This document shows positions 1-64,000 of a stretch of 64,000 nt of DNA, in pieces. Source of the DNA: a virus; the IMG/VR virus record IMGVR_UViG_3300032092_000005, positions 62,001 through 126,000 of that record. One strand, given 5' to 3'. Both the position numbers and the translations under genes were made by a program. Positions within the stretch are counted from its first letter, which is position 1. Every line of letters starts with the position of its first letter. The notes below the pieces were generated by a model. The model was not told where the DNA came from and ran no database searches. It saw only the letters and a list, made by a program, of their open reading frames with translations.

Positions 1-2
1 TG

Positions 3-362
3 AGTGATATGGATGTACCGTATATTGATTATGGAACTGTTGTTAATCGTGACTGCAATTACAAAGACTTTATTAGTCAAGCAGTTAAAGGAATAGAAGA
101 TGGTGATTGTGACTTTGCATTTAGTTTCTGTAGAACTGGTCAGGGTGTAAATATATGTGCAAACAAATATAAAGGAATTCGTTCTGCATTGATCTATGAT
201 AATAATGCTATGGAAATGGCAATACGCCATAACTGCGCAAACTTCTTTGCTATACCTGCAATAAATGCTACAGTAGAAAACTTACAAGAGTATATTGAAA
301 TTGGATTTCAGCATTCATTTGATGGAGGCAGACACCAAATTAGAATACAGGAACTTGAATGA
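3..362 (+). CDS. RpiB/LacAB-type sugar-phosphate isomerase, 5' end cut by window
   Basis: Ribose-5-phosphate isomerase B family proteins interconvert aldose and ketose sugar phosphates in the cytoplasm. The visible part aligns with RpiB from the IDYGT strand onward: the Cys-Thr active-site loop reads CRTGQG (usually CGTGxG), followed by ANKYKGIRSAL, the conserved His in RHNCANFF, and the C-terminal GGRHQIR with both phosphate-binding arginines. The usual first 25-30 residues (the Asp-His loop) are absent. The frame is open to the window edge, so the gene probably begins upstream; an ATG at 9 is internal by homology. It overlaps the next gene by ATGA at 359. Isomerases of this family sit with cupin and GDPD-like genes in bacterial surface-sugar loci, so a role in sugar metabolism or surface polysaccharide is inferred. 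The exact substrate is unknown. Confidence 0.8.
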   Translation, partial: SDMDVPYIDYGTVVNRDCNYKDFISQAVKGIEDGDCDFAFSFCRTGQGVNICANKYKGIRSALIYDNNAMEMAIRHNCANFFAIPAINATVENLQEYIEIGFQHSFDGGRHQIRIQELE

Positions 363-688
363 AAGTATCAAACATAAATGATTATGTAAAAGGATGGTTT
401 GTAGGAGACTTTAATCCATCTATTTTTAATAATTCATTTTTTGAGGTCGGTCACCACAAACACAGAAAAGGTGAAGACACATTTCCACACTATCATAAAG
501 TCACAACAGAACTTAACTACATTGTCCGAGGAGAACTTATTGTATCCAGCAAACATCTCAAAGAAGGTGATATGTGGACATACGAAAAGAATGAAGTTTC
601 TGATGTAGAATTTTTAACTGATGTTGAATTGATAGTAATTCGTTGGCCCAGCATACCGAGTGATAAATATGAAATTAATTGCACATAG
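359..688 (+). CDS. Small cupin-fold protein
   Basis: This is a 109-residue single-domain cupin. The first cupin motif is visible as FPHYHKVTTELNYIVRGEL (two His and a Glu that normally bind a metal, then the Gly turn), followed by KEGDMWTYEKNEVSDVEFL and a closing VIRWPSIPSDKY strand. The family pattern KGW-G-F-P...FEVG...H-HK...GD...LTDV is shared with small bacterial cupins found in polysaccharide and sugar clusters (recalled, not searched). It starts at an ATGA overlap with the isomerase and its end overlaps the GDPD-like gene, so the three genes are translationally coupled. It could be a sugar epimerase/isomerase helper or a sensor; the catalytic role is not clear from the sequence. Confidence 0.7.
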   Translation: MKVSNINDYVKGWFVGDFNPSIFNNSFFEVGHHKHRKGEDTFPHYHKVTTELNYIVRGELIVSSKHLKEGDMWTYEKNEVSDVEFLTDVELIVIRWPSIPSDKYEINCT

Positions 689-1115
689 AGGACTACTTAA
701 TGGTCCAGATGTTAACCTTGAGAATCGTCCCGAACAAATTGAATTGGCACTGTCTCTAGGATTTGATTGTGAAATTGATCTTTGGTTAGTTAATTCTGAA
801 TTTTATTTAGGACACGATAGACCAGACTATGCAGTTGATAAATCATTCTTAAATAATTTTGGACTGTGGATACATGCCAAAAATTTATCGGCATTACGTT
901 GGCTAACTGATACCACCGGGCTGTGCTATTTCTGGCATGAAAAAGACCAATTCACTTTAACAAGCAATAAATTTATCTGGACTTATCCAGGCAAAGAACT
1001 AACTCAACGTAGCATAGCAGTTCTACCAGAATTGCTTGATCCTGAATTTAAAAATCTACCAACCAACTGTTTTGGTATATGTTCAGATTACGTAGAAAAA
1101 ATGCAGTCTAAATAA
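669..1115 (+). CDS. Glycerophosphodiester phosphodiesterase-like protein
   Basis: About 149 residues. The N-terminus carries the GDPD signature as HRG, then ENRPEQIELALSLGFDCEIDLW (Glu and EID metal ligands) and the GHD motif, so the metal-binding end of the TIM barrel is present. The protein is much shorter than ordinary GDPDs (about 240-300 residues); the second half (WIHAKN, FWHEKDQFTLTS, IWTYPGKEL) matches a short variant seen in bacterial polysaccharide loci. I chose the ATG at 669 (MKLIAHRG) because the motif begins there; a GTG at 660 would add three residues. It overlaps the cupin end by about 20 bases. Substrate is uncertain: a phosphodiester of a lipid or surface sugar is an inference. 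Confidence 0.65.
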   Translation: MKLIAHRGLLNGPDVNLENRPEQIELALSLGFDCEIDLWLVNSEFYLGHDRPDYAVDKSFLNNFGLWIHAKNLSALRWLTDTTGLCYFWHEKDQFTLTSNKFIWTYPGKELTQRSIAVLPELLDPEFKNLPTNCFGICSDYVEKMQSK

Positions 1116-1117
1116 AT

Positions 1118-1135
1118 GTCCACCCTGCGGTGGAT
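1118..1135 (+). terminator. Short GC-rich hairpin, possible weak terminator
   Basis: TCCACC (1119-1124), loop CTGC, GGTGGA (1129-1134) form a perfect 6-bp stem just after the GDPD-like stop codon. It is followed by TATTTC rather than a T-run, so it is at best a weak terminator, or an mRNA-end stabiliser separating the accessory cassette from the endolysin gene. Confidence 0.35.
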
Positions 1136-1164
1136 ATTTCAAAACCACAACGAAAGGAAATGAT

Positions 1165-1653
1165 ATGAAAGCTATCATGGCTTTACTATCTTCATTATTT
1201 TTGTGTGTACTAATGGCATCATCAAGCTATGCCAACACAAATGCAATTAAATTATCAGCAGACTCAAGCAAGTCTGACGTATATTGGATGGCAATGAACA
1301 TCTATTACGAAGCAGGCAATCAACCACTAATCGGAAAGATTGCAGTTGGTGTAGTCACACTGAACAGGCTTCACGACAAACGTTTTCCAAAAAACATCCG
1401 TGACGTAGTTACTCAACCATCACAGTTTTCTTGGTACTCAGCTAAGAGTGCAGCGCCACCTGCCAATAACAAAATGTGGAAAGAATCGTATCGTGTCGCT
1501 AGTTTGCTATTGACAAAAGCTGCTGGAAATGATATAATAGATATTCTCGAAGGTGCAACACATTTTCATGCTAACAACATAAAACCTATCTGGGTTAGTA
1601 CTGTCACTAAGATTGCGACTATTGAAGGTCACACATTCTATCGAATGAAATAA
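1165..1653 (+). CDS. Secreted SleB-like cell wall hydrolase (probable endolysin)
   Basis: This 162-residue protein begins with a clear Sec signal: a short basic start, a hydrophobic run (residues 4-18) and a cleavage-like site SSSYA-N at 23/24. The rest is a Hydrolase_2/SleB domain: IYYEAGNQP with Glu49 as the likely catalytic acid, then GKIAVGVVTLNRL, the QFSWYS motif, ATHFHAN and the closing GHTFYR. SleB enzymes cut glycan strands of peptidoglycan. Encoded alone on a phage genome with an AAAGGAA ribosome site, it is best read as the lysis enzyme, exported or membrane-tethered and released at lysis. No recognisable holin adjoins it. The SleB family is otherwise best known for spore cortex hydrolases, but phage and proteobacterial members are common. 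Confidence 0.82.
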   Translation: MKAIMALLSSLFLCVLMASSSYANTNAIKLSADSSKSDVYWMAMNIYYEAGNQPLIGKIAVGVVTLNRLHDKRFPKNIRDVVTQPSQFSWYSAKSAAPPANNKMWKESYRVASLLLTKAAGNDIIDILEGATHFHANNIKPIWVSTVTKIATIEGHTFYRMK

Positions 1654-1666
1654 AAAGGAATTAATT

Positions 1667-1906
1667 ATGGATTTAAAGATTTTGACACAGAAGGAATTTG
1701 AAGCTGAAATAAAACAGATTCAAAAAGACAAGCATCCGATACCTCTTATCGATGCTATTCTAGAGTTTTGTGACAAAAAGAATATTGAGATTGAAACAGC
1801 AGCATCATTGATTACGCCTAGAATGAAAACTGCACTTGAAGGCGAAGCTATGAAAGCTCGCATGATTACACCTAAGGCGCGATTACCTATAGAACTTGAG
1901 GACTAA
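1667..1906 (+). CDS. gp33: gp33-like late transcription coactivator
   Basis: 79 residues. T4 gp33 bridges RNA polymerase (beta flap), the sliding clamp and gp55 to activate late promoters. The recognisable core is IPLIDAILEFCDKKNIEIE followed by AASLITPRMKTALEGEA and the C-terminal ARLPIELED, which corresponds to the flap- and clamp-binding tail of gp33-type proteins. The location supports this: in T4, gene 33 lies next to 59 and 32, as here. It is shorter than T4 gp33 (112 residues), as is usual in aquatic T4-like phages. AAGGA lies upstream of the ATG. Assignment rests on motif and synteny. Confidence 0.72.
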   Translation: MDLKILTQKEFEAEIKQIQKDKHPIPLIDAILEFCDKKNIEIETAASLITPRMKTALEGEAMKARMITPKARLPIELED

Positions 1907-1909
1907 CAT

Positions 1910-2296
1910 ATGCAATGGAAAATTACACCGTCAACTAAAAAATCTATTCTCGACAAGACTTATTGGTACAAAGGGGACATGCGAGTTTGCCAAGAAACTG
2001 GTTGGCGAACGGGCGAGTTTTTTGTAGAGCCTATGCCCGGCGTTACAATTGAACAATATCTATCATGTAAAGACGATGAAATTATTCTCCATGAAGAATT
2101 TGATGTAGTTGACTTTTCTACAGAAGATGGCTGCTGGCAAGAATACACATACTCAGATGATATGTCCGATGAAGACATTGAAGTCATTGAGCAGTTCTTA
2201 GAAGACGGTGGTGATTTATCTGATGATGGTTGGGAATGTGTTGACTCAGAAGTAATCATTCAAGGCGACATTGAGATTGAAGAGGTCAACGACTGA
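1910..2296 (+). CDS. Acidic protein of unknown function
   Basis: 128 residues, not recognised. It is strongly acidic, especially in the second half (MSDEDIEVIEQFLEDGGDLS and a closing EIEEVND), and rich in Trp and aromatic residues in the first half. No signal peptide or membrane segment is visible. It lies between gp33 and gp59, with GAGGA before its ATG and a 1-base TGATG overlap with gp59, so it is co-translated with replication/transcription genes. A DNA-mimic or protein-partner role is possible for such an acidic protein but is speculation. Confidence 0.6.
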   Translation: MQWKITPSTKKSILDKTYWYKGDMRVCQETGWRTGEFFVEPMPGVTIEQYLSCKDDEIILHEEFDVVDFSTEDGCWQEYTYSDDMSDEDIEVIEQFLEDGGDLSDDGWECVDSEVIIQGDIEIEEVND

Positions 2297-2892
2297 TGAA
2301 AATGGATGCAATAGACGCATACAAATATTATTTAGGAATAAAGAACCACTTCACTAGAGATAGCTACGATTGGTTCAAGTACAATAAAAAGGTCAATGTC
2401 ACCTACGACTCTTTCATGAAGAGAAAAGACAAGTTATTTTTTGCTAGGCTTGGTAATAGAAAAGACGAATACTTAGAAGAATTTCTAGTAGCAAACTTTC
2501 TAATTGATGCTAAGATATGGGTAGGAGAACTCCTATCAGAAGAATGCGAAGAGCGATATAAAGATTGGAAGAAGCGTCAAGAATCTTTGACGTATTTGTT
2601 CAAGAACGAAATAGACTTTCTATCAGGACTTACTCCTGAAGAACTAAATGAATTTTTTGAAACGAGAAGTGGAGATCATCCACGGATCATCAAGAAGTAC
2701 TTGCGGCATGAAATCAGTTTAGAGACACTATCTATTCTGAATTCTATCTTGCATTTTAACAAGCGTTATGATACAATGGTTCACGATCCTATATACAGAG
2801 AGGTAAGCAAGCTATGCAAAAAATACCAGCCCTTTTTAAGGTACGATACGGTCAAGATGAAAAGCGCATTGCGCGAAGTAGTAATGAGTTAG
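2296..2892 (+). CDS. gp59: gp59-like loader of replicative helicase
   Basis: T4 gp59 binds forked DNA and gp32 and loads the gp41 helicase. This 198-residue protein (T4: 217) shows the same arrangement: an N-terminal YKYYLGIKNHFT helix, FKYNKKVNVTYDSFMKRKDK (compare the KYN...KRRDKYFF region of T4), FFARL, FLVANFLIDAKIWVGEL and a C-terminal helical half ending in YQPFLRYDTVKMKSAL. It is all-helical in composition and lies immediately upstream of gp32, as in T4. Its 3' end overlaps a possible small ORF (2814-2993) and the last bases precede the gp32 promoter. Confidence 0.85.
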   Translation: MKMDAIDAYKYYLGIKNHFTRDSYDWFKYNKKVNVTYDSFMKRKDKLFFARLGNRKDEYLEEFLVANFLIDAKIWVGELLSEECEERYKDWKKRQESLTYLFKNEIDFLSGLTPEELNEFFETRSGDHPRIIKKYLRHEISLETLSILNSILHFNKRYDTMVHDPIYREVSKLCKKYQPFLRYDTVKMKSALREVVMS

Positions 2893-2993
2893 TTTCAACA
2901 GCAAAGGCACCTCAGCATCAAAGCAAGAAAAGGGTGTGTGTGCTATTGACTAATATGAAGAATTCTGATATACTATATACTAGTACATCATGA
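2814..2993 (+). CDS. Possible small protein overlapping the gp59 end
   Basis: An ATG at 2814, with GAGAGG about 10 bases upstream, opens a 59-codon frame that runs through the last 79 bases of gp59 into the intergenic space and stops at 2993. The product is basic (RYGQDEKRIARSS, then QHQSKKRVCVLLTN) and unrecognised. The gp32 promoter (2946-2974) lies inside it. The good ribosome site argues for translation; the overlap and lack of a known homologue argue for caution. Confidence 0.35.
   Translation: MQKIPALFKVRYGQDEKRIARSSNELVSTAKAPQHQSKKRVCVLLTNMKNSDILYTSTS
2946..2974 (+). promoter_or_regulatory. Housekeeping-type promoter of gp32
   Basis: TTGACT (2946-2951), 17-bp spacer, TATACT (2969-2974): a near-consensus sigma70 promoter whose transcript would start near 2981 and carry a leader of about 60 bases before the gp32 ATG. 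This lets gp32 be made early by unmodified host polymerase, independent of gp33/gp55. Confidence 0.8.
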
Positions 2994-3044
2994 AGCAAGT
3001 GGATAAGAAAATATATTTAACATACAACATACAAGGAAATACAT

Positions 3045-3947
3045 ATGGCAACATCATTCGCAGATTTGAAAAAATCACGCAACAAAGACATGGAGACATT
3101 GACAGCACAAGTCTCTAAACTCAGCAGCAAAGACGGAGAAAAGAAATCGTATATCGATGATCGTTTTTGGAAACCTCTAGTAGATAAAGCAGGTAACGGA
3201 TTCGCAGTAATTCGCTTTCTTCCTGCACCCGAAGGTGAAGACATGCCTTGGGTTCAAACATTCTCCCACTCATTCCAAGGTCCTACTACAGGTCTATGGT
3301 ACATCGAAAATTCTTTGACTACCCTCAACAAGAAGGATCCAGTTTCAGAGTTCAACACACTTCTGTGGAATACAGGCAGTGATGCAGACAAAGAAGTTGC
3401 ACGTAAGCAAAAGCGTAAGCTTTCGTATATTGCAAACATCTATGTTGTAAGCGATCCAGCTAATTCGGACAATGACGGTAAAGTGTTCTTGTTCAAATTT
3501 GGTAAGAAGATTTTCGACAAGTTGAATGACTTGATGAATCCTGAGTTCCCAGATGAAGAGCCACGCAACCCATTCGACCTATGGACAGGCGCTAACTTCA
3601 AGTTGAAGATTCGTAAAGTTGAAGGCTATCAGAACTACGACAAGTCGGAGTTTGATAAAGATGGTCCAGTTTCTGGAGATGAAGATCACATGGAACGTAT
3701 TTGGAATTCTGAATACAAGCTTACTGAATTCTTATCTGAATCCAACTTCAAGTCTTATGACGAATTGAAGACTAAGTTGAACAAAGTTCTTGGCTTAGAT
3801 GGTTATGTTGCACCAGCAACAGCAAGCCGTGAATCGGCACCAACACAACAAGAAGCATTCAAGCCTAAGGCTAAAACTGTTTCTCAAGTTGTTCAAGAAG
3901 ATGATGATGACGGACTTAGCTACTTTGAGAAGTTAGCTGAAGACTAA
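3045..3947 (+). CDS. gp32: Single-stranded DNA-binding protein gp32
   Basis: 300 residues (T4: 301). gp32 coats single-stranded DNA during replication, recombination and repair and recruits gp59, UvsY and polymerase. Visible blocks: KAGNGFAVIRFLPAPEGE of the OB-fold core, WYIEN, DPVSEFN, YIANIYVVSDPANSDNDGKV, FGKKIFDKL, GANFKLKIRKVEGYQNYDKS, and an acidic C-terminal tail (EDDDDGLSYFEKLAED) of the type that binds partner proteins. The N-terminal LKKSR stands where T4 has its basic self-assembly motif. T4 gp32 binds zinc through one His and three Cys; here His75 is kept but the Cys positions are replaced and the whole protein has no cysteine. Preceded by AAGGAA and its own promoter, followed by a strong terminator. 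Confidence 0.95.
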   Translation: MATSFADLKKSRNKDMETLTAQVSKLSSKDGEKKSYIDDRFWKPLVDKAGNGFAVIRFLPAPEGEDMPWVQTFSHSFQGPTTGLWYIENSLTTLNKKDPVSEFNTLLWNTGSDADKEVARKQKRKLSYIANIYVVSDPANSDNDGKVFLFKFGKKIFDKLNDLMNPEFPDEEPRNPFDLWTGANFKLKIRKVEGYQNYDKSEFDKDGPVSGDEDHMERIWNSEYKLTEFLSESNFKSYDELKTKLNKVLGLDGYVAPATASRESAPTQQEAFKPKAKTVSQVVQEDDDDGLSYFEKLAED

Positions 3948-3965
3948 AATCTAGTCTTACTCAAT

Positions 3966-3995
3966 AAAAATGGAACCTTAGGGTTCCATTTTTTT
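3966..3995. terminator. Bidirectional intrinsic terminator between gp32 and the tape measure
   Basis: Stem TGGAACC (3971-3977), loop TTAG, GGTTCCA (3982-3988), with a T-run after it and an A-run before it. It can stop plus-strand transcription leaving gp32 and minus-strand transcription leaving the tape measure gene, whose TAA lies in the T-run at 3994-3996. Confidence 0.88.
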
Positions 3996-6900
3996 ATCTA
4001 TACAAATAATTATATCCAAAAGTAGAAGAGACTGAGCGTTCAGTGCTTCCTATGATAGGATGTGAATACGTATCTCTTACGTTATCACTACCCGAACCGC
4101 CATTAATATTGGTAGATGTTACTGAAGAATTGTCTACGTATGTCGTAGGAGAAAATAGTGTTCCTCCGCCACTAATCGCACTAGTAGAATTTCCACCCGA
4201 GACTGTTCCTCCAGAAACAGGAATTACAGTGATATTATTTGTTCCAGTGCCGCCCATAGCCTTTACTACATTTCGAGATGCTGTATATCCTGTAAGAGAT
4301 GCAGTGCCGAAATTAGTTGATCCTGCAAGTGATGCCGATGAAACTGCTGCACCAGAAACTGGTGCTTTTAGGTCGGCAAGAGAACTTGATAGTGATGCAT
4401 TCTTTGTAGCAGCATCGCCTGGTTTGTCCTGATATTTTTGTGCAGATATCGACTTAGATACACTCTCTTCATACGCAACTGCTTCTTTCGTCAATTTTAC
4501 ATATCTTAAACGATTAGCTTCTGTAGGATTAGCTAGATATGTTGCATATGCCTCGTCTTTAATTTTTCTATATGCATCTTTTTTCTCTTGCAATTTTGTA
4601 TCTTTAGTAACGTCTGTCAACTCTGCGCCTAATCCTGTATCTTTTGCTATTCTATCCAATTCTTCTTTTGCTAATTTTAAGTTTAAAGCAACTTTTTCTT
4701 TGTCTGTATAAAACTTGTTAAAGTAGTCGGTCATGTACTTCTGATAAGCTTCTTTACCACCAAAATCTGTTATAAGTTTATCTGCTTGCTCTGCCCGAAG
4801 AATTGCATCTGTATTATTAGCAAGCTGAACGTTCAATTCATCGCCTTCACCATATGCTACAGTCTTATATACAGCAGCCTGAGCAGCAGTTCCAGGATTG
4901 TAAATATATGGGTTCGTGCCGCCGCCCTTGCCGAAGCCGGAGTATCGAATATTAAGTCCTGGTCGAAGTTGACGGCTTGCTCCCTTGCCGAAGCCCGTGG
5001 TGATATAGTCATCATCGGTGATTGCTCTGCTCGACGGCGCCACAGCGCCCACGGCAGCAGAAACTAATTGCTGATATGTGCCATAAAAATCTGCATTAGT
5101 TACTTTACCAGAAGCGATTCCCTGTGCGCGTAATGCTTCTACATTAAAACCTGTAGGTAGCATACTGTTTGCATAATCTCCTGCAATCGCACCGACACCT
5201 AAACCAAAAGTATCGCCGTATCCCAACATCTTACTAGCAGTGCCTGCAATTGAATAAGATGTTGCTAGGCGATTCATTGCGCCTATAGAATCTTCTCCTT
5301 CTAGTTTAAATCTTTCAAATATTGGAAACACACTCGTCAACATTCCATTATTGAATGTCTTCAGCGTGTCTAACAACATCTGATTTTGTTCTTCTATAGA
5401 CTTTTCAAAAAATTCTAGTTGTATAGATTGCGTAAAATCTTCAAACTTTTGAGATGTTGTTAATCCTAGTATTGTAGTCGCCTTTTTCATGTTAGCGAGA
5501 TTGTCGTCTACATCTTTCATTAATGCTTCTGCTACTTTAGGATCAACACCAAAATTAGTTCTGGTATTTCTATCGCTAGAGTACATACCACCCTTTTCAC
5601 GCATGTTCTTATAGCCCTGCAATGAAGTGCCAGAACCGCCTGCTTCTTTGGATGCTCCAAGAGTGCCTTCAATTCCTATATTTGTAAGGTATGGTGCACT
5701 TCGGCCGAACAAACGATTGACTGCTGCGCCAATAAGACCAGCGCCGATTGGACCTAAAGGCGTCAGGCCACCAATGAAAGTAGCAATATCCGCTACGCCT
5801 TTCATATCACCATCTAATGTGTATCCGCCGGAGAGCGCACCAGATATACTCATAGCGCCCATGCCAGCGCCAACGGCTCCTAAAACTGAACCCGCTTGTA
5901 TAGCAGCATTGCTTCCTGCAAATGCGTCCATCACATTTCCATAAGCACTTAATCCGGGCGACGATAGTCCAAGTCCAATGTCACCGATAACTGTTCCGGA
6001 GGCGCCGCCTATCATATTGCCAAGCCCTATCACACCTCTCTGCAATAATGCTCCTGGAGCTAGTCTAGCAATCGTTTGTTCTAATCCAACACCACCAGAA
6101 GTTATTAGGTTTTTAATTATTGCATTAATACCAGTCTGAGCATAGACACCACTTAGACTATCTGTTTTCACCCCTAAAGCGTTTCCAATAAATTTACCGC
6201 CAAGATTTGATAAGAAGTCTCCACCAGCAGCAGCGCCACCTTTACCTCCTGTTATCATGTTGCCAATTCTACCTAAGAAAGAATCGCCGCCTCCACCACC
6301 ACCCGGAGCACTACTCATAATTCCGCCAGCATCGCGGCTACCCCAGCCAGCAAGATCAGTGCCACTTGCGCCTGAACCAGTAAGAGCACCAAAAATTGTG
6401 CCTAAAATTCCACCACCACTACCACCTGCGCCGCTGCCACTACCGCTAACATTTGCATTAAAGTTTCTACCAGCTTCACCTACACCATAAACAAATTCTT
6501 GTGCAGCAGCAGTAGCGCCTGCAACCTGAATTTGTGCATTTTGAGTTGCTGCATTTTGATTAATAATACCAGCGTTTGTTGCAGAAACTTCTGCGGCTGA
6601 TACTCCAGAAGTCGATCCCATGTTGAACAATGGGGAGAATGGCTTTGATGTAATACCCGCAAGACTCTTAGAAAAGTTATTAATGCCTTGTTCATATCCA
6701 AATGCACTTCTAAGGTCGGTAGAGATGCCCGTCATGCCATATAATAAGTCTGACCAACCCATGCCTTCATTGCCAGAAGCAAAGTTGTTCAGCGAACGAT
6801 TCATTTGATCACTACTCATTCCCAATACAGGAGCTAATACGCTACCAACTAATTGATTACCGTAACTTCCTGCAAGTTGCGTGAATATTGAACCAATTCC

Positions 6901-9900
6901 TCTACCAGCTTCTTTACCGAATATTTGAGTAGCTAAATTATTCATAGGTTCAGCTAAGAATTTATTTGCTATATTTCCACCAGCATTAGTAGTAGCAGCA
7001 GTGCCTGTAACTCCCATAGGAATTGCAGCAGTCAACATATTTCTGTAATTATTTTCTAGGGTTTGTCTAAATTGTTTTTCTAGACCATCACGCTCATTTC
7101 TATACTTCTTATTTTCAGCATCTACCTTTTCACGATAGACTTGCTGAGCCTTCATCTCATCCAGTTGAGCTTGAGATAGAACAGGAGTTTGAATATTAGC
7201 TTTAGTAACTTCATCCTGTATTGCTTTTTGTACAGGATCCATAGCTCCCTGCGCAACAATTACAGGATCATCTTTTCTGCCAGTTGGCGCATCACTTGGA
7301 GAGTTTACATTACTATTACTTTCTTCATTGCCATAATTAAAATAATTGCCGCCTGATGCTTTAGACAATTGTGCAACAATTACAGGATCATCTTTTCTGC
7401 CAGTTGGCGCATCACTTGGAGAGTTTACATTACTATTACGTCTTTCATTGCCATAATTAGAATAATTACCGCCGGCACTGCTTGATGATGCTTTAGAAAG
7501 TTGTGCCAATACACTAGCAGAATTTTTTGCCATTGCAGCACGATTTTCACCAGTCTGATAAGGACTTGCTGGACGTTCTATTTCTGTAGTGAAATACTTA
7601 GTAGCATCTGATAGTGTTGTCGATCTTCTAAATCCTTCACCAAAACCAAATTCACCTTTAGCTTCTCTAATGATCAATGCAATGTTATTATCTGGATTCT
7701 TTAAATATTCTGAACTATATCCTTTTCCAAGTCCACCAGCAGTGTTTATCTGAAATAAACCAAAAGATGCTTCCTTAGAAGATACGTTACCCGCGTTTGG
7801 ATTTAATCTAGATTCTGCATACGCATTAACTACAGCCGCTTGTGCTTGAATATCACTAAATCCTGCACCAATAAATCCTTTATAGATTTTTTCTGCCATC
7901 GCAGTCTGTTGCGGAGTAAGATTTGATAATTGACCCGAATAGTCTGGAGAAACTGGAGAAACTACATAAGGAGTAAGTGATGAAGATGCACCAGATGATG
8001 ATGCTCCAGCAGTATCTACTTTAGGTTTGTTAGCGATAGCTTTATTAGCTAATCTTGTACTTTCATCATAATTATCATTTACTGTAGCTCTTTCTGCATC
8101 AAGTTTACCTTGTGCAGGATTTGCCATAGGAGTGTATGTATCTTTTTGGAATGTTTTTGGTATAAATTCAGTCTTCTGATAGTTTTGACTAAACTTTTGT
8201 GCAACATATTCTTTATATACTTTTTTTGGAGCTTCTGCTTCAGCTTTAGTTTCAGATATAAACTTTTTTATGCTATCAGTCTTTGCAATATCAGGAATAA
8301 ATTTATCTGCTAACTCAGCAACTTTCTTTCTTGTAGAAAGTAACGCGCTATCTATAATATTTCCAATATCAAAGAATAGTTTACCCACAAAATTTTGTAC
8401 AACAGTTATAGTACTACTAACGCTATCGTATATTTTACCTAGAGTTTCGCTGCCTTTTATATAATTACTAATGCCATTAACAAGTTTACCAAAAGCATTA
8501 CTCATATCAACTCCGAGTTGACCGAAATAATTTGATATGTCTACACCCACTTCACCTAAAAAATTTCTAACCCGAATGTCCATTGCCTCATCCAGCATTG
8601 AAGCATGTTTGATATCTTCTTTAGCTGCGGCAAAATCTCCACTCATTACATTTCCTATTGCGCTCCAGTAATCTCCTAAATATGCACCGAGATCGCGGAA
8701 ATATCGAGTAACTGCCGTAGTAGCTCTTTGCTGATATGTGCCCTTTCCTTCATCTTTGGTTTGTTTTACATAATCAGTATTAAATACCCAATCAGAAATT
8801 TGTTGTCCAACATCTATTAGTCCACCAGTAAACGAAGCAACACCTCCACCTATAAATGCGGCTGCCCTATCTTTAATTGTAACTTCTCTTACATTTAAAT
8901 CTTTCTTTATTTGCTTAGTATCGAATGCTGAGAATAAACCTTCTACAGCAAATATTATAAGGTCTAAGAACGGTATTAATTTTCCAAAAGATTTAAGTGC
9001 CTTTGTTAATTGTGGAAATTGAACTGCAAGTCTTTCAAAAATTCCAGCGCCTTCTCCACCCATACCAAAAATATTTTTTATCCAACCAATTATATCATCG
9101 AACGATTTGGTAATATAAACTTTAGCAGACTCTAGCATTGGAGTTACATCTTTAAATATACCCGAAAATATACCAAAAAATGATGTCACCAATTTACCAA
9201 TTGCGCTTTCTTTAACAAATAAAGTGGCGCTATCAACAAGTTCACCAAATGTTTTAAATAAATTTTTGAATGAATTTATCTTCTCATCAAAAAGGCCAGC
9301 TACTTCATCAAACTTAAAGAAGTCTTTTAGTTTAGAAATTTTCTCGTCAAAGAAATCACCTATTGCTTCAAACTTAAAGAAGTCTTTTAGTTTAGAAATT
9401 TTCTCGTCAAAGAAATCACCTATTGCTTCAAACTTAAAGAAGTCTTTTAGTTTAGAAATTTTCTCGTCAAAGAAAGCACCTATTGCTTCAAACTTAAAGA
9501 AGTCTTTTAGTTTAGAAATTTTCTCGTCAAAGAAAGCACCTATTTCATCTACTCTCAGGACCTTTTTAAAATCTTCTATAAATTTGCCAATAGTCTTAGA
9601 TGTTTCTGGAAACAATTCACTAAATGCTGTAAATATCTTTCCAGGCAGTTCTTTGAAGAACAAAAAGATATCGTCTAGTTTAAGTGCTTCCCTTAATTTT
9701 GCAAACTTTTCAGCAAGAAAAGCACCTATTTCTTCTATTCTGAAGAATTTTTTAAAATCATCTACAAATTTTGCAATAGCTTTAGTTGTTTCAGGAAATA
9801 TTGCACTAAAAGATTTAAACAATCTACCAGGCAATTCTGTAAAGAATTTAATTAGGTTCTTAAATCCTTCTATTACATTAACTGGCAGTTCTTTGAAGAA

Positions 9901-10518
9901 TTTAATTAGGTTCTTAAGGCCTGCCATTAAATTGTCTGGCAGTTCTTTGAAGAATTTAATAAGATTTTTAATACCCGTCATTAATAGACCAGGTAATTCT
10001 GTGAAAAATTTAATAAGATATTTAAATGCAGCCAATAAGGATTCTTTAAGTCCTTTAAATATATCACCTAAAGTATCAAAAAATGTTTTTGTTTTCTTAC
10101 CGTCGGCTAATGCGTCTGCTGCTTTTGCGGCGCCAGCACCGGCGGTAGCGGCAGGTAATACTGCATTTAAAAGTTTCTTTAAAGGAGAATCTTCAACTTT
10201 GTCTTTGTTTACATTATTTAAACTAAGCGCAAGCATTCTCTTAAGAGTATTATCAATACTATGCAGAGTTCCCAACATATCGCTAGTAACTTTTTTCTGC
10301 TCATTAGCATTTTCTTCTGCAAACTGTCTATCTTGTTGACGTTGAGCAAAATCTCTTTTTTGCATTGTCACTTGACTAGCCATGACACTTTGAATGCCCT
10401 TCATAGCAAGGCCAAAACCAGCAGGATTAGCAGACATAAAGGCGCCCTTTATGCCTGCTCCAAAGCCTGACATTGATTTTTGTATACTACCAGCGAGTTT
10501 AGATGTTAGATCAGCCAT
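3994..10518 (-). CDS. Giant tail tape measure protein with embedded lytic transglycosylase-like domain
   Basis: 2174 residues, minus strand. Tape measure proteins set tail length and are ejected with the DNA; T4 gp29 has only 590. Order: a coiled, Gln/Lys-rich start; about residues 150-260 with repeats of the type NLIKFFKELP; residues about 330-405 with four near-identical 20-residue repeats (FFDEKISKLKDFFKFEAIG); hydrophobic helices around 500-560; a lysozyme/SLT-like domain about 870-990 (AAVVNAYAESRLNPNAG, Glu902 candidate acid, then SFGLFQINTAGGLG); a 40-residue duplication; then long Gly/Ala-rich hydrophobic regions that may cross the host membrane. It lies directly downstream of the gp26/-1 ORF pair, the universal place for a tape measure. 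AAAGAG precedes the ATG. Identification as tape measure rests on size, helical repeats and context. Confidence 0.85.
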   Translation of the reverse strand: MADLTSKLAGSIQKSMSGFGAGIKGAFMSANPAGFGLAMKGIQSVMASQVTMQKRDFAQRQQDRQFAEENANEQKKVTSDMLGTLHSIDNTLKRMLALSLNNVNKDKVEDSPLKKLLNAVLPAATAGAGAAKAADALADGKKTKTFFDTLGDIFKGLKESLLAAFKYLIKFFTELPGLLMTGIKNLIKFFKELPDNLMAGLKNLIKFFKELPVNVIEGFKNLIKFFTELPGRLFKSFSAIFPETTKAIAKFVDDFKKFFRIEEIGAFLAEKFAKLREALKLDDIFLFFKELPGKIFTAFSELFPETSKTIGKFIEDFKKVLRVDEIGAFFDEKISKLKDFFKFEAIGAFFDEKISKLKDFFKFEAIGDFFDEKISKLKDFFKFEAIGDFFDEKISKLKDFFKFDEVAGLFDEKINSFKNLFKTFGELVDSATLFVKESAIGKLVTSFFGIFSGIFKDVTPMLESAKVYITKSFDDIIGWIKNIFGMGGEGAGIFERLAVQFPQLTKALKSFGKLIPFLDLIIFAVEGLFSAFDTKQIKKDLNVREVTIKDRAAAFIGGGVASFTGGLIDVGQQISDWVFNTDYVKQTKDEGKGTYQQRATTAVTRYFRDLGAYLGDYWSAIGNVMSGDFAAAKEDIKHASMLDEAMDIRVRNFLGEVGVDISNYFGQLGVDMSNAFGKLVNGISNYIKGSETLGKIYDSVSSTITVVQNFVGKLFFDIGNIIDSALLSTRKKVAELADKFIPDIAKTDSIKKFISETKAEAEAPKKVYKEYVAQKFSQNYQKTEFIPKTFQKDTYTPMANPAQGKLDAERATVNDNYDESTRLANKAIANKPKVDTAGASSSGASSSLTPYVVSPVSPDYSGQLSNLTPQQTAMAEKIYKGFIGAGFSDIQAQAAVVNAYAESRLNPNAGNVSSKEASFGLFQINTAGGLGKGYSSEYLKNPDNNIALIIREAKGEFGFGEGFRRSTTLSDATKYFTTEIERPASPYQTGENRAAMAKNSASVLAQLSKASSSSAGGNYSNYGNERRNSNVNSPSDAPTGRKDDPVIVAQLSKASGGNYFNYGNEESNSNVNSPSDAPTGRKDDPVIVAQGAMDPVQKAIQDEVTKANIQTPVLSQAQLDEMKAQQVYREKVDAENKKYRNERDGLEKQFRQTLENNYRNMLTAAIPMGVTGTAATTNAGGNIANKFLAEPMNNLATQIFGKEAGRGIGSIFTQLAGSYGNQLVGSVLAPVLGMSSDQMNRSLNNFASGNEGMGWSDLLYGMTGISTDLRSAFGYEQGINNFSKSLAGITSKPFSPLFNMGSTSGVSAAEVSATNAGIINQNAATQNAQIQVAGATAAAQEFVYGVGEAGRNFNANVSGSGSGAGGSGGGILGTIFGALTGSGASGTDLAGWGSRDAGGIMSSAPGGGGGGDSFLGRIGNMITGGKGGAAAGGDFLSNLGGKFIGNALGVKTDSLSGVYAQTGINAIIKNLITSGGVGLEQTIARLAPGALLQRGVIGLGNMIGGASGTVIGDIGLGLSSPGLSAYGNVMDAFAGSNAAIQAGSVLGAVGAGMGAMSISGALSGGYTLDGDMKGVADIATFIGGLTPLGPIGAGLIGAAVNRLFGRSAPYLTNIGIEGTLGASKEAGGSGTSLQGYKNMREKGGMYSSDRNTRTNFGVDPKVAEALMKDVDDNLANMKKATTILGLTTSQKFEDFTQSIQLEFFEKSIEEQNQMLLDTLKTFNNGMLTSVFPIFERFKLEGEDSIGAMNRLATSYSIAGTASKMLGYGDTFGLGVGAIAGDYANSMLPTGFNVEALRAQGIASGKVTNADFYGTYQQLVSAAVGAVAPSSRAITDDDYITTGFGKGASRQLRPGLNIRYSGFGKGGGTNPYIYNPGTAAQAAVYKTVAYGEGDELNVQLANNTDAILRAEQADKLITDFGGKEAYQKYMTDYFNKFYTDKEKVALNLKLAKEELDRIAKDTGLGAELTDVTKDTKLQEKKDAYRKIKDEAYATYLANPTEANRLRYVKLTKEAVAYEESVSKSISAQKYQDKPGDAATKNASLSSSLADLKAPVSGAAVSSASLAGSTNFGTASLTGYTASRNVVKAMGGTGTNNITVIPVSGGTVSGGNSTSAISGGGTLFSPTTYVDNSSVTSTNINGGSGSDNVRDTYSHPIIGSTERSVSSTFGYNYLYR
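7253..7439 (-). repeat. 120-bp-period duplication inside the tape measure gene
   Basis: Bases 7253-7319 are repeated exactly at 7373-7439 (67 identical bases at a spacing of 120). The spacing keeps frame, giving two copies of a 40-residue Ser/Asn/Gly-rich linker (SNVNSPSDAPTGRKDDPVIV) just after the transglycosylase-like domain. It looks like a recent tandem duplication of a linker. Confidence 0.9.
9311..9550 (-). repeat. Four tandem 60-bp repeats in the tape measure gene
   Basis: The 60-base unit beginning AACTTAAAGAAGTCTTTTAG recurs at 9311, 9371, 9431 and 9491 with only one or two changes, encoding four 20-residue helical repeats FFDEKISKLKDFFKFEAIG. More diverged relatives flank it on both sides. 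Unit length in frame and near-identity point to recent expansion by slippage or unequal recombination. Confidence 0.93.
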
Positions 10519-10539
10519 TTTTCTCTTTTTTTATTGTTA

Positions 10540-10743
10540 TTATCTTCTAGAAGACCTAGCTTTTTGTTTGTTCTCATTATCTTTTTGTCTATCAGCTTCC
10601 TCTTTGATAAACTGCGCGAGTAATGTGATATATATTTCCCTCTCAAAAGGCATCATTTCTTCCAATTCTGTTAAACTGTATTTATGATGCTGTATCAATG
10701 CAAAGTTTGTCTTATAATGATTAATTAGACTATCATTTGACAA
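10540..10743 (-). CDS. Small -1 frame tail assembly chaperone part (T-like), probably made by frameshift from gp26
   Basis: The ORF encodes 67 residues from a TTG at 10743, with no ATG before residue 30 and no Shine-Dalgarno. It is open in the -1 frame back through the gp26 stop codon to the slippery site at 10752-10758. Its motif ELEEMMPFEREIYITLL resembles the W/F-ERE-IY signature of the T part of phage tail assembly chaperones, and the basic tail KQKARSSRR is typical as well. It sits between gp26 and the tape measure gene, exactly where lambda gpT and P2 E' lie. The product is therefore most likely the C-terminal 70 residues of a 315-residue gp26-T fusion, not a free protein. Independent TTG initiation coupled to the gp26 stop is the alternative. 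Confidence 0.78.
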   Translation of the reverse strand: MSNDSLINHYKTNFALIQHHKYSLTELEEMMPFEREIYITLLAQFIKEEADRQKDNENKQKARSSRR

Positions 10744-10758
10744 ACTTAACCGAAAAAA
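10703..10758 (-). promoter_or_regulatory. Programmed -1 ribosomal frameshift signal (slippery heptamer plus hairpin)
   Basis: On the minus strand gp26 ends AGT TTT TTC GGT TAA. TTTTTTC (10758-10752), read as T TTT TTC, is a canonical X XXY YYZ -1 slippery heptamer. After slipping, reading continues CGG TTA AGT TTG into the 67-residue ORF. Four bases after the heptamer a perfect 9-bp stem begins (10747-10739 with 10711-10703); inside it a second 6-bp stem (10737-10732 with 10721-10716) closes a 10-base loop. Heptamer, short spacer and hairpin all match known recoding sites. Confidence 0.82.
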
Positions 10759-11486
10759 CTTGTCATTCCCTCAAGTTCGATGTGTTCTTTGCATCCACAC
10801 TTAGAACATTTCCAATCAAAATCTTGTTTTAATTTTGGAATGGTTCCAAAGAATTCGGTTAGTTTTGCAAACTGGTCTTGATTTAAGTCATTAATGAATG
10901 TTAAAAGCTCGGCTCTAGAAGATTCTGAAGCTGGATAGACTGCTTCTGCATCAAAGATATAATCAATACTGTTACACACAATATCAACAATAGTATCTAT
11001 TTGTGATTTATCTTTTGAATCATTTGCTTTTGCAGACATTGATACTGTAGGATACTTTAATACAATGCCAATCTTAGACTCTTCATCCAACATAATCTTT
11101 GGACTATGTTTTGGATCTTTAACTACGTCAACATCCATCAAGTTTAATTTCAATGGTGTAGCGTGTGAGCATTCTACGCCCTCAGAGTTAATTCCATTTG
11201 GATGGCGAAGTTGAATATCAATAATTTCTCCAATAGATTTTGCTCTAAGTTTCAAGAAGAAAAACTCTAAATCGAACATAGGCATATCATCTACTTCAAT
11301 ATCATCGATTGAACAGTTGTTGATAATCTGTTTAATTGCTCTAAACATTTCTGTCGGCTCTTCACTTTCAAGTGCCATAAGCAATAGTTTCTGTTCCTTT
11401 ACTAAGAAAGGTCTGTATTTAACGGGTGCGCCGTTTGATGGTAAATTCAATTCAAAAATTGGTGATTTAATTTTAGGTAAAGCCAT
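10746..11486 (-). CDS. gp26: gp26-like baseplate hub / tail assembly chaperone
   Basis: 246 residues (T4 gp26: 208), of the T4 baseplate protein family. The N-terminus has LPSNGAPVKYRPFLVKEQK, the characteristic start of the family; the middle is helical (MALESEEPTEMFRAIKQII); and the C-terminus carries a small zinc-site candidate with Cys227, Cys230, Cys232 and His235, ending EGMTSFFG. T4 gp26 is needed to assemble the central hub. Here it lies immediately before a -1 ORF and the tape measure, the position of tail assembly chaperones in other phages, and its last codons contain a frameshift heptamer. It therefore probably exists in two forms: 246 residues alone and 315 residues fused to the T-like segment. 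Confidence 0.85.
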   Translation of the reverse strand: MALPKIKSPIFELNLPSNGAPVKYRPFLVKEQKLLLMALESEEPTEMFRAIKQIINNCSIDDIEVDDMPMFDLEFFFLKLRAKSIGEIIDIQLRHPNGINSEGVECSHATPLKLNLMDVDVVKDPKHSPKIMLDEESKIGIVLKYPTVSMSAKANDSKDKSQIDTIVDIVCNSIDYIFDAEAVYPASESSRAELLTFINDLNQDQFAKLTEFFGTIPKLKQDFDWKCSKCGCKEHIELEGMTSFFG

Positions 11487-11516
11487 AGTGTATTATCTCC
11501 GTTTGTTATAAAAAAA

Positions 11517-12185
11517 TTATACAGTATCAAAGATTGAATTGCTTGACAAATCAGGAAAACTTACTACATGATATCTATATGTCATTGTAACAGTAAATCT
11601 TTGGTACGTATTTTGTTCTTCCCATGATAAATTCATAGGACTCAATGCAATAGGATATGCATTCTGTAGGGTATATTTAGCCAATATTCTATTCGCATCA
11701 TTCAGTTGAAATATTCTCATTGATCCTTGAGCATAATCATCGTAATATCGAATAAGACCTGCGCTACTAGAAGCTTTGCCAGTCAAGTCCGTCGCATAAA
11801 CAATATTATCCATCCAAACTTCAAATATTCTTCTTTCATACATATCTTCTGAAGCGATAATAGTAAATGAGTGGTCTGCATATGTATTTTCGTATCCGAA
11901 TTTTAAATTTGGACCAAATGATGTAGTGTCGTCGGTTGTTGCGATTGTTCTTCCAGGCATTTCTGTAGATTCACATCTACATATAAATTTTGGAAGTACA
12001 TCAGATGATGGATTCAAAGGCATGTTCGAGAACCAATTTTGAAGTGTGCCGCCTCTTCTTGCTGATCCTTTAACTTGATCTCTTTTACCTATACCAAAAA
12101 TTGCAGAAGGCAAATCCATCTCTACAAAGAACATGTTAGGTCTTACGGGTACTACTTGTTGTTTAAATGTTGATATACTAAACAT
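11517..12185 (-). CDS. gp54: gp54-like baseplate tube initiator (tail-tube fold)
   Basis: 222 residues from the ATG at 12185, which overlaps the upstream stop as TAATG; a TTG at 12212 would add nine residues and is less likely. The pattern FICRCESTEMPGRTIATTDD, then an EDMYERRIFEVWMDNIV helix and a closing SWEEQNTYQRFTVTMTYRYH is that of tube-type proteins (gp19/gp48/gp54), which share one beta-barrel fold. T4 gp54 (320 residues) sits on gp48 and starts tube polymerisation; no other gp54 candidate is present and gp48 is encoded nearby on the other strand. The shorter length leaves room for another hub-tube role. Confidence 0.6.
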   Translation of the reverse strand: MFSISTFKQQVVPVRPNMFFVEMDLPSAIFGIGKRDQVKGSARRGGTLQNWFSNMPLNPSSDVLPKFICRCESTEMPGRTIATTDDTTSFGPNLKFGYENTYADHSFTIIASEDMYERRIFEVWMDNIVYATDLTGKASSSAGLIRYYDDYAQGSMRIFQLNDANRILAKYTLQNAYPIALSPMNLSWEEQNTYQRFTVTMTYRYHVVSFPDLSSNSIFDTV

Positions 12186-12772
12186 TAGATTTTCTTTCTG
12201 CTGTCTGCCCAAACTTGTTGAGTAGTTGCTTTCTTAAACTTTTCTATTGGTAAAAATAGTGCTATATCCCATTCGACTGAAGTTATCTCTAAGAATGGTG
12301 ATTTTACATGATTGTATAAGTACTTTTTAATAGTAGGCTTATACTCTTTATATTTAGACGCAGCTTTTAGTAGACTGTAACTAATTTTTATCTTAGTCTT
12401 TTCATCATACTTCTTGTCCGTGACTGTAGAATATATTGCATTCATTAGTTTTGCACGAAGCATTGGTGGTAAATAATGAAAGTTAATACCCAAGAAGCCA
12501 TCTGGATGAAGTTCTACTGGAAATATTAGAGGAAATGTATCGTAATATGGCAATTCCATCTTCAATTTTGGATCATACTTGAATAAATACATCATTCCAG
12601 GTTCTAATTGAGCAACCTTTCTCTTTTGAGCGAAAGAGTTCATTACTTTGGACGTAGTTAATCCAGATAACTGACCAGCAGCATCTCGGTACCAATCTCT
12701 AGCTTCAGAAGTTCTAGCTGGCACTTGACCAGCTTGAATGCCTTGATATATAAGTTCTTTGAAAATTGTCAT
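12185..12772 (-). CDS. Conserved T4-like virion-associated protein, function unassigned
   Basis: 195 residues. I recognise the type from T4-like aquatic phages but not a proven function. Features: an N-terminal GQVPARTSEARDWYRDAAGQ block, MYLFKYDPKLKMELPYYDTF, then FPVELHPDGFLGINFHYLPP, a basic helical segment, and WDIALFLPIEKFKKATTQQV with a basic C-terminus. In T4 the DNA-end protector gene 2 lies beside gene 4, and this gene is the neighbour of gp4 here, so a gp2-like role is conceivable; length (T4 gp2: 274) and lack of a clear motif keep this tentative. No membrane segment. A late-promoter-like CATAAATA lies 23 bases upstream. Confidence 0.65.
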   Translation of the reverse strand: MTIFKELIYQGIQAGQVPARTSEARDWYRDAAGQLSGLTTSKVMNSFAQKRKVAQLEPGMMYLFKYDPKLKMELPYYDTFPLIFPVELHPDGFLGINFHYLPPMLRAKLMNAIYSTVTDKKYDEKTKIKISYSLLKAASKYKEYKPTIKKYLYNHVKSPFLEITSVEWDIALFLPIEKFKKATTQQVWADSRKKI

Positions 12773-12794
12773 AGAATTGTTTGTTGTTGTCTTC

Positions 12795-12802
12795 TATTTA
12801 TG
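12795..12802 (-). promoter_or_regulatory. Candidate late promoter, minus strand
   Basis: CATAAATA on the minus strand (7 of 8 with TATAAATA), ending 23 bases before the ATG at 12772. The predicted start near 12789 gives a 16-base leader without an obvious Shine-Dalgarno. It overlaps the end of gp4. Confidence 0.4.
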
Positions 12803-13238
12803 TCAATTCTTTCTCTGTCATCAACTTAAATTCCCAATTTTTGTCTTGGCAATACTTTATTGCAGCAGTCCATTTAGCTTGATTGACGCCCCAAGTCATC
12901 ACTTCATTCAAGAATCTACGAGTTGGTTTTGCTCCTGAGTTCAATCTTTTAGGCTCCATAGTCTGCGCAAGTGGTTTAACTTCAATTATTGATGCACGAA
13001 GTGTTCCATTAGCATCCTTATACTGAATCCAGAAGTCTGGAAAATATCTGTGCCAACGGTTATCTAGAGGTGATAAATAAGGTATAATTATCTCTTCTGA
13101 AGACCATTTGATGATAGAAGATGTAGTATCACAATACACCATAAATTTACGTTCCCATAAACTTCTGTAAGTAATTCCTGTGGGATCTCCATTGTATTTA
13201 GATGGATTTTTTGGTTTATATTTGCCCTTATACGCCAT
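12798..13238 (-). CDS. gp4: Head completion protein gp4
   Basis: 146 residues (T4 gp4, also called 50/65: 150). gp4 acts on filled heads so that tails can attach, and has a TnsA-like nuclease fold. Visible: GKYKPKNPSKYNGDPTGITY, RSLWERKFMVYCD, WSSEEIIIPY, the RYFPDFWIQ strand with Asp, IIEVKP with Glu and Lys (the nuclease D...E-x-K pattern), and WGVNQAKWTAAIKYC. It is the first gene of the minus-strand operon, separated from gp48 on the plus strand by only 36 bases, and it lacks an obvious ribosome site. Confidence 0.92.
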   Translation of the reverse strand: MAYKGKYKPKNPSKYNGDPTGITYRSLWERKFMVYCDTTSSIIKWSSEEIIIPYLSPLDNRWHRYFPDFWIQYKDANGTLRASIIEVKPLAQTMEPKRLNSGAKPTRRFLNEVMTWGVNQAKWTAAIKYCQDKNWEFKLMTEKELT

Positions 13239-13245
13239 AATGTTT

Positions 13246-13253
13246 TATAAATA
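13246..13253 (+). promoter_or_regulatory. T4-type late promoter upstream of gp48
   Basis: A perfect TATAAATA 22 bases before the gp48 ATG, in the divergent gap between gp4 and gp48. The start would fall near 13259, leaving an AAGGA ribosome site in the leader. Confidence 0.8.
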
Positions 13254-13274
13254 GTTAATTAAAAAGGATTTTAA

Positions 13275-14270
13275 ATGGCCACGACACAATTTCTTATGAC
13301 AATGGACACAGCAGGAGGCAGTACTTATCCTCAAGATGGAGCGACAACCTCAACCGCTGGCGCTGGTCAAAATATAGGAAGATATATTTCAGCAGGAATT
13401 CCAGATGGTACTAAATTAAAATTTCCGCAACAAACTGATTCATTTAACACACCATTTATTAAGTTTAATTTTTTAGATGCGTATGGTGATCTCATTTCAG
13501 GTTCTCCTATTATAAGTTTAAGAATGCCCAGTGTATTTAACATAAGTAGTTTTTCTGATTATTCTAGAGCAGATCAAATAATTGGCGACACCCGCGCAGA
13601 GAGTTTGTTTAATTTTGGTAAAACTGGTCTGGGAGAGCTTTCAGGCGCTGCAAGTGAAACAGTAGCTAATATGGCAGAAGCAATAAATTATTCAATTGCA
13701 AAGGGTATTGGTGGAGCTTTAGGTTTTATAGAATCTGCCGGACTTAGTGGTATCAATCAATTTGAGTTTGGTAGAAGACGAGCAGTAAATCCTATGGCAC
13801 AATTATTGTACAAAGGACCGCAGTATAGAAAATATCAAATTCCTGTACCTATGAAACCAAGAAATCAACTTGAAGCACAAGAAATTCAAAAAATAATTAA
13901 AACGTTTAGAGTCGCTTCTTCTCCATCGTATGCATCATCTAATGATTTAACCGTCGGAGACAGAACAGTAGCAACCACAATTGGTTCTGAAACTTCATTT
14001 ACATTTGGATATCCACACTTAGTTGCATTTACTATTGAATTTTTTAAAACTCCTGCCGACTCTGGCGACGGCGTAATACAACAACTATATAAAAGTAAAG
14101 CTTGCGTATTAGAATCTGTTGCTGTGGATTACGGCGGACAAAAACTTGCTTTTTTTGAGGATGGTATTCCTACAGAAATGAATTTAACACTTGCGTTGAG
14201 TGAAGTTACTGCAAGAACACTTGGTGATGAAATGACTAATAATCAAAATGCAAATTTTACAATCTTCTAA
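13275..14270 (+). CDS. gp48: Baseplate tail tube cap gp48
   Basis: 331 residues (T4: 364). gp48 caps the baseplate hub and is the platform for gp54 and the tail tube. Typical family blocks are present: NPMAQLLYKGPQYRKYQI, MKPRNQLEAQEIQKIIKTFR, FGYPHLVAFTIEF, SKACVLESVAVDYGG and the C-terminal FFEDGIPTEMNLTLALSEV. An Ala/Gly-rich stretch (about 115-155) precedes the tube domain. It is the first plus-strand gene of the baseplate operon, with AAGGA before the ATG and a late promoter. Confidence 0.93.
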   Translation: MATTQFLMTMDTAGGSTYPQDGATTSTAGAGQNIGRYISAGIPDGTKLKFPQQTDSFNTPFIKFNFLDAYGDLISGSPIISLRMPSVFNISSFSDYSRADQIIGDTRAESLFNFGKTGLGELSGAASETVANMAEAINYSIAKGIGGALGFIESAGLSGINQFEFGRRRAVNPMAQLLYKGPQYRKYQIPVPMKPRNQLEAQEIQKIIKTFRVASSPSYASSNDLTVGDRTVATTIGSETSFTFGYPHLVAFTIEFFKTPADSGDGVIQQLYKSKACVLESVAVDYGGQKLAFFEDGIPTEMNLTLALSEVTARTLGDEMTNNQNANFTIF

Positions 14271-14283
14271 TCAGTAATATTAT

Positions 14284-14796
14284 ATGTTTAATATATTTCC
14301 AAGAATAGAATATAAAATAAATTCATACGACACTGTAAAAAGTATCGATATAAATGTGGCTGCAAAGATTAAAGATCATTTTGCAAAATTTAAATTTGCA
14401 TCTCTTCGACAATATTATATTGGCGATGGAGAATCTCCAGATATGGTGTCATATAGGTCTTATGGCACACCAAAATTTGGATACATAATTATGATGACTA
14501 ATAATATTCACAGCATATATGATGATTGGCCTAAATCATCGTCAGCACTTAAAAAATATATTATAGAAAAATATGGAAGCCTCGGTGCAGCCGGAGCAGA
14601 TTTATATTTTTATACTGGAGAAAAGTACATTATTAGTCAAGAATCTTATCTGGAATTAACTGACAATAAAAAATTTAAAGAAACTGCTATAGAATATGAA
14701 AATCGTATTAATACTGAAAAATCATTTATAAACATATTAGACTATAAATATGCAATTCAATTTGAATCCGGATTACAAGAAATCCTAACTAACTAA
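14284..14796 (+). CDS. gp53: Baseplate wedge protein gp53
   Basis: 170 residues (T4: 196). gp53 joins neighbouring baseplate wedges around the hub. Markers are the YYIGDGESPDMVSYRSYGTP block, where the phage and T4SS-type LysM-like gp53 fold begins, and the following FGYIIMMTNNIHSIYDDWP. The spacing (gp48-gp53-hub) is consistent with a baseplate operon. No strong Shine-Dalgarno precedes the ATG; the gene is 13 bases downstream of gp48 and may be translationally coupled. Confidence 0.85.
   Translation: MFNIFPRIEYKINSYDTVKSIDINVAAKIKDHFAKFKFASLRQYYIGDGESPDMVSYRSYGTPKFGYIIMMTNNIHSIYDDWPKSSSALKKYIIEKYGSLGAAGADLYFYTGEKYIISQESYLELTDNKKFKETAIEYENRINTEKSFINILDYKYAIQFESGLQEILTN
14743..14750 (+). promoter_or_regulatory. 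T4-type late promoter inside gp53
   Basis: A perfect TATAAATA near the 3' end of gp53, 51 bases before the ATG of the gp27-like hub gene. Being inside coding sequence, it could be chance in AT-rich DNA, but its position fits a hub promoter. Confidence 0.55.
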
Positions 14797-14801
14797 AATA
14801 T

Positions 14802-16181
14802 ATGGCAACAACTTATGGTGGTGGTGACACACCAGTAACAGGTCAAACTGAAGCATATATGCTTGATGCACTTACGATTACTGTTAAAGGCGGTTCAGTT
14901 GTTGATTTGGCGCGTGTTTTTGTAGAAATTGAAATTTTTGAAGATATATTTAAATCTTCTATAACTGGAAGTATTACTATAAATGACTCTGTTGGTGGCT
15001 TAGAAAAATTTATATACACTGGCGGAGAAAGAATTACTATTAAAGCTTCTATGCCACCAGAACGCAATAAAGACAGTGTTGTAATTATTAATAGATCAAA
15101 TCTTATTGTTCACGAATTCTCTAAAACTTCTGCCGATGCCGGGAATTTAAAATATAAATTGTACTTTACGTCGGAGTCTACTTTAAACTCACTTAAAAAA
15201 AGAATATTTAAAAGTTATAAGACTGAAAGAAATATCTCTAAAATTGTAAAGTCTTTATACTCAGAAATAGAATCTGCAAATGGAACAAGTGCAACGACTA
15301 CATCGGTAATTAAAATAAATGCATCGGATACGTGGATTTCAAAACCATTTATATGTCCAGGATATACACCAATAGATGCAATAAATCATTTAGCAAAAAG
15401 AACAAGTGCAGATGGAAAATATTATGTATTTTATGAAAGATTAAATAATAATAGACAAGATGGAAAAGGATGGCATCACTATTTCACAAGTATTGATGAT
15501 ATAATTATAGAATCAAATGCTTCCGATAAAACAGTTGCGACAATAAAATATAGCCCAGCAGGCAGTTATTTTACTACTCAAGCAGAAGATAATATTAGAG
15601 CAAAAACTATACAGTATCAAAATAATTATAATCATTTAAGTTCAATGATTGGTGGATTTTATAATTCTAGAGTTAGATCATTAGATGTTTTATCTAGAAG
15701 ATATTCGGATATAAAGATAAGCTATAAAGATAACCGGGATTCGGTTGGTGGAACATTTTATACTAATAAATTTCTAGATGTAAATAATTATTTTGCGGCA
15801 TATGGCGATAAAGATTTTCCAGGAGAAAGATTAATTGTGTCTCCAATGAATGATGCATTTACAGATAAAAAATCTTGGATTAAAAATGATACATATGGAG
15901 CATATTTGAATAGTAGCATCCGTATTACAGTAGATATTGCTGGTGGTACTAATAGAGTTGGTATAGGTGATGTTATAGAATTAAGACTTCCAAGTGTTGC
16001 CCACACAGCAGTTAATAAAGAGAATTCTATAGTTCCAGACGATGAAGTTTATCAGGGAAAATACATCGTAACTGCATGTAGACATAATTTAAGTAAATTG
16101 GCGTATGTAAAAAAAGTAGAATTATCTAGAGGCAACATGAGATTGAGTCTAGATCAATTAATAGCCAAAGGTGCAGCGTAA
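14802..16181 (+). CDS. gp27: Baseplate hub protein (gp27-like)
   Basis: 459 residues (T4 gp27: 391). gp27 forms the trimeric hub ring that holds the gp5 spike. Features: EAYMLDALTITVKGGSVVDL and FVEIEIFEDIFKSSITGSI, the beta-rich start of gp27/gpD-like hub domains; KSLYSEI, then YTPIDAINHLAKR, FYERLNN, and a late beta domain ending KYIVTACRHNLSKLAYVKKV. This order (tube-like domain, split OB/FRI domain) is that of contractile-tail hubs. It is encoded two genes upstream of gp5. No paralogue elsewhere in the window competes for this role. Confidence 0.83.
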   Translation: MATTYGGGDTPVTGQTEAYMLDALTITVKGGSVVDLARVFVEIEIFEDIFKSSITGSITINDSVGGLEKFIYTGGERITIKASMPPERNKDSVVIINRSNLIVHEFSKTSADAGNLKYKLYFTSESTLNSLKKRIFKSYKTERNISKIVKSLYSEIESANGTSATTTSVIKINASDTWISKPFICPGYTPIDAINHLAKRTSADGKYYVFYERLNNNRQDGKGWHHYFTSIDDIIIESNASDKTVATIKYSPAGSYFTTQAEDNIRAKTIQYQNNYNHLSSMIGGFYNSRVRSLDVLSRRYSDIKISYKDNRDSVGGTFYTNKFLDVNNYFAAYGDKDFPGERLIVSPMNDAFTDKKSWIKNDTYGAYLNSSIRITVDIAGGTNRVGIGDVIELRLPSVAHTAVNKENSIVPDDEVYQGKYIVTACRHNLSKLAYVKKVELSRGNMRLSLDQLIAKGAA

Positions 16182-16196
16182 TAAAAAGGAAACAAG

Positions 16197-17150
16197 ATGC
16201 AATTACAATTTTTAGAGTATATTCAAAAAAGAGATTTTGAAGCATACTCACTACTATCAGAAAAGCTTATCACATTTAACAATGGTGCAAAATATGGTCA
16301 GATTGTTTTTCTTGCTGGTGGTGCCGGCTCTGGAAAAGGCTTTGCTATTGATAACTATATATCTGGTAATGACTTTAAAATTCGTGACGTTGATGAATTA
16401 AAAATTGCATTTCAAAAACTAGATGGCATGGGCAAGTTCACTACAGACGATCTATTGAAGAAATATGGCGACAAGATTAAGGAATCGGACGCTGCATTCA
16501 TTGAAAAGCACATCACTTCAAAAGGACTCAGCCTTAGTCAATTTAACTTAAAAGTTCCAGAGCATGTATACGCATTGCACGTATTGATAAGAGCTACTGG
16601 CGTAAAAGAAAAAACCTTGGATTTATTACTAGATGGTGCTAAAGAAAATATTTTACCTAATGTGTTGTTTGATTCTACTTTTGCAGATATGTCGGATCTT
16701 GAGTCATATCTTCCTAGGTTAATTGAAATAGGATATGATCCTAAGAACATTCATATTGCATGGGTGTTAACAAACTATGAGATTGCAATGAAGAACAATG
16801 CAAAACGTTCTAGAGTTGTGCCCGATGATATTCTTTTAAGAACACACAAAGGTGCTGCACAGACGATTCTAAGTTTAGTTAAGAAAAGCTTGCCTATCAC
16901 AATAGATGGAGGCATTTATGTCATTCTAAATAATCCAGAGAACACAATGTTTCTGATTGATCCAAAGACGGGCGAACACTACAAAAATATCAAAGGTAAA
17001 AAAGTTGTCAAAGACTTTCTCTATATCACAATGAAGAAGCCTGGAAAAGCAATCACGACAGATGCTGACGTTAAGAAGCAGCTATACACATGGATCAAAG
17101 ACAATGTGCCGCCAGATTCGATAGACACAAAAGAGTTAGATGATCTATGA
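16197..17150 (+). CDS. Zeta-toxin-like P-loop kinase
   Basis: 317 residues. The N-terminal third contains a Walker A loop, IVFLAGGAGSGKGFAIDNY (Gly41-Gly48), and the middle has LFDSTFAD and NNAKRSRVVPDDILLRTHKG, matching zeta-toxin/predicted kinase domains in which an Asp and a pair of basic residues bind the substrate. The C-terminal 80 residues are basic and unlike known toxins. Zeta enzymes phosphorylate UDP-GlcNAc or small nucleotide substrates; the actual substrate here is unknown. Phage copies usually lack an antitoxin, as here. The gene lies between gp27-like and gp5 with its own AAGGA site, so it may be produced late with structural proteins. Confidence 0.78.
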   Translation: MQLQFLEYIQKRDFEAYSLLSEKLITFNNGAKYGQIVFLAGGAGSGKGFAIDNYISGNDFKIRDVDELKIAFQKLDGMGKFTTDDLLKKYGDKIKESDAAFIEKHITSKGLSLSQFNLKVPEHVYALHVLIRATGVKEKTLDLLLDGAKENILPNVLFDSTFADMSDLESYLPRLIEIGYDPKNIHIAWVLTNYEIAMKNNAKRSRVVPDDILLRTHKGAAQTILSLVKKSLPITIDGGIYVILNNPENTMFLIDPKTGEHYKNIKGKKVVKDFLYITMKKPGKAITTDADVKKQLYTWIKDNVPPDSIDTKELDDL

Positions 17151-17188
17151 TGAAGTTCAAAGATTTTAAACACAGAGGTTAAAACAAT

Positions 17189-18958
17189 ATGTTTTTAGGT
17201 AGAGATGGATTTATATGGTGGATTGGTGTCGTTGAAGACAATCAAGACCCATTGGTTCTGGGCAGAGCTAAAGTTAGAATTTATGGTTATCATGCGCCAG
17301 CCCTAAGTTTAGGCACAGCCACATCAAGTCCTAGTCCATACATTCCAGGAAGAGCCGCAGGGATATTTCTTGGAGGATCTAATATATATGGGTCATTCAC
17401 ATCTACTCCGGCTGTTGCCGAAGACGAAGAAGCTAATCAAAATATATCAATCGGCAAGGACGATGGAGAAATGCCAACGTCTGATCTTCCTTGGGCAGTA
17501 ACACTAATGCCAGCAAATATGCCAGGAGCATATGGCATACCTAATCTTGGTGATTGGGTTCTTGGATTTTTCTTAGACGGTGAAGAAGCGCAAGAGCCAT
17601 GTATTCTTGGATATCTTCCTGGTATACCGCCAGGAACAATTCCTACAGATATAACAGAAAGGTTCTCAGAGCAAATTTCTACAGTTCGTTCTTTCAATAG
17701 TGTAGCGAATGTTCTGCCAAATTCCTATGCCGTAACAGGTAACGCTCAGAAAAATAGATTCAGATTTGAACAGCCATCTGGTAATGTATTCGAAATGGTT
17801 AACGACACCAGCATTGCTAATCCTATATCATTAGCGCATAGTAGTCTTGCAAATTTACAACTAAAATATAAATCAGCAATTTTAGGATTGAATGCTTCCG
17901 AGGGCGAAAATCAAAATATTGAGATTAAAGATACGTCCATATTCTTAAGACACTATAATGGCATATACGGTAGAAGTTCTGTAATGCCTGCAAGTACAGA
18001 GAATTCAGTTCGATCACAATCAATATTGCCAGCTAAACAATTTAGTATAGGCAATGCTCTTCCGGGCACAGCAGCGATTGGTAGAGATGTTGTATATACC
18101 GTACCCGCACAAGTGAACGTTCCGGGATATACATATTATCATCCGTCACGCGCAGATATAAATCCGACTTGGGAGGAACAAGATTTAGTACGTAATGTTG
18201 GATTACTAATGAATACAGTATTTCCTCCACAACCAGTAATAATATCTACAATCGCAGCACTTCCTCCTCCGCCTCGCGGTGGTGGTGGTGGAGGATGCTT
18301 CTTAGGTGAAACACTTGTCACTATGTCTGATTGGACAAAAAAGCGTATTGATCAGATTAAAGACGGTGATTATGTTTTCAATAAAGATAAAACAGAAGTG
18401 AATCAAGTTCTTTTCATCGAAAGAGTCCCAGATAAGTACATGTGGAAAGAACTGTATACGCCGACTGGAGACTATGAACCATTTGCGACACCGAATCATC
18501 CATTGTTTGTAGAAGGAGAATGGGTAGCATTAGATAATGAACTCTATCCGTGGTTAGGAAAGATCAATAGCGTTAAGAATCCAATTACATGCGAAACTCA
18601 AGGTGAATTAGTCTACAATCTATGGGTTACTGGAGATGGTACATATATAGTTAATGGCTTTGGTACTACATCTATTATGATGGATGGTGGAATTATGCGA
18701 GTTGCATATCAGTATAGATACTTATCGCAAGATATTATCATGGAAATAATGCGCGAATTCACGACACAAGGCAATATGATGACGTATGGATCATATATAT
18801 TCAATAAATTATTTGGATACATCACATACAAACCAATCGTTAAGGTATTAGCGAATACGATTAAAAGTGAAAAGGAGTTTCTACCAAGAAAAGCTATGAT
18901 ATTTTTGATGAAAGTATTCGGTAAGACTGCAACATTTTACAATAAACTCAAAGGATAA
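17189..18958 (+). CDS. gp5: gp5-like baseplate spike with C-terminal Hint self-processing domain
   Basis: 589 residues. Residues 1-150 are the gp5/VgrG OB domain (FIWWIGVVEDNQDPLVLGRAKV, PWAVTLMPANMPGAYGIP, GDWVLGFFLDGEEAQEPCIL). Residues about 185-330 hold a spike-type segment (RFRFEQPSGNVFEMVNDT). The T4 lysozyme domain is absent. Residues 363-369 are a Pro/Gly linker, and Cys370 begins a Hint domain (CFLGETLVTM, IDQIKDGDYVF, block B TPNHPLF with His437, closing TYIVNGFGT with Asn489). The canonical C-terminal HN is missing, so only N-terminal cleavage would be expected. About 95 further residues follow, hydrophobic and basic. Cell puncture is the core role; the Hint domain is an addition. 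Confidence 0.85.
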   Translation: MFLGRDGFIWWIGVVEDNQDPLVLGRAKVRIYGYHAPALSLGTATSSPSPYIPGRAAGIFLGGSNIYGSFTSTPAVAEDEEANQNISIGKDDGEMPTSDLPWAVTLMPANMPGAYGIPNLGDWVLGFFLDGEEAQEPCILGYLPGIPPGTIPTDITERFSEQISTVRSFNSVANVLPNSYAVTGNAQKNRFRFEQPSGNVFEMVNDTSIANPISLAHSSLANLQLKYKSAILGLNASEGENQNIEIKDTSIFLRHYNGIYGRSSVMPASTENSVRSQSILPAKQFSIGNALPGTAAIGRDVVYTVPAQVNVPGYTYYHPSRADINPTWEEQDLVRNVGLLMNTVFPPQPVIISTIAALPPPPRGGGGGGCFLGETLVTMSDWTKKRIDQIKDGDYVFNKDKTEVNQVLFIERVPDKYMWKELYTPTGDYEPFATPNHPLFVEGEWVALDNELYPWLGKINSVKNPITCETQGELVYNLWVTGDGTYIVNGFGTTSIMMDGGIMRVAYQYRYLSQDIIMEIMREFTTQGNMMTYGSYIFNKLFGYITYKPIVKVLANTIKSEKEFLPRKAMIFLMKVFGKTATFYNKLKG

Positions 18959-18964
18959 ATTATT

Positions 18965-19141
18965 ATGACAAACCACACACAAATTACAGACACACAAGTT
19001 GAAGAATGGGCACAGGTTCTTACTCCTCAAGAAATTCTTGATCTATCAAATGGTATCAATATTACAGCAGCAATGATTATGTTTAAACTGTTTCCAAACA
19101 ATCAGTTCATCAAAGAACTATTGAAGACTAAGATTGGTTGA
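18965..19141 (+). CDS. Small protein of unknown function
   Basis: 58 codons starting ATG at 18965, nine bases after AAAGGA, and ending TGA at 19141. The product has a polar N-terminal helix (QVEEWAQVLTPQEILDLSNG) and a hydrophobic centre (TAAMIMFKLFP) with a basic tail (KELLKTKIG). It follows gp5 by six bases and has a good ribosome site, so it is probably expressed. The hydrophobic stretch is too short for a sure membrane segment; a small holin-like or hub-associated role cannot be excluded. Confidence 0.6.
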   Translation: MTNHTQITDTQVEEWAQVLTPQEILDLSNGINITAAMIMFKLFPNNQFIKELLKTKIG

Positions 19142-19159
19142 TTATAGTCAATTATAGAG

Positions 19160-19204
19160 AACCAACACTGTATTATAGCACTACACACATAAGCTTGTCA
19201 AGAG
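19160..19204 (+). promoter_or_regulatory. Shared promoter/leader element, copy A
   Basis: TATAGCACTAC (19174-19184), nine bases, then CTTGTCAAGAG (19194-19204), preceded by a 14-base block ending CACTGTAT. The same arrangement with identical spacing occurs before gp55 at 62232-62276. Copy A lies 31 bases before the small basic protein gene. It probably combines a promoter -10 region with a conserved initial transcribed or operator motif. Confidence 0.6.
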
Positions 19205-19235
19205 CAAACACAAAGAAACAAGGATAATTACCAAA

Positions 19236-19427
19236 ATGACACATCATGAAACACTTGTAGATTTATTTAATTCCTACGTAAAGGAAAATGAAAAATTTTC
19301 TGAGAAGGGAAACAAAGCAGCAGGAACTAGAGCAAGAAAAGCACTAGCAGAATTTGCAAAGGTTTCTAAAGACAGAAGAAAAGAGATTCAAGACTCAAAA
19401 ATTAGTGAAAAATTGGAAATTATCTAA
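19236..19427 (+). CDS. Small basic histone H1/Hc1-like protein
   Basis: 63 residues. The core ENEKFSEKGNKAAGTRARKA followed by LAEFAKVSKDRRKEIQDSK resembles the helical N-terminal domain of chlamydial Hc1-type histone-like proteins, in which KGNKAA-x-RxR is conserved. It is strongly basic and helical, and lacks the Lys/Ala-rich DNA-binding tail. Small phage and bacterial relatives exist (recalled, not searched). A role in coating or organising DNA is inferred. It has its own leader with the shared element upstream and AAGGA before the ATG, so it may be expressed separately from the late baseplate genes around it. Confidence 0.6.
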   Translation: MTHHETLVDLFNSYVKENEKFSEKGNKAAGTRARKALAEFAKVSKDRRKEIQDSKISEKLEII

Positions 19428-19435
19428 CATAAATA
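19428..19435 (+). promoter_or_regulatory. Candidate late promoter immediately before gp25
   Basis: CATAAATA (7 of 8 with consensus) ends six bases before the gp25 ATG. With the T4 geometry the transcript would start at about 19441, one base before the ATG, making gp25 leaderless from this start. gp6 downstream would be served as well. Confidence 0.45.
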
Positions 19436-19441
19436 GAATAT

Positions 19442-19828
19442 ATGGCAACAGCACCCGCATTCTTTAAAGATTTATCATTAAATCTTACTCCAAATCCAGT
19501 GACTGGAGATACATCTCCAGCCGTAAACGAGAACGCAGTGAAGAAGGCGTTGATTAATTTAATTAGAACGCCGTTAGGAACTAGACCATTTAGTCCAGAA
19601 TATGGAACAAGACTTTATGATTTTTTGTTTAAGCCTGCGGACAGTGAAACCGAGGCTGACATAAATGATGAATTAAATAATTGCATTACTAAATTTGAGC
19701 CTAGAGTTAAAGTCGTGTCTATCACTACTAACATGAATGATGATGGAATAGAAATTGAATTAAATTATTATGTAGTTAATGTGAGTGCGCAACAAACTCT
19801 AACAACAACAATAACAAGAACGGGCTAA
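19442..19828 (+). CDS. gp25: Baseplate wedge protein gp25
   Basis: 128 residues (T4: 132). gp25 is the wedge component that starts sheath polymerisation, shared with type VI secretion systems. The gp25-like core is visible: NENAVKKALINLIRTPLGTR, PFSPEYGTRLYDFLFKPAD, and the closing IELNYYVVNVSAQQTLTTTI. The RPF-P-G-L-LF signature is complete. It is followed by gp6 after only five bases. Confidence 0.95.
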   Translation: MATAPAFFKDLSLNLTPNPVTGDTSPAVNENAVKKALINLIRTPLGTRPFSPEYGTRLYDFLFKPADSETEADINDELNNCITKFEPRVKVVSITTNMNDDGIEIELNYYVVNVSAQQTLTTTITRTG

Positions 19829-19833
19829 ACCAG

Positions 19834-21672
19834 ATGGCTACACCAATAGATTTAAAATTAGATGGACTTAATTTCGAAGAAATTCGTGCAAATTTTAAGT
19901 TGTTTTTACAAAATCAGACAGAATTTTTAGACTATAACTTTGAAGGTTCTGGTATTGGTGTTTTGCTGGACGTATTATCCTATAACACATACTATACTGG
20001 ATTCTATCAAAACATGGTAGCATCCGAAGGATTCTTAGCGACTGCGCAGAAAAGAAATTCTGTCGTAAATTTAGCTAAAGCTTTGAACTATACTCCTAGA
20101 TCGGCATCATCTTCTAAAATTTCTGGAACATTAAAAGCTACTGTAGTCGGTTCACCTGCCAATATTACTATTCCAAAATATACTAAATTTCAAGCATCGA
20201 TTAACGGAGCAACTTATATATTTTTAACTCAGGCGGCGGTTACACTTTTCAACAATTCTGGCATATATGTTAGCACTGCCGATGATAATGTACAATTAAT
20301 TGAAGGTAGATCAATCTCGGAAAAATACACATATAATGTTAATGATCCGGATCAAAGATTTATAATATCTAATCCAACAGCAGATACGACAACATTAACT
20401 GTTAAAATTCAGAACTCATCTTCAGATAGTACTATTAAATTTTATAAATTAGCATCGGACGTTATTACACTCACAAGCGCCTCTGAAGTATATTACTTAG
20501 AAGAAGTAGAAGACGGTAAATTTAGAGTAACTTTTGGTGACAATATTATAAGTAAGAAATTGACACAAGGCAATATTGTATATCTAGATTATGTTGTATC
20601 TACTGGAACTTTAAGTAATGGAATTAAATCTTTTATATTAGCATCAAATGTTGATGGCATCACAGATTTAACATTTACTCCAAATTCAGGAACTTCAGCC
20701 GCTGGCGGTCAAGATAGAGAATCTATTGCATCTATTAAGTTTGCTGCACCTAAATCATTTGCTGCACAGAATAGGGCAGTTACTGCTGAAGATTATGAAT
20801 CGCTAATGTTAACTGCACCAAATGTGGGATCAGTAGCAGTTTGGGGTGGACAAGATAATGATCCGCCTGCATACGGCAAAGTATTTATTGCAGTTCGTCC
20901 AGTATTGGGTGAAATATTAAGTGCTTCTGAGAAGTTAAATATTATTAATAGTATTATTAATCCAAAACGAGTTTTAGCTATTTCTACTGAGATTGTTGAT
21001 CCTGATTACATTTACCTTAAATTAGTTTTAGATATTAAATATGATCCTAATCAGACTGTCGAAACGTCAACTAGTTTAAAGAGCAGATTGGTTGATGTGA
21101 TTAAAACATACAATGATGAAAATTTAAATTCTTTCTCTAAGTATTATAGACAGTCTGCGCTATCAAGAATAATCGACAATGCTGATAGGTCTATTGTTAG
21201 TAGTTCAATATATGCAACTATGACAAGGGAACTTAATGTTCAATTGAATGTTGCATTTAAATATACTATCAGATTTTCTAATCCAATTGATAGTGCTACA
21301 TTGAATAGACTAGCATCTAATCCATATGGTCTAGGAAACAAAGTAACATCTAATGAATTTAGTTACGGTGGATTTACTGGTTGTTTCCTTGAAGATAATG
21401 GTGGATTAATTAGAGTATATCGTAAAGTAGGAACAACAAACGTGGCTGTTGCTACTAATGTAGGCACAATCGATTACAATTCAGGAACTATTATTCTTAA
21501 TGATTTTATTCCTACAGCGTTTGCTGATGGTGGTGTAGAATTGCGAGTTACTGCAACACCAGCATCGTCAGATATTCTTCCATTAAGAGGTCAAATTGTT
21601 ACTATTCGTGATGAAGATATCACTCTTACTTTAATTGACGACAATTCTATTAGTTTAGTTAGAAGATATTAA
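19834..21672 (+). CDS. gp6: Baseplate wedge protein gp6
   Basis: 612 residues (T4: 660). gp6 dimers form the iris of the inner baseplate. The family start is clear: LDGLNFEEIRANFKLFLQNQ, GSGIGVLLDVLSYNTYYTGF, ANMVASE-type block and AKALNYTPRSA. The central gpJ-like domain has GGQDRESIASIKFAAPKSF and NRAVTAEDYESLM. The protein ends in beta-rich sequence that binds gp7. It lies between gp25 and the gp7-like gene and shares its stop with the next start (TAATG). Confidence 0.94.
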   Translation: MATPIDLKLDGLNFEEIRANFKLFLQNQTEFLDYNFEGSGIGVLLDVLSYNTYYTGFYQNMVASEGFLATAQKRNSVVNLAKALNYTPRSASSSKISGTLKATVVGSPANITIPKYTKFQASINGATYIFLTQAAVTLFNNSGIYVSTADDNVQLIEGRSISEKYTYNVNDPDQRFIISNPTADTTTLTVKIQNSSSDSTIKFYKLASDVITLTSASEVYYLEEVEDGKFRVTFGDNIISKKLTQGNIVYLDYVVSTGTLSNGIKSFILASNVDGITDLTFTPNSGTSAAGGQDRESIASIKFAAPKSFAAQNRAVTAEDYESLMLTAPNVGSVAVWGGQDNDPPAYGKVFIAVRPVLGEILSASEKLNIINSIINPKRVLAISTEIVDPDYIYLKLVLDIKYDPNQTVETSTSLKSRLVDVIKTYNDENLNSFSKYYRQSALSRIIDNADRSIVSSSIYATMTRELNVQLNVAFKYTIRFSNPIDSATLNRLASNPYGLGNKVTSNEFSYGGFTGCFLEDNGGLIRVYRKVGTTNVAVATNVGTIDYNSGTIILNDFIPTAFADGGVELRVTATPASSDILPLRGQIVTIRDEDITLTLIDDNSISLVRRY

Positions 21673-24176
21673 TGTCAACATACGACACGCTATTTAAGCC
21701 ATCATTATCAATACAGAATCAAATTCCAAAGCTAGATGATACTAGCTTTCAGACTTTGCTGGCTGGTTATTATGAATGGCTGCAAACTTCTAAATTAGAA
21801 TTTTACGATTCTGTTGGAACTTTTAAAAATGGCGAATTCATAATTGGAACAACAACAAAGGCTAGAGCATTAATTAAAGTTGTTGGAAGCAATTATGTTG
21901 TCATAAAAATGATAACAGAAACTCCTTTCAATTTGCGTGAGCAAATTACGGGTGAAACTTCTGGCGCTACTGCATATGTATTTTCGATTAAAGATAACGT
22001 AGTTCGTGCTACAGGCCAATATCTCAACAACAAAAATCCAGAAAAAGCTTCTGGTATTTATTTTGATTATTTAAGAGATGAATTGAATAAAGGTATTCCT
22101 AGCATATCTGTGGCCGACAGAAGAGATATTGTTAATAAGTTTAAAGATTTTTATCACTCAAAGAGCAATGAAGAAGCTTATAAATTTATTTTTGCTGCAC
22201 TATATGATGACAAAGCAATTGAGCTTAGATATCCTGGAGCAGATGTGCTTAGAATATCTGATGGCAAATATGATAAACCAACTACACTTAGAGTAGTTAC
22301 TGTTAGCAATATTAATGAGACTTTATCAAATAAGACTATTGCTGGAGTTACTAGTGGCGCTCTTGCTTTAGTTACTGGTGTAGTATCAACAAACATATCG
22401 GACTTACCATATTCAGAATTAACTCTAAATTTAACTACTGGCACATTTATTGCTGACGAAAGTATTAAAATAGCAGGCACTAATACATCAATCACTACAG
22501 TCTATGGTGTAATTGCTGGAGTTAATATCAATGATGCTGGAAGTGGATACTCAGTTGGTGATGTTCTTCCAGTTGTCGGTGCAGGATATGATGGTAAAAT
22601 TACAGTGTCCGAAATTGGATCAGGACTTATCAATAAAGTAAAATTAAATTCTACTGGATATGGATACAGAGTCGGATCACAATCTATAATCGATAATTCA
22701 GGAACTGACGGTTCTGGACTTGTCGTAGCAGTTAAAGCTATAGCGAATTCATACATTCTCAATGGAAATACTGTAGGTGAAGTTACTGCAATTGAAATTT
22801 TAAATACAGGTTCTGAATATAGTGCTGTCCCGACAATCACACTAGAAGACACTACAATAAAATCTATCGGAGCATTATCCGAAAGATTGATCACACTTAA
22901 AGATAGAGGCTCAGATTATTCTGTAGGAAATACATTAATATTTACTGGCGGCTCTGGTGCAAATGCAGTGGGCATAATTGCTTCTATAGGAAACATTGAC
23001 AATATTGTCACTGAAATTGAAGACTACTTCACAACAGAAGATGGTTTCTACATTATAAATGAAAGAAACATAACGGACGATACGGATTATGGTTTTGATA
23101 ATATTCTTCTCGAAGGCAAAAGAGGCGCTGTCTATAATCTAATTCAAGAAGAAACTTTAAACGGTAAAGCTAGTGCAATCAAGCATGAAGATTGGTTAAA
23201 TATTGGACCAATTTCTAGAATTGAATTGACAAATTCTGGCGATGGATATACAGCAAATGCTTTACCTACAATAACAGCTAACTCGACAACAGGTTATAGC
23301 TCAGAGTTTGTATGTACAGGAATACAGGGCGCTGGCGCAACCGCAATTGTAGATTTTGCAAATAACGTTTCTGGTCTAGGATCAATTCGTGCAGTAGATA
23401 TTGTTCAAGGATTAAATTACAGTTCAAGTAATACTACAATTAATGCTACAGGATTTGGTGCAGGTAATGCTAATTTAACTCCTATAATTACTGGAACAAC
23501 AGTATCTAAAGGATTGTATCTAAACAACGATGGTAAGATTAACAATAAGATAATTCAAGACTCTTATTTCTATCAAGACTTCTCTTACGTTATTAAAAGT
23601 AGTAATAACTTTGGATCATATAGTAAATTAATTAAAGACATTCTTCATCCAGCTGGAATGGAATTCTTTGGTGAAATTGTTCTATTGAGCCTTATTGAAA
23701 ATGCTTTTAATGAAATACAGGTAAGTGCTGAGATTGTTAAACAAATTCCGTTGAATGCTGCGGTTCCAGAAGCCGCAGACTTCTATCAAGGAGAACTAAA
23801 TGGTCAATTTAAAGATTTAAAAATCTTCGACTTGTGGTATGTAGAGGTTCAAGCATATACTGGAGAAACGCTTTTAGACCAATGGCACACATGGGACGGT
23901 CCTCACGTTACTAAATTGATTAAATCTCCAGGAACAGTCACCATCACAACTGTTATGTCAGGAAATACTATTATAAGCTCTAGTGTTGTCGGCATAGGAA
24001 CAAATTTTACAAGTGATTATTTGGATGGAGAAGAGTTGATTGTTGGTGTTGAAAGTGCAGACGAAAGCGCAAACATATTGACCGTAGCAAATAGTACTTT
24101 TATGACATTAAATCTTGTTCGACCATTGTCAGGAACTTACTCAGGCGCAAACATATTTAAGCGCAGATTACAATAA
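21672..24176 (+). CDS. gp7: gp7-like baseplate wedge protein
   Basis: 834 residues (T4 gp7: 1032). The N-terminus (DTLFKPSLSIQNQIPKL, DDTSFQTLLAGYYEWLQTSK) and IYFDYLRDELNKGIPSI, DFYHSKSNEEAYKFIF are those of the wedge protein found between gp6 and gp8 in aquatic T4-like phages. The central half is made of Gly/Tyr repeats of the form GSGYSVGD or SGDGYTA at about 22540, 22650, 22900 and 23230, apparently beta hairpins. The C-terminal 80 residues carry the V-GTGT-F module also found in the sheath and the 2030-residue protein. The gp7 label rests on position and size, since sequence similarity to T4 gp7 is not evident by eye. Confidence 0.68.
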   Translation: MSTYDTLFKPSLSIQNQIPKLDDTSFQTLLAGYYEWLQTSKLEFYDSVGTFKNGEFIIGTTTKARALIKVVGSNYVVIKMITETPFNLREQITGETSGATAYVFSIKDNVVRATGQYLNNKNPEKASGIYFDYLRDELNKGIPSISVADRRDIVNKFKDFYHSKSNEEAYKFIFAALYDDKAIELRYPGADVLRISDGKYDKPTTLRVVTVSNINETLSNKTIAGVTSGALALVTGVVSTNISDLPYSELTLNLTTGTFIADESIKIAGTNTSITTVYGVIAGVNINDAGSGYSVGDVLPVVGAGYDGKITVSEIGSGLINKVKLNSTGYGYRVGSQSIIDNSGTDGSGLVVAVKAIANSYILNGNTVGEVTAIEILNTGSEYSAVPTITLEDTTIKSIGALSERLITLKDRGSDYSVGNTLIFTGGSGANAVGIIASIGNIDNIVTEIEDYFTTEDGFYIINERNITDDTDYGFDNILLEGKRGAVYNLIQEETLNGKASAIKHEDWLNIGPISRIELTNSGDGYTANALPTITANSTTGYSSEFVCTGIQGAGATAIVDFANNVSGLGSIRAVDIVQGLNYSSSNTTINATGFGAGNANLTPIITGTTVSKGLYLNNDGKINNKIIQDSYFYQDFSYVIKSSNNFGSYSKLIKDILHPAGMEFFGEIVLLSLIENAFNEIQVSAEIVKQIPLNAAVPEAADFYQGELNGQFKDLKIFDLWYVEVQAYTGETLLDQWHTWDGPHVTKLIKSPGTVTITTVMSGNTIISSSVVGIGTNFTSDYLDGEELIVGVESADESANILTVANSTFMTLNLVRPLSGTYSGANIFKRRLQ

Positions 24177-24183
24177 TATATTG

Positions 24184-24191
24184 TATAAATA
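24184..24191 (+). promoter_or_regulatory. T4-type late promoter upstream of gp8
   Basis: A perfect TATAAATA 26 bases before the gp8 ATG, in the gap after the gp7-like gene, with AAAGGA in the predicted leader. Confidence 0.82.
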
Positions 24192-24217
24192 GAATATAGA
24201 AATAAAGGAACATAATC

Positions 24218-25513
24218 ATGCCAGGATTAGCAACTAGTAATTTTAGACTTCACAATTCAGAGCAATTTGTTGAAGCATTCTCAGAAGCAGCAAATACTTC
24301 AATGTATCTGTTTATTGGCGGCACTTCACCGTATCCAGCTGGCGCCGATGATACGGGAAATTATCCGACTCCTATTAATGATACTGCTAATATCGAGTAT
24401 ATACCATGGCGTGATGCTATCGCAGCTAAAAGAATTCAAGCTTCAGATATTACAAACGGCATAAGACGATTGGACTGGGCGACAGGAACTGTTTATGATA
24501 TATATGACCACACTGACGCGACACTATCAGACCAAGACTTTTATGTTATCACTGAAGAGTATAACGTATATAAATGCCTTTCGAATAATTATGGCGCAGC
24601 TTCTACATCAAAACCTACTGGCACAGGAAGTTCTGAAATTACACTTGCAGATAACTATATCTGGAAATACATGTATACAGTTTCTACATCCGATGCGTTG
24701 AAGTTCGTAACACGCGATTATATTCCAGTTAAAACAGACGATACAATATCGGCAGCAGCAATAGATGGGGCAATTCATTTTATCAAAAAAACTTCAGGCG
24801 GTAGCGGATACTTTCAAGGTAACACTACAGTCACTATAGTTGGAGATGGAACTGGTGCTACAGCTAGTCCTGTTATTTCAGGCGGCGCCCTTACTCAAGT
24901 TACAATTTCAAATAAAGGCACTGGTTATACATATGCAGAAGCAGTGATTACTGGTGTAGGTACAGGTGCAGTAGCGATTCCTATTATTAGTCCAAAGAAT
25001 GGTCATGGTGACGATGCAGTTAAAGAATTATATGGCACATATGTCCTGCTTAATGCTAGATTAGCAGGTTCAGAATCTAGTACAATTCCAACATCAAACG
25101 ATTATAGAAAGCTGGGACTCATACGCGATCCATTTTTATATGGAACATCTTCAATTGCATATGGCTCTAATTACAGAGCAACATATAGATATACATTTCC
25201 TACAGCTCCAACTGCAAACTATTTAGCCGATGAACTAGTCACTGCAACAGTCGATGGAGTAACAACAACAGCAACTGTTATTGAATGGGACTCGGCTAGT
25301 AAATATCTATATACTACAAAGCCTATTCCAAAAGATATAACAACATCTTCTGCAATTGTAGGAGCAAACTCTACTGCGAGTGGCACAGCTAATAGTATTA
25401 ACACTCCAGGACTTCAGCCATATACGGGCGATATTTTGTATATTGAAAATCGCGGTAAGATTACTAGAACTGCCGATCAGATTGAAGATATTAAGCTAAT
25501 CATCGAATTTTAA
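24218..25513 (+). CDS. gp8: Baseplate wedge protein gp8 with inserted Gly/Tyr repeats
   Basis: 431 residues (T4: 334). gp8 dimers bind gp7 and gp10 in the outer wedge. Diagnostic blocks: YNVYKCLSNNYGAASTSKPT, DNYIWKYMYTVSTSDALKF, DYIPVK, and ELYGTYVLLNARLAG. Between DYIPVK and the last block there is an extra segment (about 24777-25010) with GGSGYFQGN and NKGTGYTYAEAVITGVGTGA, the same kind of Gly/Tyr repeat as in the gp7-like protein. This accounts for most of the extra length. Own late promoter and ribosome site. Confidence 0.9.
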   Translation: MPGLATSNFRLHNSEQFVEAFSEAANTSMYLFIGGTSPYPAGADDTGNYPTPINDTANIEYIPWRDAIAAKRIQASDITNGIRRLDWATGTVYDIYDHTDATLSDQDFYVITEEYNVYKCLSNNYGAASTSKPTGTGSSEITLADNYIWKYMYTVSTSDALKFVTRDYIPVKTDDTISAAAIDGAIHFIKKTSGGSGYFQGNTTVTIVGDGTGATASPVISGGALTQVTISNKGTGYTYAEAVITGVGTGAVAIPIISPKNGHGDDAVKELYGTYVLLNARLAGSESSTIPTSNDYRKLGLIRDPFLYGTSSIAYGSNYRATYRYTFPTAPTANYLADELVTATVDGVTTTATVIEWDSASKYLYTTKPIPKDITTSSAIVGANSTASGTANSINTPGLQPYTGDILYIENRGKITRTADQIEDIKLIIEF

Positions 25514-25530
25514 TAAGGTCATAGAACAAT

Positions 25531-28500
25531 ATGTCTACTCCAGGTAATATCAATTTAAACGTAAGTCCGTACTATGACGATTATAATGAGGATTCAGATT
25601 TCGTAAGAGTTCTATATCGTCCAGGGCGCGCAATTCAAGCAAGAGAATTGACACAAGCCCAAACATATCAACAGAAGCAATTTGAAAGATTTGCAAATTT
25701 TATTTTTGATGAAGGTGCTATTGTTGATGGATGTGAAATTTCTCCAAATTTAAAACTAGATTATGTTAAGCTTCAGTCAACATATTCTGGCAACACAGTA
25801 GTAGTAAACAATTTTGTTGGTCAACAAATTATTGGTGCTAATACTGGTGTTATTGCGCGAGTTAATTTAGCTACTGATCTTGAGGGCGATGATCCTAAGA
25901 CGCTATTCATATCTTACACTAGCGGTGGTGGTGCATTATTATCGTGCAACACTAACGACCAAATGGTTGTTGGTAATGAAATTAAATTTTCATTTCCTAT
26001 AGACACTACAAACACAGCCACAATTACTTCAGTATGGGACGATCCATACACAGGACAACCTTATTTTGTAATTACTGGCTCTGGAGATTTTCCAACTACA
26101 GTTCCAAATACAATAACAGGAACAAGCACCGACGTAAACGGAAGTCCATTTACTGTTTTATTGAATACTGGATTTGATAAGAGAACGTCTTCAAAATTTG
26201 AAGATTCTGAAATATTAATTTGCACTACCACTACTGGCACATTCTACGCAAATACTGCAACTTTAGATGCGACACAACATGTTGTTGATCCAGATAGTGA
26301 AACCGAAGTTACTTTTACAAAAGGTTCTGCATTAACTATTGGTGCAGGAATTGTTTATATTGCAGGTCATTTTGTAAATCGTGATTCGCAAACAATCGTA
26401 TTAGACAAATACACTAATACACCATCTTACAAAGTTGGATTAGTTCCTAATGTCGAATTTGTAGATTCGATTGATGATTTTTCATTAGTCGATAATGCGC
26501 AAGGAAGTCCTAACTTTCAAGCACCGGGCGCAGATAGACTTAAAATTACAACAACACTCAAAAAGTATGATTTGAATGATGATGTAGTTTTGGATAGTTT
26601 TGTGTCTTATGTTGAAATTGACGAGGGCACAATAAGAAAGCGTAAAACTATTGAAATTGGTGGTCAAATTGAAGATGCTATTGCACAGCGTACATATGAA
26701 GAATCTGGTGACTACACATTAAACGATCCAATTATTGCTGCGCGTGAGCATTTAATTAATGGTGATAATCGTGGACGATATACTCTAGGACAAGGAGGCG
26801 ATAATGAACTTCTAATTATTAACGTTGATCCAATAACAGCATATGTTTCGGGATATAGATATGAAACTGTTGGTAAAGCGGAAGTTAATATTCGCAAAGG
26901 AACAGATACTCAATATAATGAACAAGTAAAAACACAATTAGCTTTTGGCGGTGGCATAAATGTTAAAGAAGTTGTCGGCGCCTGGGATATCAATCAAGGC
27001 ACTAAAGTAGATATATACAACACTTTTCAGACTGCAATTTCAAATACAACCTTTGCTTCTACTACAGTAGCTGGTACTAAAATTGGTACTGCTAGAATTA
27101 AGTCTTTAGAATTCGTAAGTGGTACTCCAGGAATATCTACTGCTGTATATAATTTCTATCTATATGATATAGCTATGTTAGCTTCAGCCGATTTTTCTAC
27201 TGCGCGTTCATTTTATCTTCCTGGCTCTCCAGCAAAATTTGCAGACATTGTTCTGGACGATTTAGGGCGAGCGGTACTGTCGGACGCAACATTTGATAAA
27301 CTGATTTTTAAATTGCCATACAGCGCAACAAAAACTCTACGTGATACTAACAACAACATTGAATCTGGATTTTATTTTAAATCTGAAAAATCATTTACTT
27401 TTACTTCTGGTAGTGCTACCTTAAATTCTACGGATGCTAGTGAAACTTTTGAGGGTACTGGTGCATTGACTGTCTCACAGAAAAATAATAATTACTATCT
27501 TGTGCCAACAACTACATCAAACACTGCTGCTTTGACTGGTACTGTAGCAATTGCTGCAAGTAGTAATGTAGTAGTAGGTACAGGAACAACATTCTCATCG
27601 CAGTTTAATGTTGGAGATGTTATTCGTGTAAATAGTCTAGATAGAATTGTGGGTGCTATTAGTAATGCGACACACATGACGTTGACTACAACTCATACTG
27701 GTGCGACTGCAAATACATATTCTAAATCTTTTCCTGCGGGCAAACCAATTAGTTTATCTGGATTTGGAACATACGGTTCAGGAGTAAGAAGCGCGACAGT
27801 CGGCACAGGAGGTGCATCCATTACGATTGATATTGCAGAGAATATTGCACCTGATGCTAAACTAATTGCTTCAATGGCTAGAAGTAATGCTAGAGAAAAG
27901 TCTAAGCTATTAAGCTACGGTAATGAAGTTTATATTCAAGCGAACACTCATCCTATCGGAATAACTGGACCATGGAGTTTAGGAAAAGGTGACGTAATTA
28001 CAGTACGTGCAATTTATCAGGCAAATAATTTTGCTTCTGTTCCTACGACAGCAAACACTAACGTAACTGCATATTATACTCTTAACAATGGTCAGACTGA
28101 TAATACATACGAACATGCAACACTCTCACCAATTAATGGAACTATTCCTACTGGTAGATTGCTAGTAGTATTTGATTCATATAATCATAACACTACTCAA
28201 GGTACTGGATACTTCTCAATCGATTCATATCCAATTAATGACTCGATAGATTCAAATACTACGATTACGACTTCAGAAGTTCCTGTATACATTAGTAAAA
28301 AAACTGGAGATACATATAATCTACGCGACTGTTTAGATTTTAGACCAATTAAGACTGCAAACACTACTGCAATAAATCCTATTGATCCAGAAACGTATCA
28401 AATACCTACAACTGGTTCTGTCGGTCTTCACATTCCTACACCAGATTCTGATTTTGATGCAGACTTGATTTATTATAAGGGTAGAAAATCTAGATTATAT

Positions 28501-31500
28501 CTAGATCAAGATGGAGAATTCAAAATCAACGATGGTCCTGCTTTAGATCAAGATTCTACATCACCAGCAGCTATTCCAGGTACACTACAGTTAGCAGAAT
28601 TGACTATTCCTCCATACCCATCTTTAATATCTGGAGTCGGCATAACTCCATTTAAAAATAGAAGATATACTATGCGGGACGTTGGCTCTATTGAACAAAG
28701 AGTATTCGATTTAGAAGCTTATAATTTAATGAATTCTGCTGAAAAGCAAGTTGTAAATACTGTCATTGTCGATTCTGTTACTGGTGTAGACAAATTAAAA
28801 AATGGACTTTTAGTAGACGTATTTACTGGACACAATACTGCTGACGTAAACTCTCCATTATACAAAGCGTCAATTGATAGACATAATAATTGTGTGACAG
28901 CATATTCAAATAATGAAATGCAGATCGCATTAGCATATAATACGGCTGGTTCTTCTGGTGTAACTAAAACATCTGGTAAGAAATTGATGTTAGCGTACAC
29001 TCAGATTGTGTCTACAGCAAATCAGTATTTTGTTACATCAAATACTATAATATCTGATATTCCAAGTAATTTTGTTGGAGATTTATCTCTATTTCCATCT
29101 ACAGATAACTGGCTCAATACTACAAGAGTTCCTGGAAAAGATTTAGCAAATGATCCTACAGGACAATTAGATAACTGGAAAATTAGAGCAGATGCATGGA
29201 ACACAGAAATTAATCCAGCAGTAAGATATTTTATCGGTGATAATCCTACAGTTCGTAGTTTAGAATCTACAGGAGTAGTTTCTTCAAGCGTTTCTTCTTC
29301 TACTGTAAGCGCATTGAATAGTGCTATTCTTACACAACAACAAACTAACCCTGCTACAGGCAGAGTTTTAGATACTTCTGTTCAACACACTATGCGTAGC
29401 CGTGATATTATTGTATCTGCAAATGGATTAAAAAATTCTACTAGACTGTACTTCTATTTTGATGGTATGGATGTTACTGCTAATACTACTCCGATATCAA
29501 TAAGTGGAACAATTTCTGACATTTATGAAACATTTGATGCTAATGGATTTCTTCCACAAACATCTGCATTATTCACTAGACAAATTGCAGGAGAAACTGG
29601 AATTACTTCAGCTAATGGTAAATTTACTGGCATTTTTAGAGTTCCGGCAGATAAATTTAATGTTGGTGCAAGAGAATTTAAAATTTCAGATAAATCTACT
29701 TACGGCGACACTTCAGAATCTTCTTATGCTAGATGTGTATTCTATGCACAAGGATCGTCTATAACAAGTACTAGCAGCATTTTAGACACAAGACCTACTA
29801 ATAGATTATCAAATAAATCTTTAGTTTCTTCGTTAGAAAAAGACGTTGAAAGTGGCACAGCTACAAGAATTATTGATCCTCTGATTCAAACATTCACTGT
29901 AGACCCAAGCACATACACTAAAGGTATGATGGTAACTTCAGTTGATTTATTTTTTGCAGCAAAACCAACTACATCCTCTACTGATGGCGTGACTTTAGAT
30001 ATTAGAGAATATGATTACGTTAGCAAAGCACCATCTCGAAATATTATTGGAAATCAAATTGCTAGATTAGAGAATAGTTCAATTAATGTTAATACGAATC
30101 CTACGTCAAGCACTCCTAGTACGTTTACATTCTCTAATCCTATATATTTACAACCTGGTAAAACATATTGCATTGCTATTAAGCCTGATGGCAATAATCC
30201 TGCATATAAATTGTGGATTGCAGAAGCTAATCAAAGAGACTTATCATCTTCGACAATTACGAATAGATATGTTACATTAACTTCACAGACTGAATTGTGG
30301 ACACCATCGTCAGGTGGAAAATGGACAAAATCAACTACTAAAGACTTAAAGTTTGCAGTAAAAATTGCTCGATTCTTTGATCCTAAATTAGTAACATCTA
30401 AAAGAGGTGTTGCAGTATTAAACAATATGCCAATTTCTAATACAATTAGTGGCATTACTTATACTGGAATATATCCAAATGTTGAAGATTTATCTTTGTC
30501 TGCTACTGAAATTGCATATGAAATAGCACAAGCTAATGCTTCATCTTCATCTGTTTCTACTTTCACTCAGATTAAAAATTTAGAACTTATTAAAAATAGC
30601 GTCCTATATCAGATATCTAACACTGCAACAGAATTTACTGGTGGATTTAAATCATTAAAAATTCGCGCATCACTTAGAACCGATGATGCATATGTTTCTC
30701 CATATATTGATTTGCAAAGAATTAATTGTGCGTTGACTAAAAATGAAATTAATGATTCACTATATGCTACTGTAACAGGTACTGCTGAATTGAGTTCATC
30801 TAGTAATGTTGTTATTGGATATGGAACAACATTTAGCACAGAGCTTGCTGGTGTGAAATATATTAAAACATCGACAAATGAATACCGTCAAATTATCAGT
30901 ATCAGTAACAATTCATACTTAACTGTTGCAAACAATTTTAATACGACTTCTAATGGAGTATCAATATATTACAATACTGAAGATAATCCAGTAGGACCAC
31001 ACACAGCATTAAGTAGATATATCACAAGAGTTGTTACATTGAATGATGGATTTGATTCTTCAGACTTAATTGTGTACTTAGACGTTAATCGCCAGAAGAC
31101 TACTGATATTAAGGTATACTATAAGATATTGAATAGCGCAGATCAGGATGCGTTTAATGATAAATTCTGGACAGAAATGAGTTTAGAAGGTCTTAAAACA
31201 TTTGCAACATCTCCTAATGACTACTCGCTGCAAAAATATGTAGTACCACAGTTTGGTAAAAAGATAGTACTATTAACTGGAACTGCAAATACTAATACTA
31301 CTACTGCTGCAATAGTTGGAACAGGCACATTGTTCACTGAGCAACTGAAAGCTAATGACACTATTGCACTTGGATTAAGTAAGACTCAAGGTATTGTTTC
31401 AAGTATTTCAAATAATACCTATATGACATTGCAATCTGTTCCTGCTGCTAACACTACAGGACAAGACATATATAGATCAATGGAAAATACTATTACATAT

Positions 31501-31623
31501 ACTACACCTAATGGTATAACATACAGTGGATTTAAATCTTTTGCAGTAAAAATAGTATTTTTGTCTAGCAATATTTGCAATATTCCTAAAGTTAAAACTG
31601 TTAGGGCAGTCGCTTTAGTATAA
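25531..31623 (+). CDS. Very large baseplate/fibre-anchoring structural protein (DUF4815-like N-terminus)
   Basis: 2030 residues. The first 70 residues (SPYYDDYNEDSDFVRVLYRP, GRAIQARELTQAQTYQQKQF, FIFDEGAIVDG) are a phage DUF4815-type start, found in large virion proteins that sit at the baseplate edge. The body is beta-rich and Thr/Ser/Asn-rich. Three copies of a V-GTGT-F...MTL module occur near 27530-27735, 30766-30975 and 31273-31480. Positioned directly after gp8, where T4 has gp9-gp10-gp11, it probably replaces these and attaches the fibres encoded next. AAGGT precedes the ATG. Function is inferred from context; no enzymatic motif is visible. Confidence 0.72.
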   Translation: MSTPGNINLNVSPYYDDYNEDSDFVRVLYRPGRAIQARELTQAQTYQQKQFERFANFIFDEGAIVDGCEISPNLKLDYVKLQSTYSGNTVVVNNFVGQQIIGANTGVIARVNLATDLEGDDPKTLFISYTSGGGALLSCNTNDQMVVGNEIKFSFPIDTTNTATITSVWDDPYTGQPYFVITGSGDFPTTVPNTITGTSTDVNGSPFTVLLNTGFDKRTSSKFEDSEILICTTTTGTFYANTATLDATQHVVDPDSETEVTFTKGSALTIGAGIVYIAGHFVNRDSQTIVLDKYTNTPSYKVGLVPNVEFVDSIDDFSLVDNAQGSPNFQAPGADRLKITTTLKKYDLNDDVVLDSFVSYVEIDEGTIRKRKTIEIGGQIEDAIAQRTYEESGDYTLNDPIIAAREHLINGDNRGRYTLGQGGDNELLIINVDPITAYVSGYRYETVGKAEVNIRKGTDTQYNEQVKTQLAFGGGINVKEVVGAWDINQGTKVDIYNTFQTAISNTTFASTTVAGTKIGTARIKSLEFVSGTPGISTAVYNFYLYDIAMLASADFSTARSFYLPGSPAKFADIVLDDLGRAVLSDATFDKLIFKLPYSATKTLRDTNNNIESGFYFKSEKSFTFTSGSATLNSTDASETFEGTGALTVSQKNNNYYLVPTTTSNTAALTGTVAIAASSNVVVGTGTTFSSQFNVGDVIRVNSLDRIVGAISNATHMTLTTTHTGATANTYSKSFPAGKPISLSGFGTYGSGVRSATVGTGGASITIDIAENIAPDAKLIASMARSNAREKSKLLSYGNEVYIQANTHPIGITGPWSLGKGDVITVRAIYQANNFASVPTTANTNVTAYYTLNNGQTDNTYEHATLSPINGTIPTGRLLVVFDSYNHNTTQGTGYFSIDSYPINDSIDSNTTITTSEVPVYISKKTGDTYNLRDCLDFRPIKTANTTAINPIDPETYQIPTTGSVGLHIPTPDSDFDADLIYYKGRKSRLYLDQDGEFKINDGPALDQDSTSPAAIPGTLQLAELTIPPYPSLISGVGITPFKNRRYTMRDVGSIEQRVFDLEAYNLMNSAEKQVVNTVIVDSVTGVDKLKNGLLVDVFTGHNTADVNSPLYKASIDRHNNCVTAYSNNEMQIALAYNTAGSSGVTKTSGKKLMLAYTQIVSTANQYFVTSNTIISDIPSNFVGDLSLFPSTDNWLNTTRVPGKDLANDPTGQLDNWKIRADAWNTEINPAVRYFIGDNPTVRSLESTGVVSSSVSSSTVSALNSAILTQQQTNPATGRVLDTSVQHTMRSRDIIVSANGLKNSTRLYFYFDGMDVTANTTPISISGTISDIYETFDANGFLPQTSALFTRQIAGETGITSANGKFTGIFRVPADKFNVGAREFKISDKSTYGDTSESSYARCVFYAQGSSITSTSSILDTRPTNRLSNKSLVSSLEKDVESGTATRIIDPLIQTFTVDPSTYTKGMMVTSVDLFFAAKPTTSSTDGVTLDIREYDYVSKAPSRNIIGNQIARLENSSINVNTNPTSSTPSTFTFSNPIYLQPGKTYCIAIKPDGNNPAYKLWIAEANQRDLSSSTITNRYVTLTSQTELWTPSSGGKWTKSTTKDLKFAVKIARFFDPKLVTSKRGVAVLNNMPISNTISGITYTGIYPNVEDLSLSATEIAYEIAQANASSSSVSTFTQIKNLELIKNSVLYQISNTATEFTGGFKSLKIRASLRTDDAYVSPYIDLQRINCALTKNEINDSLYATVTGTAELSSSSNVVIGYGTTFSTELAGVKYIKTSTNEYRQIISISNNSYLTVANNFNTTSNGVSIYYNTEDNPVGPHTALSRYITRVVTLNDGFDSSDLIVYLDVNRQKTTDIKVYYKILNSADQDAFNDKFWTEMSLEGLKTFATSPNDYSLQKYVVPQFGKKIVLLTGTANTNTTTAAIVGTGTLFTEQLKANDTIALGLSKTQGIVSSISNNTYMTLQSVPAANTTGQDIYRSMENTITYTTPNGITYSGFKSFAVKIVFLSSNICNIPKVKTVRAVALV

Positions 31624-31629
31624 AAGCAT

Positions 31630-31637
31630 CATAAATA
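31630..31637 (+). promoter_or_regulatory. Candidate late promoter before the fibre genes
   Basis: CATAAATA one base before the ATG at 31639. T4 geometry puts the start near 31643, inside the small gene, so this site would transcribe the giant fibre gene rather than the small one. Confidence 0.4.
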
Positions 31638-31638
31638 T

Positions 31639-31881
31639 ATGAACACAATTCAACTCACAGAAAAAGTAGCAGGCTTTAGTGAACGTGATTTACATTCTAA
31701 AGCACTACTAAATACTGATACAGATGCACTTATGAGATATAAGCTACAGAGACAAAGAGCACTTCGTGATACACAGAGTAGTGAGGACATAGTTTCTATG
31801 AAACAAGAACTATCGTGTCTAAAAAATGATTTAAATTGTATAAAAGAAATGCTTTTAAAAATAACAAAAGAAGGTAAGTAA
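31639..31881 (+). CDS. Small coiled-coil protein upstream of the giant fibre
   Basis: 80 residues. The N-terminal half is polar (LTEKVAGFSERDLHSKALLN); the second half (SSEDIVSMKQELSCLKNDLN followed by CIKEMLLKITKEGK) has a clear heptad pattern and is likely a coiled coil. It abuts the giant fibre gene with no gap. Such small proteins beside fibre genes may be fibre connectors or chaperones; this is inference. No known family recognised. Confidence 0.6.
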   Translation: MNTIQLTEKVAGFSERDLHSKALLNTDTDALMRYKLQRQRALRDTQSSEDIVSMKQELSCLKNDLNCIKEMLLKITKEGK

Positions 31882-34800
31882 ATGCCAATCCTAACCGTTG
31901 ATCAATCAAACACCTTTAACCAGTTTAGAGTAACTACTAACCAGGTTATTGCTAATGTCAATTCACAGTATGATGGAACTGCGAATCTCATTTTAAATAG
32001 CGCAAATAGCACGACTATAAATGTCGCTTCATTGACGGTTTATGGTGACGCAGCCATTCAAGGCGGCGACATTACTACAAACAATTTAACATTTACTGTA
32101 GCGAATGCAACCGCAACAACACTACAACTAGGTGGTGCTGCTAACGTATTGATCGGTTCTACTACAGGCAATACTAATATCCGTTCTGCAAATACAGTAC
32201 TCTCTGGTGATCTAGTTGTTCAAGGTGGAGATATTAACACCAATCAAACAACATTTAATGTAGCAAACACTACAGCGACAACTTTAGAACTTGGTGGTGC
32301 TGCTAACGTCAACATCGGCTCTACAGCAGGCAATACTAATATCCGTTCTGCAAATACTGTATTAGTCGGAGATTTGATTGTTCAAGGTGGCGACATTAAC
32401 ACCAATCAAGCATCATTCACTGTAGCAAATACTACAGCGACAACCGTGAACGTCGGCGGTGCTGCAACTTCTGTATTGATTGGTGCAACAACAGGTAACA
32501 CCATAATTCGTTCAGCAAATACAGTATTAGTTGGTGACTTGATTGTTCAAGGTGGCGACATTAACACTGATCAAGCTTCATTTACTGTAGCAAATACTAC
32601 AGCAACAACACTGAGCGTTGGTGGCGCAGCAACTTCATTACTATTAGGCGCGACAACTGGTACTGCAACAATTAGAAATGCGACTACAGTTATCACTGGA
32701 GACTTGACAGTATCTGGTGGAGATATTGTAGGTACAGCATCATTAAATCTTGCTAATGTAACAACAACAAATTTAGAATTAGGTGGTGCTGCTAATGTAA
32801 ACATCGGTTCAGCCACTGGCAATACAACAATTCGCAGTGCAAATACAGTATTGTCTGGTGATCTATTTGTTAACGGTGGTGATGTTAATACTAATCAAAC
32901 AACATTCACATTAGCAAATACAACATCAACAACATTGGAATTGGGTGGTGCCGCTAATGTAAACATCGGTTCAGCCACTGGCAATACAACAATTCGCAGT
33001 GCAAATACAGTATTGTCTGGTGATCTATTTGTTAACGGTGGTGATGTTAATACCAATCAAACATCATTTAACGTAGCAAATGCAACAGCAACGACACTCA
33101 GCGTTGGTGGTGCTGCTACAGATTTAATGTTAGGTGCTACTACAGGCACAGCAACAATTCGCAATGCAACTACAGTAATTACTGGAGACTTGACGGTATC
33201 TGGTGGAGACATTGTAGGTACTGCATCATTAAATCTTGCTAACGTAACAACAACGACACTACAAATTGGCGGTGCAGCTAATGTAACTATTGGTTCCGCT
33301 ACAGGCAATACTAATGTCCGTTCTGCGAACACAGTATTAACGGGCGACTTGTTTGTTCAAGGTGGTGATATTGTTACAACGACTGCAACAGCAAACTTAG
33401 CAAACTCTACGACTACGACATTGAACATCGGTGGTGCAGCAACTTCAATTACGATAGGTGCTGCAAATAGTGGAACATTCACTATTAATAACAATAAAGC
33501 CGTTATTAACAGCACAGGAGCATTACGTGTTCCTGTTGGTAATACTGCACAACGTTTAACAGCATCACAAGGTGAAGTTAGATACAACACAGACGTAACT
33601 GCATATGAAGGTTATGACGGCTCAAACTGGTCAAGTCTTGGTGGTGTAAAATCTGTAGACGGCTTGACATTTATTATTGCAGAAACATCTCCAGGCGCTT
33701 CTGACGATACTCTCCACTTCTATACTGCAAACGGCGCAACAAGCTATGAAGTAGCGCAGATGAATGCAACTAAGCTTGCAATTCTTCAGAGTACCGAAGC
33801 TTCAAACACAACAACTGGCGCATTAACTGTAGCTGGTGGTGTGGGTATTGCAGGTAATCTGTATGTAGGTGGAACTCAAACATTTACTGGTAGCACGACC
33901 CTTACTGGAGACTTAGCAGTTAATGGCGGTGATATTACAACAACTTCAAGCGCATTTACTCTTGCTAATACTAATGCATTAACTCTAGAGCTTGGCGGCG
34001 CAGCTAATGTAAACATTGGCTCTTCAGCAGCTAATACTACAACAACAATTCGTTCTGCAAATACAGTTATAAGTGGTAATACGACTATAACTGGCAACTT
34101 GACAGTAAACGGCAACACTACAACCATCAACTCAACAACATTGAGTATTGATGATAAGAATATTATTCTTGCAGACGGCGCTACAGACAACGCATCAGCA
34201 AACGGAGCTGGTATCACTATTGCGGGATCAAATGCTAACGTAGTTTATCTATCTGCTTCTGATTCGTTTGATATCAATAAGAGTATTATTACTTCAGGCG
34301 ACTTAGCAGTTAATGGCGGTAATATTACAACATCATCATCAACATTTAACGTAGCTAATGCAACAGCGACAACACTTAGCGTTGGCGGTGCAGCAACTTC
34401 AGTTCTGATTGGTGCAACAACTGGAACCGCCACAATTCGTAATGCATCTACAGTTCTTGTTGGAGACTTAGCAGTTAACGGCGGTGATATTACAACATCA
34501 TCATCAACATTTAACGTAGCTAATGCAACAGCGACAACATTACAAATTGGTGGTGCAGCTAATGTAACAATTGGTTCTGCTGCTGGCAATACAAATATTC
34601 GTTCTGGAAACACTGTATTGTCTGGTGATTTAGTTGTTCAAGGTGGTGACATTAACACCGATCAAGCATCATTTAATGTAGCAAACACTACAGCAACATC
34701 GTTAAGTCTTGGTGGTGCTGCTACGACATTGATAATTGGCGCAACAACTGGAACTGCTACAATTAGAAATGCATCTACAGTAATTACAGGAGACTTAACT

Positions 34801-37800
34801 GTTTCTGGTGGTGACATTGTAGGAACAGCATCATTAAATCTTGCTAATGTAACAACAACAAATTTAGAACTTGGTGGTGCAGCTAACGTAAACATTGGCT
34901 CTACTGCTGGTAACACTGTAATCCGTTCTGCAAATACAGTATTGACTGGTGATCTATTTGTTAACGGTGGAGATATTCTATCGACACAATCAACTCTTAA
35001 TATTGCAAATACTACTTCTACGACACTTAGCGTTGGTGGTGCTGCTACATCATTACTATTAGGTGCAACAACAGGCACAGCTACAATTCGAAATGCGACT
35101 ACAGTTATCGATGGCGATTTAACAGTCTCTGGTGGAGATATTGTAGGTACTGCAACACTGAACCTTGCTAATACAACTACTACAACATTAAACTTAGGCG
35201 GTGCTGCAACTTCAGTCTTGATTGGCGCAACAACTGGTAACACTACAATCCGTTCTGCAAACACTATATTATCTGGCAATACAATTGTTGGAGGTTCAAT
35301 TAGCAGTACAAATACTACAGCACTTAGCATAAGATCACTTGCTGGCACTACAGCAGCGCCAATTAACATTACTGCTGGTACTTCATCAGGAAGTGGTAAT
35401 CCTGGTGGAACAGTCAATATTGTCGCAGGTGGTAGCACAAGTGGTGCGTCAGGGCAAGTTAATATTACTAGCGGCGCTGGTTCTGGATCCAGCAGCGGTG
35501 GCGCCATAAGTATAACTGTCGGTTCTGCTTTAGGCACAGGTGGTGGTGCTGCCGTGAATATCGTCGCAGGATATTCACAACTTGCCGGCGCCGGTGAAGT
35601 TTATATTACTGGCGGTGGTAGCGGTGGTACCAATGGCGGTGACGTTAATATTACTGGCGGGCAAGGCGCCAGCACACAAGGCCGTGTGGTAATTAGAGGC
35701 GGCGATGGTGATACAAATCTAGGCGGTGATGTTTATATTGCCGGCGGATACGGCGATCCTGGCGGGAAAATATACCTACAAAGGGGCAATGACACTAAGG
35801 TAACTATTGGAAGCGCAAGTGATGAAGCAACTAGTAACACAACTGGTGCGTTAGTAGTCACTGGCGGAGTTGGCATTAGCGGCAACACACATATTGGTGG
35901 CAACTTAGTAGTTAACAGCAATAATATCACCACAACAAATGCTATATTTAACGTAGCAAATACGACAGCAACAACACTACAAATTGGTGGTGCAGCTAAT
36001 GTAAACATTGGTTCTGCTACAGGTAACACAAATATTCGTTCTGCGAACACTGTATTAACTGGCGAATTGTTTGTTAATGGCGGTGACATTGTATCAACTT
36101 CTGCAACGTTTACTTTTGCAAACAATACCACAACAACTTTAGAACTTGGTGGTGCAGCTAACGTAAATATTGGTTCTGCAACTGGTAATACTACAATTAG
36201 AAGTGCTAATGTTATTGTAACTGGTAATACAATTATTGGCACAGATTTAGCAGTTAATGGTGGAGACATTACAACTTCAGCAGCTACATTTACTGTAGCT
36301 AATGCAACTGCAACAACATTAAGTCTTGGCGGTGCTGCAACATCATTACTATTAGGTGCAACAACAGGAACAGCTACAATTAGGAATGCAACTGTCACTC
36401 TAAATGGTGACTTGAACGTTAATGGTGGAGACATTGGCACATCATCGGCTACAGCAACTGTATTCAATACAACTGCAACAACATTAAACGTTGGCGGTGC
36501 TGCCACGACAGTATCAATTGGCGCGGCAACAGGCAATACTACAATTAACTCTGGAAATACAGTAGTTTCAGGTGATCTATTTGTTAATGGTGGTGATATC
36601 AACACTAACCAATCTACATTCAATATTGCAAACACAGGTGTAACTGCACTAAGAATTGGTGGATCGGCAACAGATATTATTATTGGTGGCACTTCAGGCA
36701 ATACAGTTATACGAAATACCTTACAGTTTACTGGCGCTAGTGTAACCAGTCTTGAGGGTGTGTTTACTGCAAACGTAGCAGTTAATGGTGGTGGTGTTAC
36801 TACTACAAATACCATTTTTACTCTTGCAAATACTACGGCAACAACACTTAGCGTCGGTGGTGCAGCGACTTCAGTTTTAATTGGCGCATCAACTGGCACA
36901 GCAACAATTAGAAATGCTACAGTCACTTTAGATGGAGACTTGAACGTTAACGGCGGTGATATTAACACCAATCAAACAACATTTAATGTAGCAAATACAA
37001 CTGCGACTTCAGTTCGCTTAGGTGGTGCAGCTACAGATTTAATGTTAGGCGCAACAACTGGCACAGCAACAATTCGTAATGCGACTACAGTAATCACTGG
37101 AGATTTGACAGTTTCTGGTGGAGATATTGTAGGTACTGCGTCATTGAACTTAGCTAACGTAACAACAACGGCACTTGAACTTGGCGGTGCAGCTACAACA
37201 TTGAATATGGGTGCTGCAACAGGTACAGCAACAATTCGCAATACAACAGTTAACTTGCTAGGAAGTGCATTGACTGCTCCAGCAACATTCGCTTTAGCAA
37301 ACACTACTTCAACAACACTACAAATTGGTGGTGCTGCAACTACATTAAACTTAGGTGCAGCTACGGGTACAGCAACAATTAGAAATGCATCTACTATTCT
37401 TGTTGGAGACTTGGCAGTTAACGGTGGTGACATTACCACAACTTCAACAACATTCACATTAGCAAATACAACTGCAACGACTTTGAATGTTGGCGGCGCA
37501 GCAACTTCAGTATTGATCGGTGCTACTACAGGCAACACTACAATTCGTTCTGCGAATACTATTACAAGCGGTAATGTTATTGCCGGCGGAACAATCACGG
37601 AGACTGCTAATGGTCAACAGTGGGCAGTAGCATCTCAGTACGATATCGGTATTAATCCGAATCAGATTCCTTTGAATCAGTACTTGGGTTCAATGGCATT
37701 CCAAAGTGCTGACGGCATTTCTGTAGGTATTGCAACAGTAACTGACGATCTAGCAGTTAACGGCAGCAACATCACTACAACAAATACGACATTCACTGTA

Positions 37801-40230
37801 GCAAATACAACTGCAACAACAGTAAGTCTTGGTGGTGCTGCTACATCTCTATTGATCGGCGCAACAACAGGTAACACTACAATTCGTTCTGCTAATACCG
37901 TATTGACGGGTGATCTAGTTGTTCAAGGTGGTGATATTAACACTAACCAAACAACATTTACAGTAGCAAATACGACTGCGACTTCAGTTCGCGTAGGTGG
38001 TGCTGCTACAGATTTGATACTTGGAGCTACTACAGGTACAGCCACAATTAGAAATGCAACTACAGTAATTACTGGAGACTTAACTGTTTCTGGTGGTGAC
38101 ATTGTAGGTACAGCATCATTAAATCTTGCGAATACGACAACAACTGCGCTTGAACTTGGTGGCGCTGCAACTACATTGAACATGGGTGCAGCTACAGGTA
38201 ATACAAATATTCGTTCCGCTAACACTGTATTGACTGGTGAACTATTTGTTAACGGCGGTGATATCTTTACTACTGCTGCAACATTCACTGTAGCAAACAC
38301 TACAGCAACAACGCTAGAACTTGGCGGTAGTGCTAACGTAAACATTGGTTCTACAACTGGCAACACAACAATTCGTAGTGCGAACACTGTATTGACTGGT
38401 GATCTATATGTTAACGGTGGTGATATTCTATCGACTCAAGCAACTCTTAATATTGCAAATACTACAGCGACAACACTCAGCGTTGGCGGTGCAGCTACTG
38501 CACTTCTATTAGGTGCAACAACTGGTACAGCTACAATTAGAAATGCATCTACAGTTATCACTGGTGACTTGACAGTCTCTGGTGGTGACATTATAGGAAC
38601 TGCATCGCTAAACTTAGCTAACGTAACCACAACTGCTCTTGAAGTTGGTGGTGCTGCTACGACATTGAATATGGGTGCTGCTACAGGCACTGCGACAATT
38701 AGAAATGCTACAGTAACTTTAGCTGGTAGTGCATTGACTGGTCCTGCAACGTTCTCTGTTGCAAATACAACATCAACAACTTTAGGTATTGGTGGTGCAG
38801 CAACATCGTTACTGATCGGTGCAACTACAGGCACTGCGACAATTAGAAATGCTACAGTAACTTTAGCTGGTAGTGCATTGACTGGTCCTGCAACGTTCTC
38901 TGTTGCAAATACAACATCAACAACTTTAGGTATTGGTGGTGCTGCAACATCATTATTAATTGGTGCTACTACTGGTAACACTACAATTAGAAGTGCAAAC
39001 ACAATTGTAAACGGCAACTTAGGAATAGGGACAGCTTCGCCAAGCACAAAACTTCATGTTGCTGGAACATCAGCAATTGCCCGCATTGACAGGACTGCTG
39101 ACGCTTCTGCGAATCCAGAGTTACAACTTTCTGCTGTGGGTCGTCAGTTTAATGTTGGTGTTGGCGGAGGTAGTTTTGCAACCGCTGCTATACAAGGTTC
39201 TTACTATCTTTATGATGCAACTGCCGCAGATTATCGTTTTGTAATTGATAGCAGCGGTCTTGTAGGTATAGGGACAAGTGATCCTACATCAAAACTTCAT
39301 GTTGTTGGCGGAAGAACTGATTTAACAGCGGGTTCAGAAACCTATGCTTTAGGTGTTCGATATGGCACTGGAACTGGCATTTACTACATCGGAGCAACAA
39401 ACTCATTAACTCCTGATATGGTGTTTAGTCAAACGGGCGGCTCAGAGCGTATGCGCCTTACAGATGCTGGTGACTTAGGCGTTGGCGGCACCACGCCAGA
39501 AAGTAAACCAAAACTTAGTATGTATGGCGGCATTCGTTTTATGGCAAATGAAGCCGCAGCAAATACTTATACAGGAATTGGAAGCATTGCGGCAGACACA
39601 GTAAGTATTAGTACCAGTGGTTCGGAACGACTAAGAGTTAGCACTGGCGGTAACTTGCAGTTGGGGGCTACGACAAATGCTGGAGACGCAAAGTTGCTTG
39701 TGTCAAATGCAGGAGCAGAAGGCATTGAGTTTTACCCGGCGGTAACTTCAAATTCTGCACTAACTCAATATTACAATCGTTCGGGCGCTGCTTATGTAAC
39801 TAACTCACAAAATGCATCAGACCATCGCTGGTCAATTACTGGCACAGAACGTATGCGTATCGACTCCAGCGGTAACGTACTTGTCACCAACCCTGCTGGT
39901 CTTGGCTACGGTACAGGAGCTGGCGGCACTGTTACTCAGGCAACAAGCAAAACAACTGCTGTCACGCTGAACAAGCCTACTGGTCAGATTACGATGAACA
40001 ATGCGGCATTGGCGAGTGGCGCTACTGTTTCATTTACTGTTAACAATTCATTGGTAGCAAGTACGGATACTATTATTTTGGCATCAGTTACAGGCTCTGC
40101 AACTTATACGGCAATTTTACAATCTTTGTCGGCAGGACAATTTGTTGTTAGGGTTACCAATATTTCTGTTGGTTCATTATCTGACGCATTACCAATTAAC
40201 TTCGCAATCATTAAAGGAGCAACATCATGA
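31882..40230 (+). CDS. Giant repetitive tail fibre protein
   Basis: 2782 residues. The first 40 residues (DQSNTFNQFRVTTNQVIANV) look like a fibre attachment start. The shaft consists of units of about 45-55 residues with the core TTLxxGGAA(N/T)xxIG...TIR(S/N)A; I count 34 copies. Interruptions: a GVKSVDGLTFII block near residue 590, a TTINSTTLSIDDKNI fibre motif near residue 750, a Gly-rich domain at about 1150-1300, and a block near 1910-1940 (QYDIGINPNQIP). From about residue 2380 the sequence changes to IGTASPSTKLHVAGT and other tip-type elements (TGTERMRIDSSGN), ending in a beta-rich tip. No S74 self-cleaving chaperone was seen. It is probably a trimeric long fibre whose C-terminal tip binds the host. 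Confidence 0.88.
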   Translation: MPILTVDQSNTFNQFRVTTNQVIANVNSQYDGTANLILNSANSTTINVASLTVYGDAAIQGGDITTNNLTFTVANATATTLQLGGAANVLIGSTTGNTNIRSANTVLSGDLVVQGGDINTNQTTFNVANTTATTLELGGAANVNIGSTAGNTNIRSANTVLVGDLIVQGGDINTNQASFTVANTTATTVNVGGAATSVLIGATTGNTIIRSANTVLVGDLIVQGGDINTDQASFTVANTTATTLSVGGAATSLLLGATTGTATIRNATTVITGDLTVSGGDIVGTASLNLANVTTTNLELGGAANVNIGSATGNTTIRSANTVLSGDLFVNGGDVNTNQTTFTLANTTSTTLELGGAANVNIGSATGNTTIRSANTVLSGDLFVNGGDVNTNQTSFNVANATATTLSVGGAATDLMLGATTGTATIRNATTVITGDLTVSGGDIVGTASLNLANVTTTTLQIGGAANVTIGSATGNTNVRSANTVLTGDLFVQGGDIVTTTATANLANSTTTTLNIGGAATSITIGAANSGTFTINNNKAVINSTGALRVPVGNTAQRLTASQGEVRYNTDVTAYEGYDGSNWSSLGGVKSVDGLTFIIAETSPGASDDTLHFYTANGATSYEVAQMNATKLAILQSTEASNTTTGALTVAGGVGIAGNLYVGGTQTFTGSTTLTGDLAVNGGDITTTSSAFTLANTNALTLELGGAANVNIGSSAANTTTTIRSANTVISGNTTITGNLTVNGNTTTINSTTLSIDDKNIILADGATDNASANGAGITIAGSNANVVYLSASDSFDINKSIITSGDLAVNGGNITTSSSTFNVANATATTLSVGGAATSVLIGATTGTATIRNASTVLVGDLAVNGGDITTSSSTFNVANATATTLQIGGAANVTIGSAAGNTNIRSGNTVLSGDLVVQGGDINTDQASFNVANTTATSLSLGGAATTLIIGATTGTATIRNASTVITGDLTVSGGDIVGTASLNLANVTTTNLELGGAANVNIGSTAGNTVIRSANTVLTGDLFVNGGDILSTQSTLNIANTTSTTLSVGGAATSLLLGATTGTATIRNATTVIDGDLTVSGGDIVGTATLNLANTTTTTLNLGGAATSVLIGATTGNTTIRSANTILSGNTIVGGSISSTNTTALSIRSLAGTTAAPINITAGTSSGSGNPGGTVNIVAGGSTSGASGQVNITSGAGSGSSSGGAISITVGSALGTGGGAAVNIVAGYSQLAGAGEVYITGGGSGGTNGGDVNITGGQGASTQGRVVIRGGDGDTNLGGDVYIAGGYGDPGGKIYLQRGNDTKVTIGSASDEATSNTTGALVVTGGVGISGNTHIGGNLVVNSNNITTTNAIFNVANTTATTLQIGGAANVNIGSATGNTNIRSANTVLTGELFVNGGDIVSTSATFTFANNTTTTLELGGAANVNIGSATGNTTIRSANVIVTGNTIIGTDLAVNGGDITTSAATFTVANATATTLSLGGAATSLLLGATTGTATIRNATVTLNGDLNVNGGDIGTSSATATVFNTTATTLNVGGAATTVSIGAATGNTTINSGNTVVSGDLFVNGGDINTNQSTFNIANTGVTALRIGGSATDIIIGGTSGNTVIRNTLQFTGASVTSLEGVFTANVAVNGGGVTTTNTIFTLANTTATTLSVGGAATSVLIGASTGTATIRNATVTLDGDLNVNGGDINTNQTTFNVANTTATSVRLGGAATDLMLGATTGTATIRNATTVITGDLTVSGGDIVGTASLNLANVTTTALELGGAATTLNMGAATGTATIRNTTVNLLGSALTAPATFALANTTSTTLQIGGAATTLNLGAATGTATIRNASTILVGDLAVNGGDITTTSTTFTLANTTATTLNVGGAATSVLIGATTGNTTIRSANTITSGNVIAGGTITETANGQQWAVASQYDIGINPNQIPLNQYLGSMAFQSADGISVGIATVTDDLAVNGSNITTTNTTFTVANTTATTVSLGGAATSLLIGATTGNTTIRSANTVLTGDLVVQGGDINTNQTTFTVANTTATSVRVGGAATDLILGATTGTATIRNATTVITGDLTVSGGDIVGTASLNLANTTTTALELGGAATTLNMGAATGNTNIRSANTVLTGELFVNGGDIFTTAATFTVANTTATTLELGGSANVNIGSTTGNTTIRSANTVLTGDLYVNGGDILSTQATLNIANTTATTLSVGGAATALLLGATTGTATIRNASTVITGDLTVSGGDIIGTASLNLANVTTTALEVGGAATTLNMGAATGTATIRNATVTLAGSALTGPATFSVANTTSTTLGIGGAATSLLIGATTGTATIRNATVTLAGSALTGPATFSVANTTSTTLGIGGAATSLLIGATTGNTTIRSANTIVNGNLGIGTASPSTKLHVAGTSAIARIDRTADASANPELQLSAVGRQFNVGVGGGSFATAAIQGSYYLYDATAADYRFVIDSSGLVGIGTSDPTSKLHVVGGRTDLTAGSETYALGVRYGTGTGIYYIGATNSLTPDMVFSQTGGSERMRLTDAGDLGVGGTTPESKPKLSMYGGIRFMANEAAANTYTGIGSIAADTVSISTSGSERLRVSTGGNLQLGATTNAGDAKLLVSNAGAEGIEFYPAVTSNSALTQYYNRSGAAYVTNSQNASDHRWSITGTERMRIDSSGNVLVTNPAGLGYGTGAGGTVTQATSKTTAVTLNKPTGQITMNNAALASGATVSFTVNNSLVASTDTIILASVTGSATYTAILQSLSAGQFVVRVTNISVGSLSDALPINFAIIKGATS
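32791..33052 (+). repeat. 162-bp tandem duplication in the fibre shaft
   Basis: Bases 32791-32890 recur identically at 32953-33052 (100 identical bases at spacing 162, or 54 codons), duplicating one shaft unit. Neighbouring units are much more diverged, so this copy is recent. Confidence 0.9.
38681..38942 (+). repeat. 144-bp tandem duplication in the fibre shaft
   Basis: Bases 38681-38798 are identical to 38825-38942 (118 bases at spacing 144, or 48 codons). It encodes two identical units with the STTLGIGGAATSLLIG core near the distal end of the shaft. Confidence 0.92.
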
Positions 40231-40412
40231 TTTATTTAGCAGCAGTTTGTCACAACATCAAATCAAACACACTTGAAGCCACATGGCTTGAAGAAACAGA
40301 AACTGAACTCAAGCGCACCAAGTGCCGCAACTACAGCATTGAGCAAAAAGATGAGTTTCTTGCTGACTGTGGTGACGAAGGTCAGAAGTATGTTGATATG
40401 GCAGGTTGGTAA
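40227..40412 (+). CDS. Small fibre-associated protein
   Basis: 61 residues, overlapping the fibre stop by ATGA with AAAGGAG upstream. The sequence NTLEATWLEETETELKRTKC followed by a Tyr/Gln-rich stretch (YSIEQKDEFLADCGDEGQKY) resembles small proteins that follow fibre genes in many phages; their function is unknown. Three Cys residues and a mixed charge pattern are visible, with no membrane segment. Coupled translation with the fibre suggests a fibre chaperone or tip component. Confidence 0.6.
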   Translation: MIYLAAVCHNIKSNTLEATWLEETETELKRTKCRNYSIEQKDEFLADCGDEGQKYVDMAGW

Positions 40413-40475
40413 AAATGCTTGAAGCTGCGAACTAAGAGAAAAGTAATTGAAGTCGCAAAAGAAACTTAACATTAT

Positions 40476-42518
40476 ATGAGTTTATCAAATAATTTTCCAA
40501 ATACGTCACCGACATTGATGCTAGACTTTATCAATAATGATAGACTAGATCCAAGAATCACATACACTCGGAACTCTCCTGCTACTTACGTAGGTTCTAG
40601 CGGTACGATTAAACTTGTCTCAAACAATACTCCTAGATTCGAATACGATCCTGTTACGCTAGATTCTAAAGGTCTTCTTATTGAAGAAGACAGAATTAAT
40701 TTATTCGCATACACAAGAGATATATGGAACAACAATTGGGCAAAACGTAATGTTTCTAATACGGTAACCCATATGAATTCTATCACTGCGCCCGATGGCA
40801 CACTGACAGGAACATTGATGTATGATGGCGCTGCTGCTACAGGACAGTATATTAGATTGGACACTGATAACGTTATGGCTAACGGAATAATCTATACGTC
40901 TTCAGCATTCGTAAAGAAAAAAAATTCGAGTGTTGTAGTTAATAATATATACACAAAAGATCCTACTGTGGCCAATAATGTTTATGCTGAGTTAAATTTT
41001 GATACGGGAGTAGTTACATTGGAAGTGAATGGAACTGTTACTGACGCCAGTGCAGGCGCAACTCAACACGCGGACGGATGGTGGCGTTTTTTTGTAACAG
41101 CAAACTCAGGCATAGGTACTGGCGCTGGCATTTCTACTAATATAGCACCAGACGGCTTTACCTCTGGTTCTGGAAATAATAGTATGTATCTTTGGGGTAT
41201 GCAGTTTGAAGCTGGAGCATTTCCAACTTCATACATGCCTAGCGTAGAAACATTCACTTCTAGAAGTTCAAGCGGCACATACTATGGTTCTGATAGACTA
41301 ATTAAAACTGCTGCTGCTGGTGAAGCAAGATACCAATACAATCCACAAAACTTAACTGCGCCTTCAGCTTTACTGACAGAACCATCAAGAACAAATTTAT
41401 TCCTCTACAGTAATTCTTTTGGCACTGCACCTTGGACATTAGAGAATGCGACATTATCTGCAAATAATATTCAAACTGATTCTCCTGATGGAACTACTAA
41501 TTCTACTGTATTAATTGAAGCTGGAACAACAGGCTTTCATTCATTAAAACAAGATATAACTACAACTGTAGATTCGACTTATGTATTTTCTGTATATGTA
41601 AAAGCAAAAGAACGCGGTAATATAAGAATGCAACTAGCAGCAGCTGGATTTGGAACTACTCAGTATGTAAATTTTAACGTGACAACTGGAGTAGTTGGCA
41701 ACACAAGCGGTAGCCCTAAAGGACATATGTTATATGTTGGTAATGATTGGTATAGATGCCACTTAACTACTCCAAAAGCAACAGCAGCGGTAGCAACAAC
41801 TGCAACTATATACTTAGCCGACGCATCAAATCAGGCATCATATACGGGTGACGGAGTTTCTGGATTATTTCTTTGGGGTTCTCAGATAGAATCAGCTAGT
41901 AGTGGCGCTCAAGGTGGCAACGTTGGATACACTGTAACAAGTTATATTGATACTGGTGCTGCACAAGTAACTCGCAGCGCAGATACATTTACTTCAGTAG
42001 CACAAAGTCGTGCGCAGGATGTTGTTGCGATGACAGGTAATAATTTTACTTCTTGGTACAATAAAGAACAGGGCACATTTGTTTGGTCGGGTGATATTTC
42101 ACAGCAGACTAGATCAGCGGGATTTAGAGTTTTTGATACTGCAAATAGTTCGCTCAGAGGTATCGGCGCACAACTTGATACTAGATCAAGTGGTCCTGCA
42201 TATTTTGTTTCAAGAAGCACTTCTGGCACTACAACAATAACAAGCCCAGGATTTGTAACTAACAATCAGATCATTACAATGGCAGGATCATACAGCAATA
42301 CAAGTAATGTAGTCGCAGCATCATTCTTTGGATCAACTGCAACAGATACTGCTGGTTACTATGCATTTGGAACAGAAAACAAATTGGATATTGGCGGCCG
42401 TAATCTTATCAGTGGCACATCTATTTCAAACTATAATGGACACCAACGCAAGCTTGTATTCTATCCAGTCAAAGTATCTAATGATCAGCTTTCAAATTTA
42501 ACTAAGACATTATTATGA
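40476..42518 (+). CDS. Adhesin-like virion protein 1 with two carbohydrate-binding-like modules
   Basis: 680 residues, first of three paralogues. The start MSLSNNFPNTSPTLMLDFIN leads to DPRITYTRNSPATYVGSSG, then GLLIEEDRINLF and a beta-sandwich module with a WWRFFVTANSG strand and a closing MYLWGMQFEAGAFPTSYMPS. The same arrangement repeats from about residue 270 (GSDRLIKTAAAGEARYQYNP ... GNDWYRCHLTTPK ... GLFLWGSQIE). A C-terminal LamG-like domain (SWYNKEQGTFVWSGDIS, KLVFYPVKVSNDQL) ends the protein. These modules are common in phage receptor-binding proteins and likely bind surface sugars; binding is inferred from fold and context. Confidence 0.72.
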   Translation: MSLSNNFPNTSPTLMLDFINNDRLDPRITYTRNSPATYVGSSGTIKLVSNNTPRFEYDPVTLDSKGLLIEEDRINLFAYTRDIWNNNWAKRNVSNTVTHMNSITAPDGTLTGTLMYDGAAATGQYIRLDTDNVMANGIIYTSSAFVKKKNSSVVVNNIYTKDPTVANNVYAELNFDTGVVTLEVNGTVTDASAGATQHADGWWRFFVTANSGIGTGAGISTNIAPDGFTSGSGNNSMYLWGMQFEAGAFPTSYMPSVETFTSRSSSGTYYGSDRLIKTAAAGEARYQYNPQNLTAPSALLTEPSRTNLFLYSNSFGTAPWTLENATLSANNIQTDSPDGTTNSTVLIEAGTTGFHSLKQDITTTVDSTYVFSVYVKAKERGNIRMQLAAAGFGTTQYVNFNVTTGVVGNTSGSPKGHMLYVGNDWYRCHLTTPKATAAVATTATIYLADASNQASYTGDGVSGLFLWGSQIESASSGAQGGNVGYTVTSYIDTGAAQVTRSADTFTSVAQSRAQDVVAMTGNNFTSWYNKEQGTFVWSGDISQQTRSAGFRVFDTANSSLRGIGAQLDTRSSGPAYFVSRSTSGTTTITSPGFVTNNQIITMAGSYSNTSNVVAASFFGSTATDTAGYYAFGTENKLDIGGRNLISGTSISNYNGHQRKLVFYPVKVSNDQLSNLTKTLL

Positions 42519-43825
42519 GTTTATCTAATGCATTTCCTAGTGTGACTCCATCACTAAATTTAAATTTCATAAGAAACAATAGACTTGATCCTAGAATCAC
42601 GTATAGCCGCTCGACAACAGCAACCTATGTAGGCTCTGACGGATACATTAAGACTGCCGTAACCGATGAACCGAGATTTGAATATGATTCTGTCTCATTA
42701 GCTCCTCGCGGTTTATTACTTGAAGGTCCAAGAACTAATTTGGTGTTATATAGTGAAGATTTTAGCAATGCAGATTGGACAAAAGTGGACACTAACGTAA
42801 CCACAAATATAACTGCCGCACCTTCTAATAGTTTAACTGCTGATATGATAGTTGCTGCCGCAACTTCCGCGCAGCATCAAGTTCGCAAAGCTATTACATT
42901 GGGCACTAGTAAAACATATACGTTTAGTGTTTTTGCAAAACAAGCTAGTGGAGTTTACGATTTGGTTCTTGCATTTGGCGCTAACGTAAGTGGAAGCTGG
43001 GACGCAAATGCCCGAGCCAGTGTACGTTTTAATTTACTTACTGGAGTTGTTGCAGCTACTACACAAAATGGAAATTCAAGTCATATATCGTCATCAATTA
43101 CACCGGCAGGTAATGGTTGGTATAGATGCGTATGGACTTTTATTCCTGACACGACTGGAGCAACAGCAGTATTTGGACCAGGAATGATGGCTATACCTTC
43201 AGGAGAATTTGCTGCCATTCCATGGACCGGTGATGGAACTTCTGGAGTATATGTTTGGGGTGCACAGCTAGAAGAAGCATACTTTTCTTCTAGTTATATT
43301 CAGACAACTTCTGCTGAAGTTACTCGCGCAGCAGATGATATGGAAATTACAGGCAGCAATTTTACTCCATGGTACAATCAATCGGGTGGTGCATTTGTAA
43401 TTTCTTCAGATACATTCAAAGCAGACAATACTGCAAACACTACAAACAGTAGAATATTCAATTTGAGTGATGGCACAAATGATAGCAGATATACACTACT
43501 CTACAATACAGATGGTGGTGTTAGTATGTCGGCTGCCGCGGCTGCCTTTTCTGCTTCAGACAGTGATTCTGGAGTAGCATCAAAGACAGTTCAAAAAGTT
43601 GGTGTAAACATTGAAGCTGGCAATTCATTCTTAACTCACAATGGAGTTCAAGTCGGTTCTACTGACACTGGCGCAATCGTTTTGAATTATATGAATCGAT
43701 TTGATATTTTTAGACTTCAAACATCATCTGATCCAGAAACATCTTACGGTTGGGGACACATTCAGTATTTACTCTACTATCCAGAACCATTGACTGTAGC
43801 ACAATTACGAACATTAACAAAGTAA
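42515..43825 (+). CDS. Adhesin-like virion protein 2 with one carbohydrate-binding-like module
   Basis: 436 residues, paralogue of the flanking genes, overlapping the previous stop by ATGA. It has the common start (MSLSNAFPSVTPSLNLNFIR, DPRITYSRSTTATYVGSDG, RGLLLEGPRTNLVLY), one beta-sandwich module ending GNGWYRCVWTF and SGVYVWGAQLEEAYFSSSYI, then the LamG-like end (PWYNQSGGAFVISSDTF, YLLYYPEPLTVAQL). It lacks the duplicated module of the 680-residue paralogues. Likely a shorter receptor-binding or decorating adhesin. Confidence 0.72.
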   Translation: MSLSNAFPSVTPSLNLNFIRNNRLDPRITYSRSTTATYVGSDGYIKTAVTDEPRFEYDSVSLAPRGLLLEGPRTNLVLYSEDFSNADWTKVDTNVTTNITAAPSNSLTADMIVAAATSAQHQVRKAITLGTSKTYTFSVFAKQASGVYDLVLAFGANVSGSWDANARASVRFNLLTGVVAATTQNGNSSHISSSITPAGNGWYRCVWTFIPDTTGATAVFGPGMMAIPSGEFAAIPWTGDGTSGVYVWGAQLEEAYFSSSYIQTTSAEVTRAADDMEITGSNFTPWYNQSGGAFVISSDTFKADNTANTTNSRIFNLSDGTNDSRYTLLYNTDGGVSMSAAAAAFSASDSDSGVASKTVQKVGVNIEAGNSFLTHNGVQVGSTDTGAIVLNYMNRFDIFRLQTSSDPETSYGWGHIQYLLYYPEPLTVAQLRTLTK

Positions 43826-43829
43826 TAAC

Positions 43830-45872
43830 ATGAGTTTATCAAATAATTTTTCTACAACTAAACCATCGCTTCAATTAAATTTTGCAAGCGGCGCTAATAG
43901 TCTTGATCCTAGAATTACGTTCACAAGAAGCACAGCAGCATCTTATGTAAATAAAAAAGGCTACATTGCGTATGCGGGTGTCAATCAACCAAGATTAGAA
44001 TATGATCCAGTCACAGGACAACCTCTAGGACTTCTTATTGAAGACATTAAAAAAAATTATGTAGTATCTGCAACAGATTTCACTTCAGACTTTAGTAAAT
44101 GGTCACTAACTCAAACAAATTCAAATTTAGTATTACCAAATAGAACATATGCTCCTGACGGAACTCTGAGTGCAGACTTAGTTTTAAATACTACAACATC
44201 GGGTAGACATACTATACAAAGTTTAGGAATATCTGTAGACACTACGCTAGATTATACAGCATCCGTCTTTGTAAAAGCATATGAGAACACTACAGTACCT
44301 GTTGCACTGTCATTATATGTTGGAGGGTCATATCAAGCTCCTGATAGATTTTCTTCAGGATTTAATGTTGCAGCGGGCACACTCAATGGTGGATTAGGCT
44401 CCAATGCTGGAACTGGATTAGTGTACAAGCAAACAGCCGAATATTACGGCAATGGTTGGTACAGAATAAGTGTTTCTGGAACTACTGGAGTAGTTGGAAC
44501 TACAAGTTTAAGTATGTTTATTGGAGTAGATACGAATACGGCTGGTACTGGAGTTGTTACTACATACACAGGTGACGGCGGTGCTGGATTCTATGTGTGG
44601 GGCGCACAGTTAGAAGACTCTAAACAACAGACTTCATTTATTCCTTCATCAGAATCTTTTACTAGCCGTGCATCTACTGCAAGTTATATTGGTTCTGACG
44701 GATTTATTAAAACTGCTGCAATAAATGAAGCGAGATACACATACTCAGTTTTAGATTTGTCAATTCCTCCAAGATTATTGTATGAGCCTGCTGCAACTAA
44801 TCTTTATAACTTCAGCGAACAAATCAATACATATTCTTTAACTGGTGCTACTGTTACTGCAAATAATACAACAGCGCCTGACGGAACTGCAAGCGCAGAT
44901 AAATTAGTAGAGAATACTTCAAATTCTCACCATGACGCGCACCAAACTTTGGCAAGTGTAACTGGTGGTGTTGCAATAACAGTGTCAGCATTTTTTAAAG
45001 CAGAAGAAAGATCAATGGTTGCAATGGAATTTGAACCAGGATCATCATTTACAGGCTCAATTGCACCGACAGCATTCTTTTCATTGACTACAGGCACAAC
45101 AGCAAACGTAATTAATATGATGACAAAAGATACTTCCATTATATATTATGGTAATGATTGGTATAGATGCTCTGCAACAGTTACTCCATTGAGTAATGGT
45201 ACACTAACATGTAATCTCGGTATGACTGCTGGGCTTTCTAATACTGCGACATACACCGGTGACGGTGCTTCAGGACTTTATATTTGGGGTGCGCAAGCAG
45301 AAACTGGTAATGTTGCAACAAGCTATATTGCAACGGGTGCAACTACAGTTACTCGCTCTGCGGATGCAATATCGTTTCCAACAAGCCAGACAACTCGCCA
45401 AGTCGAAAAGGCTGTTATGGAGGGCGCCAATTTTAATTCTTGGTTCAATACTAATCAAGGCACACTAGTGACTGAAGGTATGGTAAGATATAACCTAGAT
45501 AGTAATCAAACTACTGCGTCAATTGATGGAGCATATCAACAAGGATTACATATAGCGGGCGGCACTTCAATTCGTTTAGTTAAATATGGTTCCAATTTAT
45601 TAAGTGCTTCCTACGTTACTGGAGAATATAATAAAATAGCATCATCATATAATATATCCACTGGAAGTATTTCTGCAAGATTAAATGGATCACTTGGTAC
45701 TAGTGTAACCGCTTCAAACTTTTTCGCTAATACAAACAGTTCTGCTCCAGATAGACTTCGAATTGGAAGCACAAGCAGTACTTGGCATATGAATGGATAC
45801 ATTAAGAGTATCACATACTATCCTGAAGAATTCACTTCATCACAATTAATAGCAGTAACAAATAGGACATAA
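43830..45872 (+). CDS. Adhesin-like virion protein 3 with two carbohydrate-binding-like modules
   Basis: 680 residues, third paralogue. Common start MSLSNNFSTTKPSLQLNFAS, DPRITFTRSTAASYVNKKG, then a first module ending GNGWYRISVSG and GFYVWGAQLEDSKQQTSFIP. A second set begins SRASTASYIGSDGFIKTAAI and ends GNDWYRCSATV, GLYIWGAQAETG, followed by the LamG-like C-terminus (SWFNTNQGTLVTEGMV, ITYYPEEFTSSQL). The first 20 bases of the gene repeat those of the first paralogue exactly. Three such genes in a row give the virion a choice or mixture of adhesins. Confidence 0.72.
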   Translation: MSLSNNFSTTKPSLQLNFASGANSLDPRITFTRSTAASYVNKKGYIAYAGVNQPRLEYDPVTGQPLGLLIEDIKKNYVVSATDFTSDFSKWSLTQTNSNLVLPNRTYAPDGTLSADLVLNTTTSGRHTIQSLGISVDTTLDYTASVFVKAYENTTVPVALSLYVGGSYQAPDRFSSGFNVAAGTLNGGLGSNAGTGLVYKQTAEYYGNGWYRISVSGTTGVVGTTSLSMFIGVDTNTAGTGVVTTYTGDGGAGFYVWGAQLEDSKQQTSFIPSSESFTSRASTASYIGSDGFIKTAAINEARYTYSVLDLSIPPRLLYEPAATNLYNFSEQINTYSLTGATVTANNTTAPDGTASADKLVENTSNSHHDAHQTLASVTGGVAITVSAFFKAEERSMVAMEFEPGSSFTGSIAPTAFFSLTTGTTANVINMMTKDTSIIYYGNDWYRCSATVTPLSNGTLTCNLGMTAGLSNTATYTGDGASGLYIWGAQAETGNVATSYIATGATTVTRSADAISFPTSQTTRQVEKAVMEGANFNSWFNTNQGTLVTEGMVRYNLDSNQTTASIDGAYQQGLHIAGGTSIRLVKYGSNLLSASYVTGEYNKIASSYNISTGSISARLNGSLGTSVTASNFFANTNSSAPDRLRIGSTSSTWHMNGYIKSITYYPEEFTSSQLIAVTNRT

Positions 45873-45877
45873 CACAT

Positions 45878-46159
45878 ATGGATTACTATCTAAAATTTAA
45901 AGACAAAGCCGAAGCTGATGAAGTTCTAAAAGACTACACAGGCGACATTGATGTGATTGGCATTATGTATCAACCATCTACTGTAGACACAGAAATATAT
46001 TATAATGAGCCTGGACGCACAGAGCCAACGCCTATAATAATTGATGCGCCTGAACCAATACCAATTGAAGGCTGGCATGTAAACGTTCGTGGAGAAGTTT
46101 GCCCAGAATTAGAACCTTACGCACTTAATTTGGATACACCTAAAAGAGTTTGGTATTAA
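45878..46159 (+). CDS. Small acidic protein at the end of the fibre block
   Basis: 93 residues. The start DYYLKFKDKAEADEVLKDYT and the C-terminal GWHVNVRGEVCPELEPYALN with a final RVWY resemble small phage tail-associated proteins encoded next to fibre genes. The middle is Pro-rich (EPTPIIIDAPEPIPIEGWHV). Five bases separate it from the adhesin stop. Function unknown; a fibre chaperone or cap is conceivable. A late promoter for the neck genes follows it. Confidence 0.6.
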   Translation: MDYYLKFKDKAEADEVLKDYTGDIDVIGIMYQPSTVDTEIYYNEPGRTEPTPIIIDAPEPIPIEGWHVNVRGEVCPELEPYALNLDTPKRVWY

Positions 46160-46173
46160 TAAATTTTCTTTGT

Positions 46174-46181
46174 TATAAATA
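46174..46181 (+). promoter_or_regulatory. T4-type late promoter upstream of gp13
   Basis: A perfect TATAAATA in the gap before the neck genes, 28 bases before the gp13 ATG, with AGAGGA in the leader. Confidence 0.85.
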
Positions 46182-46209
46182 GATCAACAAGATAACAGAG
46201 GACACTAAA

Positions 46210-46959
46210 ATGAGTACAAGCAAACCAGCAAGTAGAGATGAATTTAAGCAATATTGTCTTAGAAGACTTGGCGCGCCTCTTTTAGAAATAAACGTAGCAG
46301 AAGAGCAGATTGAAGATTGTGTTGAAATGGCGCTCCAATACTACCGCGACTATCATTTTGATGGTAGTGAAAAAGTGTATCTTGCGCATCAAGTAACTCA
46401 AGAAGATATCGACAATAAATATCTGTCAATTCCTGACGAAATTATTGGTGTCATTAACATCTTTGATATCGGCAGCAGCTTCTCTACAAACAATTTATTT
46501 AATCTAAGATATCAAATCGCATTAAACGATTTATTCGCATTCAACTATGGACCTTTTGCTCCATACTATATGGCTCTGCAAAATATTGCACTTGCACAAG
46601 AGTTATTCGTAGGTAAACAATCTTTAAGATTTAATAGACACACAAATAAACTAAAAATCGACATGGCTTGGTCAGAAAAAGTTCTTGTCGGAGAATATAT
46701 TGTTGTTGAAGGCTATCAAGTTCTTGATCCAGACACATATACTGACGTATGGAACGACTTGTTTCTAAAAAAATATGCAACAGCATTGATCAAACGTCAA
46801 TGGGGTGAAAACTTAAAAAAGTTTGAGGGTATGGCAATGCCTGGTGGCATCACATTCAATGGTCAGAAAATCTGGGATGAAGCTGGTGATGATATTGAAA
46901 AGCTTGAAAGTGAAATGATGAGTTCGTATAGTCTTCCTGTAAGCGATATGCTAGGATAA
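46210..46959 (+). CDS. gp13: Neck protein gp13
   Basis: 249 residues (T4: 309). gp13 and gp14 form the neck that closes the head after packaging. The family start is clear: REFKQYCLRRLGAPLLEINV, EDCVEMALQYYRDYHFDGSE, followed by YLSIPDEIIGVINIFDIG, RFNRHTNKLKIDM, YTDVWNDLFLKKYATALIKR and QWGENLKKFEGM. It is the first gene of the gp13-gp14-gp15 neck/tail terminator run, in T4 order. Confidence 0.93.
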   Translation: MSTSKPASRDEFKQYCLRRLGAPLLEINVAEEQIEDCVEMALQYYRDYHFDGSEKVYLAHQVTQEDIDNKYLSIPDEIIGVINIFDIGSSFSTNNLFNLRYQIALNDLFAFNYGPFAPYYMALQNIALAQELFVGKQSLRFNRHTNKLKIDMAWSEKVLVGEYIVVEGYQVLDPDTYTDVWNDLFLKKYATALIKRQWGENLKKFEGMAMPGGITFNGQKIWDEAGDDIEKLESEMMSSYSLPVSDMLG

Positions 46960-46960
46960 T

Positions 46961-47779
46961 ATGGCGCGCAATAGGCATTTCAATCAGTACTCTCCTGTTA
47001 AGTCGGAGCAGTCTCTCATTAGAGATTTAGTCATAGAATCAATTAAAATCTATGGCATAGATGGATACTATCTTCCTAGAACACATGTTAATTTAGATAT
47101 GATTTATGGTGAAGATGGCTCTATGATATTTGATGATGCTATTGAGATGGAATTATATGTCAAGAGTTATGACGGCTTTATGGGTCAGCAAGACTTCCTA
47201 TCTAAGTTCGGACTTCAGATTGACGAATCAATCACATTTGTAGTATCTCAAAAGCGTTTCATAGATTCTATGAAGCCCATCGTGCTGAACGAATACTCAT
47301 ACAATATTCTCACAGATGATCCAGAAGACGGCAGTGGTAATTTATTGACAGAAGAGTTATACGATTACTCTAGCATATTAAGACCTAGAGAAGGTGACTT
47401 GATCTGGATTCCTATGTTAGGATACATGTATGAAATTTCATTTACAGAAAACATTGAAAACTTCTATCAACTAGGTGACGTATACACATACGAAATTCGT
47501 TGCAATAGATTCGAATACTCTAGCGAGAAAATTGATACAGGCGTTGATTTTATTGATATTGTTGAAGATCAAAACAGTTTGTCTACAGCGTTCATTGAAA
47601 AATTATTGAATGAAGACGATACACTATTGCTTCATGAAGACGAAACATATATTGTTAATGAGGGTGACAGTTTATCGGGCGCTGAAGTTGCTTCTAATAA
47701 TGAATTGTTAGCAAGCAAACTCCGAGAAGGAGATGTTATAGACTTCTCTGAAACAAACCCATTTGCTAAGGGATTCTAA
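46961..47779 (+). CDS. gp14: Neck protein gp14
   Basis: 272 residues (T4: 256). Typical blocks: SEQSLIRDLVIESIKIYGID, GYYLPRTHVNLDMIYGED, FLSKFGLQIDESITFVVSQK, RPREGDLIWIPMLGYMYEIS, FYQLGDVYTYEIRCNRFEYS. The product joins gp13 in the neck collar. The gene starts one base after the gp13 stop. The C-terminal 60 residues are acidic (LLHEDETYIVNEGDSLS) and contain a near repeat. Confidence 0.93.
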   Translation: MARNRHFNQYSPVKSEQSLIRDLVIESIKIYGIDGYYLPRTHVNLDMIYGEDGSMIFDDAIEMELYVKSYDGFMGQQDFLSKFGLQIDESITFVVSQKRFIDSMKPIVLNEYSYNILTDDPEDGSGNLLTEELYDYSSILRPREGDLIWIPMLGYMYEISFTENIENFYQLGDVYTYEIRCNRFEYSSEKIDTGVDFIDIVEDQNSLSTAFIEKLLNEDDTLLLHEDETYIVNEGDSLSGAEVASNNELLASKLREGDVIDFSETNPFAKGF

Positions 47780-47781
47780 TT

Positions 47782-48555
47782 ATGATGTTCGGACACGATT
47801 TCTATCATGCGATATTGCGTAAGTACGTAATAATGTTTGGCAATATATTCAATGAAATTCAAGTTGACAGATTTGACAGTTCAGGAAATAAGATTCAGAC
47901 ACTTAATGTGCCTTTAGAGTATTCGCCTAAACAAAAATCTATTCAGCGCGTAACTGCTGACCCAACTTTAAATAGAGATATTGCAGCTACACTTCCTAGA
48001 CTTGGCTTTGAAATGACGGGGCTAACATATGCAGGCGTAAGAAAATTAAACAGTTCTACTAAAATGGTGCGAGGTGTAGACACTGGCGGTAATGACTTTG
48101 GCTATGTTTACACACCTGTTCCATATGATATGAGTTTTTCGTTGTATGTTTTTGTTAAAAACGCAGAAGACGGAACACAAATTATTGAACAGATACTTCC
48201 GTTCTTTACTCCAGATTACACAGTCACAATTAAAGCATTACCAGAATTAAATATCAATTTAGATATTCCTATCGAATTGAATTCTGTTACTACCGATGAT
48301 GCATATGAAGGCGACTTTGATGCAAGCAGAAGAGTATTAACATGGCAGTTAGATTTTACTGTCAAGGGATATCTATTTGGACCAATCAATAAGCAGAAGT
48401 TTATTATCAATGCAAGTATACCTCAGTACGGAGACACAGAAGCAACTCAAGCTGAAGCTTCAAGTGAATTCACAGGCAACACAGCAGATTTTAGCACTTC
48501 CGATACTGTCATTGAACTACCAGGACCAGTGGTTGATCCATTTATTGCACCATAA
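47782..48555 (+). CDS. gp15: Tail terminator / sheath stabiliser gp15
   Basis: 257 residues (T4: 272). gp15 hexamers cap tube and sheath and bind the neck. Blocks: FYHAILRKYVIMFGNIFNEI, NVPLEYSPKQKSIQRVTADP, AATLPRLGFEMTGLTYAGVR, then YDMSFSLYVFVKNAEDGTQI and QILPFFTPDYTVTIKALPEL. The start is one of two adjacent ATGs (47782 or 47785). It shares its last base with the gp16 start (TAATG). Confidence 0.94.
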   Translation: MMFGHDFYHAILRKYVIMFGNIFNEIQVDRFDSSGNKIQTLNVPLEYSPKQKSIQRVTADPTLNRDIAATLPRLGFEMTGLTYAGVRKLNSSTKMVRGVDTGGNDFGYVYTPVPYDMSFSLYVFVKNAEDGTQIIEQILPFFTPDYTVTIKALPELNINLDIPIELNSVTTDDAYEGDFDASRRVLTWQLDFTVKGYLFGPINKQKFIINASIPQYGDTEATQAEASSEFTGNTADFSTSDTVIELPGPVVDPFIAP

Positions 48556-48980
48556 TGAAACAAACTATAGATGATAAATTGAATACGTTTCTAAATATTT
48601 TTCCTAGCAGCAATAGCGAAACAGTAATTGACGTTGTTGCTACTGAACCAGTAAAAGAAAAATCTAAAGAAGAATCTGATATTGATGATGATTATGAGTA
48701 CGCACGGAATAATCTAAAAGGACTTATCGAAAGCGGCAAGTCTGCAATGGAGAACATTGTCTTCCTTGCAAAAGAAGGTGAATCTCCTAGAGCATATGAA
48801 GTTGTTGGTCAATTGATTAAAACGTTAGCAGATACTAACAAAGACTTATTAGACTTAAGTAAAAAGGCAAGAGAAGCTAAAGGTAAAGACAACACACAGC
48901 AATCTCAAAATATCGTAACAAACAATTCACTATTTGTAGGAAGTACTGCGGAACTCCAAAAGCTGATAAAGGGAAAGTGA
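48555..48980 (+). CDS. gp16: Small terminase subunit gp16
   Basis: 141 residues (T4: 164). gp16 rings regulate the gp17 motor and recognise DNA for packaging. The protein has an acidic N-terminus (DIDDDYEYARNNLKGLIESG), the long central helical hairpin (ENIVFLAKEGESPRAYEVVG, LIKTLADTNKDLLDLSKKAR) and a short C-terminus with NNSLFVGSTAELQKL, all as in the T4-like family. It overlaps the gp15 stop by one base and is followed by gp17 after six bases. Confidence 0.92.
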   Translation: MKQTIDDKLNTFLNIFPSSNSETVIDVVATEPVKEKSKEESDIDDDYEYARNNLKGLIESGKSAMENIVFLAKEGESPRAYEVVGQLIKTLADTNKDLLDLSKKAREAKGKDNTQQSQNIVTNNSLFVGSTAELQKLIKGK

Positions 48981-48986
48981 TACATT

Positions 48987-50609
48987 ATGATTAAGACCTA
49001 TCTAGGTAATAAAAATCTGAAAGCAGCTGGAGTAGTTCTAAACTATACAAAAGAACAGATTGAAGAGTATTTAAAATGCGCAGAAGACCCAGTATATTTT
49101 ATTGAGACTTACTGTAAGATTGTCTCACTTGATCACGGTATCATACCATTCAAACTCTATCCATGTCAAGTAAATAAAGTAAATATCATTCACAATAACC
49201 GCAAAGTTATTTTGATGGAAGGGCGACAGCAAGGCAAGACTACAACATCCGCAGCGTACATACTTTGGTACACACTATTTCAAGAAAGCAAAATAGTTGC
49301 TATTCTTGCGAACAAAGCCGCAGCCGCGCGTGGAGTATTACATCGGTATCAATTGATGTATGAGAATCTTCCGATTTGGCTACAGCAAGGTGTGACTACA
49401 TGGAACAAGGGTGATATTGAATTAGAAAATCGATCAAAAGTATTTACAGCAGCAACATCCATTTCAGGTATTCGTGGTGAATCTGTCAACCTGTTGTATG
49501 TTGACGAAACTGCAATTATTCCTAATAACGTAGCCGAGCAGTTCTTTGCATCCGTTTATCCTACAATTTCTGCTGGTGAAACTACAAAGATTCTATTGAG
49601 TTCGACTCCTCTCGGATACAACCATTTCTGGAAGTTCTGGAATGACGCACAAAACAATAGAAACGGATTCGTGCCGTTGTTCATTCCATATTGGGAAATT
49701 CCTGGTCGTGATGAAGCATGGGCTACAGAGCAAAGAAAACTCTTAGGAGAATTGAAGTTTACTCAAGAAGTGTTATGTAACTTCTTAGGATCAAGCTTAA
49801 CTCTAATTGCTTCTGATACTATTGCACAAATGTCGGCCGATGCTCCAATCTATTCTAAAGACGGACTCGATATCTACGAAAAAGCCGAAAAAGACTGCGC
49901 ATATATCATTATTGCAGATACTGCAAAGGGTGTCGGAGGAGATTACTCAGCATTCCAGATTTTGAACATATCTAAGATGCCGTATGTAATGGTAGGCAAA
50001 TATAAGAACAATACGATTAGTCCGTTGCTATATCCTTCAGTAATCTACAAAGTCGGCAAAGATTATAATGACGCATATGTGCTGATTGAAGTTAATACTT
50101 CGGAACAAGTAGCAGAAATTCTCTATAGTGACTATGAATATGAGAACATTATCTCAGTCAATAGAACACCTAACGGGCAAGTTGTAAATGGTGGTTTTGG
50201 TGGTGGTAAAACACAGCTTGGAGTTATTACTGACAAGAAAGTGAAACGTATTGGATGCTCTAACTTTAAATCTATGGTAGAAGAAAAGAAAATGATCATC
50301 CGAGATGCAGATACTATCTCAGAAATTTCTACTTTCATTCAAAGAAAGAACAGCTACTCAGCCGATGAGGGCTACCATGACGATTTGGTTATGCCTCTAG
50401 TTTTATTTTCATGGTTGACTACAAATACGTACTTTAAAGAATTAACTAATATAAATATTAGAAAAGAATTGTATGAAGCAAGAATTAAGATGATTGAAGA
50501 TGAGGTTACACCCTTCGGATTTATAAATACTGGAGAAGAAGAAACTCAGTTCGTTGATGCTTCTGGACAAACATGGACTACCGATGAGCGCAAATTCGAT
50601 TTTTTATAA
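48987..50609 (+). CDS. gp17: Large terminase subunit gp17
   Basis: 540 residues (T4: 610). This is the ATPase and nuclease that packages DNA and cuts headful ends. ATPase domain: Walker A GRQQGKTT (79-86), Walker B LLYVDETA (Asp173, Glu174), coupling motif LLSSTP. Nuclease domain: IIIADTAKG with Asp311, LIEVN with Glu368, and GYHDDLVMPLVLF with Asp465/466, a complete RNase H-like metal set. The gene carries two late-promoter octamers in its 3' end that serve gp18. Confidence 0.97.
   Translation: MIKTYLGNKNLKAAGVVLNYTKEQIEEYLKCAEDPVYFIETYCKIVSLDHGIIPFKLYPCQVNKVNIIHNNRKVILMEGRQQGKTTTSAAYILWYTLFQESKIVAILANKAAAARGVLHRYQLMYENLPIWLQQGVTTWNKGDIELENRSKVFTAATSISGIRGESVNLLYVDETAIIPNNVAEQFFASVYPTISAGETTKILLSSTPLGYNHFWKFWNDAQNNRNGFVPLFIPYWEIPGRDEAWATEQRKLLGELKFTQEVLCNFLGSSLTLIASDTIAQMSADAPIYSKDGLDIYEKAEKDCAYIIIADTAKGVGGDYSAFQILNISKMPYVMVGKYKNNTISPLLYPSVIYKVGKDYNDAYVLIEVNTSEQVAEILYSDYEYENIISVNRTPNGQVVNGGFGGGKTQLGVITDKKVKRIGCSNFKSMVEEKKMIIRDADTISEISTFIQRKNSYSADEGYHDDLVMPLVLFSWLTTNTYFKELTNINIRKELYEARIKMIEDEVTPFGFINTGEEETQFVDASGQTWTTDERKFDFL
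50522..50529 (+). promoter_or_regulatory. T4-type late promoter within the gp17 3' end (distal to gp18)
   Basis: A perfect TATAAATA inside gp17, 83 bases upstream of a second copy at 50605. Start expected near 50535, about 137 bases before gp18. Confidence 0.55.
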
Positions 50610-50612
50610 ATA
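50605..50612 (+). promoter_or_regulatory. T4-type late promoter at the gp17 stop (proximal to gp18)
   Basis: A perfect TATAAATA overlapping the gp17 stop codon; start near 50618, leader about 54 bases with AAGGAG before the sheath ATG. Confidence 0.85.
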
Positions 50613-50671
50613 AACAAGAGAATATGAATGTGAATCATCGTGAACAAAAATCTTAAATCAAGGAGAAAAAA

Positions 50672-52540
50672 ATGGCAATTAATTTAATCTCACCAGGTAT
50701 CAAAATTACAGAATCTGACAGAGTATCGTCAATTCAAGCAGCTGGAACTACTATTGGTGGAACAGCGGGACAATTTAGATGGGGTCCTATCGACACGCCT
50801 ACTTTAGTTTCTAGCGAAACACAGTTAGCTACAGACTTCGGCACGCCTAATGCAACAAATATCATTGACTTCTTATCAGCAGCCAATTTCCTATCTTACA
50901 CTCCAGCATTGTATGTTGTAAGAACAAACGCAACAAGCGCAAATAATGCTACATCAAATGGATCTAGCGTTCTTGTTAAAAATGATGACGATTATGAAAA
51001 GAATTTTGCTTCTGGAAGCGAAACTGCAAAGTCTTGGATCGCTAAACACGCAGGCGCACTAGGAAATTCGTTAGAAGTTTCTACATGCCCAAGCAGTGCT
51101 GCATGGGAAAGCACATTGACAGGCACATTTACTGTCGCAGCAGGTTCTAAAATTGTTGTTGGCACAGGCGCAACAGCAAACACAGAATTGACTGTTGGTG
51201 ACATTGTTGTTATTGGTGGACGCTCTATTAAAGTTGCAGCTACAACTAACACTGCATACTTCACACTAGAAGAAAATCATATTACTGGCGCTACCTCAGC
51301 TACTGTAAAGCGCCGTTGGGAATTCTTTGATGCATTTGACGGTGCACCAGGAACTTCAGCGTATGCTACTGCAAGAAGTGGTGTTAACGATGAAATGCAC
51401 ATTGTTGTTGTCGATGAAGATGGCGATATTACAGGAACAAAAGGCACTATTCTTGAAAAATACTCAAAAGTATCAAAAGGTTCAGATGCTAAGACTTCTC
51501 AAGGCGCAACTAACTTCTATAGAACAATTATCAACAGCACATCTAAATGGATTCGTTGGGGATTTATAGATGAACAAGGAACAAACTGGAACACTACAGT
51601 AGTGAATAAAACATACACTGCGGTTAATAAACCTATTACATATAGTTTAGCTGGCGGTGCAGACGGAACTGTTACAGATGCATTTAGAATTACAGCATTT
51701 GCTAAATTAGCAAATAAATTGACTGTACCAGCAGGTGTAGTATTCGTTGGAAGCGCAACAGCAGCAGTTATTAACACTGTTATTGCAGACGTTGCTGAAG
51801 CTAGAAAAGACGTAGTTGTTTGCTTCTCTCCAACTTTAGCTAACTGCCAGGCTACAGATGGCGAAGTAGCTGCTATTACAGCTTTTGCAGATACAGTAAC
51901 ACGTTCTACATACGCAGTTATGGATGCAAACTGGAAATACCAATACGACAAATATAACGACACATATGCATATGTTCCATGTAACGCTGACGTTGCTGGT
52001 ACAATGGCAAGAGTTGATTCAGTTAAAGCACCATGGTTCTCTCCAGCTGGATATCAAGCAGGTAGAATTTTGAATGCAGTTCGTCTAGCATGGAATCCTG
52101 ATCAATTAGCCCGTGATGGATTGTATAGATATGGTGTTAACCCAATCATTACTGAGCCAGGTCGTGGAACAATCTTGTTTGGTGACAAGACATTCACTGT
52201 TCAACCAGGATCGTTTAGCAGAATTAACGTTCGTAGACTATTCATTACAATACAAAATGCAATCAGCGGATTGGCACAAAACTTATTGTTTGAAGCTAAT
52301 GATGATGCTACAAGAGCAAGTTTCTTGAATACGGTTGAGCCATATATGAGAACAGTTCAAGGTGGAAGAGGTGTTACCGACTTCAAAGTTATCTGTGATG
52401 GTACTAACAATACTGAAGCTTCTATTAATGCTAATGAGTTTACGGCTGACATTTTTGTTCGTCCAGTATCTTCAATCAACTTCATTCAATTGAACTTTGT
52501 ATCTGTAAGAGGTGCCTCAGCATTCGCCGAACTTGGTTAA
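50672..52540 (+). CDS. gp18: Tail sheath protein gp18
   Basis: 622 residues (T4: 659). gp18 forms the contractile sheath. Family blocks: ISPGIKITESDRVSSIQAAG, GGTAGQFRWGPIDTPTLVSS, GAPGTSAYATARSG, DEMHIVVVDEDGDITGTKGT, SPAGYQAGRIL, FGDKTFTVQPGSFSRINVRR, LFEANDDATRASFLNTVEPY. Between SCPSS-type and RRWEFFDAFDGAP blocks an inserted module of about 60 residues (TLTGTFTVAAGSKIVVGTGA) resembles modules in the gp7-like and 2030-residue proteins. Strong AAGGAG site; two late promoters. Confidence 0.96.
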   Translation: MAINLISPGIKITESDRVSSIQAAGTTIGGTAGQFRWGPIDTPTLVSSETQLATDFGTPNATNIIDFLSAANFLSYTPALYVVRTNATSANNATSNGSSVLVKNDDDYEKNFASGSETAKSWIAKHAGALGNSLEVSTCPSSAAWESTLTGTFTVAAGSKIVVGTGATANTELTVGDIVVIGGRSIKVAATTNTAYFTLEENHITGATSATVKRRWEFFDAFDGAPGTSAYATARSGVNDEMHIVVVDEDGDITGTKGTILEKYSKVSKGSDAKTSQGATNFYRTIINSTSKWIRWGFIDEQGTNWNTTVVNKTYTAVNKPITYSLAGGADGTVTDAFRITAFAKLANKLTVPAGVVFVGSATAAVINTVIADVAEARKDVVVCFSPTLANCQATDGEVAAITAFADTVTRSTYAVMDANWKYQYDKYNDTYAYVPCNADVAGTMARVDSVKAPWFSPAGYQAGRILNAVRLAWNPDQLARDGLYRYGVNPIITEPGRGTILFGDKTFTVQPGSFSRINVRRLFITIQNAISGLAQNLLFEANDDATRASFLNTVEPYMRTVQGGRGVTDFKVICDGTNNTEASINANEFTADIFVRPVSSINFIQLNFVSVRGASAFAELG

Positions 52541-52571
52541 TTTTAAAGAAACAAAGTAAAGGAGAATAATA

Positions 52572-53117
52572 ATGGCAACACAAATTACATCAATATCGGA
52601 TCTCGTAAAGGGAATTGGTTTGGGCGCTCGTCCAAATCTATTCCGAATCAGTTTCACAAGCGCAGATTTAACTGCCGCAAACTTTAACTCGGATTCCAAT
52701 TTTTCTTTTCTATGTAAAGCGGGTCAAGTGCCAGCATCATCAATAGGCATCATCGATGTTCCTCTATTAGGTGGCCGTAGATACAAAATTGGTGGCGACA
52801 GAAGTTTCGCTGATTGGACAGTAACAGTTATGGTCGACGGAGCGATGAATGTTAGAAAAAATATAGAAGATTATCAAGCATTATTTGTTTCTAATGATTA
52901 TAGCGGTACATTAGTTGGCGATAGATCCGGTACTGAACTTACTACAGTAACTGTAGAACATTTAGGCGCTGATGATACTACTGCTACTAGAACATACTCG
53001 TTAATAAACTGCTGGCCTTCTGACATTTCAACAATCGATTTATCGTACGACACAACGGATTCTCTAGAAGAGTTTACTGTTACTTGGTCATATGACTATT
53101 TCACAGTAACATCATAA
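52572..53117 (+). CDS. gp19: Tail tube protein gp19, copy A
   Basis: 181 residues (T4: 163). gp19 hexamers stack into the inner tube through which DNA passes. Typical strands: GARPNLFRISFTSADL, CKAGQVPASSIGIIDVP, GDRSFADWTVTVMVDG, and the closing IDLSYDTTDSLEEFTVTWSY. Strong AAGGAG site. A paralogue follows 15 bases later. Either copy may be the main tube; A carries the more canonical SFLCKAGQVP loop. Confidence 0.93.
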   Translation: MATQITSISDLVKGIGLGARPNLFRISFTSADLTAANFNSDSNFSFLCKAGQVPASSIGIIDVPLLGGRRYKIGGDRSFADWTVTVMVDGAMNVRKNIEDYQALFVSNDYSGTLVGDRSGTELTTVTVEHLGADDTTATRTYSLINCWPSDISTIDLSYDTTDSLEEFTVTWSYDYFTVTS

Positions 53118-53132
53118 TAATAGGAGGCTAAT

Positions 53133-53684
53133 ATGGCAGCATTTTCAATTAGTAGTTTTAGATCCGCCCTAGCGGGTGGCGTACACGCAAATTTGTTTAA
53201 ATTTTCACTTACATTCGAAGACACAATTAGTGCAGTAACAGATGCAGATGCTAATTTTGTAACAAACTTCAGTGCTTTAGGTAAGTCTGGCGCAATTCCT
53301 GCTATGACCTTGGGAATTATTGAAGTTCCGTTTAGAGGGCGTAGAGCTAAGATTCCCGGAGATAGATCATTTGGAGAGTGGACAGCAACATTTATCAATA
53401 CTGCTGATCAAAAGTTTAGAGCTGGTTTTGAAGCATGGGCAACTTACATTGCTAGTAATAATTATGACGAAACCGACGGCGTGATTAGCGAGAAATCTGA
53501 TACAGACTATAAGTGTACTATTCAAATAGATCAATTAGGTGACGATGGGGAAGCACTAAGAACTTATAAACTGATAAGTGCATTTCCTACAGAAATCTCT
53601 GCAATCGACCTTTCATACGATACAGTCGATGCTATTGAAGAGTTTTCTGTCACTTTTCAGTATAGTTATTTCGAGCTTGAATAA
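53133..53684 (+). CDS. gp19: Tail tube protein gp19, copy B (paralogue)
   Basis: 183 residues, clearly related to the preceding gene: GKSGAIPAMTLGIIEVPFRG, GDRSFGEWTATFINTADQKF, and IDLSYDTVDAIEEFSVTFQY align with copy A, but overall identity looks only moderate, so the duplication is old. It has a perfect AGGAGG site. It may form part of the tube, a specialised ring (terminator- or baseplate-proximal), or an alternative tube. Followed by a late promoter and a terminator. Confidence 0.88.
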   Translation: MAAFSISSFRSALAGGVHANLFKFSLTFEDTISAVTDADANFVTNFSALGKSGAIPAMTLGIIEVPFRGRRAKIPGDRSFGEWTATFINTADQKFRAGFEAWATYIASNNYDETDGVISEKSDTDYKCTIQIDQLGDDGEALRTYKLISAFPTEISAIDLSYDTVDAIEEFSVTFQYSYFELE

Positions 53685-53697
53685 TCTTTTCGTGGCG

Positions 53698-53705
53698 TAT
53701 AAATA
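53698..53705 (+). promoter_or_regulatory. T4-type late promoter upstream of gp20
   Basis: A perfect TATAAATA 65 bases before the portal ATG. Its expected start (near 53711) lies only about 16 bases upstream of a strong terminator hairpin. Confidence 0.8.
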
Positions 53706-53726
53706 CGTTGCGTAATAGTTTTTGTA

Positions 53727-53752
53727 GGGGGACTATTAACGTCCCCCTTTTT
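53727..53752 (+). terminator. Strong intrinsic terminator between gp19 and gp20
   Basis: Stem GGGGGAC (53727-53733), 7-base loop, GTCCCCC (53741-53747), then five Ts. It should end transcripts coming from sheath/tube genes, and sits between the gp20 late promoter and the gp20 ATG. Confidence 0.9.
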
Positions 53753-53769
53753 AATGGAAGAGACTCAAA

Positions 53770-55311
53770 ATGGCAATAAAATTATTTGGATTTAAGATAG
53801 GTAAAGACGAACCTCAGCAAGATGCGGTTAAATCATTCGTTCCTCCGAACGATCAAGAAGATTCGACTTCAGTTGTTGGCGGTGGTATTTACGGAACTTA
53901 TGTCGATCTTGAAGGTCAAGTTAGAAATGATGCAGACTTAATCAAGAAATACCGTGAAATGGCATTGCAGCCAGAATGTGACACAGCTATTGACGATATC
54001 GTCAATGAAGCTATTGTATTTGATAAAAATAATTATCCGGTACAGATTGTTTTAGATAGACTAGAACAGCCAGAATCTGTAAAGAAAAAGATTAAAGAAG
54101 AATATGAACATATCGTAAAGCTTTTGGATTTTAACAATCAAGCTTATGATATATTCCGTAGATGGTATATTGATGGTAAGTTGTACTATCATATGCTAAT
54201 CGATGAAAAGAATCCTAGACTAGGTATCCAAGAAGTGCGATACATTGATCCTAGAAAGATTCGAAAAATTAAAGAAGTGCCTAGATCAAAAGAGAACATT
54301 GCTACAGGACAACCTCAAGCAGTCAAGTATGTTGATTACTATGTGTTTTCTGAAAAGGGTTTTGTCAGAGATAATAGTCAGGGCTTAAGAATCTCTCCAG
54401 ATTCTATTTGCTATACGCATTCGGGACTTACAGATAAAGACGGCAAAGTCATTATCTCATATCTACACAAAGCAATTAAGCCTTTGAATCAGCTCCGAAT
54501 GCTTGAAGATGCTACAGTCATCTACCGCATTTCAAGAGCACCTGAACGTAGAATTTTCTATATTGACGTTGGTAATCTGCCTAAAATGAAAGCAGAACAA
54601 TACTTGCGCGAGATTATGCAGAAGTACAAGAACAAACTAGTATATGACGCAAGCACTGGTGAAATTCGTGACGATAGAAGATATCAGACAATGCTTGAAG
54701 ACTTCTGGCTACCAAGACGCGAAGGCGGTAAAGGCACAGAGATTACTACACTTCCTGGTGGACAAAACTTAGGCGAAATTGAAGACGTACTATACTTCCA
54801 AAAGAAGATGTATAAGTCATTGAACGTTCCTATTTCAAGACTAGAATCTAATGACGGATTCTCACTAGGTAGAGCTTCTGAAATTACAAGAGATGAATTG
54901 AAATTCAACAAATTCATTCAAAGATTGCGCCTAAGATTCTCGCATCTATTCGATAAGCTACTAGAAACACAGCTATTGCTTAAGGGCATTTGCACAAAGC
55001 AAGAATGGCAACAATTAAAAGAAGATATTTCTTATGATTACGTTTCTGATGTATATTTCACTGAGCTAAAAGAAGTTGAAATTATGAAAGAGCGTCTAGC
55101 GATTCTTACAGACCTCGATCCGTTCGTTGGCAAATATTTCTCTCTTAACTATATCCGTACTAATATCTTACGTCAATCTGAAGATGATATTGAAAAGATG
55201 GATAAAGAAATGCTAGAAGACGCAGAGAAAACAGCAGCAGTAGCAGAGGATGAGCCACCTCCACCTGAACCAAAACCTATTCCAGTTACACTAGCTAAGC
55301 CAGCAGAATAA
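53770..55311 (+). CDS. gp20: Portal vertex protein gp20
   Basis: 513 residues (T4: 524). The dodecameric portal starts head assembly and is the packaging channel. Hallmarks: VDLEGQVRNDADLIKKYREM, CDTAIDDIVNEAIVFDKN, RRWYIDGKLYYHMLID, RYIDPRKIRKIKEV, VIYRISRAPERRIFYIDVGN, LPKMKAEQYLREIMQKYKNK, LGRASEITRDELKFNKFI. The acidic, Pro-rich tail (EDEPPPPEPKPIPV) is unusual in composition but typical in place. Followed by the prohead core genes as in T4. Confidence 0.97.
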   Translation: MAIKLFGFKIGKDEPQQDAVKSFVPPNDQEDSTSVVGGGIYGTYVDLEGQVRNDADLIKKYREMALQPECDTAIDDIVNEAIVFDKNNYPVQIVLDRLEQPESVKKKIKEEYEHIVKLLDFNNQAYDIFRRWYIDGKLYYHMLIDEKNPRLGIQEVRYIDPRKIRKIKEVPRSKENIATGQPQAVKYVDYYVFSEKGFVRDNSQGLRISPDSICYTHSGLTDKDGKVIISYLHKAIKPLNQLRMLEDATVIYRISRAPERRIFYIDVGNLPKMKAEQYLREIMQKYKNKLVYDASTGEIRDDRRYQTMLEDFWLPRREGGKGTEITTLPGGQNLGEIEDVLYFQKKMYKSLNVPISRLESNDGFSLGRASEITRDELKFNKFIQRLRLRFSHLFDKLLETQLLLKGICTKQEWQQLKEDISYDYVSDVYFTELKEVEIMKERLAILTDLDPFVGKYFSLNYIRTNILRQSEDDIEKMDKEMLEDAEKTAAVAEDEPPPPEPKPIPVTLAKPAE

Positions 55312-55327
55312 CTGAATATTAAGTTTT

Positions 55328-55335
55328 TATAAATA
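55328..55335 (+). promoter_or_regulatory. T4-type late promoter upstream of the prohead core genes
   Basis: A perfect TATAAATA 27 bases before the ATG of the gp67-like gene, with AAGGAG in the leader. Confidence 0.85.
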
Positions 55336-55361
55336 TATAAAGCAAATTAAGGAGCTATATC

Positions 55362-55583
55362 ATGGAACATATTCAGACAGCATTACAACACGCTTATCAA
55401 GCTAAGCCTTTAGAATTTAAAAATTCTATCATTGCAGCATTAGAAGATAAACTAAGCGATGCATTAGAGATGAAAAAAATGTCAGTTGCCAGTACAGTTT
55501 TAAAACAAGATGAATCGTCTTCGGAAGAAGAAGAAGATGAGTCACCAGAAATTTCAGAGGTTAATTCAGATGAAGAGCTTTAA
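55362..55583 (+). CDS. gp67: gp67-like prohead core protein
   Basis: 73 residues (T4 gp67: 80). The N-terminus is helical (AKPLEFKNSIIAALEDKLSD, ALEMKKMSVASTVL) and the C-terminus is a run of Ser/Glu/Asp (SSSEEEEDESPEISEVNSDE), the layout of T4 gp67, a core protein that is cut to internal peptides by the prohead protease. It lies between gp20 and gp68/gp21 as in T4. The assignment is by composition, size and order. Confidence 0.75.
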   Translation: MEHIQTALQHAYQAKPLEFKNSIIAALEDKLSDALEMKKMSVASTVLKQDESSSEEEEDESPEISEVNSDEEL

Positions 55584-55803
55584 GGATTTTATTCAAATAA
55601 ACGAGCTTAAACTGCCGAAGTATTCGCATGGCGGCGCATACGACATAATCAAAGCTAAGATGAAAGAAGATGTTGACGCAACAGAAGTTCTTTTTAGCCT
55701 TTATGAAAATTTAAGCGCAGAAAATCAAGAGATGTTTTTAACTAGATTAGAATCTGATGCAGATGCGTTATTAGATTTTGCTACAATTTCAAAGGTAGAA
55801 TAA
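55570..55803 (+). CDS. gp68: gp68-like prohead core protein
   Basis: 77 residues from the ATG at 55570, overlapping the gp67-like gene by 14 bases; this start (MKSFKDFIQINELKLP) matches the MK-F--F start of T4-like core proteins better than an upstream ATG at 55510. T4 gp68 has 141 residues, so this is a short form. Contains an ENLSAENQEMFLTRLESDAD helix. T4 gp68 works in core assembly and is cleaved by gp21. Assignment mainly by position. Confidence 0.55.
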   Translation: MKSFKDFIQINELKLPKYSHGGAYDIIKAKMKEDVDATEVLFSLYENLSAENQEMFLTRLESDADALLDFATISKVE

Positions 55804-55804
55804 A

Positions 55805-56269
55805 ATGGCTGATGCAGTAACAACACAAGTATTAAAAGACCATGCTTCAGCATGGGCAGTAAAGCTAACAAATATTTCTGACGGAACGGGTGAAACAAAC
55901 GTTAGAAAAGTTACAGCCAATTCTTTGATCGCAACTAACGGCGACAATTCAACACAGAGATTAACTATCACAAAACTCTTTTGGTCAGTAGCATCTGGAA
56001 CAAGTTCATTAATGTCTCCTAGAGTTACTATTCTATGGAATGGAACTTCAGCAAACACAGTAGCAGCTACATTGACTGGTTCAGGATATTGGGATTTAGT
56101 AGCAAGTGGTCAATGTCCAATTACAAACAATGCAAGCAATCCAACAGGTGACATTCTATTGTCCACAGTAGGATTTACAGCTAATGCTGCATACACAGTT
56201 ATTCTAGAAGGTAAGAAGACTTCTGGTTACGTAAGTCGTGAATCAACTGATGACGGCATCTCGCCATAA
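55805..56269 (+). CDS. Head-associated structural protein of aquatic T4-like phages
   Basis: 154 residues. The start MADAVTTQVLKDHASAWAVK, then LTNISDGTGETNVRKVTANS, ITKLFWSV, a beta-rich middle (VTILWNGTSANTVAATLTGS) and the C-terminal NPTGDILLSTVGFTANAAYT form the pattern of a small structural protein commonly found between portal and protease genes in aquatic T4-like phages and absent from T4. Its beta-sandwich character and place suggest a capsid decoration or stabilising protein; this is inference. GGTAGA precedes the ATG. Confidence 0.68.
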   Translation: MADAVTTQVLKDHASAWAVKLTNISDGTGETNVRKVTANSLIATNGDNSTQRLTITKLFWSVASGTSSLMSPRVTILWNGTSANTVAATLTGSGYWDLVASGQCPITNNASNPTGDILLSTVGFTANAAYTVILEGKKTSGYVSRESTDDGISP

Positions 56270-56284
56270 TAAGGAGATAATCAC

Positions 56285-56935
56285 ATGAAACTAATCACAG
56301 AAATTAATGAAGAAGTAAAGATTATTACCGAGCAAAATGAATCGGGTGGTAAGAACTTTTACATTGAAGGCATTTTTATGCAAGCTGAATTGCCTAATAG
56401 AAATAACCGTATGTACTCTCTTCCAATTCTACAAAAAGAAACGAATAGATATGTAACAGAATTCGTAAATAAGAATCGTGCATATGGAGAGCTAGGTCAT
56501 CCAGATGGTCCTAATATTAATTTGGAAAGAGTGTCACACTTGATCAAGAGCTTAAGACAAGAAGGTAATAACTTCATTGGCAAAGCAAAGATCATGGATA
56601 CTCCTTACGGCAATATCGTAAAGAATTTATTATCTGAAGGCGCAACTATTGGCGTATCTACAAGAGGCATGGGTTCTCTAATAGAAGGCAAAAATGGTAT
56701 TAAAATTGTTAAGGACGACTTTCACTTAGCAACAGCAGCAGATATCGTAGCCGATCCTTCTGCACCTGATGCATACGTGCGTGGCATTATGGAAGGCAAA
56801 GAGTGGGTTTGGGATAACGGAGTAATTAGAGAAGCAGATGTTGTAAAACAAAAAGAAGTCATTCAAGGTTCTTCTAAGAAAAACTTAGAAGAAAATATGA
56901 TTAAAGTTTTCCAAGATTTCATTTCCAAATTATAA
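56285..56935 (+). CDS. gp21: Prohead protease gp21
   Basis: 216 residues (T4: 212). This serine protease digests the scaffold and trims the capsid protein during head maturation. The catalytic pair is visible: His72 in YGELGHPDGP and Ser125 in IGVSTRGMG. The start FYIEGIFMQAELPNRNNRMY is the family signature (metal-free herpes-like fold). The C-terminal 30 residues (QGSSKKNLEENMIKVFQDFI) are helical and probably cleaved off on activation. Position before gp22 and gp23 as in T4. Confidence 0.96.
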   Translation: MKLITEINEEVKIITEQNESGGKNFYIEGIFMQAELPNRNNRMYSLPILQKETNRYVTEFVNKNRAYGELGHPDGPNINLERVSHLIKSLRQEGNNFIGKAKIMDTPYGNIVKNLLSEGATIGVSTRGMGSLIEGKNGIKIVKDDFHLATAADIVADPSAPDAYVRGIMEGKEWVWDNGVIREADVVKQKEVIQGSSKKNLEENMIKVFQDFISKL

Positions 56936-56939
56936 CTTG

Positions 56940-56947
56940 TATAAATA
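56940..56947 (+). promoter_or_regulatory. T4-type late promoter upstream of gp22
   Basis: A perfect TATAAATA 34 bases before the gp22 ATG, starting just after the gp21 stop; AAGGAG in the leader. Confidence 0.85.
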
Positions 56948-56981
56948 GATATAGTTAAATATCATAAAAAGGAGACCTATT

Positions 56982-57875
56982 ATGACTGATATAAACAGCA
57001 AGGATAACGAATTGTTGGAAGGAGAACTTCCACCTGCTTTAAAAGCAGCCATCGAAAAGAAAAAAGCTAAAGCAATGAAAAATGGCGATAGCGAAGAATC
57101 TGATGATGATGAGAAAGAAAAAACGATGAAAGAGAAAAACCATTCAAAAATGAAAGAAGATATTGATGCTATTTTCTCAGGCGAATCTCTTTCTGAAGAA
57201 TTCAAAAACAATGCAAAGGCTATCTTTGAAGCTGCTATTCTAGCAAAAGTTTCTGAAGAAAGAGCAAAGCTTGATGAAGAATACGAAACTAAACTAGAAG
57301 AAGAAATTGATTCTATCAATGAAAGCATGATTACAAAGGTTGACGAATACTTAGAGTATGTCGTTAGCGAATGGATGGAAGAAAATAAACTCGCAGTTGA
57401 ATCTGGTATCAAAGCAGAATTGGCTGAAGACTTTATGGTAGGATTGAAAAATCTATTCACAGAACACTATGTTGATATTCCAGAAGAAAAGTTAGATGTA
57501 ATTGAAGAAATCACAGAAAAACTTCAAGAACTTGAAATTGAGTTGGATAAAGTTGTTACTGAAAATGTACAAATGACTTCCGAAATCAATGAGTACAGAA
57601 AAGAGAATATTGTTAATAAAATCTCTGAAGGTCTTACAGATGTGCAATCAGCAAAATTGAAAAGTCTAGCTGAAGGTATTGAGTATGTTTCGGACGAAGA
57701 CTATGAACAAAAACTTTCTTTAACTAAGAAGAAATATTTTGATAGCAAAATCGAAGAAGAAGTTGCTCCAAAAAGCAATAGCTTAGATGGTGATGGCGCA
57801 GTAAACTTAGATGAATCTTTTGCTCCAGCAATGAATCACTACGTTCAAAGTATATCAAAAATTGTGAAAAGATAA
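56982..57875 (+). CDS. gp22: Prohead scaffold protein gp22
   Basis: 297 residues (T4: 269). The scaffold is a long, highly charged, helical protein that fills the prohead core and is destroyed by gp21. This one is Glu/Lys-rich with long coiled-coil potential (EEFKNNAKAIFEAAILAKVS, ERAKLDEEYETKLEEEIDSI, DVIEEITEKLQELEIELDKV). FEAAILAKVSEERAKLDEEY matches a conserved feature of gp22. Placed directly between gp21 and gp23 with its own late promoter. Confidence 0.94.
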   Translation: MTDINSKDNELLEGELPPALKAAIEKKKAKAMKNGDSEESDDDEKEKTMKEKNHSKMKEDIDAIFSGESLSEEFKNNAKAIFEAAILAKVSEERAKLDEEYETKLEEEIDSINESMITKVDEYLEYVVSEWMEENKLAVESGIKAELAEDFMVGLKNLFTEHYVDIPEEKLDVIEEITEKLQELEIELDKVVTENVQMTSEINEYRKENIVNKISEGLTDVQSAKLKSLAEGIEYVSDEDYEQKLSLTKKKYFDSKIEEEVAPKSNSLDGDGAVNLDESFAPAMNHYVQSISKIVKR

Positions 57876-57880
57876 CTTTT

Positions 57881-57888
57881 TATAAATA
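57881..57888 (+). promoter_or_regulatory. T4-type late promoter upstream of gp23
   Basis: A perfect TATAAATA 41 bases before the gp23 ATG; AAGGAG lies in the leader. Likely the strongest late unit, since it drives the major capsid protein. Confidence 0.88.
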
Positions 57889-57929
57889 ATAACAGACAGA
57901 GTTCCAATTAATACTCAAGGAGAAAATAT

Positions 57930-59246
57930 ATGTCAATCGAATCATTAGTAAAAAAATGGGGTCCAGTTCTAGATCATCCTGACCTAGCATCCATTAAAGA
58001 CAGTCACAAAAGAGCAGTTGTTTCCCAATTGCTAGAAAACCAAGAAGCTTCATGCCGTGAAAATTCTTCAGGCGGATATCGTTCACCAGGTTCTCTACTA
58101 TCAGAAACAGCACCAACAAACAGCATGGGCGCATCGTCATCTACAGCTGGTGATGGTAACATCGACATTTACGATCCAGTTCTAATCAGCTTGGTTCGCC
58201 GTGCGATGCCTAACCTAATCGCATATGATATTTGCGGTGTTCAGCCAATGACAGGTCCAACAGGCTTGATCTTTGCTATGCGTTCAAGATACGCAGCGCA
58301 AGACGGCACAGAAGCTTTGTTCAACGAAGCTAACACAGGTTTCTCTGGTGTTTTCACTGGTGTACAAACAGGCCAATCTCCTGCACTAGCTAACGCAACA
58401 AACTACACAGTACAAACAGGTATGACTACAGCTACTGCTGAAGACTTGGGTGCTGGTACAACAATGCGCGAAATGGCTTTCTCTATCGAAAAAGTTGCCG
58501 TTACAGCAAAAAGCCGTGCGCTAAAAGCTGAATACACAATGGAATTAGCACAAGACTTGAAAGCAGTTCATGGTTTAGACGCTGAACAAGAATTGGCTAA
58601 CATCCTTTCTACAGAAATCTTAGCTGAAATTAACCGTGAAGTTGTTCGTCAGATCAACATTACTGCTACTATCGGTGCGCAAGAAAACGTAACTACTGCT
58701 GGTACATTCGACTTAGACGTTGATGCTAACGGTCGTTGGTCAGTTGAAAAATTCAAGGGTCTAATGTTCCAATTAGAACGTGAATCTAACGCAATTGCTA
58801 AAGCAACTCGCCGTGGTAAAGGTAACATCCTAATTTGTTCTTCAGACGTAGCTTCTGCATTGCAAATGGCTGGTGTTCTTGACTACACACCTGCATTGTC
58901 TAATGCACTACAAGTTGACGATACAGGCAATACATTTGCTGGTGTTTTAAACGGTCGTATCAAAGTTTACATCGATCCATATTTCGCTGCAACTTCTGGT
59001 GTACACTACGCGACAATGGGTTACAAAGGCACTTCAGCATTTGATGCTGGTCTATTCTACTGCCCATACGTACCTCTACAAATGGTTCGTGCAGTTGGAC
59101 AAGATTCTTTCCAACCAAAGATTGCGTTCAAAACACGTTATGGCATGGTAGCTAACCCATTCGCAACATCTGCTGCTGATGGCGCTCTATCGTTCTCTAA
59201 CAAGAACATCTACTACCGTAGATTCGCAATTGCTAACTTGATGTAA
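57930..59246 (+). CDS. gp23: Major capsid protein gp23
   Basis: 438 residues (T4: 521). HK97-fold shell protein. Family blocks: DPVLISLVRRAMPNLIAYDI, CGVQPMTGPTGLIFAMRSRY, FSIEKVAVTAKSRALKAEYT, ELAQDLKAVHGLDAEQELAN, TRRGKGNILICSSDVASALQ, YKGTSAFDAGLFYCPYVPLQ and the C-terminal FQPKIAFKTRYGMVANPF. The N-terminal LLE (34-36) fits the L-x-E gp21 cleavage consensus, suggesting a propeptide of about 36 residues. Codons appear more GC-ending than neighbours, as expected of a very highly expressed gene. No separate vertex protein gp24 is seen. Confidence 0.98.
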   Translation: MSIESLVKKWGPVLDHPDLASIKDSHKRAVVSQLLENQEASCRENSSGGYRSPGSLLSETAPTNSMGASSSTAGDGNIDIYDPVLISLVRRAMPNLIAYDICGVQPMTGPTGLIFAMRSRYAAQDGTEALFNEANTGFSGVFTGVQTGQSPALANATNYTVQTGMTTATAEDLGAGTTMREMAFSIEKVAVTAKSRALKAEYTMELAQDLKAVHGLDAEQELANILSTEILAEINREVVRQINITATIGAQENVTTAGTFDLDVDANGRWSVEKFKGLMFQLERESNAIAKATRRGKGNILICSSDVASALQMAGVLDYTPALSNALQVDDTGNTFAGVLNGRIKVYIDPYFAATSGVHYATMGYKGTSAFDAGLFYCPYVPLQMVRAVGQDSFQPKIAFKTRYGMVANPFATSAADGALSFSNKNIYYRRFAIANLM

Positions 59247-59287
59247 TATCAAAAGCACTGATTGAGCCGAGACACATCGGACACTTA

Positions 59288-59315
59288 AAAGGGGACTTAA
59301 AGGTTCCCTTTTTTT
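59288..59315 (+). terminator. Intrinsic terminator after gp23
   Basis: AAAGGGGAC (59288-59296), 6-base loop, GTTCCCTTT (59303-59311) with one G-T pair, continuing into a run of seven Ts to 59315. It ends the capsid transcript. Confidence 0.88.
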
Positions 59316-59319
59316 GGTT

Positions 59320-59327
59320 TATAAATA
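59320..59327 (+). promoter_or_regulatory. T4-type late promoter upstream of the gp3-like gene
   Basis: A perfect TATAAATA right after the gp23 terminator and 28 bases before the ATG at 59355. Confidence 0.85.
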
Positions 59328-59354
59328 GACAACAATAACTTATGGAGCATCATC

Positions 59355-59873
59355 ATGGCAGAAACATTTATCAGTCCAGTAAACAAGAGCTTTCTTTCCA
59401 ACAACAAGTATCAGTTCATTCTAAGTAGAATGCCAAACATTGAGTTTTTCATTCAGAACATTACTCTTCCTGCAATGACATTGCTTTCAACAGATACGCA
59501 AACTCCATTCACTAGAATTTCAATACCATCTAATCAATTAGTATTTGATCCATTGGATATCACTATTGCACTTGATGAAGATATGAATGCGTGGTTTGAA
59601 GTTTATAACTGGATATATCAGCTAGGCAATCCTACAGGATACGATAAACTCGGTAATCTTACTCGCACTGCTGGACAAAATAATAGCATTACTTCTGATG
59701 CTACGCTAACTATCAAAACTAATTCAAACAATCCGAATGTACGCATTACGTTCAAAGACTTGTATCCATCTTCAATATCAAACATCCAATTCACATCTAC
59801 TGAAGGTCAAGAATTCCTAACAGCAAATATCAACTTCAATTACACAACATATTACGCAGAAAGAGTTGTTTAA
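59355..59873 (+). CDS. gp3: Tail-tube-fold virion protein, gp3-like tail completion candidate
   Basis: 172 residues (T4 gp3: 176). The sequence NKYQFILSRMPNIEFFIQNI, TLPAMTLLSTDTQTPFTRIS, then a helix MNAWFEVYNWIYQLGNPTGY and closing FTSTEGQEFLTANINFNYTT is that of tube-fold proteins that follow gp23 in aquatic T4-like phages and are generally labelled gp3. T4 gp3 is the hexameric tube terminator. Size, fold pattern and position agree, but direct similarity to T4 gp3 is not evident by eye, so other tube-end roles are possible. Confidence 0.6.
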   Translation: MAETFISPVNKSFLSNNKYQFILSRMPNIEFFIQNITLPAMTLLSTDTQTPFTRISIPSNQLVFDPLDITIALDEDMNAWFEVYNWIYQLGNPTGYDKLGNLTRTAGQNNSITSDATLTIKTNSNNPNVRITFKDLYPSSISNIQFTSTEGQEFLTANINFNYTTYYAERVV

Positions 59874-59876
59874 TAT

Positions 59877-59905
59877 TTGACTTGAAACTAGTATTATGAT
59901 ATAAT
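59877..59905 (+). promoter_or_regulatory. Consensus-like housekeeping promoter of uvsY
   Basis: TTGACT (59877-59882), 17-bp spacer, TATAAT (59900-59905), located right after the gp3-like stop. It switches from late structural genes to recombination genes; GAGGA lies in the leader before uvsY. Confidence 0.85.
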
Positions 59906-59932
59906 GAAGAAATTTTATGAGGACAATATATC

Positions 59933-60370
59933 ATGACACTAGACGATATCGCAGCAGAGTGGGCAAAAGATTCTAAAATTGACAAAACAGAATTAGGTGT
60001 TGAGTCAATTAGAATTCCAGAACTCCACAGCAAGTATCTGAAAATATTTTTCGATGAACGGAGAAGACTTAAAGGATACCAATTCCAATCTAGAGAAACG
60101 TATTTGAAAAAGTATGAATACTACAATGGAAAAATGTCAGAAGAAGAGATGAAAGAGTTAGGATGGGAACCTTTCATGAAGCGGCTGATGAAGGGTGAAG
60201 TAGATTACTACCTTGACGCAGACAGAGATATGATTCAAGAAAAAGCTAAGATTGTCAATCAAGAAGAAAAGATTGATATGGTAGCAGAGATAATTAAGAA
60301 TCTGAATCAAAGAAACTTTCAGATCAAAAATGCAATAGACTACCTCAAATTTACTAATGGTGTTCAATAA
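59933..60370 (+). CDS. uvsY: Recombination mediator UvsY
   Basis: 145 residues (T4: 137). UvsY helps load UvsX recombinase on gp32-covered single-stranded DNA. Family blocks: TLDDIAAEWAKDSKIDKTEL, SIRIPELHSKYLKIFFDERR, YEYYNGKM, DYYLDADRDMIQEKAKI, EIIKNLNQRNFQIKNAIDYL. The IPELH-KYL and QIKNAI-Y-KF signatures are complete. Driven by a strong early-type promoter and followed by uvsW after five bases, as in T4. Confidence 0.95.
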   Translation: MTLDDIAAEWAKDSKIDKTELGVESIRIPELHSKYLKIFFDERRRLKGYQFQSRETYLKKYEYYNGKMSEEEMKELGWEPFMKRLMKGEVDYYLDADRDMIQEKAKIVNQEEKIDMVAEIIKNLNQRNFQIKNAIDYLKFTNGVQ

Positions 60371-60375
60371 TTATA

Positions 60376-61833
60376 ATGAGTGATCAAATTTTCGTAAAGA
60401 AGAAGAATGATGCATATGCGCTATGCATTGCAGAACCTTCTGTTGAACGAGAGATGCATGATTATTTCACGTTCTATGTTCCAGGATACAAATTCATGCC
60501 AGCGTTTAGAAACAAACTCTGGGATGGTAAACTCCGTCTGTATAACATGCAGACAAAAGAAATCTATTACGGACTGATTCCATATATAGCAGCATTTGCA
60601 AAAGAACGTGACTATCCATTTGTCGTAGATGATTCTATTGAACCTGCGGATGACTTTCCTGCTTCTGATGCATTAGAATTTATTGATACTCTAGCAGTTC
60701 CATTTGAAGTGCGCGACTATCAAATCAAAGCATTCACTTACGCTATAAGAAACCGTAGAGCATTGTTGCTATCTCCTACTGCATCGGGCAAGTCGTTAAT
60801 CATCTATTTGATCACTAGATACTTAAACAAAAAAACACTTATCATTGTACCCACAATCTCATTAGTAGCACAGCTATATAAAGATTTCAAAGACTACGGA
60901 TTCGATAGTGATTCTAATATTCACCAAATCATGGGTGGAGCAAGTAAAGACACGGACATGCCAATTGTCATCTCAACATGGCAATCAATCTATAAAATGC
61001 CTCAAGAATGGTTTGAAGAATATGATCTAGTCATAGGAGATGAAGCGCATCTATTCAAAGCAAAATCGCTAGTTTCTATTCTGACTAATCTACCAGACTG
61101 CAAGTATAGATTTGGACTAACAGGCACACTTGATGGTGCGCAGACGCACAAGTTAGTGCTAGAAGGTTTGTTCGGTAGTGTAAAGAAAGTTACTAGCACA
61201 AAAGACTTGATTGACGATGGCAGACTTGCAAGATTTAAAATCAAAGCATTGGTACTTAAATATTCTGAACAGTCATCTAAGGCTTGTAAAGGATTTACAT
61301 ATCAAGAAGAGATAGATTATATTGTCACTAAGCATTCTAGAAATCAATTCATTAAAAACTTAGCAGTAAGCTTAAACGGTAATACTCTATTGTTATATCA
61401 ATTCGTTGACAAACATGGAAAAATACTGTATAATATGATTAAAGATGCTATAGCTGAAGATAGACCAATATTCTTTGTTCACGGAGATGTTGGTGTAGAT
61501 GAACGTGAAGAAGTCAGAAGAATTACTGAGAATGAATCGAATGCAATTATTGTTGCATCATATGGCACATTCTCTACTGGTATCAACATTAAGAATCTAC
61601 ATAATATCATATTTTCTTCACCAAGTAAAAGTAAAATTCGCACTCTTCAATCGATTGGTCGAGTATTGCGTCTTGGTGATAATAAAGAAGAAGCTATTCT
61701 GTTTGATATATCTGACGATATGACATACAAGAGTACTAAGAATTATACTCTGGATCATTTTATGGAAAGAATGAAGATATATAATGATGAAAAATTTGAT
61801 TATAAGATTTACACAATCAATTTAAAGGACTGA
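60376..61833 (+). CDS. uvsW: Recombination helicase UvsW
   Basis: 485 residues (T4: 587). UvsW is an SF2 helicase that branch-migrates and unwinds R-loops and recombination intermediates, shutting off origin-dependent replication. N-terminal double-strand binding domain (GYKFMPAFRNKLWDGKLRLY), then VRDYQIKAF (Q-motif-like), Walker A SPTASGKS (133-140), IIVPTISLVAQ, DEAH (222-225), GLTGTLDG, and motif V/VI region ASYGTFSTGINIKNLHNIIF, QSIGRVLRLG. An exact consensus sigma70 promoter lies within codons for the C-terminal domain. Confidence 0.96.
   Translation: MSDQIFVKKKNDAYALCIAEPSVEREMHDYFTFYVPGYKFMPAFRNKLWDGKLRLYNMQTKEIYYGLIPYIAAFAKERDYPFVVDDSIEPADDFPASDALEFIDTLAVPFEVRDYQIKAFTYAIRNRRALLLSPTASGKSLIIYLITRYLNKKTLIIVPTISLVAQLYKDFKDYGFDSDSNIHQIMGGASKDTDMPIVISTWQSIYKMPQEWFEEYDLVIGDEAHLFKAKSLVSILTNLPDCKYRFGLTGTLDGAQTHKLVLEGLFGSVKKVTSTKDLIDDGRLARFKIKALVLKYSEQSSKACKGFTYQEEIDYIVTKHSRNQFIKNLAVSLNGNTLLLYQFVDKHGKILYNMIKDAIAEDRPIFFVHGDVGVDEREEVRRITENESNAIIVASYGTFSTGINIKNLHNIIFSSPSKSKIRTLQSIGRVLRLGDNKEEAILFDISDDMTYKSTKNYTLDHFMERMKIYNDEKFDYKIYTINLKD
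61406..61434 (+). promoter_or_regulatory. Perfect consensus sigma70 promoter inside uvsW
   Basis: TTGACA (61406-61411), exactly 17 bp, TATAAT (61429-61434), within the uvsW coding sequence. Start expected near 61441. It could drive the unknown small gene and gp55 downstream, or an internal transcript. Confidence 0.6.
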
Positions 61834-61836
61834 TGA

Positions 61837-62220
61837 ATGCACCAAGAAGAAAAAGAGCAACCATCTTTTGAAATATGTAAAGTATTGAAGTTGACTAATG
61901 GCGAAACTATCGTAGGAATTGTTTCTAAAGAAACGTTTTCCTATGTAGAAGTAACTATGCCATATAAATTAACTACTGTTAGTTTGGGTAATGGAAGATC
62001 ACATTTAGTAGCACAAGAATGGGACAACTCAATCAATGTAGATATTCCTGTGAGAGTATTTAAGACTGCGATTGTTGCAGTTGCGGAACCAAATGAAATA
62101 ATTATGAAAAGCTTTGCTAATTTAACTGATGATACTCCGATTGAAGATTTCAGTGAAGATGCTAAAGAAGAATTCTATGAAGCAATGCTTAAGAACTTTA
62201 ACTCAGATAAGATACAATAA
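61837..62220 (+). CDS. Small beta-rich protein between uvsW and gp55 (Sm-like candidate)
   Basis: 127 residues. The core CKVLKLTNGETIVGIVSKET, then YVEVTMPYKLTTVSLGNGRS, and a Pro-closing IPVRVFKTAIVAVAEPNEII resembles a small Sm-like beta barrel (L-NG-x-x-x-G). Proteins of this kind occupy the same place in aquatic T4-like phages. The C-terminus is acidic and helical (DDTPIEDFSEDAKEEFYEAM). RNA or single-stranded DNA binding is conceivable but unproven. It has a possible ribosome site (AAAGGA) and an upstream promoter within uvsW. Confidence 0.6.
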   Translation: MHQEEKEQPSFEICKVLKLTNGETIVGIVSKETFSYVEVTMPYKLTTVSLGNGRSHLVAQEWDNSINVDIPVRVFKTAIVAVAEPNEIIMKSFANLTDDTPIEDFSEDAKEEFYEAMLKNFNSDKIQ

Positions 62221-62231
62221 GACTTAATCAA

Positions 62232-62276
62232 AACTGACACCGTAGTATAACACTACCAACCACCACTTGTCAATAG
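62232..62276 (+). promoter_or_regulatory. Shared promoter/leader element, copy B, upstream of gp55
   Basis: TATAACACTAC (62246-62256), nine bases, CTTGTCAATAG (62266-62276), preceded by a 14-base block (62232-62245) matching copy A at 10 of 14 positions. Same spacing as copy A at 19160-19204. It ends 17 bases before the gp55 ATG at 62294. Confidence 0.62.
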
Positions 62277-62293
62277 ACAAAGAAAGAAATACC

Positions 62294-62893
62294 ATGGCTA
62301 GTACACATTATGTAAACAATGCAGACTTCTTGCAGGAAATGATCATCTATAAGAAGATGGTAAAAGATGCAGAAGCGGAAAACAAAGATCGCCCGAGGGT
62401 TCCAGAGTATATTGGCACCTGCATGTTTAAGATTGCAACACACTTAGCACGTAAGCCAAACTTTGCCAATTACACATTCAAAGAGGACATGATATCTGAT
62501 GGTATTGAAAACTGCCTGTTGTACATTGACAATTTTGATCCTGAGAAGTATAGTAATCCATTTGCATACTTTACTCAGATAATTTACTATGCGTTTCTTA
62601 GAAGAATCCAAAAGGAAAAGAAGCATATGTACATTAGATACAAGAGTATGCAGAATGAAATCATTAATGTATTAGTAGACAATGCGGGTGAAGAATTCGT
62701 ATCGTCACATATGAACGGAATGATCAATGATGCATACAGCGATAATTTCATTAAGGAATTTATCGAAGCATTTGAGACAAACAAAAAGAACAAGGCTCCT
62801 GCACCAAAAAAGAAAGCTGTAAAGGGAGTTATTAAATTTATGGAGAATGAAGAAAATGAGCAACAATCACACACCATTGCCAGTGCAGCTTGA
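62294..62893 (+). CDS. gp55: Late sigma factor gp55
   Basis: 199 residues (T4: 185). gp55 is the sigma-family subunit that makes host RNA polymerase recognise TATAAATA. Blocks: RPRVPEYIGTCMFKIATHLA, NYTFKEDMISDGIENCLLYI, DNFDPEKYSNPFAYFTQIIY, YAFLRRIQKEKKHMYIRYKS (sigma region 2-like -10 recognition). The ATG at 62294 is preferred over a TTG at 62267, which lies inside the conserved leader element. Its C-terminal tail (ENEENEQQSHTIASAA) is the clamp-binding part in T4, here different in sequence. Directly upstream is an early-type promoter element. Confidence 0.95.
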   Translation: MASTHYVNNADFLQEMIIYKKMVKDAEAENKDRPRVPEYIGTCMFKIATHLARKPNFANYTFKEDMISDGIENCLLYIDNFDPEKYSNPFAYFTQIIYYAFLRRIQKEKKHMYIRYKSMQNEIINVLVDNAGEEFVSSHMNGMINDAYSDNFIKEFIEAFETNKKNKAPAPKKKAVKGVIKFMENEENEQQSHTIASAA

Positions 62894-63041
62894 GTATTGG
62901 ATTAAAATCGTAGAGAACAAAAGAAGTCCTATGGATTTAAAAGCAAATGCAGTCTTGCATTTACGTTCAGTTCGTGATACAATAAACAATGTCCTTGACG
63001 CACCCACTCCTAACCGCTGGAATACTCCCTATAAAAAATGA
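62856..63041 (+). CDS. Small protein between gp55 and gp47
   Basis: 61 residues from the ATG at 62856 (62847 would add three). It overlaps the gp55 end by 38 bases and the gp47 start by ATGA. The sequence PLPVQLEYWIKIVENKRSPM, DLKANAVLHLRSVRDTINNV, and a C-terminal NRWNTPYKK is shared by small proteins preceding gp47 in aquatic T4-like phages. Helical and basic at the end; function unknown, possibly linked to gp46/47 or gp55. Confidence 0.62.
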   Translation: MSNNHTPLPVQLEYWIKIVENKRSPMDLKANAVLHLRSVRDTINNVLDAPTPNRWNTPYKK

Positions 63042-64000
63042 AAATTTGTTTACTTGGCGATACGCACTTTGGAATCAGAAACGATTCCAAAGTCTTTCAT
63101 GAATACTATGAGAAATTTTATGATGAAATTTTCTTTCCATACTTAAAGCAGAATGGCATTGATACCGTCATTCAGCTTGGAGATTTATTCGACAGACGGA
63201 AGTACATCAACTTCCTGTCGCTGACTGAGAGTAGACGTTACTTTTTTGATAAGCTTCGGAATGAAGGCATTCATCTTCATGCATTGATCGGCAACCATGA
63301 TATCTTCTACAAGCATACGTTAGAAGTGAATTCGCCCGAGCTATTGCTTAAGGGCTACGACAACATCACGCTATGGAATAAAGAAGGCACATTAGAACTT
63401 GATGGACTTGCTATCGATATGATTCCGTGGATGTGTAATGACAATGAAAAGCAGATCATGGACTTTATCAATAGCAGCGTGTCGCCTATCTGTCTTGGTC
63501 ACTTTGAACTATTAGGCTTTGAAATGTCTAAGGGCGTAGAAAGTCATGAGGGTGTCAAATCGACATTCCTATCACGGTATGATCACGTATACAGTGGACA
63601 CTATCATACAAAGTCTACAAGTAAAAACGTTAGCTATCTTGGCACACCTTACGAACTATTCTGGAGTGACTACAAAGACATAAAGGGATTCTATGTGCTG
63701 GACACTAAAGATAATTCGGTAGAGTTTGTAGAGAATCCATTGCGCATGTTCTACAAGATTAATTACAATGACGCAGACGGACAAGAACTCAATATCGATT
63801 ACTCAGAATATACAAACACATACGTCAAAGTCGTTGTTATAAACAAGCAGAACCCATTCAAGTTTGACACTATGATGGATGAACTATATAAAGCATTACC
63901 GACTGACATTACTATTGTAGAAGACTTCACAGAGGCTTCATTGAACGGTGATGATGACGAAATTAATCAAGCAGAGGATACTGTCACTATCCTATCAAAC
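63038..64000 (+). CDS. gp47: Recombination endonuclease subunit gp47, 3' end cut by window
   Basis: The first 321 codons of an SbcD/Mre11-type nuclease (T4 gp47: 339), so only the last part is missing. With gp46 it resects DNA ends for recombination-dependent replication. All metallophosphoesterase motifs are visible: GDTHFG (Asp8, His10), LGDLFDRR (Asp49), GNHD (Asn86, His87), GHFE (His155) and GHYH (His188, His190). It starts at an ATGA overlap with the previous small gene. The gene was recognised directly from the sequence because no stop codon falls in the window. Confidence 0.95.
   Translation, partial: MKICLLGDTHFGIRNDSKVFHEYYEKFYDEIFFPYLKQNGIDTVIQLGDLFDRRKYINFLSLTESRRYFFDKLRNEGIHLHALIGNHDIFYKHTLEVNSPELLLKGYDNITLWNKEGTLELDGLAIDMIPWMCNDNEKQIMDFINSSVSPICLGHFELLGFEMSKGVESHEGVKSTFLSRYDHVYSGHYHTKSTSKNVSYLGTPYELFWSDYKDIKGFYVLDTKDNSVEFVENPLRMFYKINYNDADGQELNIDYSEYTNTYVKVVVINKQNPFKFDTMMDELYKALPTDITIVEDFTEASLNGDDDEINQAEDTVTILSN

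What the first reader, a model, noticed from the sequence alone, without database searches (positions are those of the whole stretch)
10703..10760. Programmed -1 frameshift joining gp26 to a small ORF upstream of the tape measure
Seen: on the minus strand gp26 ends AGT TTT TTC GGT TAA; T TTT TTC is a textbook -1 slippery heptamer. A nested hairpin follows: a perfect 9-bp outer stem starting four bases after the heptamer, and a 6-bp inner stem. The -1 frame continues for 70 codons (CGG TTA AGT TTG...) with no ATG before residue 30 and no Shine-Dalgarno. Known: phages from lambda (G/GT) to P2 (E/E') make tail assembly chaperones by frameshift just before the tape measure gene. Inference: gp26 of T4-like phages corresponds to the G-type chaperone, and this phage makes a 315-residue fusion as well as the 246-residue form. 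I do not know of a described frameshift in T4-family gp26.
Basis: partly seen in the sequence, partly recalled or inferred. Interest (0 to 1): 0.88.

Follow-up and report, generated by a model that had tools for sequence, protein, structure and literature searches.

The report
Tail chaperone made by ribosomal frameshift
This T4-like virus very probably makes a short and a long form of one tail-building helper protein by letting some ribosomes slip back one base near the gene's end, a trick that its relatives share and that was published for T4-like phages in 2022.

Summary
On the minus strand gp26 (11486-10746) ends AGT TTT TTC GGT TAA. T TTT TTC lies at 10758-10752, and the -1 frame then runs open for 70 codons to 10540. 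A 9-bp stem starts 4 nt after the heptamer.

In 68 gp26 loci less than 80% identical in DNA, 66 carry xxT TTT TTN and 64 of those TTT TTC. Other Phe-Phe pairs in the same genes use T TTT TTC in 4 of 79 cases. The -1 frame encodes the gp51 family (phrog_634) from the slip site on, mostly with no usable start codon. In T4 itself gp26 is the short form, and gp51 is a separate paralogue with the -1 tail fused in one frame; the heptamer has decayed there.

The RNA stem is strong in some cyanophages, modest here, absent in many relatives.

Vladimirov, Gautam and Davidson (Virology 2022) identified the tail assembly chaperones of T4-like phages. I could not read it, but two later papers cite it for split short and fused-long genes and for poly-T slippery sites. 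This is a new member of a known kind.

The parts
10746..11486 (-). gp26-like gene: short tail assembly chaperone (baseplate hub assembly chaperone), zero-frame product, 246 aa
   Evidence: PF12322 E=1.2e-56; phrog_150 E=2.8e-62; profile aligns with T4 gp26 over nearly its whole length, E=2.6e-14, ending at Phe-Phe
10752..10758 (-). slippery heptamer T TTT TTC
   Evidence: present in 66 of 68 representatives as T TTT TTN, 64 as TTC
10746..10748 (-). zero-frame stop codon TAA, one codon after the heptamer
   Evidence: in most relatives the stop starts at the same distance (10 nt from the heptamer start; 7 or 13 in some)
10540..10752 (-). -1 frame extension, 70 codons plus stop, gp51 family; gives a 315-aa fusion
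   Evidence: phrog_634 E=3.8e-27, and phrog_150 positions 235-278 E=1.8e-6; matches T4 gp51 residues 200-244, E=3.2e-5
10703..10747 (-). hairpin after the heptamer: 9-bp outer stem (10747-10739 with 10711-10703) and 6-bp inner stem (10737-10732 with 10721-10716); candidate stimulator
   Evidence: outer stem kept in the three nearest relatives L017-L019 without covariation
3994..10518 (-). 2174-aa ORF directly downstream, probable tape measure protein with a tail lysozyme domain
   Evidence: position, length, in-frame repeats, PF18013 E=2.5e-12; no match to the T4 gp29 family, so the tape measure role is inferred
11517..12212 (-). upstream neighbour, tail tube protein
   Evidence: phrog_45 E=2.3e-38

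Best explanation
One gene makes two tail assembly chaperones. Most ribosomes stop at the gp26 stop codon and make the 246-residue short form. A minority slip back one base on U UUU UUC (tRNA-Phe re-pairs from UUU to UUU in the P site and from UUC to UUU in the A site) and go on for 70 codons, making a 315-residue fusion of gp26 with the gp51 tail. By analogy with lambda gpG/gpGT, many short copies and a few long copies would coat the tape measure protein and recruit tail tube subunits, then leave. Shown here: the site, its extreme conservation, the coding character of the -1 frame right up to the slip site, the lack of independent starts, and a natural one-frame fusion in T4 gp51. Inferred: that the slip really happens in cells, its rate, a stimulating role of the stem in this phage, and the chaperone function.
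For: Heptamer conservation: 66 of 68 loci below 80% DNA identity have xxT TTT TTN, and 64 of 64 TTC-ending junctions use T TTT TTC against 4 of 79 Phe-Phe pairs elsewhere in the same genes (Fisher 2e-36, relatedness not corrected). Where the heptamer varies only the free last base changes: TTTTTTT in pf16, TTTTTTG in P10VF. The -1 frame shows the coding pattern 0.79/0.90/0.60 by codon position directly after the heptamer. 42 of 66 have no ATG in the first 12 codons of the -1 frame, 29 have no ATG/GTG/TTG, 63 have no Shine-Dalgarno-like motif at a start there. T4 gp51 holds the gp26 domain plus the -1 tail in one ORF (phrog_150 13-280, PF12322, phrog_634), T4 gp26 is the short form, and T4 gene 26 codes its Phe-Phe as TTC TTT. 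Only one PF12322 gene was found in this 152-kb virus record. Downstream RNA is more folded than controls: mean z -1.41 against -0.28 in the gene body and +0.08 further downstream. The HK97 tail assembly chaperone 2ob9 is the best PDB fold match by probability (0.63), but with E 1.2.
Against: No expression data exist here. The stem in this window is only marginal against shuffles and shows no covariation. Many relatives lack a comparable stem. The gp26 model has no significant solved-structure match. Ackermannviridae and Vibrio phage K351 keep the small ORF in the -1 frame without the heptamer, so the ORF can be retained by some other means.
Confidence: 0.94

Rival explanations
1. The small ORF is an independent gene (gp51), translated from its own start by coupling to the gp26 stop; the heptamer is only a conserved Phe-Phe.
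For: GenBank records annotate gp51 as a separate CDS in many cyanophages. Some relatives have an ATG in the -1 frame at or near the stop (L098, L099, L102, L103).
Against: Synonymous positions of the heptamer are invariant. This window has no ATG before codon 33 and no Shine-Dalgarno. 29 of 66 relatives have no start codon at all in the first 12 codons. The -1 frame is under protein constraint from the slip site on. T4 carries the fusion as one ORF.
Confidence: 0.03
2. RNA polymerase, not the ribosome, slips on the run of six T, giving a mixed mRNA pool that encodes the fusion.
For: The run of six T is conserved; programmed slippage of polymerases on runs is a known mode of recoding (PMC5009743).
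Against: Six is short for polymerase slippage (own knowledge). The run sits exactly in the X XXY YYZ phase, and stems start 3-9 nt downstream in a subset of relatives, more often than in shuffles.
Confidence: 0.03
3. The heptamer and open -1 frame are chance.
For: The DNA is AT-rich, and T TTT TTC has a chance of about 0.12-0.17 per locus under gp26 codon usage given the amino acids.
Against: 66 of 68 diverged loci share it, and the -1 ORF is a conserved family.
Confidence: 0.001

Closest known systems
Tail assembly chaperones of T4-like phages (gp26/gp51; Vladimirov, Gautam and Davidson, Virology 2022, 566:9-15)
   Same: Same kind of protein pair, short and long forms. By the account in PMC10885494 some T4-like phages carry a short gene and a fused long gene; by PMC12846349 poly-T slippery signals are known in T4-like TAC-N genes.
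   Different: The paper itself was not available to me, so I cannot say which phages or genes it lists. This phage uses the frameshift form, not the two-gene form of T4.
Phage lambda G/GT and the conserved -1 frameshift of dsDNA phage tail genes (Xu, Hendrix and Duda 2004)
   Same: Short chaperone plus rarer -1 fusion, encoded just upstream of the tape measure gene.
   Different: No sequence relation was found or tested; the slip site here is T TTT TTC; no measured efficiency here.
P2 E/E' (tail assembly chaperone, -1 frameshift)
   Same: Contractile-tailed phage, T TTT TTN-type slip site (from memory), position before the tape measure gene.
   Different: Sequence relation was not tested.
TAC locus of Vandenendeviridae and Andersonviridae (phage Adele, PMC12846349)
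   Same: Myoviruses with a conserved poly-T -1 slip site at the end of the short chaperone gene and an unannotated -1 frame.
   Different: Motif GTTTTT there; that chaperone is not shown to be of the gp26 family.

Membership tests
Programmed -1 ribosomal frameshift site | X XXY YYZ heptamer in the zero-frame phase shortly before the stop | tested here: met
   T TTT TTC at 10758-10752
Programmed -1 ribosomal frameshift site | Heptamer conserved across diverged relatives beyond protein constraint | tested here: met
   66 of 68; synonymous sites invariant
Programmed -1 ribosomal frameshift site | -1 frame open and coding from the slip site, no independent start | tested here: met
Programmed -1 ribosomal frameshift site | Downstream stimulatory RNA structure | tested here: inconclusive
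   9-bp stem here, 6% of shuffles reach it; group enrichment 20% against 3.5% for stems of at least 9 bp; one compensatory change in a cyanophage subgroup, not beyond shuffles
Programmed -1 ribosomal frameshift site | Fusion protein or reporter activity detected | not testable with these tools
   needs experiment
T4-like tail assembly chaperone (gp26/gp51) | Short form homologous to T4 gp26 | tested here: met
   PF12322, phrog_150, hhalign E=2.6e-14
T4-like tail assembly chaperone (gp26/gp51) | Long form carries the gp51 C-terminal tail | tested here: met
   phrog_634; T4 gp51 residues 200-244
T4-like tail assembly chaperone (gp26/gp51) | Encoded upstream of the tape measure gene | tested here: inconclusive
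   A 2174-aa ORF with a tail lysozyme domain follows directly, but it has no tape measure family match
T4-like tail assembly chaperone (gp26/gp51) | Fold shared with known tail assembly chaperones | tested here: inconclusive
   HK97 chaperone 2ob9 prob 0.63, TM 0.43 by target length, but E 1.2
Lambda G/GT | Both forms bind the tape measure and recruit tube protein in a fixed ratio | not testable with these tools
   needs experiment

The most novel reading that the evidence does not exclude
T4-like and related myoviruses make the short and long chaperone in at least three ways: -1 slipping on T TTT TTN (this phage and most relatives), gene duplication with a frozen fusion (T4), and an undescribed heptamer-free way in Ackermannviridae and Vibrio phage K351.
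Probability: 0.35. Interest if true: 0.45.

Novelty: new member of a known kind. Interest (0 to 1): 0.3.

Why it matters
It corrects annotation: the 'gp51' of cyanophages and many T4-like phages is very probably not a gene of its own but the tail of a frameshift product, and several cyanophage records inspected (S-PRM1, S-WAM1, ACG-2014j, S-SSM4) do not annotate it at all. It also gives a simple reading of two long-known T4 hub assembly factors, gp26 and gp51, as the short and long chaperone. The wide distribution offers a natural series for measuring how slip rate and stem strength relate to tail length.

Tried and rejected
Chance heptamer: rejected by 66 of 68 conservation. Own start for the small ORF: rejected for this phage, no early ATG or Shine-Dalgarno. 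A conserved stem as a required part of the site: rejected as general, since most relatives outside the cyanophages have no strong stem. Covariation support in the P-SSM2-like stem: one compensatory pair only, and 88 of 500 shuffles reach it. A profile search with the very diverged alignment A1 failed for lack of conserved stretches. A scan for relatives of K351 gp26 found none. No solved structure matches gp26 by sequence. The key paper, Virology 2022 566:9, is not in the library. NCBIfam gave nothing useful.

Full report
What is in the sequence. The minus strand of the window holds a run of tail genes: head closure, DNA end protector, tail tube, gp26, a small ORF, and a 2174-aa ORF with a tail lysozyme domain. 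gp26 (11486-10746) ends AGT TTT TTC GGT TAA. T TTT TTC occupies 10758-10752 in the phase needed for a -1 slip. Reading on in the -1 frame from CGG gives RLSLSNDSLINHYKTNFALIQHHKYSLTELEEMMPFEREIY..., 70 residues, to a stop ending at 10540. A 9-bp stem starts four bases after the heptamer and encloses a 6-bp stem.

Is it more than chance. I gathered gp26 loci from annotated phages and from viral contigs and reduced the set available to 68 that are less than 80% identical in DNA. 66 of them have xxT TTT TTN at the junction, 64 with TTC. The two exceptions are Vi01 and K351. Phe-Phe pairs elsewhere in the same genes use T TTT TTC in 4 of 79 cases, against 64 of 64 TTC-ending junctions. In 57 gap-free aligned representatives all seven bases are invariant, though three are free to change synonymously, while third positions just upstream average 0.53. 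The rows are related, so the Fisher value of 2e-36 is not a true probability, but the loci span Kyanoviridae, Straboviridae (the Vibrio phage ValKK3, Aeromonas phage 65 and Cronobacter phage S13), and phages of Pseudomonas, Delftia, Stenotrophomonas, Rhizobium and Agrobacterium. Where the site varies, only the last base of the heptamer changes (TTTTTTT in pf16, TTTTTTG in P10VF), which is what the X XXY YYZ rule allows.

Is the small ORF an extension or a gene. The -1 frame belongs to the gp51 family (phrog_634, E=3.8e-27). It also matches positions 235-278 of the gp26 family profile phrog_150, directly after position 232 where the zero-frame protein's match ends. Base conservation follows the -1 codon phase directly after the heptamer. 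In this window no ATG occurs before codon 33. Across 66 representatives 42 have no ATG and 29 no start codon of any common kind in the first 12 codons, and 63 have no Shine-Dalgarno-like motif at a start there. Records often annotate gp51 from an ATG a few codons in, or omit it.

T4 as a natural control. T4 gp26 aligns with the window's gp26 family from near the start to the Phe-Phe of the heptamer (E=2.6e-14). T4 gp51, encoded divergently beside it, has a gp26-like domain followed in one ORF by the tail that lies in the -1 frame here. So T4 holds the short and the long form as two paralogues. As expected if the slip is no longer needed, T4 gene 26 spells Phe-Phe as TTC TTT and gp51 has no slippery run at the joint. 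The window's virus record has one PF12322 gene only.

The stem. Downstream RNA is on average more folded than shuffles (z -1.41), while the gene body (-0.28) and a stretch 100 nt further downstream (+0.08) are much less so or not at all. Perfect stems of at least 9 bp starting 2-10 nt after the heptamer occur in 20% of representatives, 3.5% of shuffles and 6.6% of control positions. Some are striking, 19 bp in Sf-CH3 and 14 bp in S-PM2. In this window the stem is matched by 6% of shuffles and is kept in its three nearest relatives without covariation. A stimulating role here is plausible, not shown.

Mechanism. By the lambda model, short gp26 copies and a few gp26-gp51 fusions would hold the tape measure protein and bring tube subunits to it. 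T4 gp26 and gp51 are listed as hub assembly chaperones, gp51 essential and absent from the final particle (PMC3004832). The predicted gp26 fold (mean pLDDT 87.6) has the HK97 tail assembly chaperone as its most probable PDB match, but without a significant E-value. That the slip occurs in cells, and at what rate, is inferred.

What is known. A 2016 review states that the G-T frameshift is conserved in long-tailed phages except T4 (PMC5009743). Sullivan et al. 2010 noted that cyanophage gp51 is only about 20% as long as that of other T4-like phages and matches its C-terminal region (PMC3037559). Vladimirov et al. 2022 then identified the chaperones of T4-like phages; PMC10885494 reports from it that some carry a short gene and a fused long gene, and PMC12846349 that poly-T slippery signals are known in T4-like short chaperone genes. 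I could not open the paper. The finding is therefore sound but not new in kind.

Exceptions. Ackermannviridae and K351 keep a gp51-like ORF in the -1 frame but have no heptamer; the Ackermannviridae junction reads GAR ATT TTC ATY TAA, with an ATG in the -1 frame at the stop in some and ATT in others. How they make the long form, if they do, is open.

Noticed in passing
L105, L109-L126 (Ackermannviridae) and L104 (Vibrio phage K351), gp26 3' end: A gp51-like -1 frame ORF is kept but T TTT TTN is absent; conserved GAR ATT TTC ATY TAA junction in Ackermannviridae, TAATGG overlap in K351.
   Followed up: partly
window 9308-9544 and 9830-10026: In-frame repeats of 60 bp (4 copies, 99% alike) and 54 bp inside the probable tape measure gene, coding repeated DEKISKLKDFFKFEAIG-like units; the near-identity suggests recent expansion and a possible change in tail length.
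   Followed up: no
window 3994-10518: The probable tape measure protein carries a tail lysozyme domain (PF18013, residues 875-1002) and does not match the T4 gp29 family.
   Followed up: no
L009, L012, L014, L015 (S-PRM1, S-WAM1, ACG-2014j, S-SSM4): Public records leave the -1 frame gp51 tail unannotated.
   Followed up: yes
L003, L011 (S-PM2, Sf-CH3): Very strong hairpins (14 and 19 bp) shortly after the heptamer, good candidates for a measured stimulator.
   Followed up: partly
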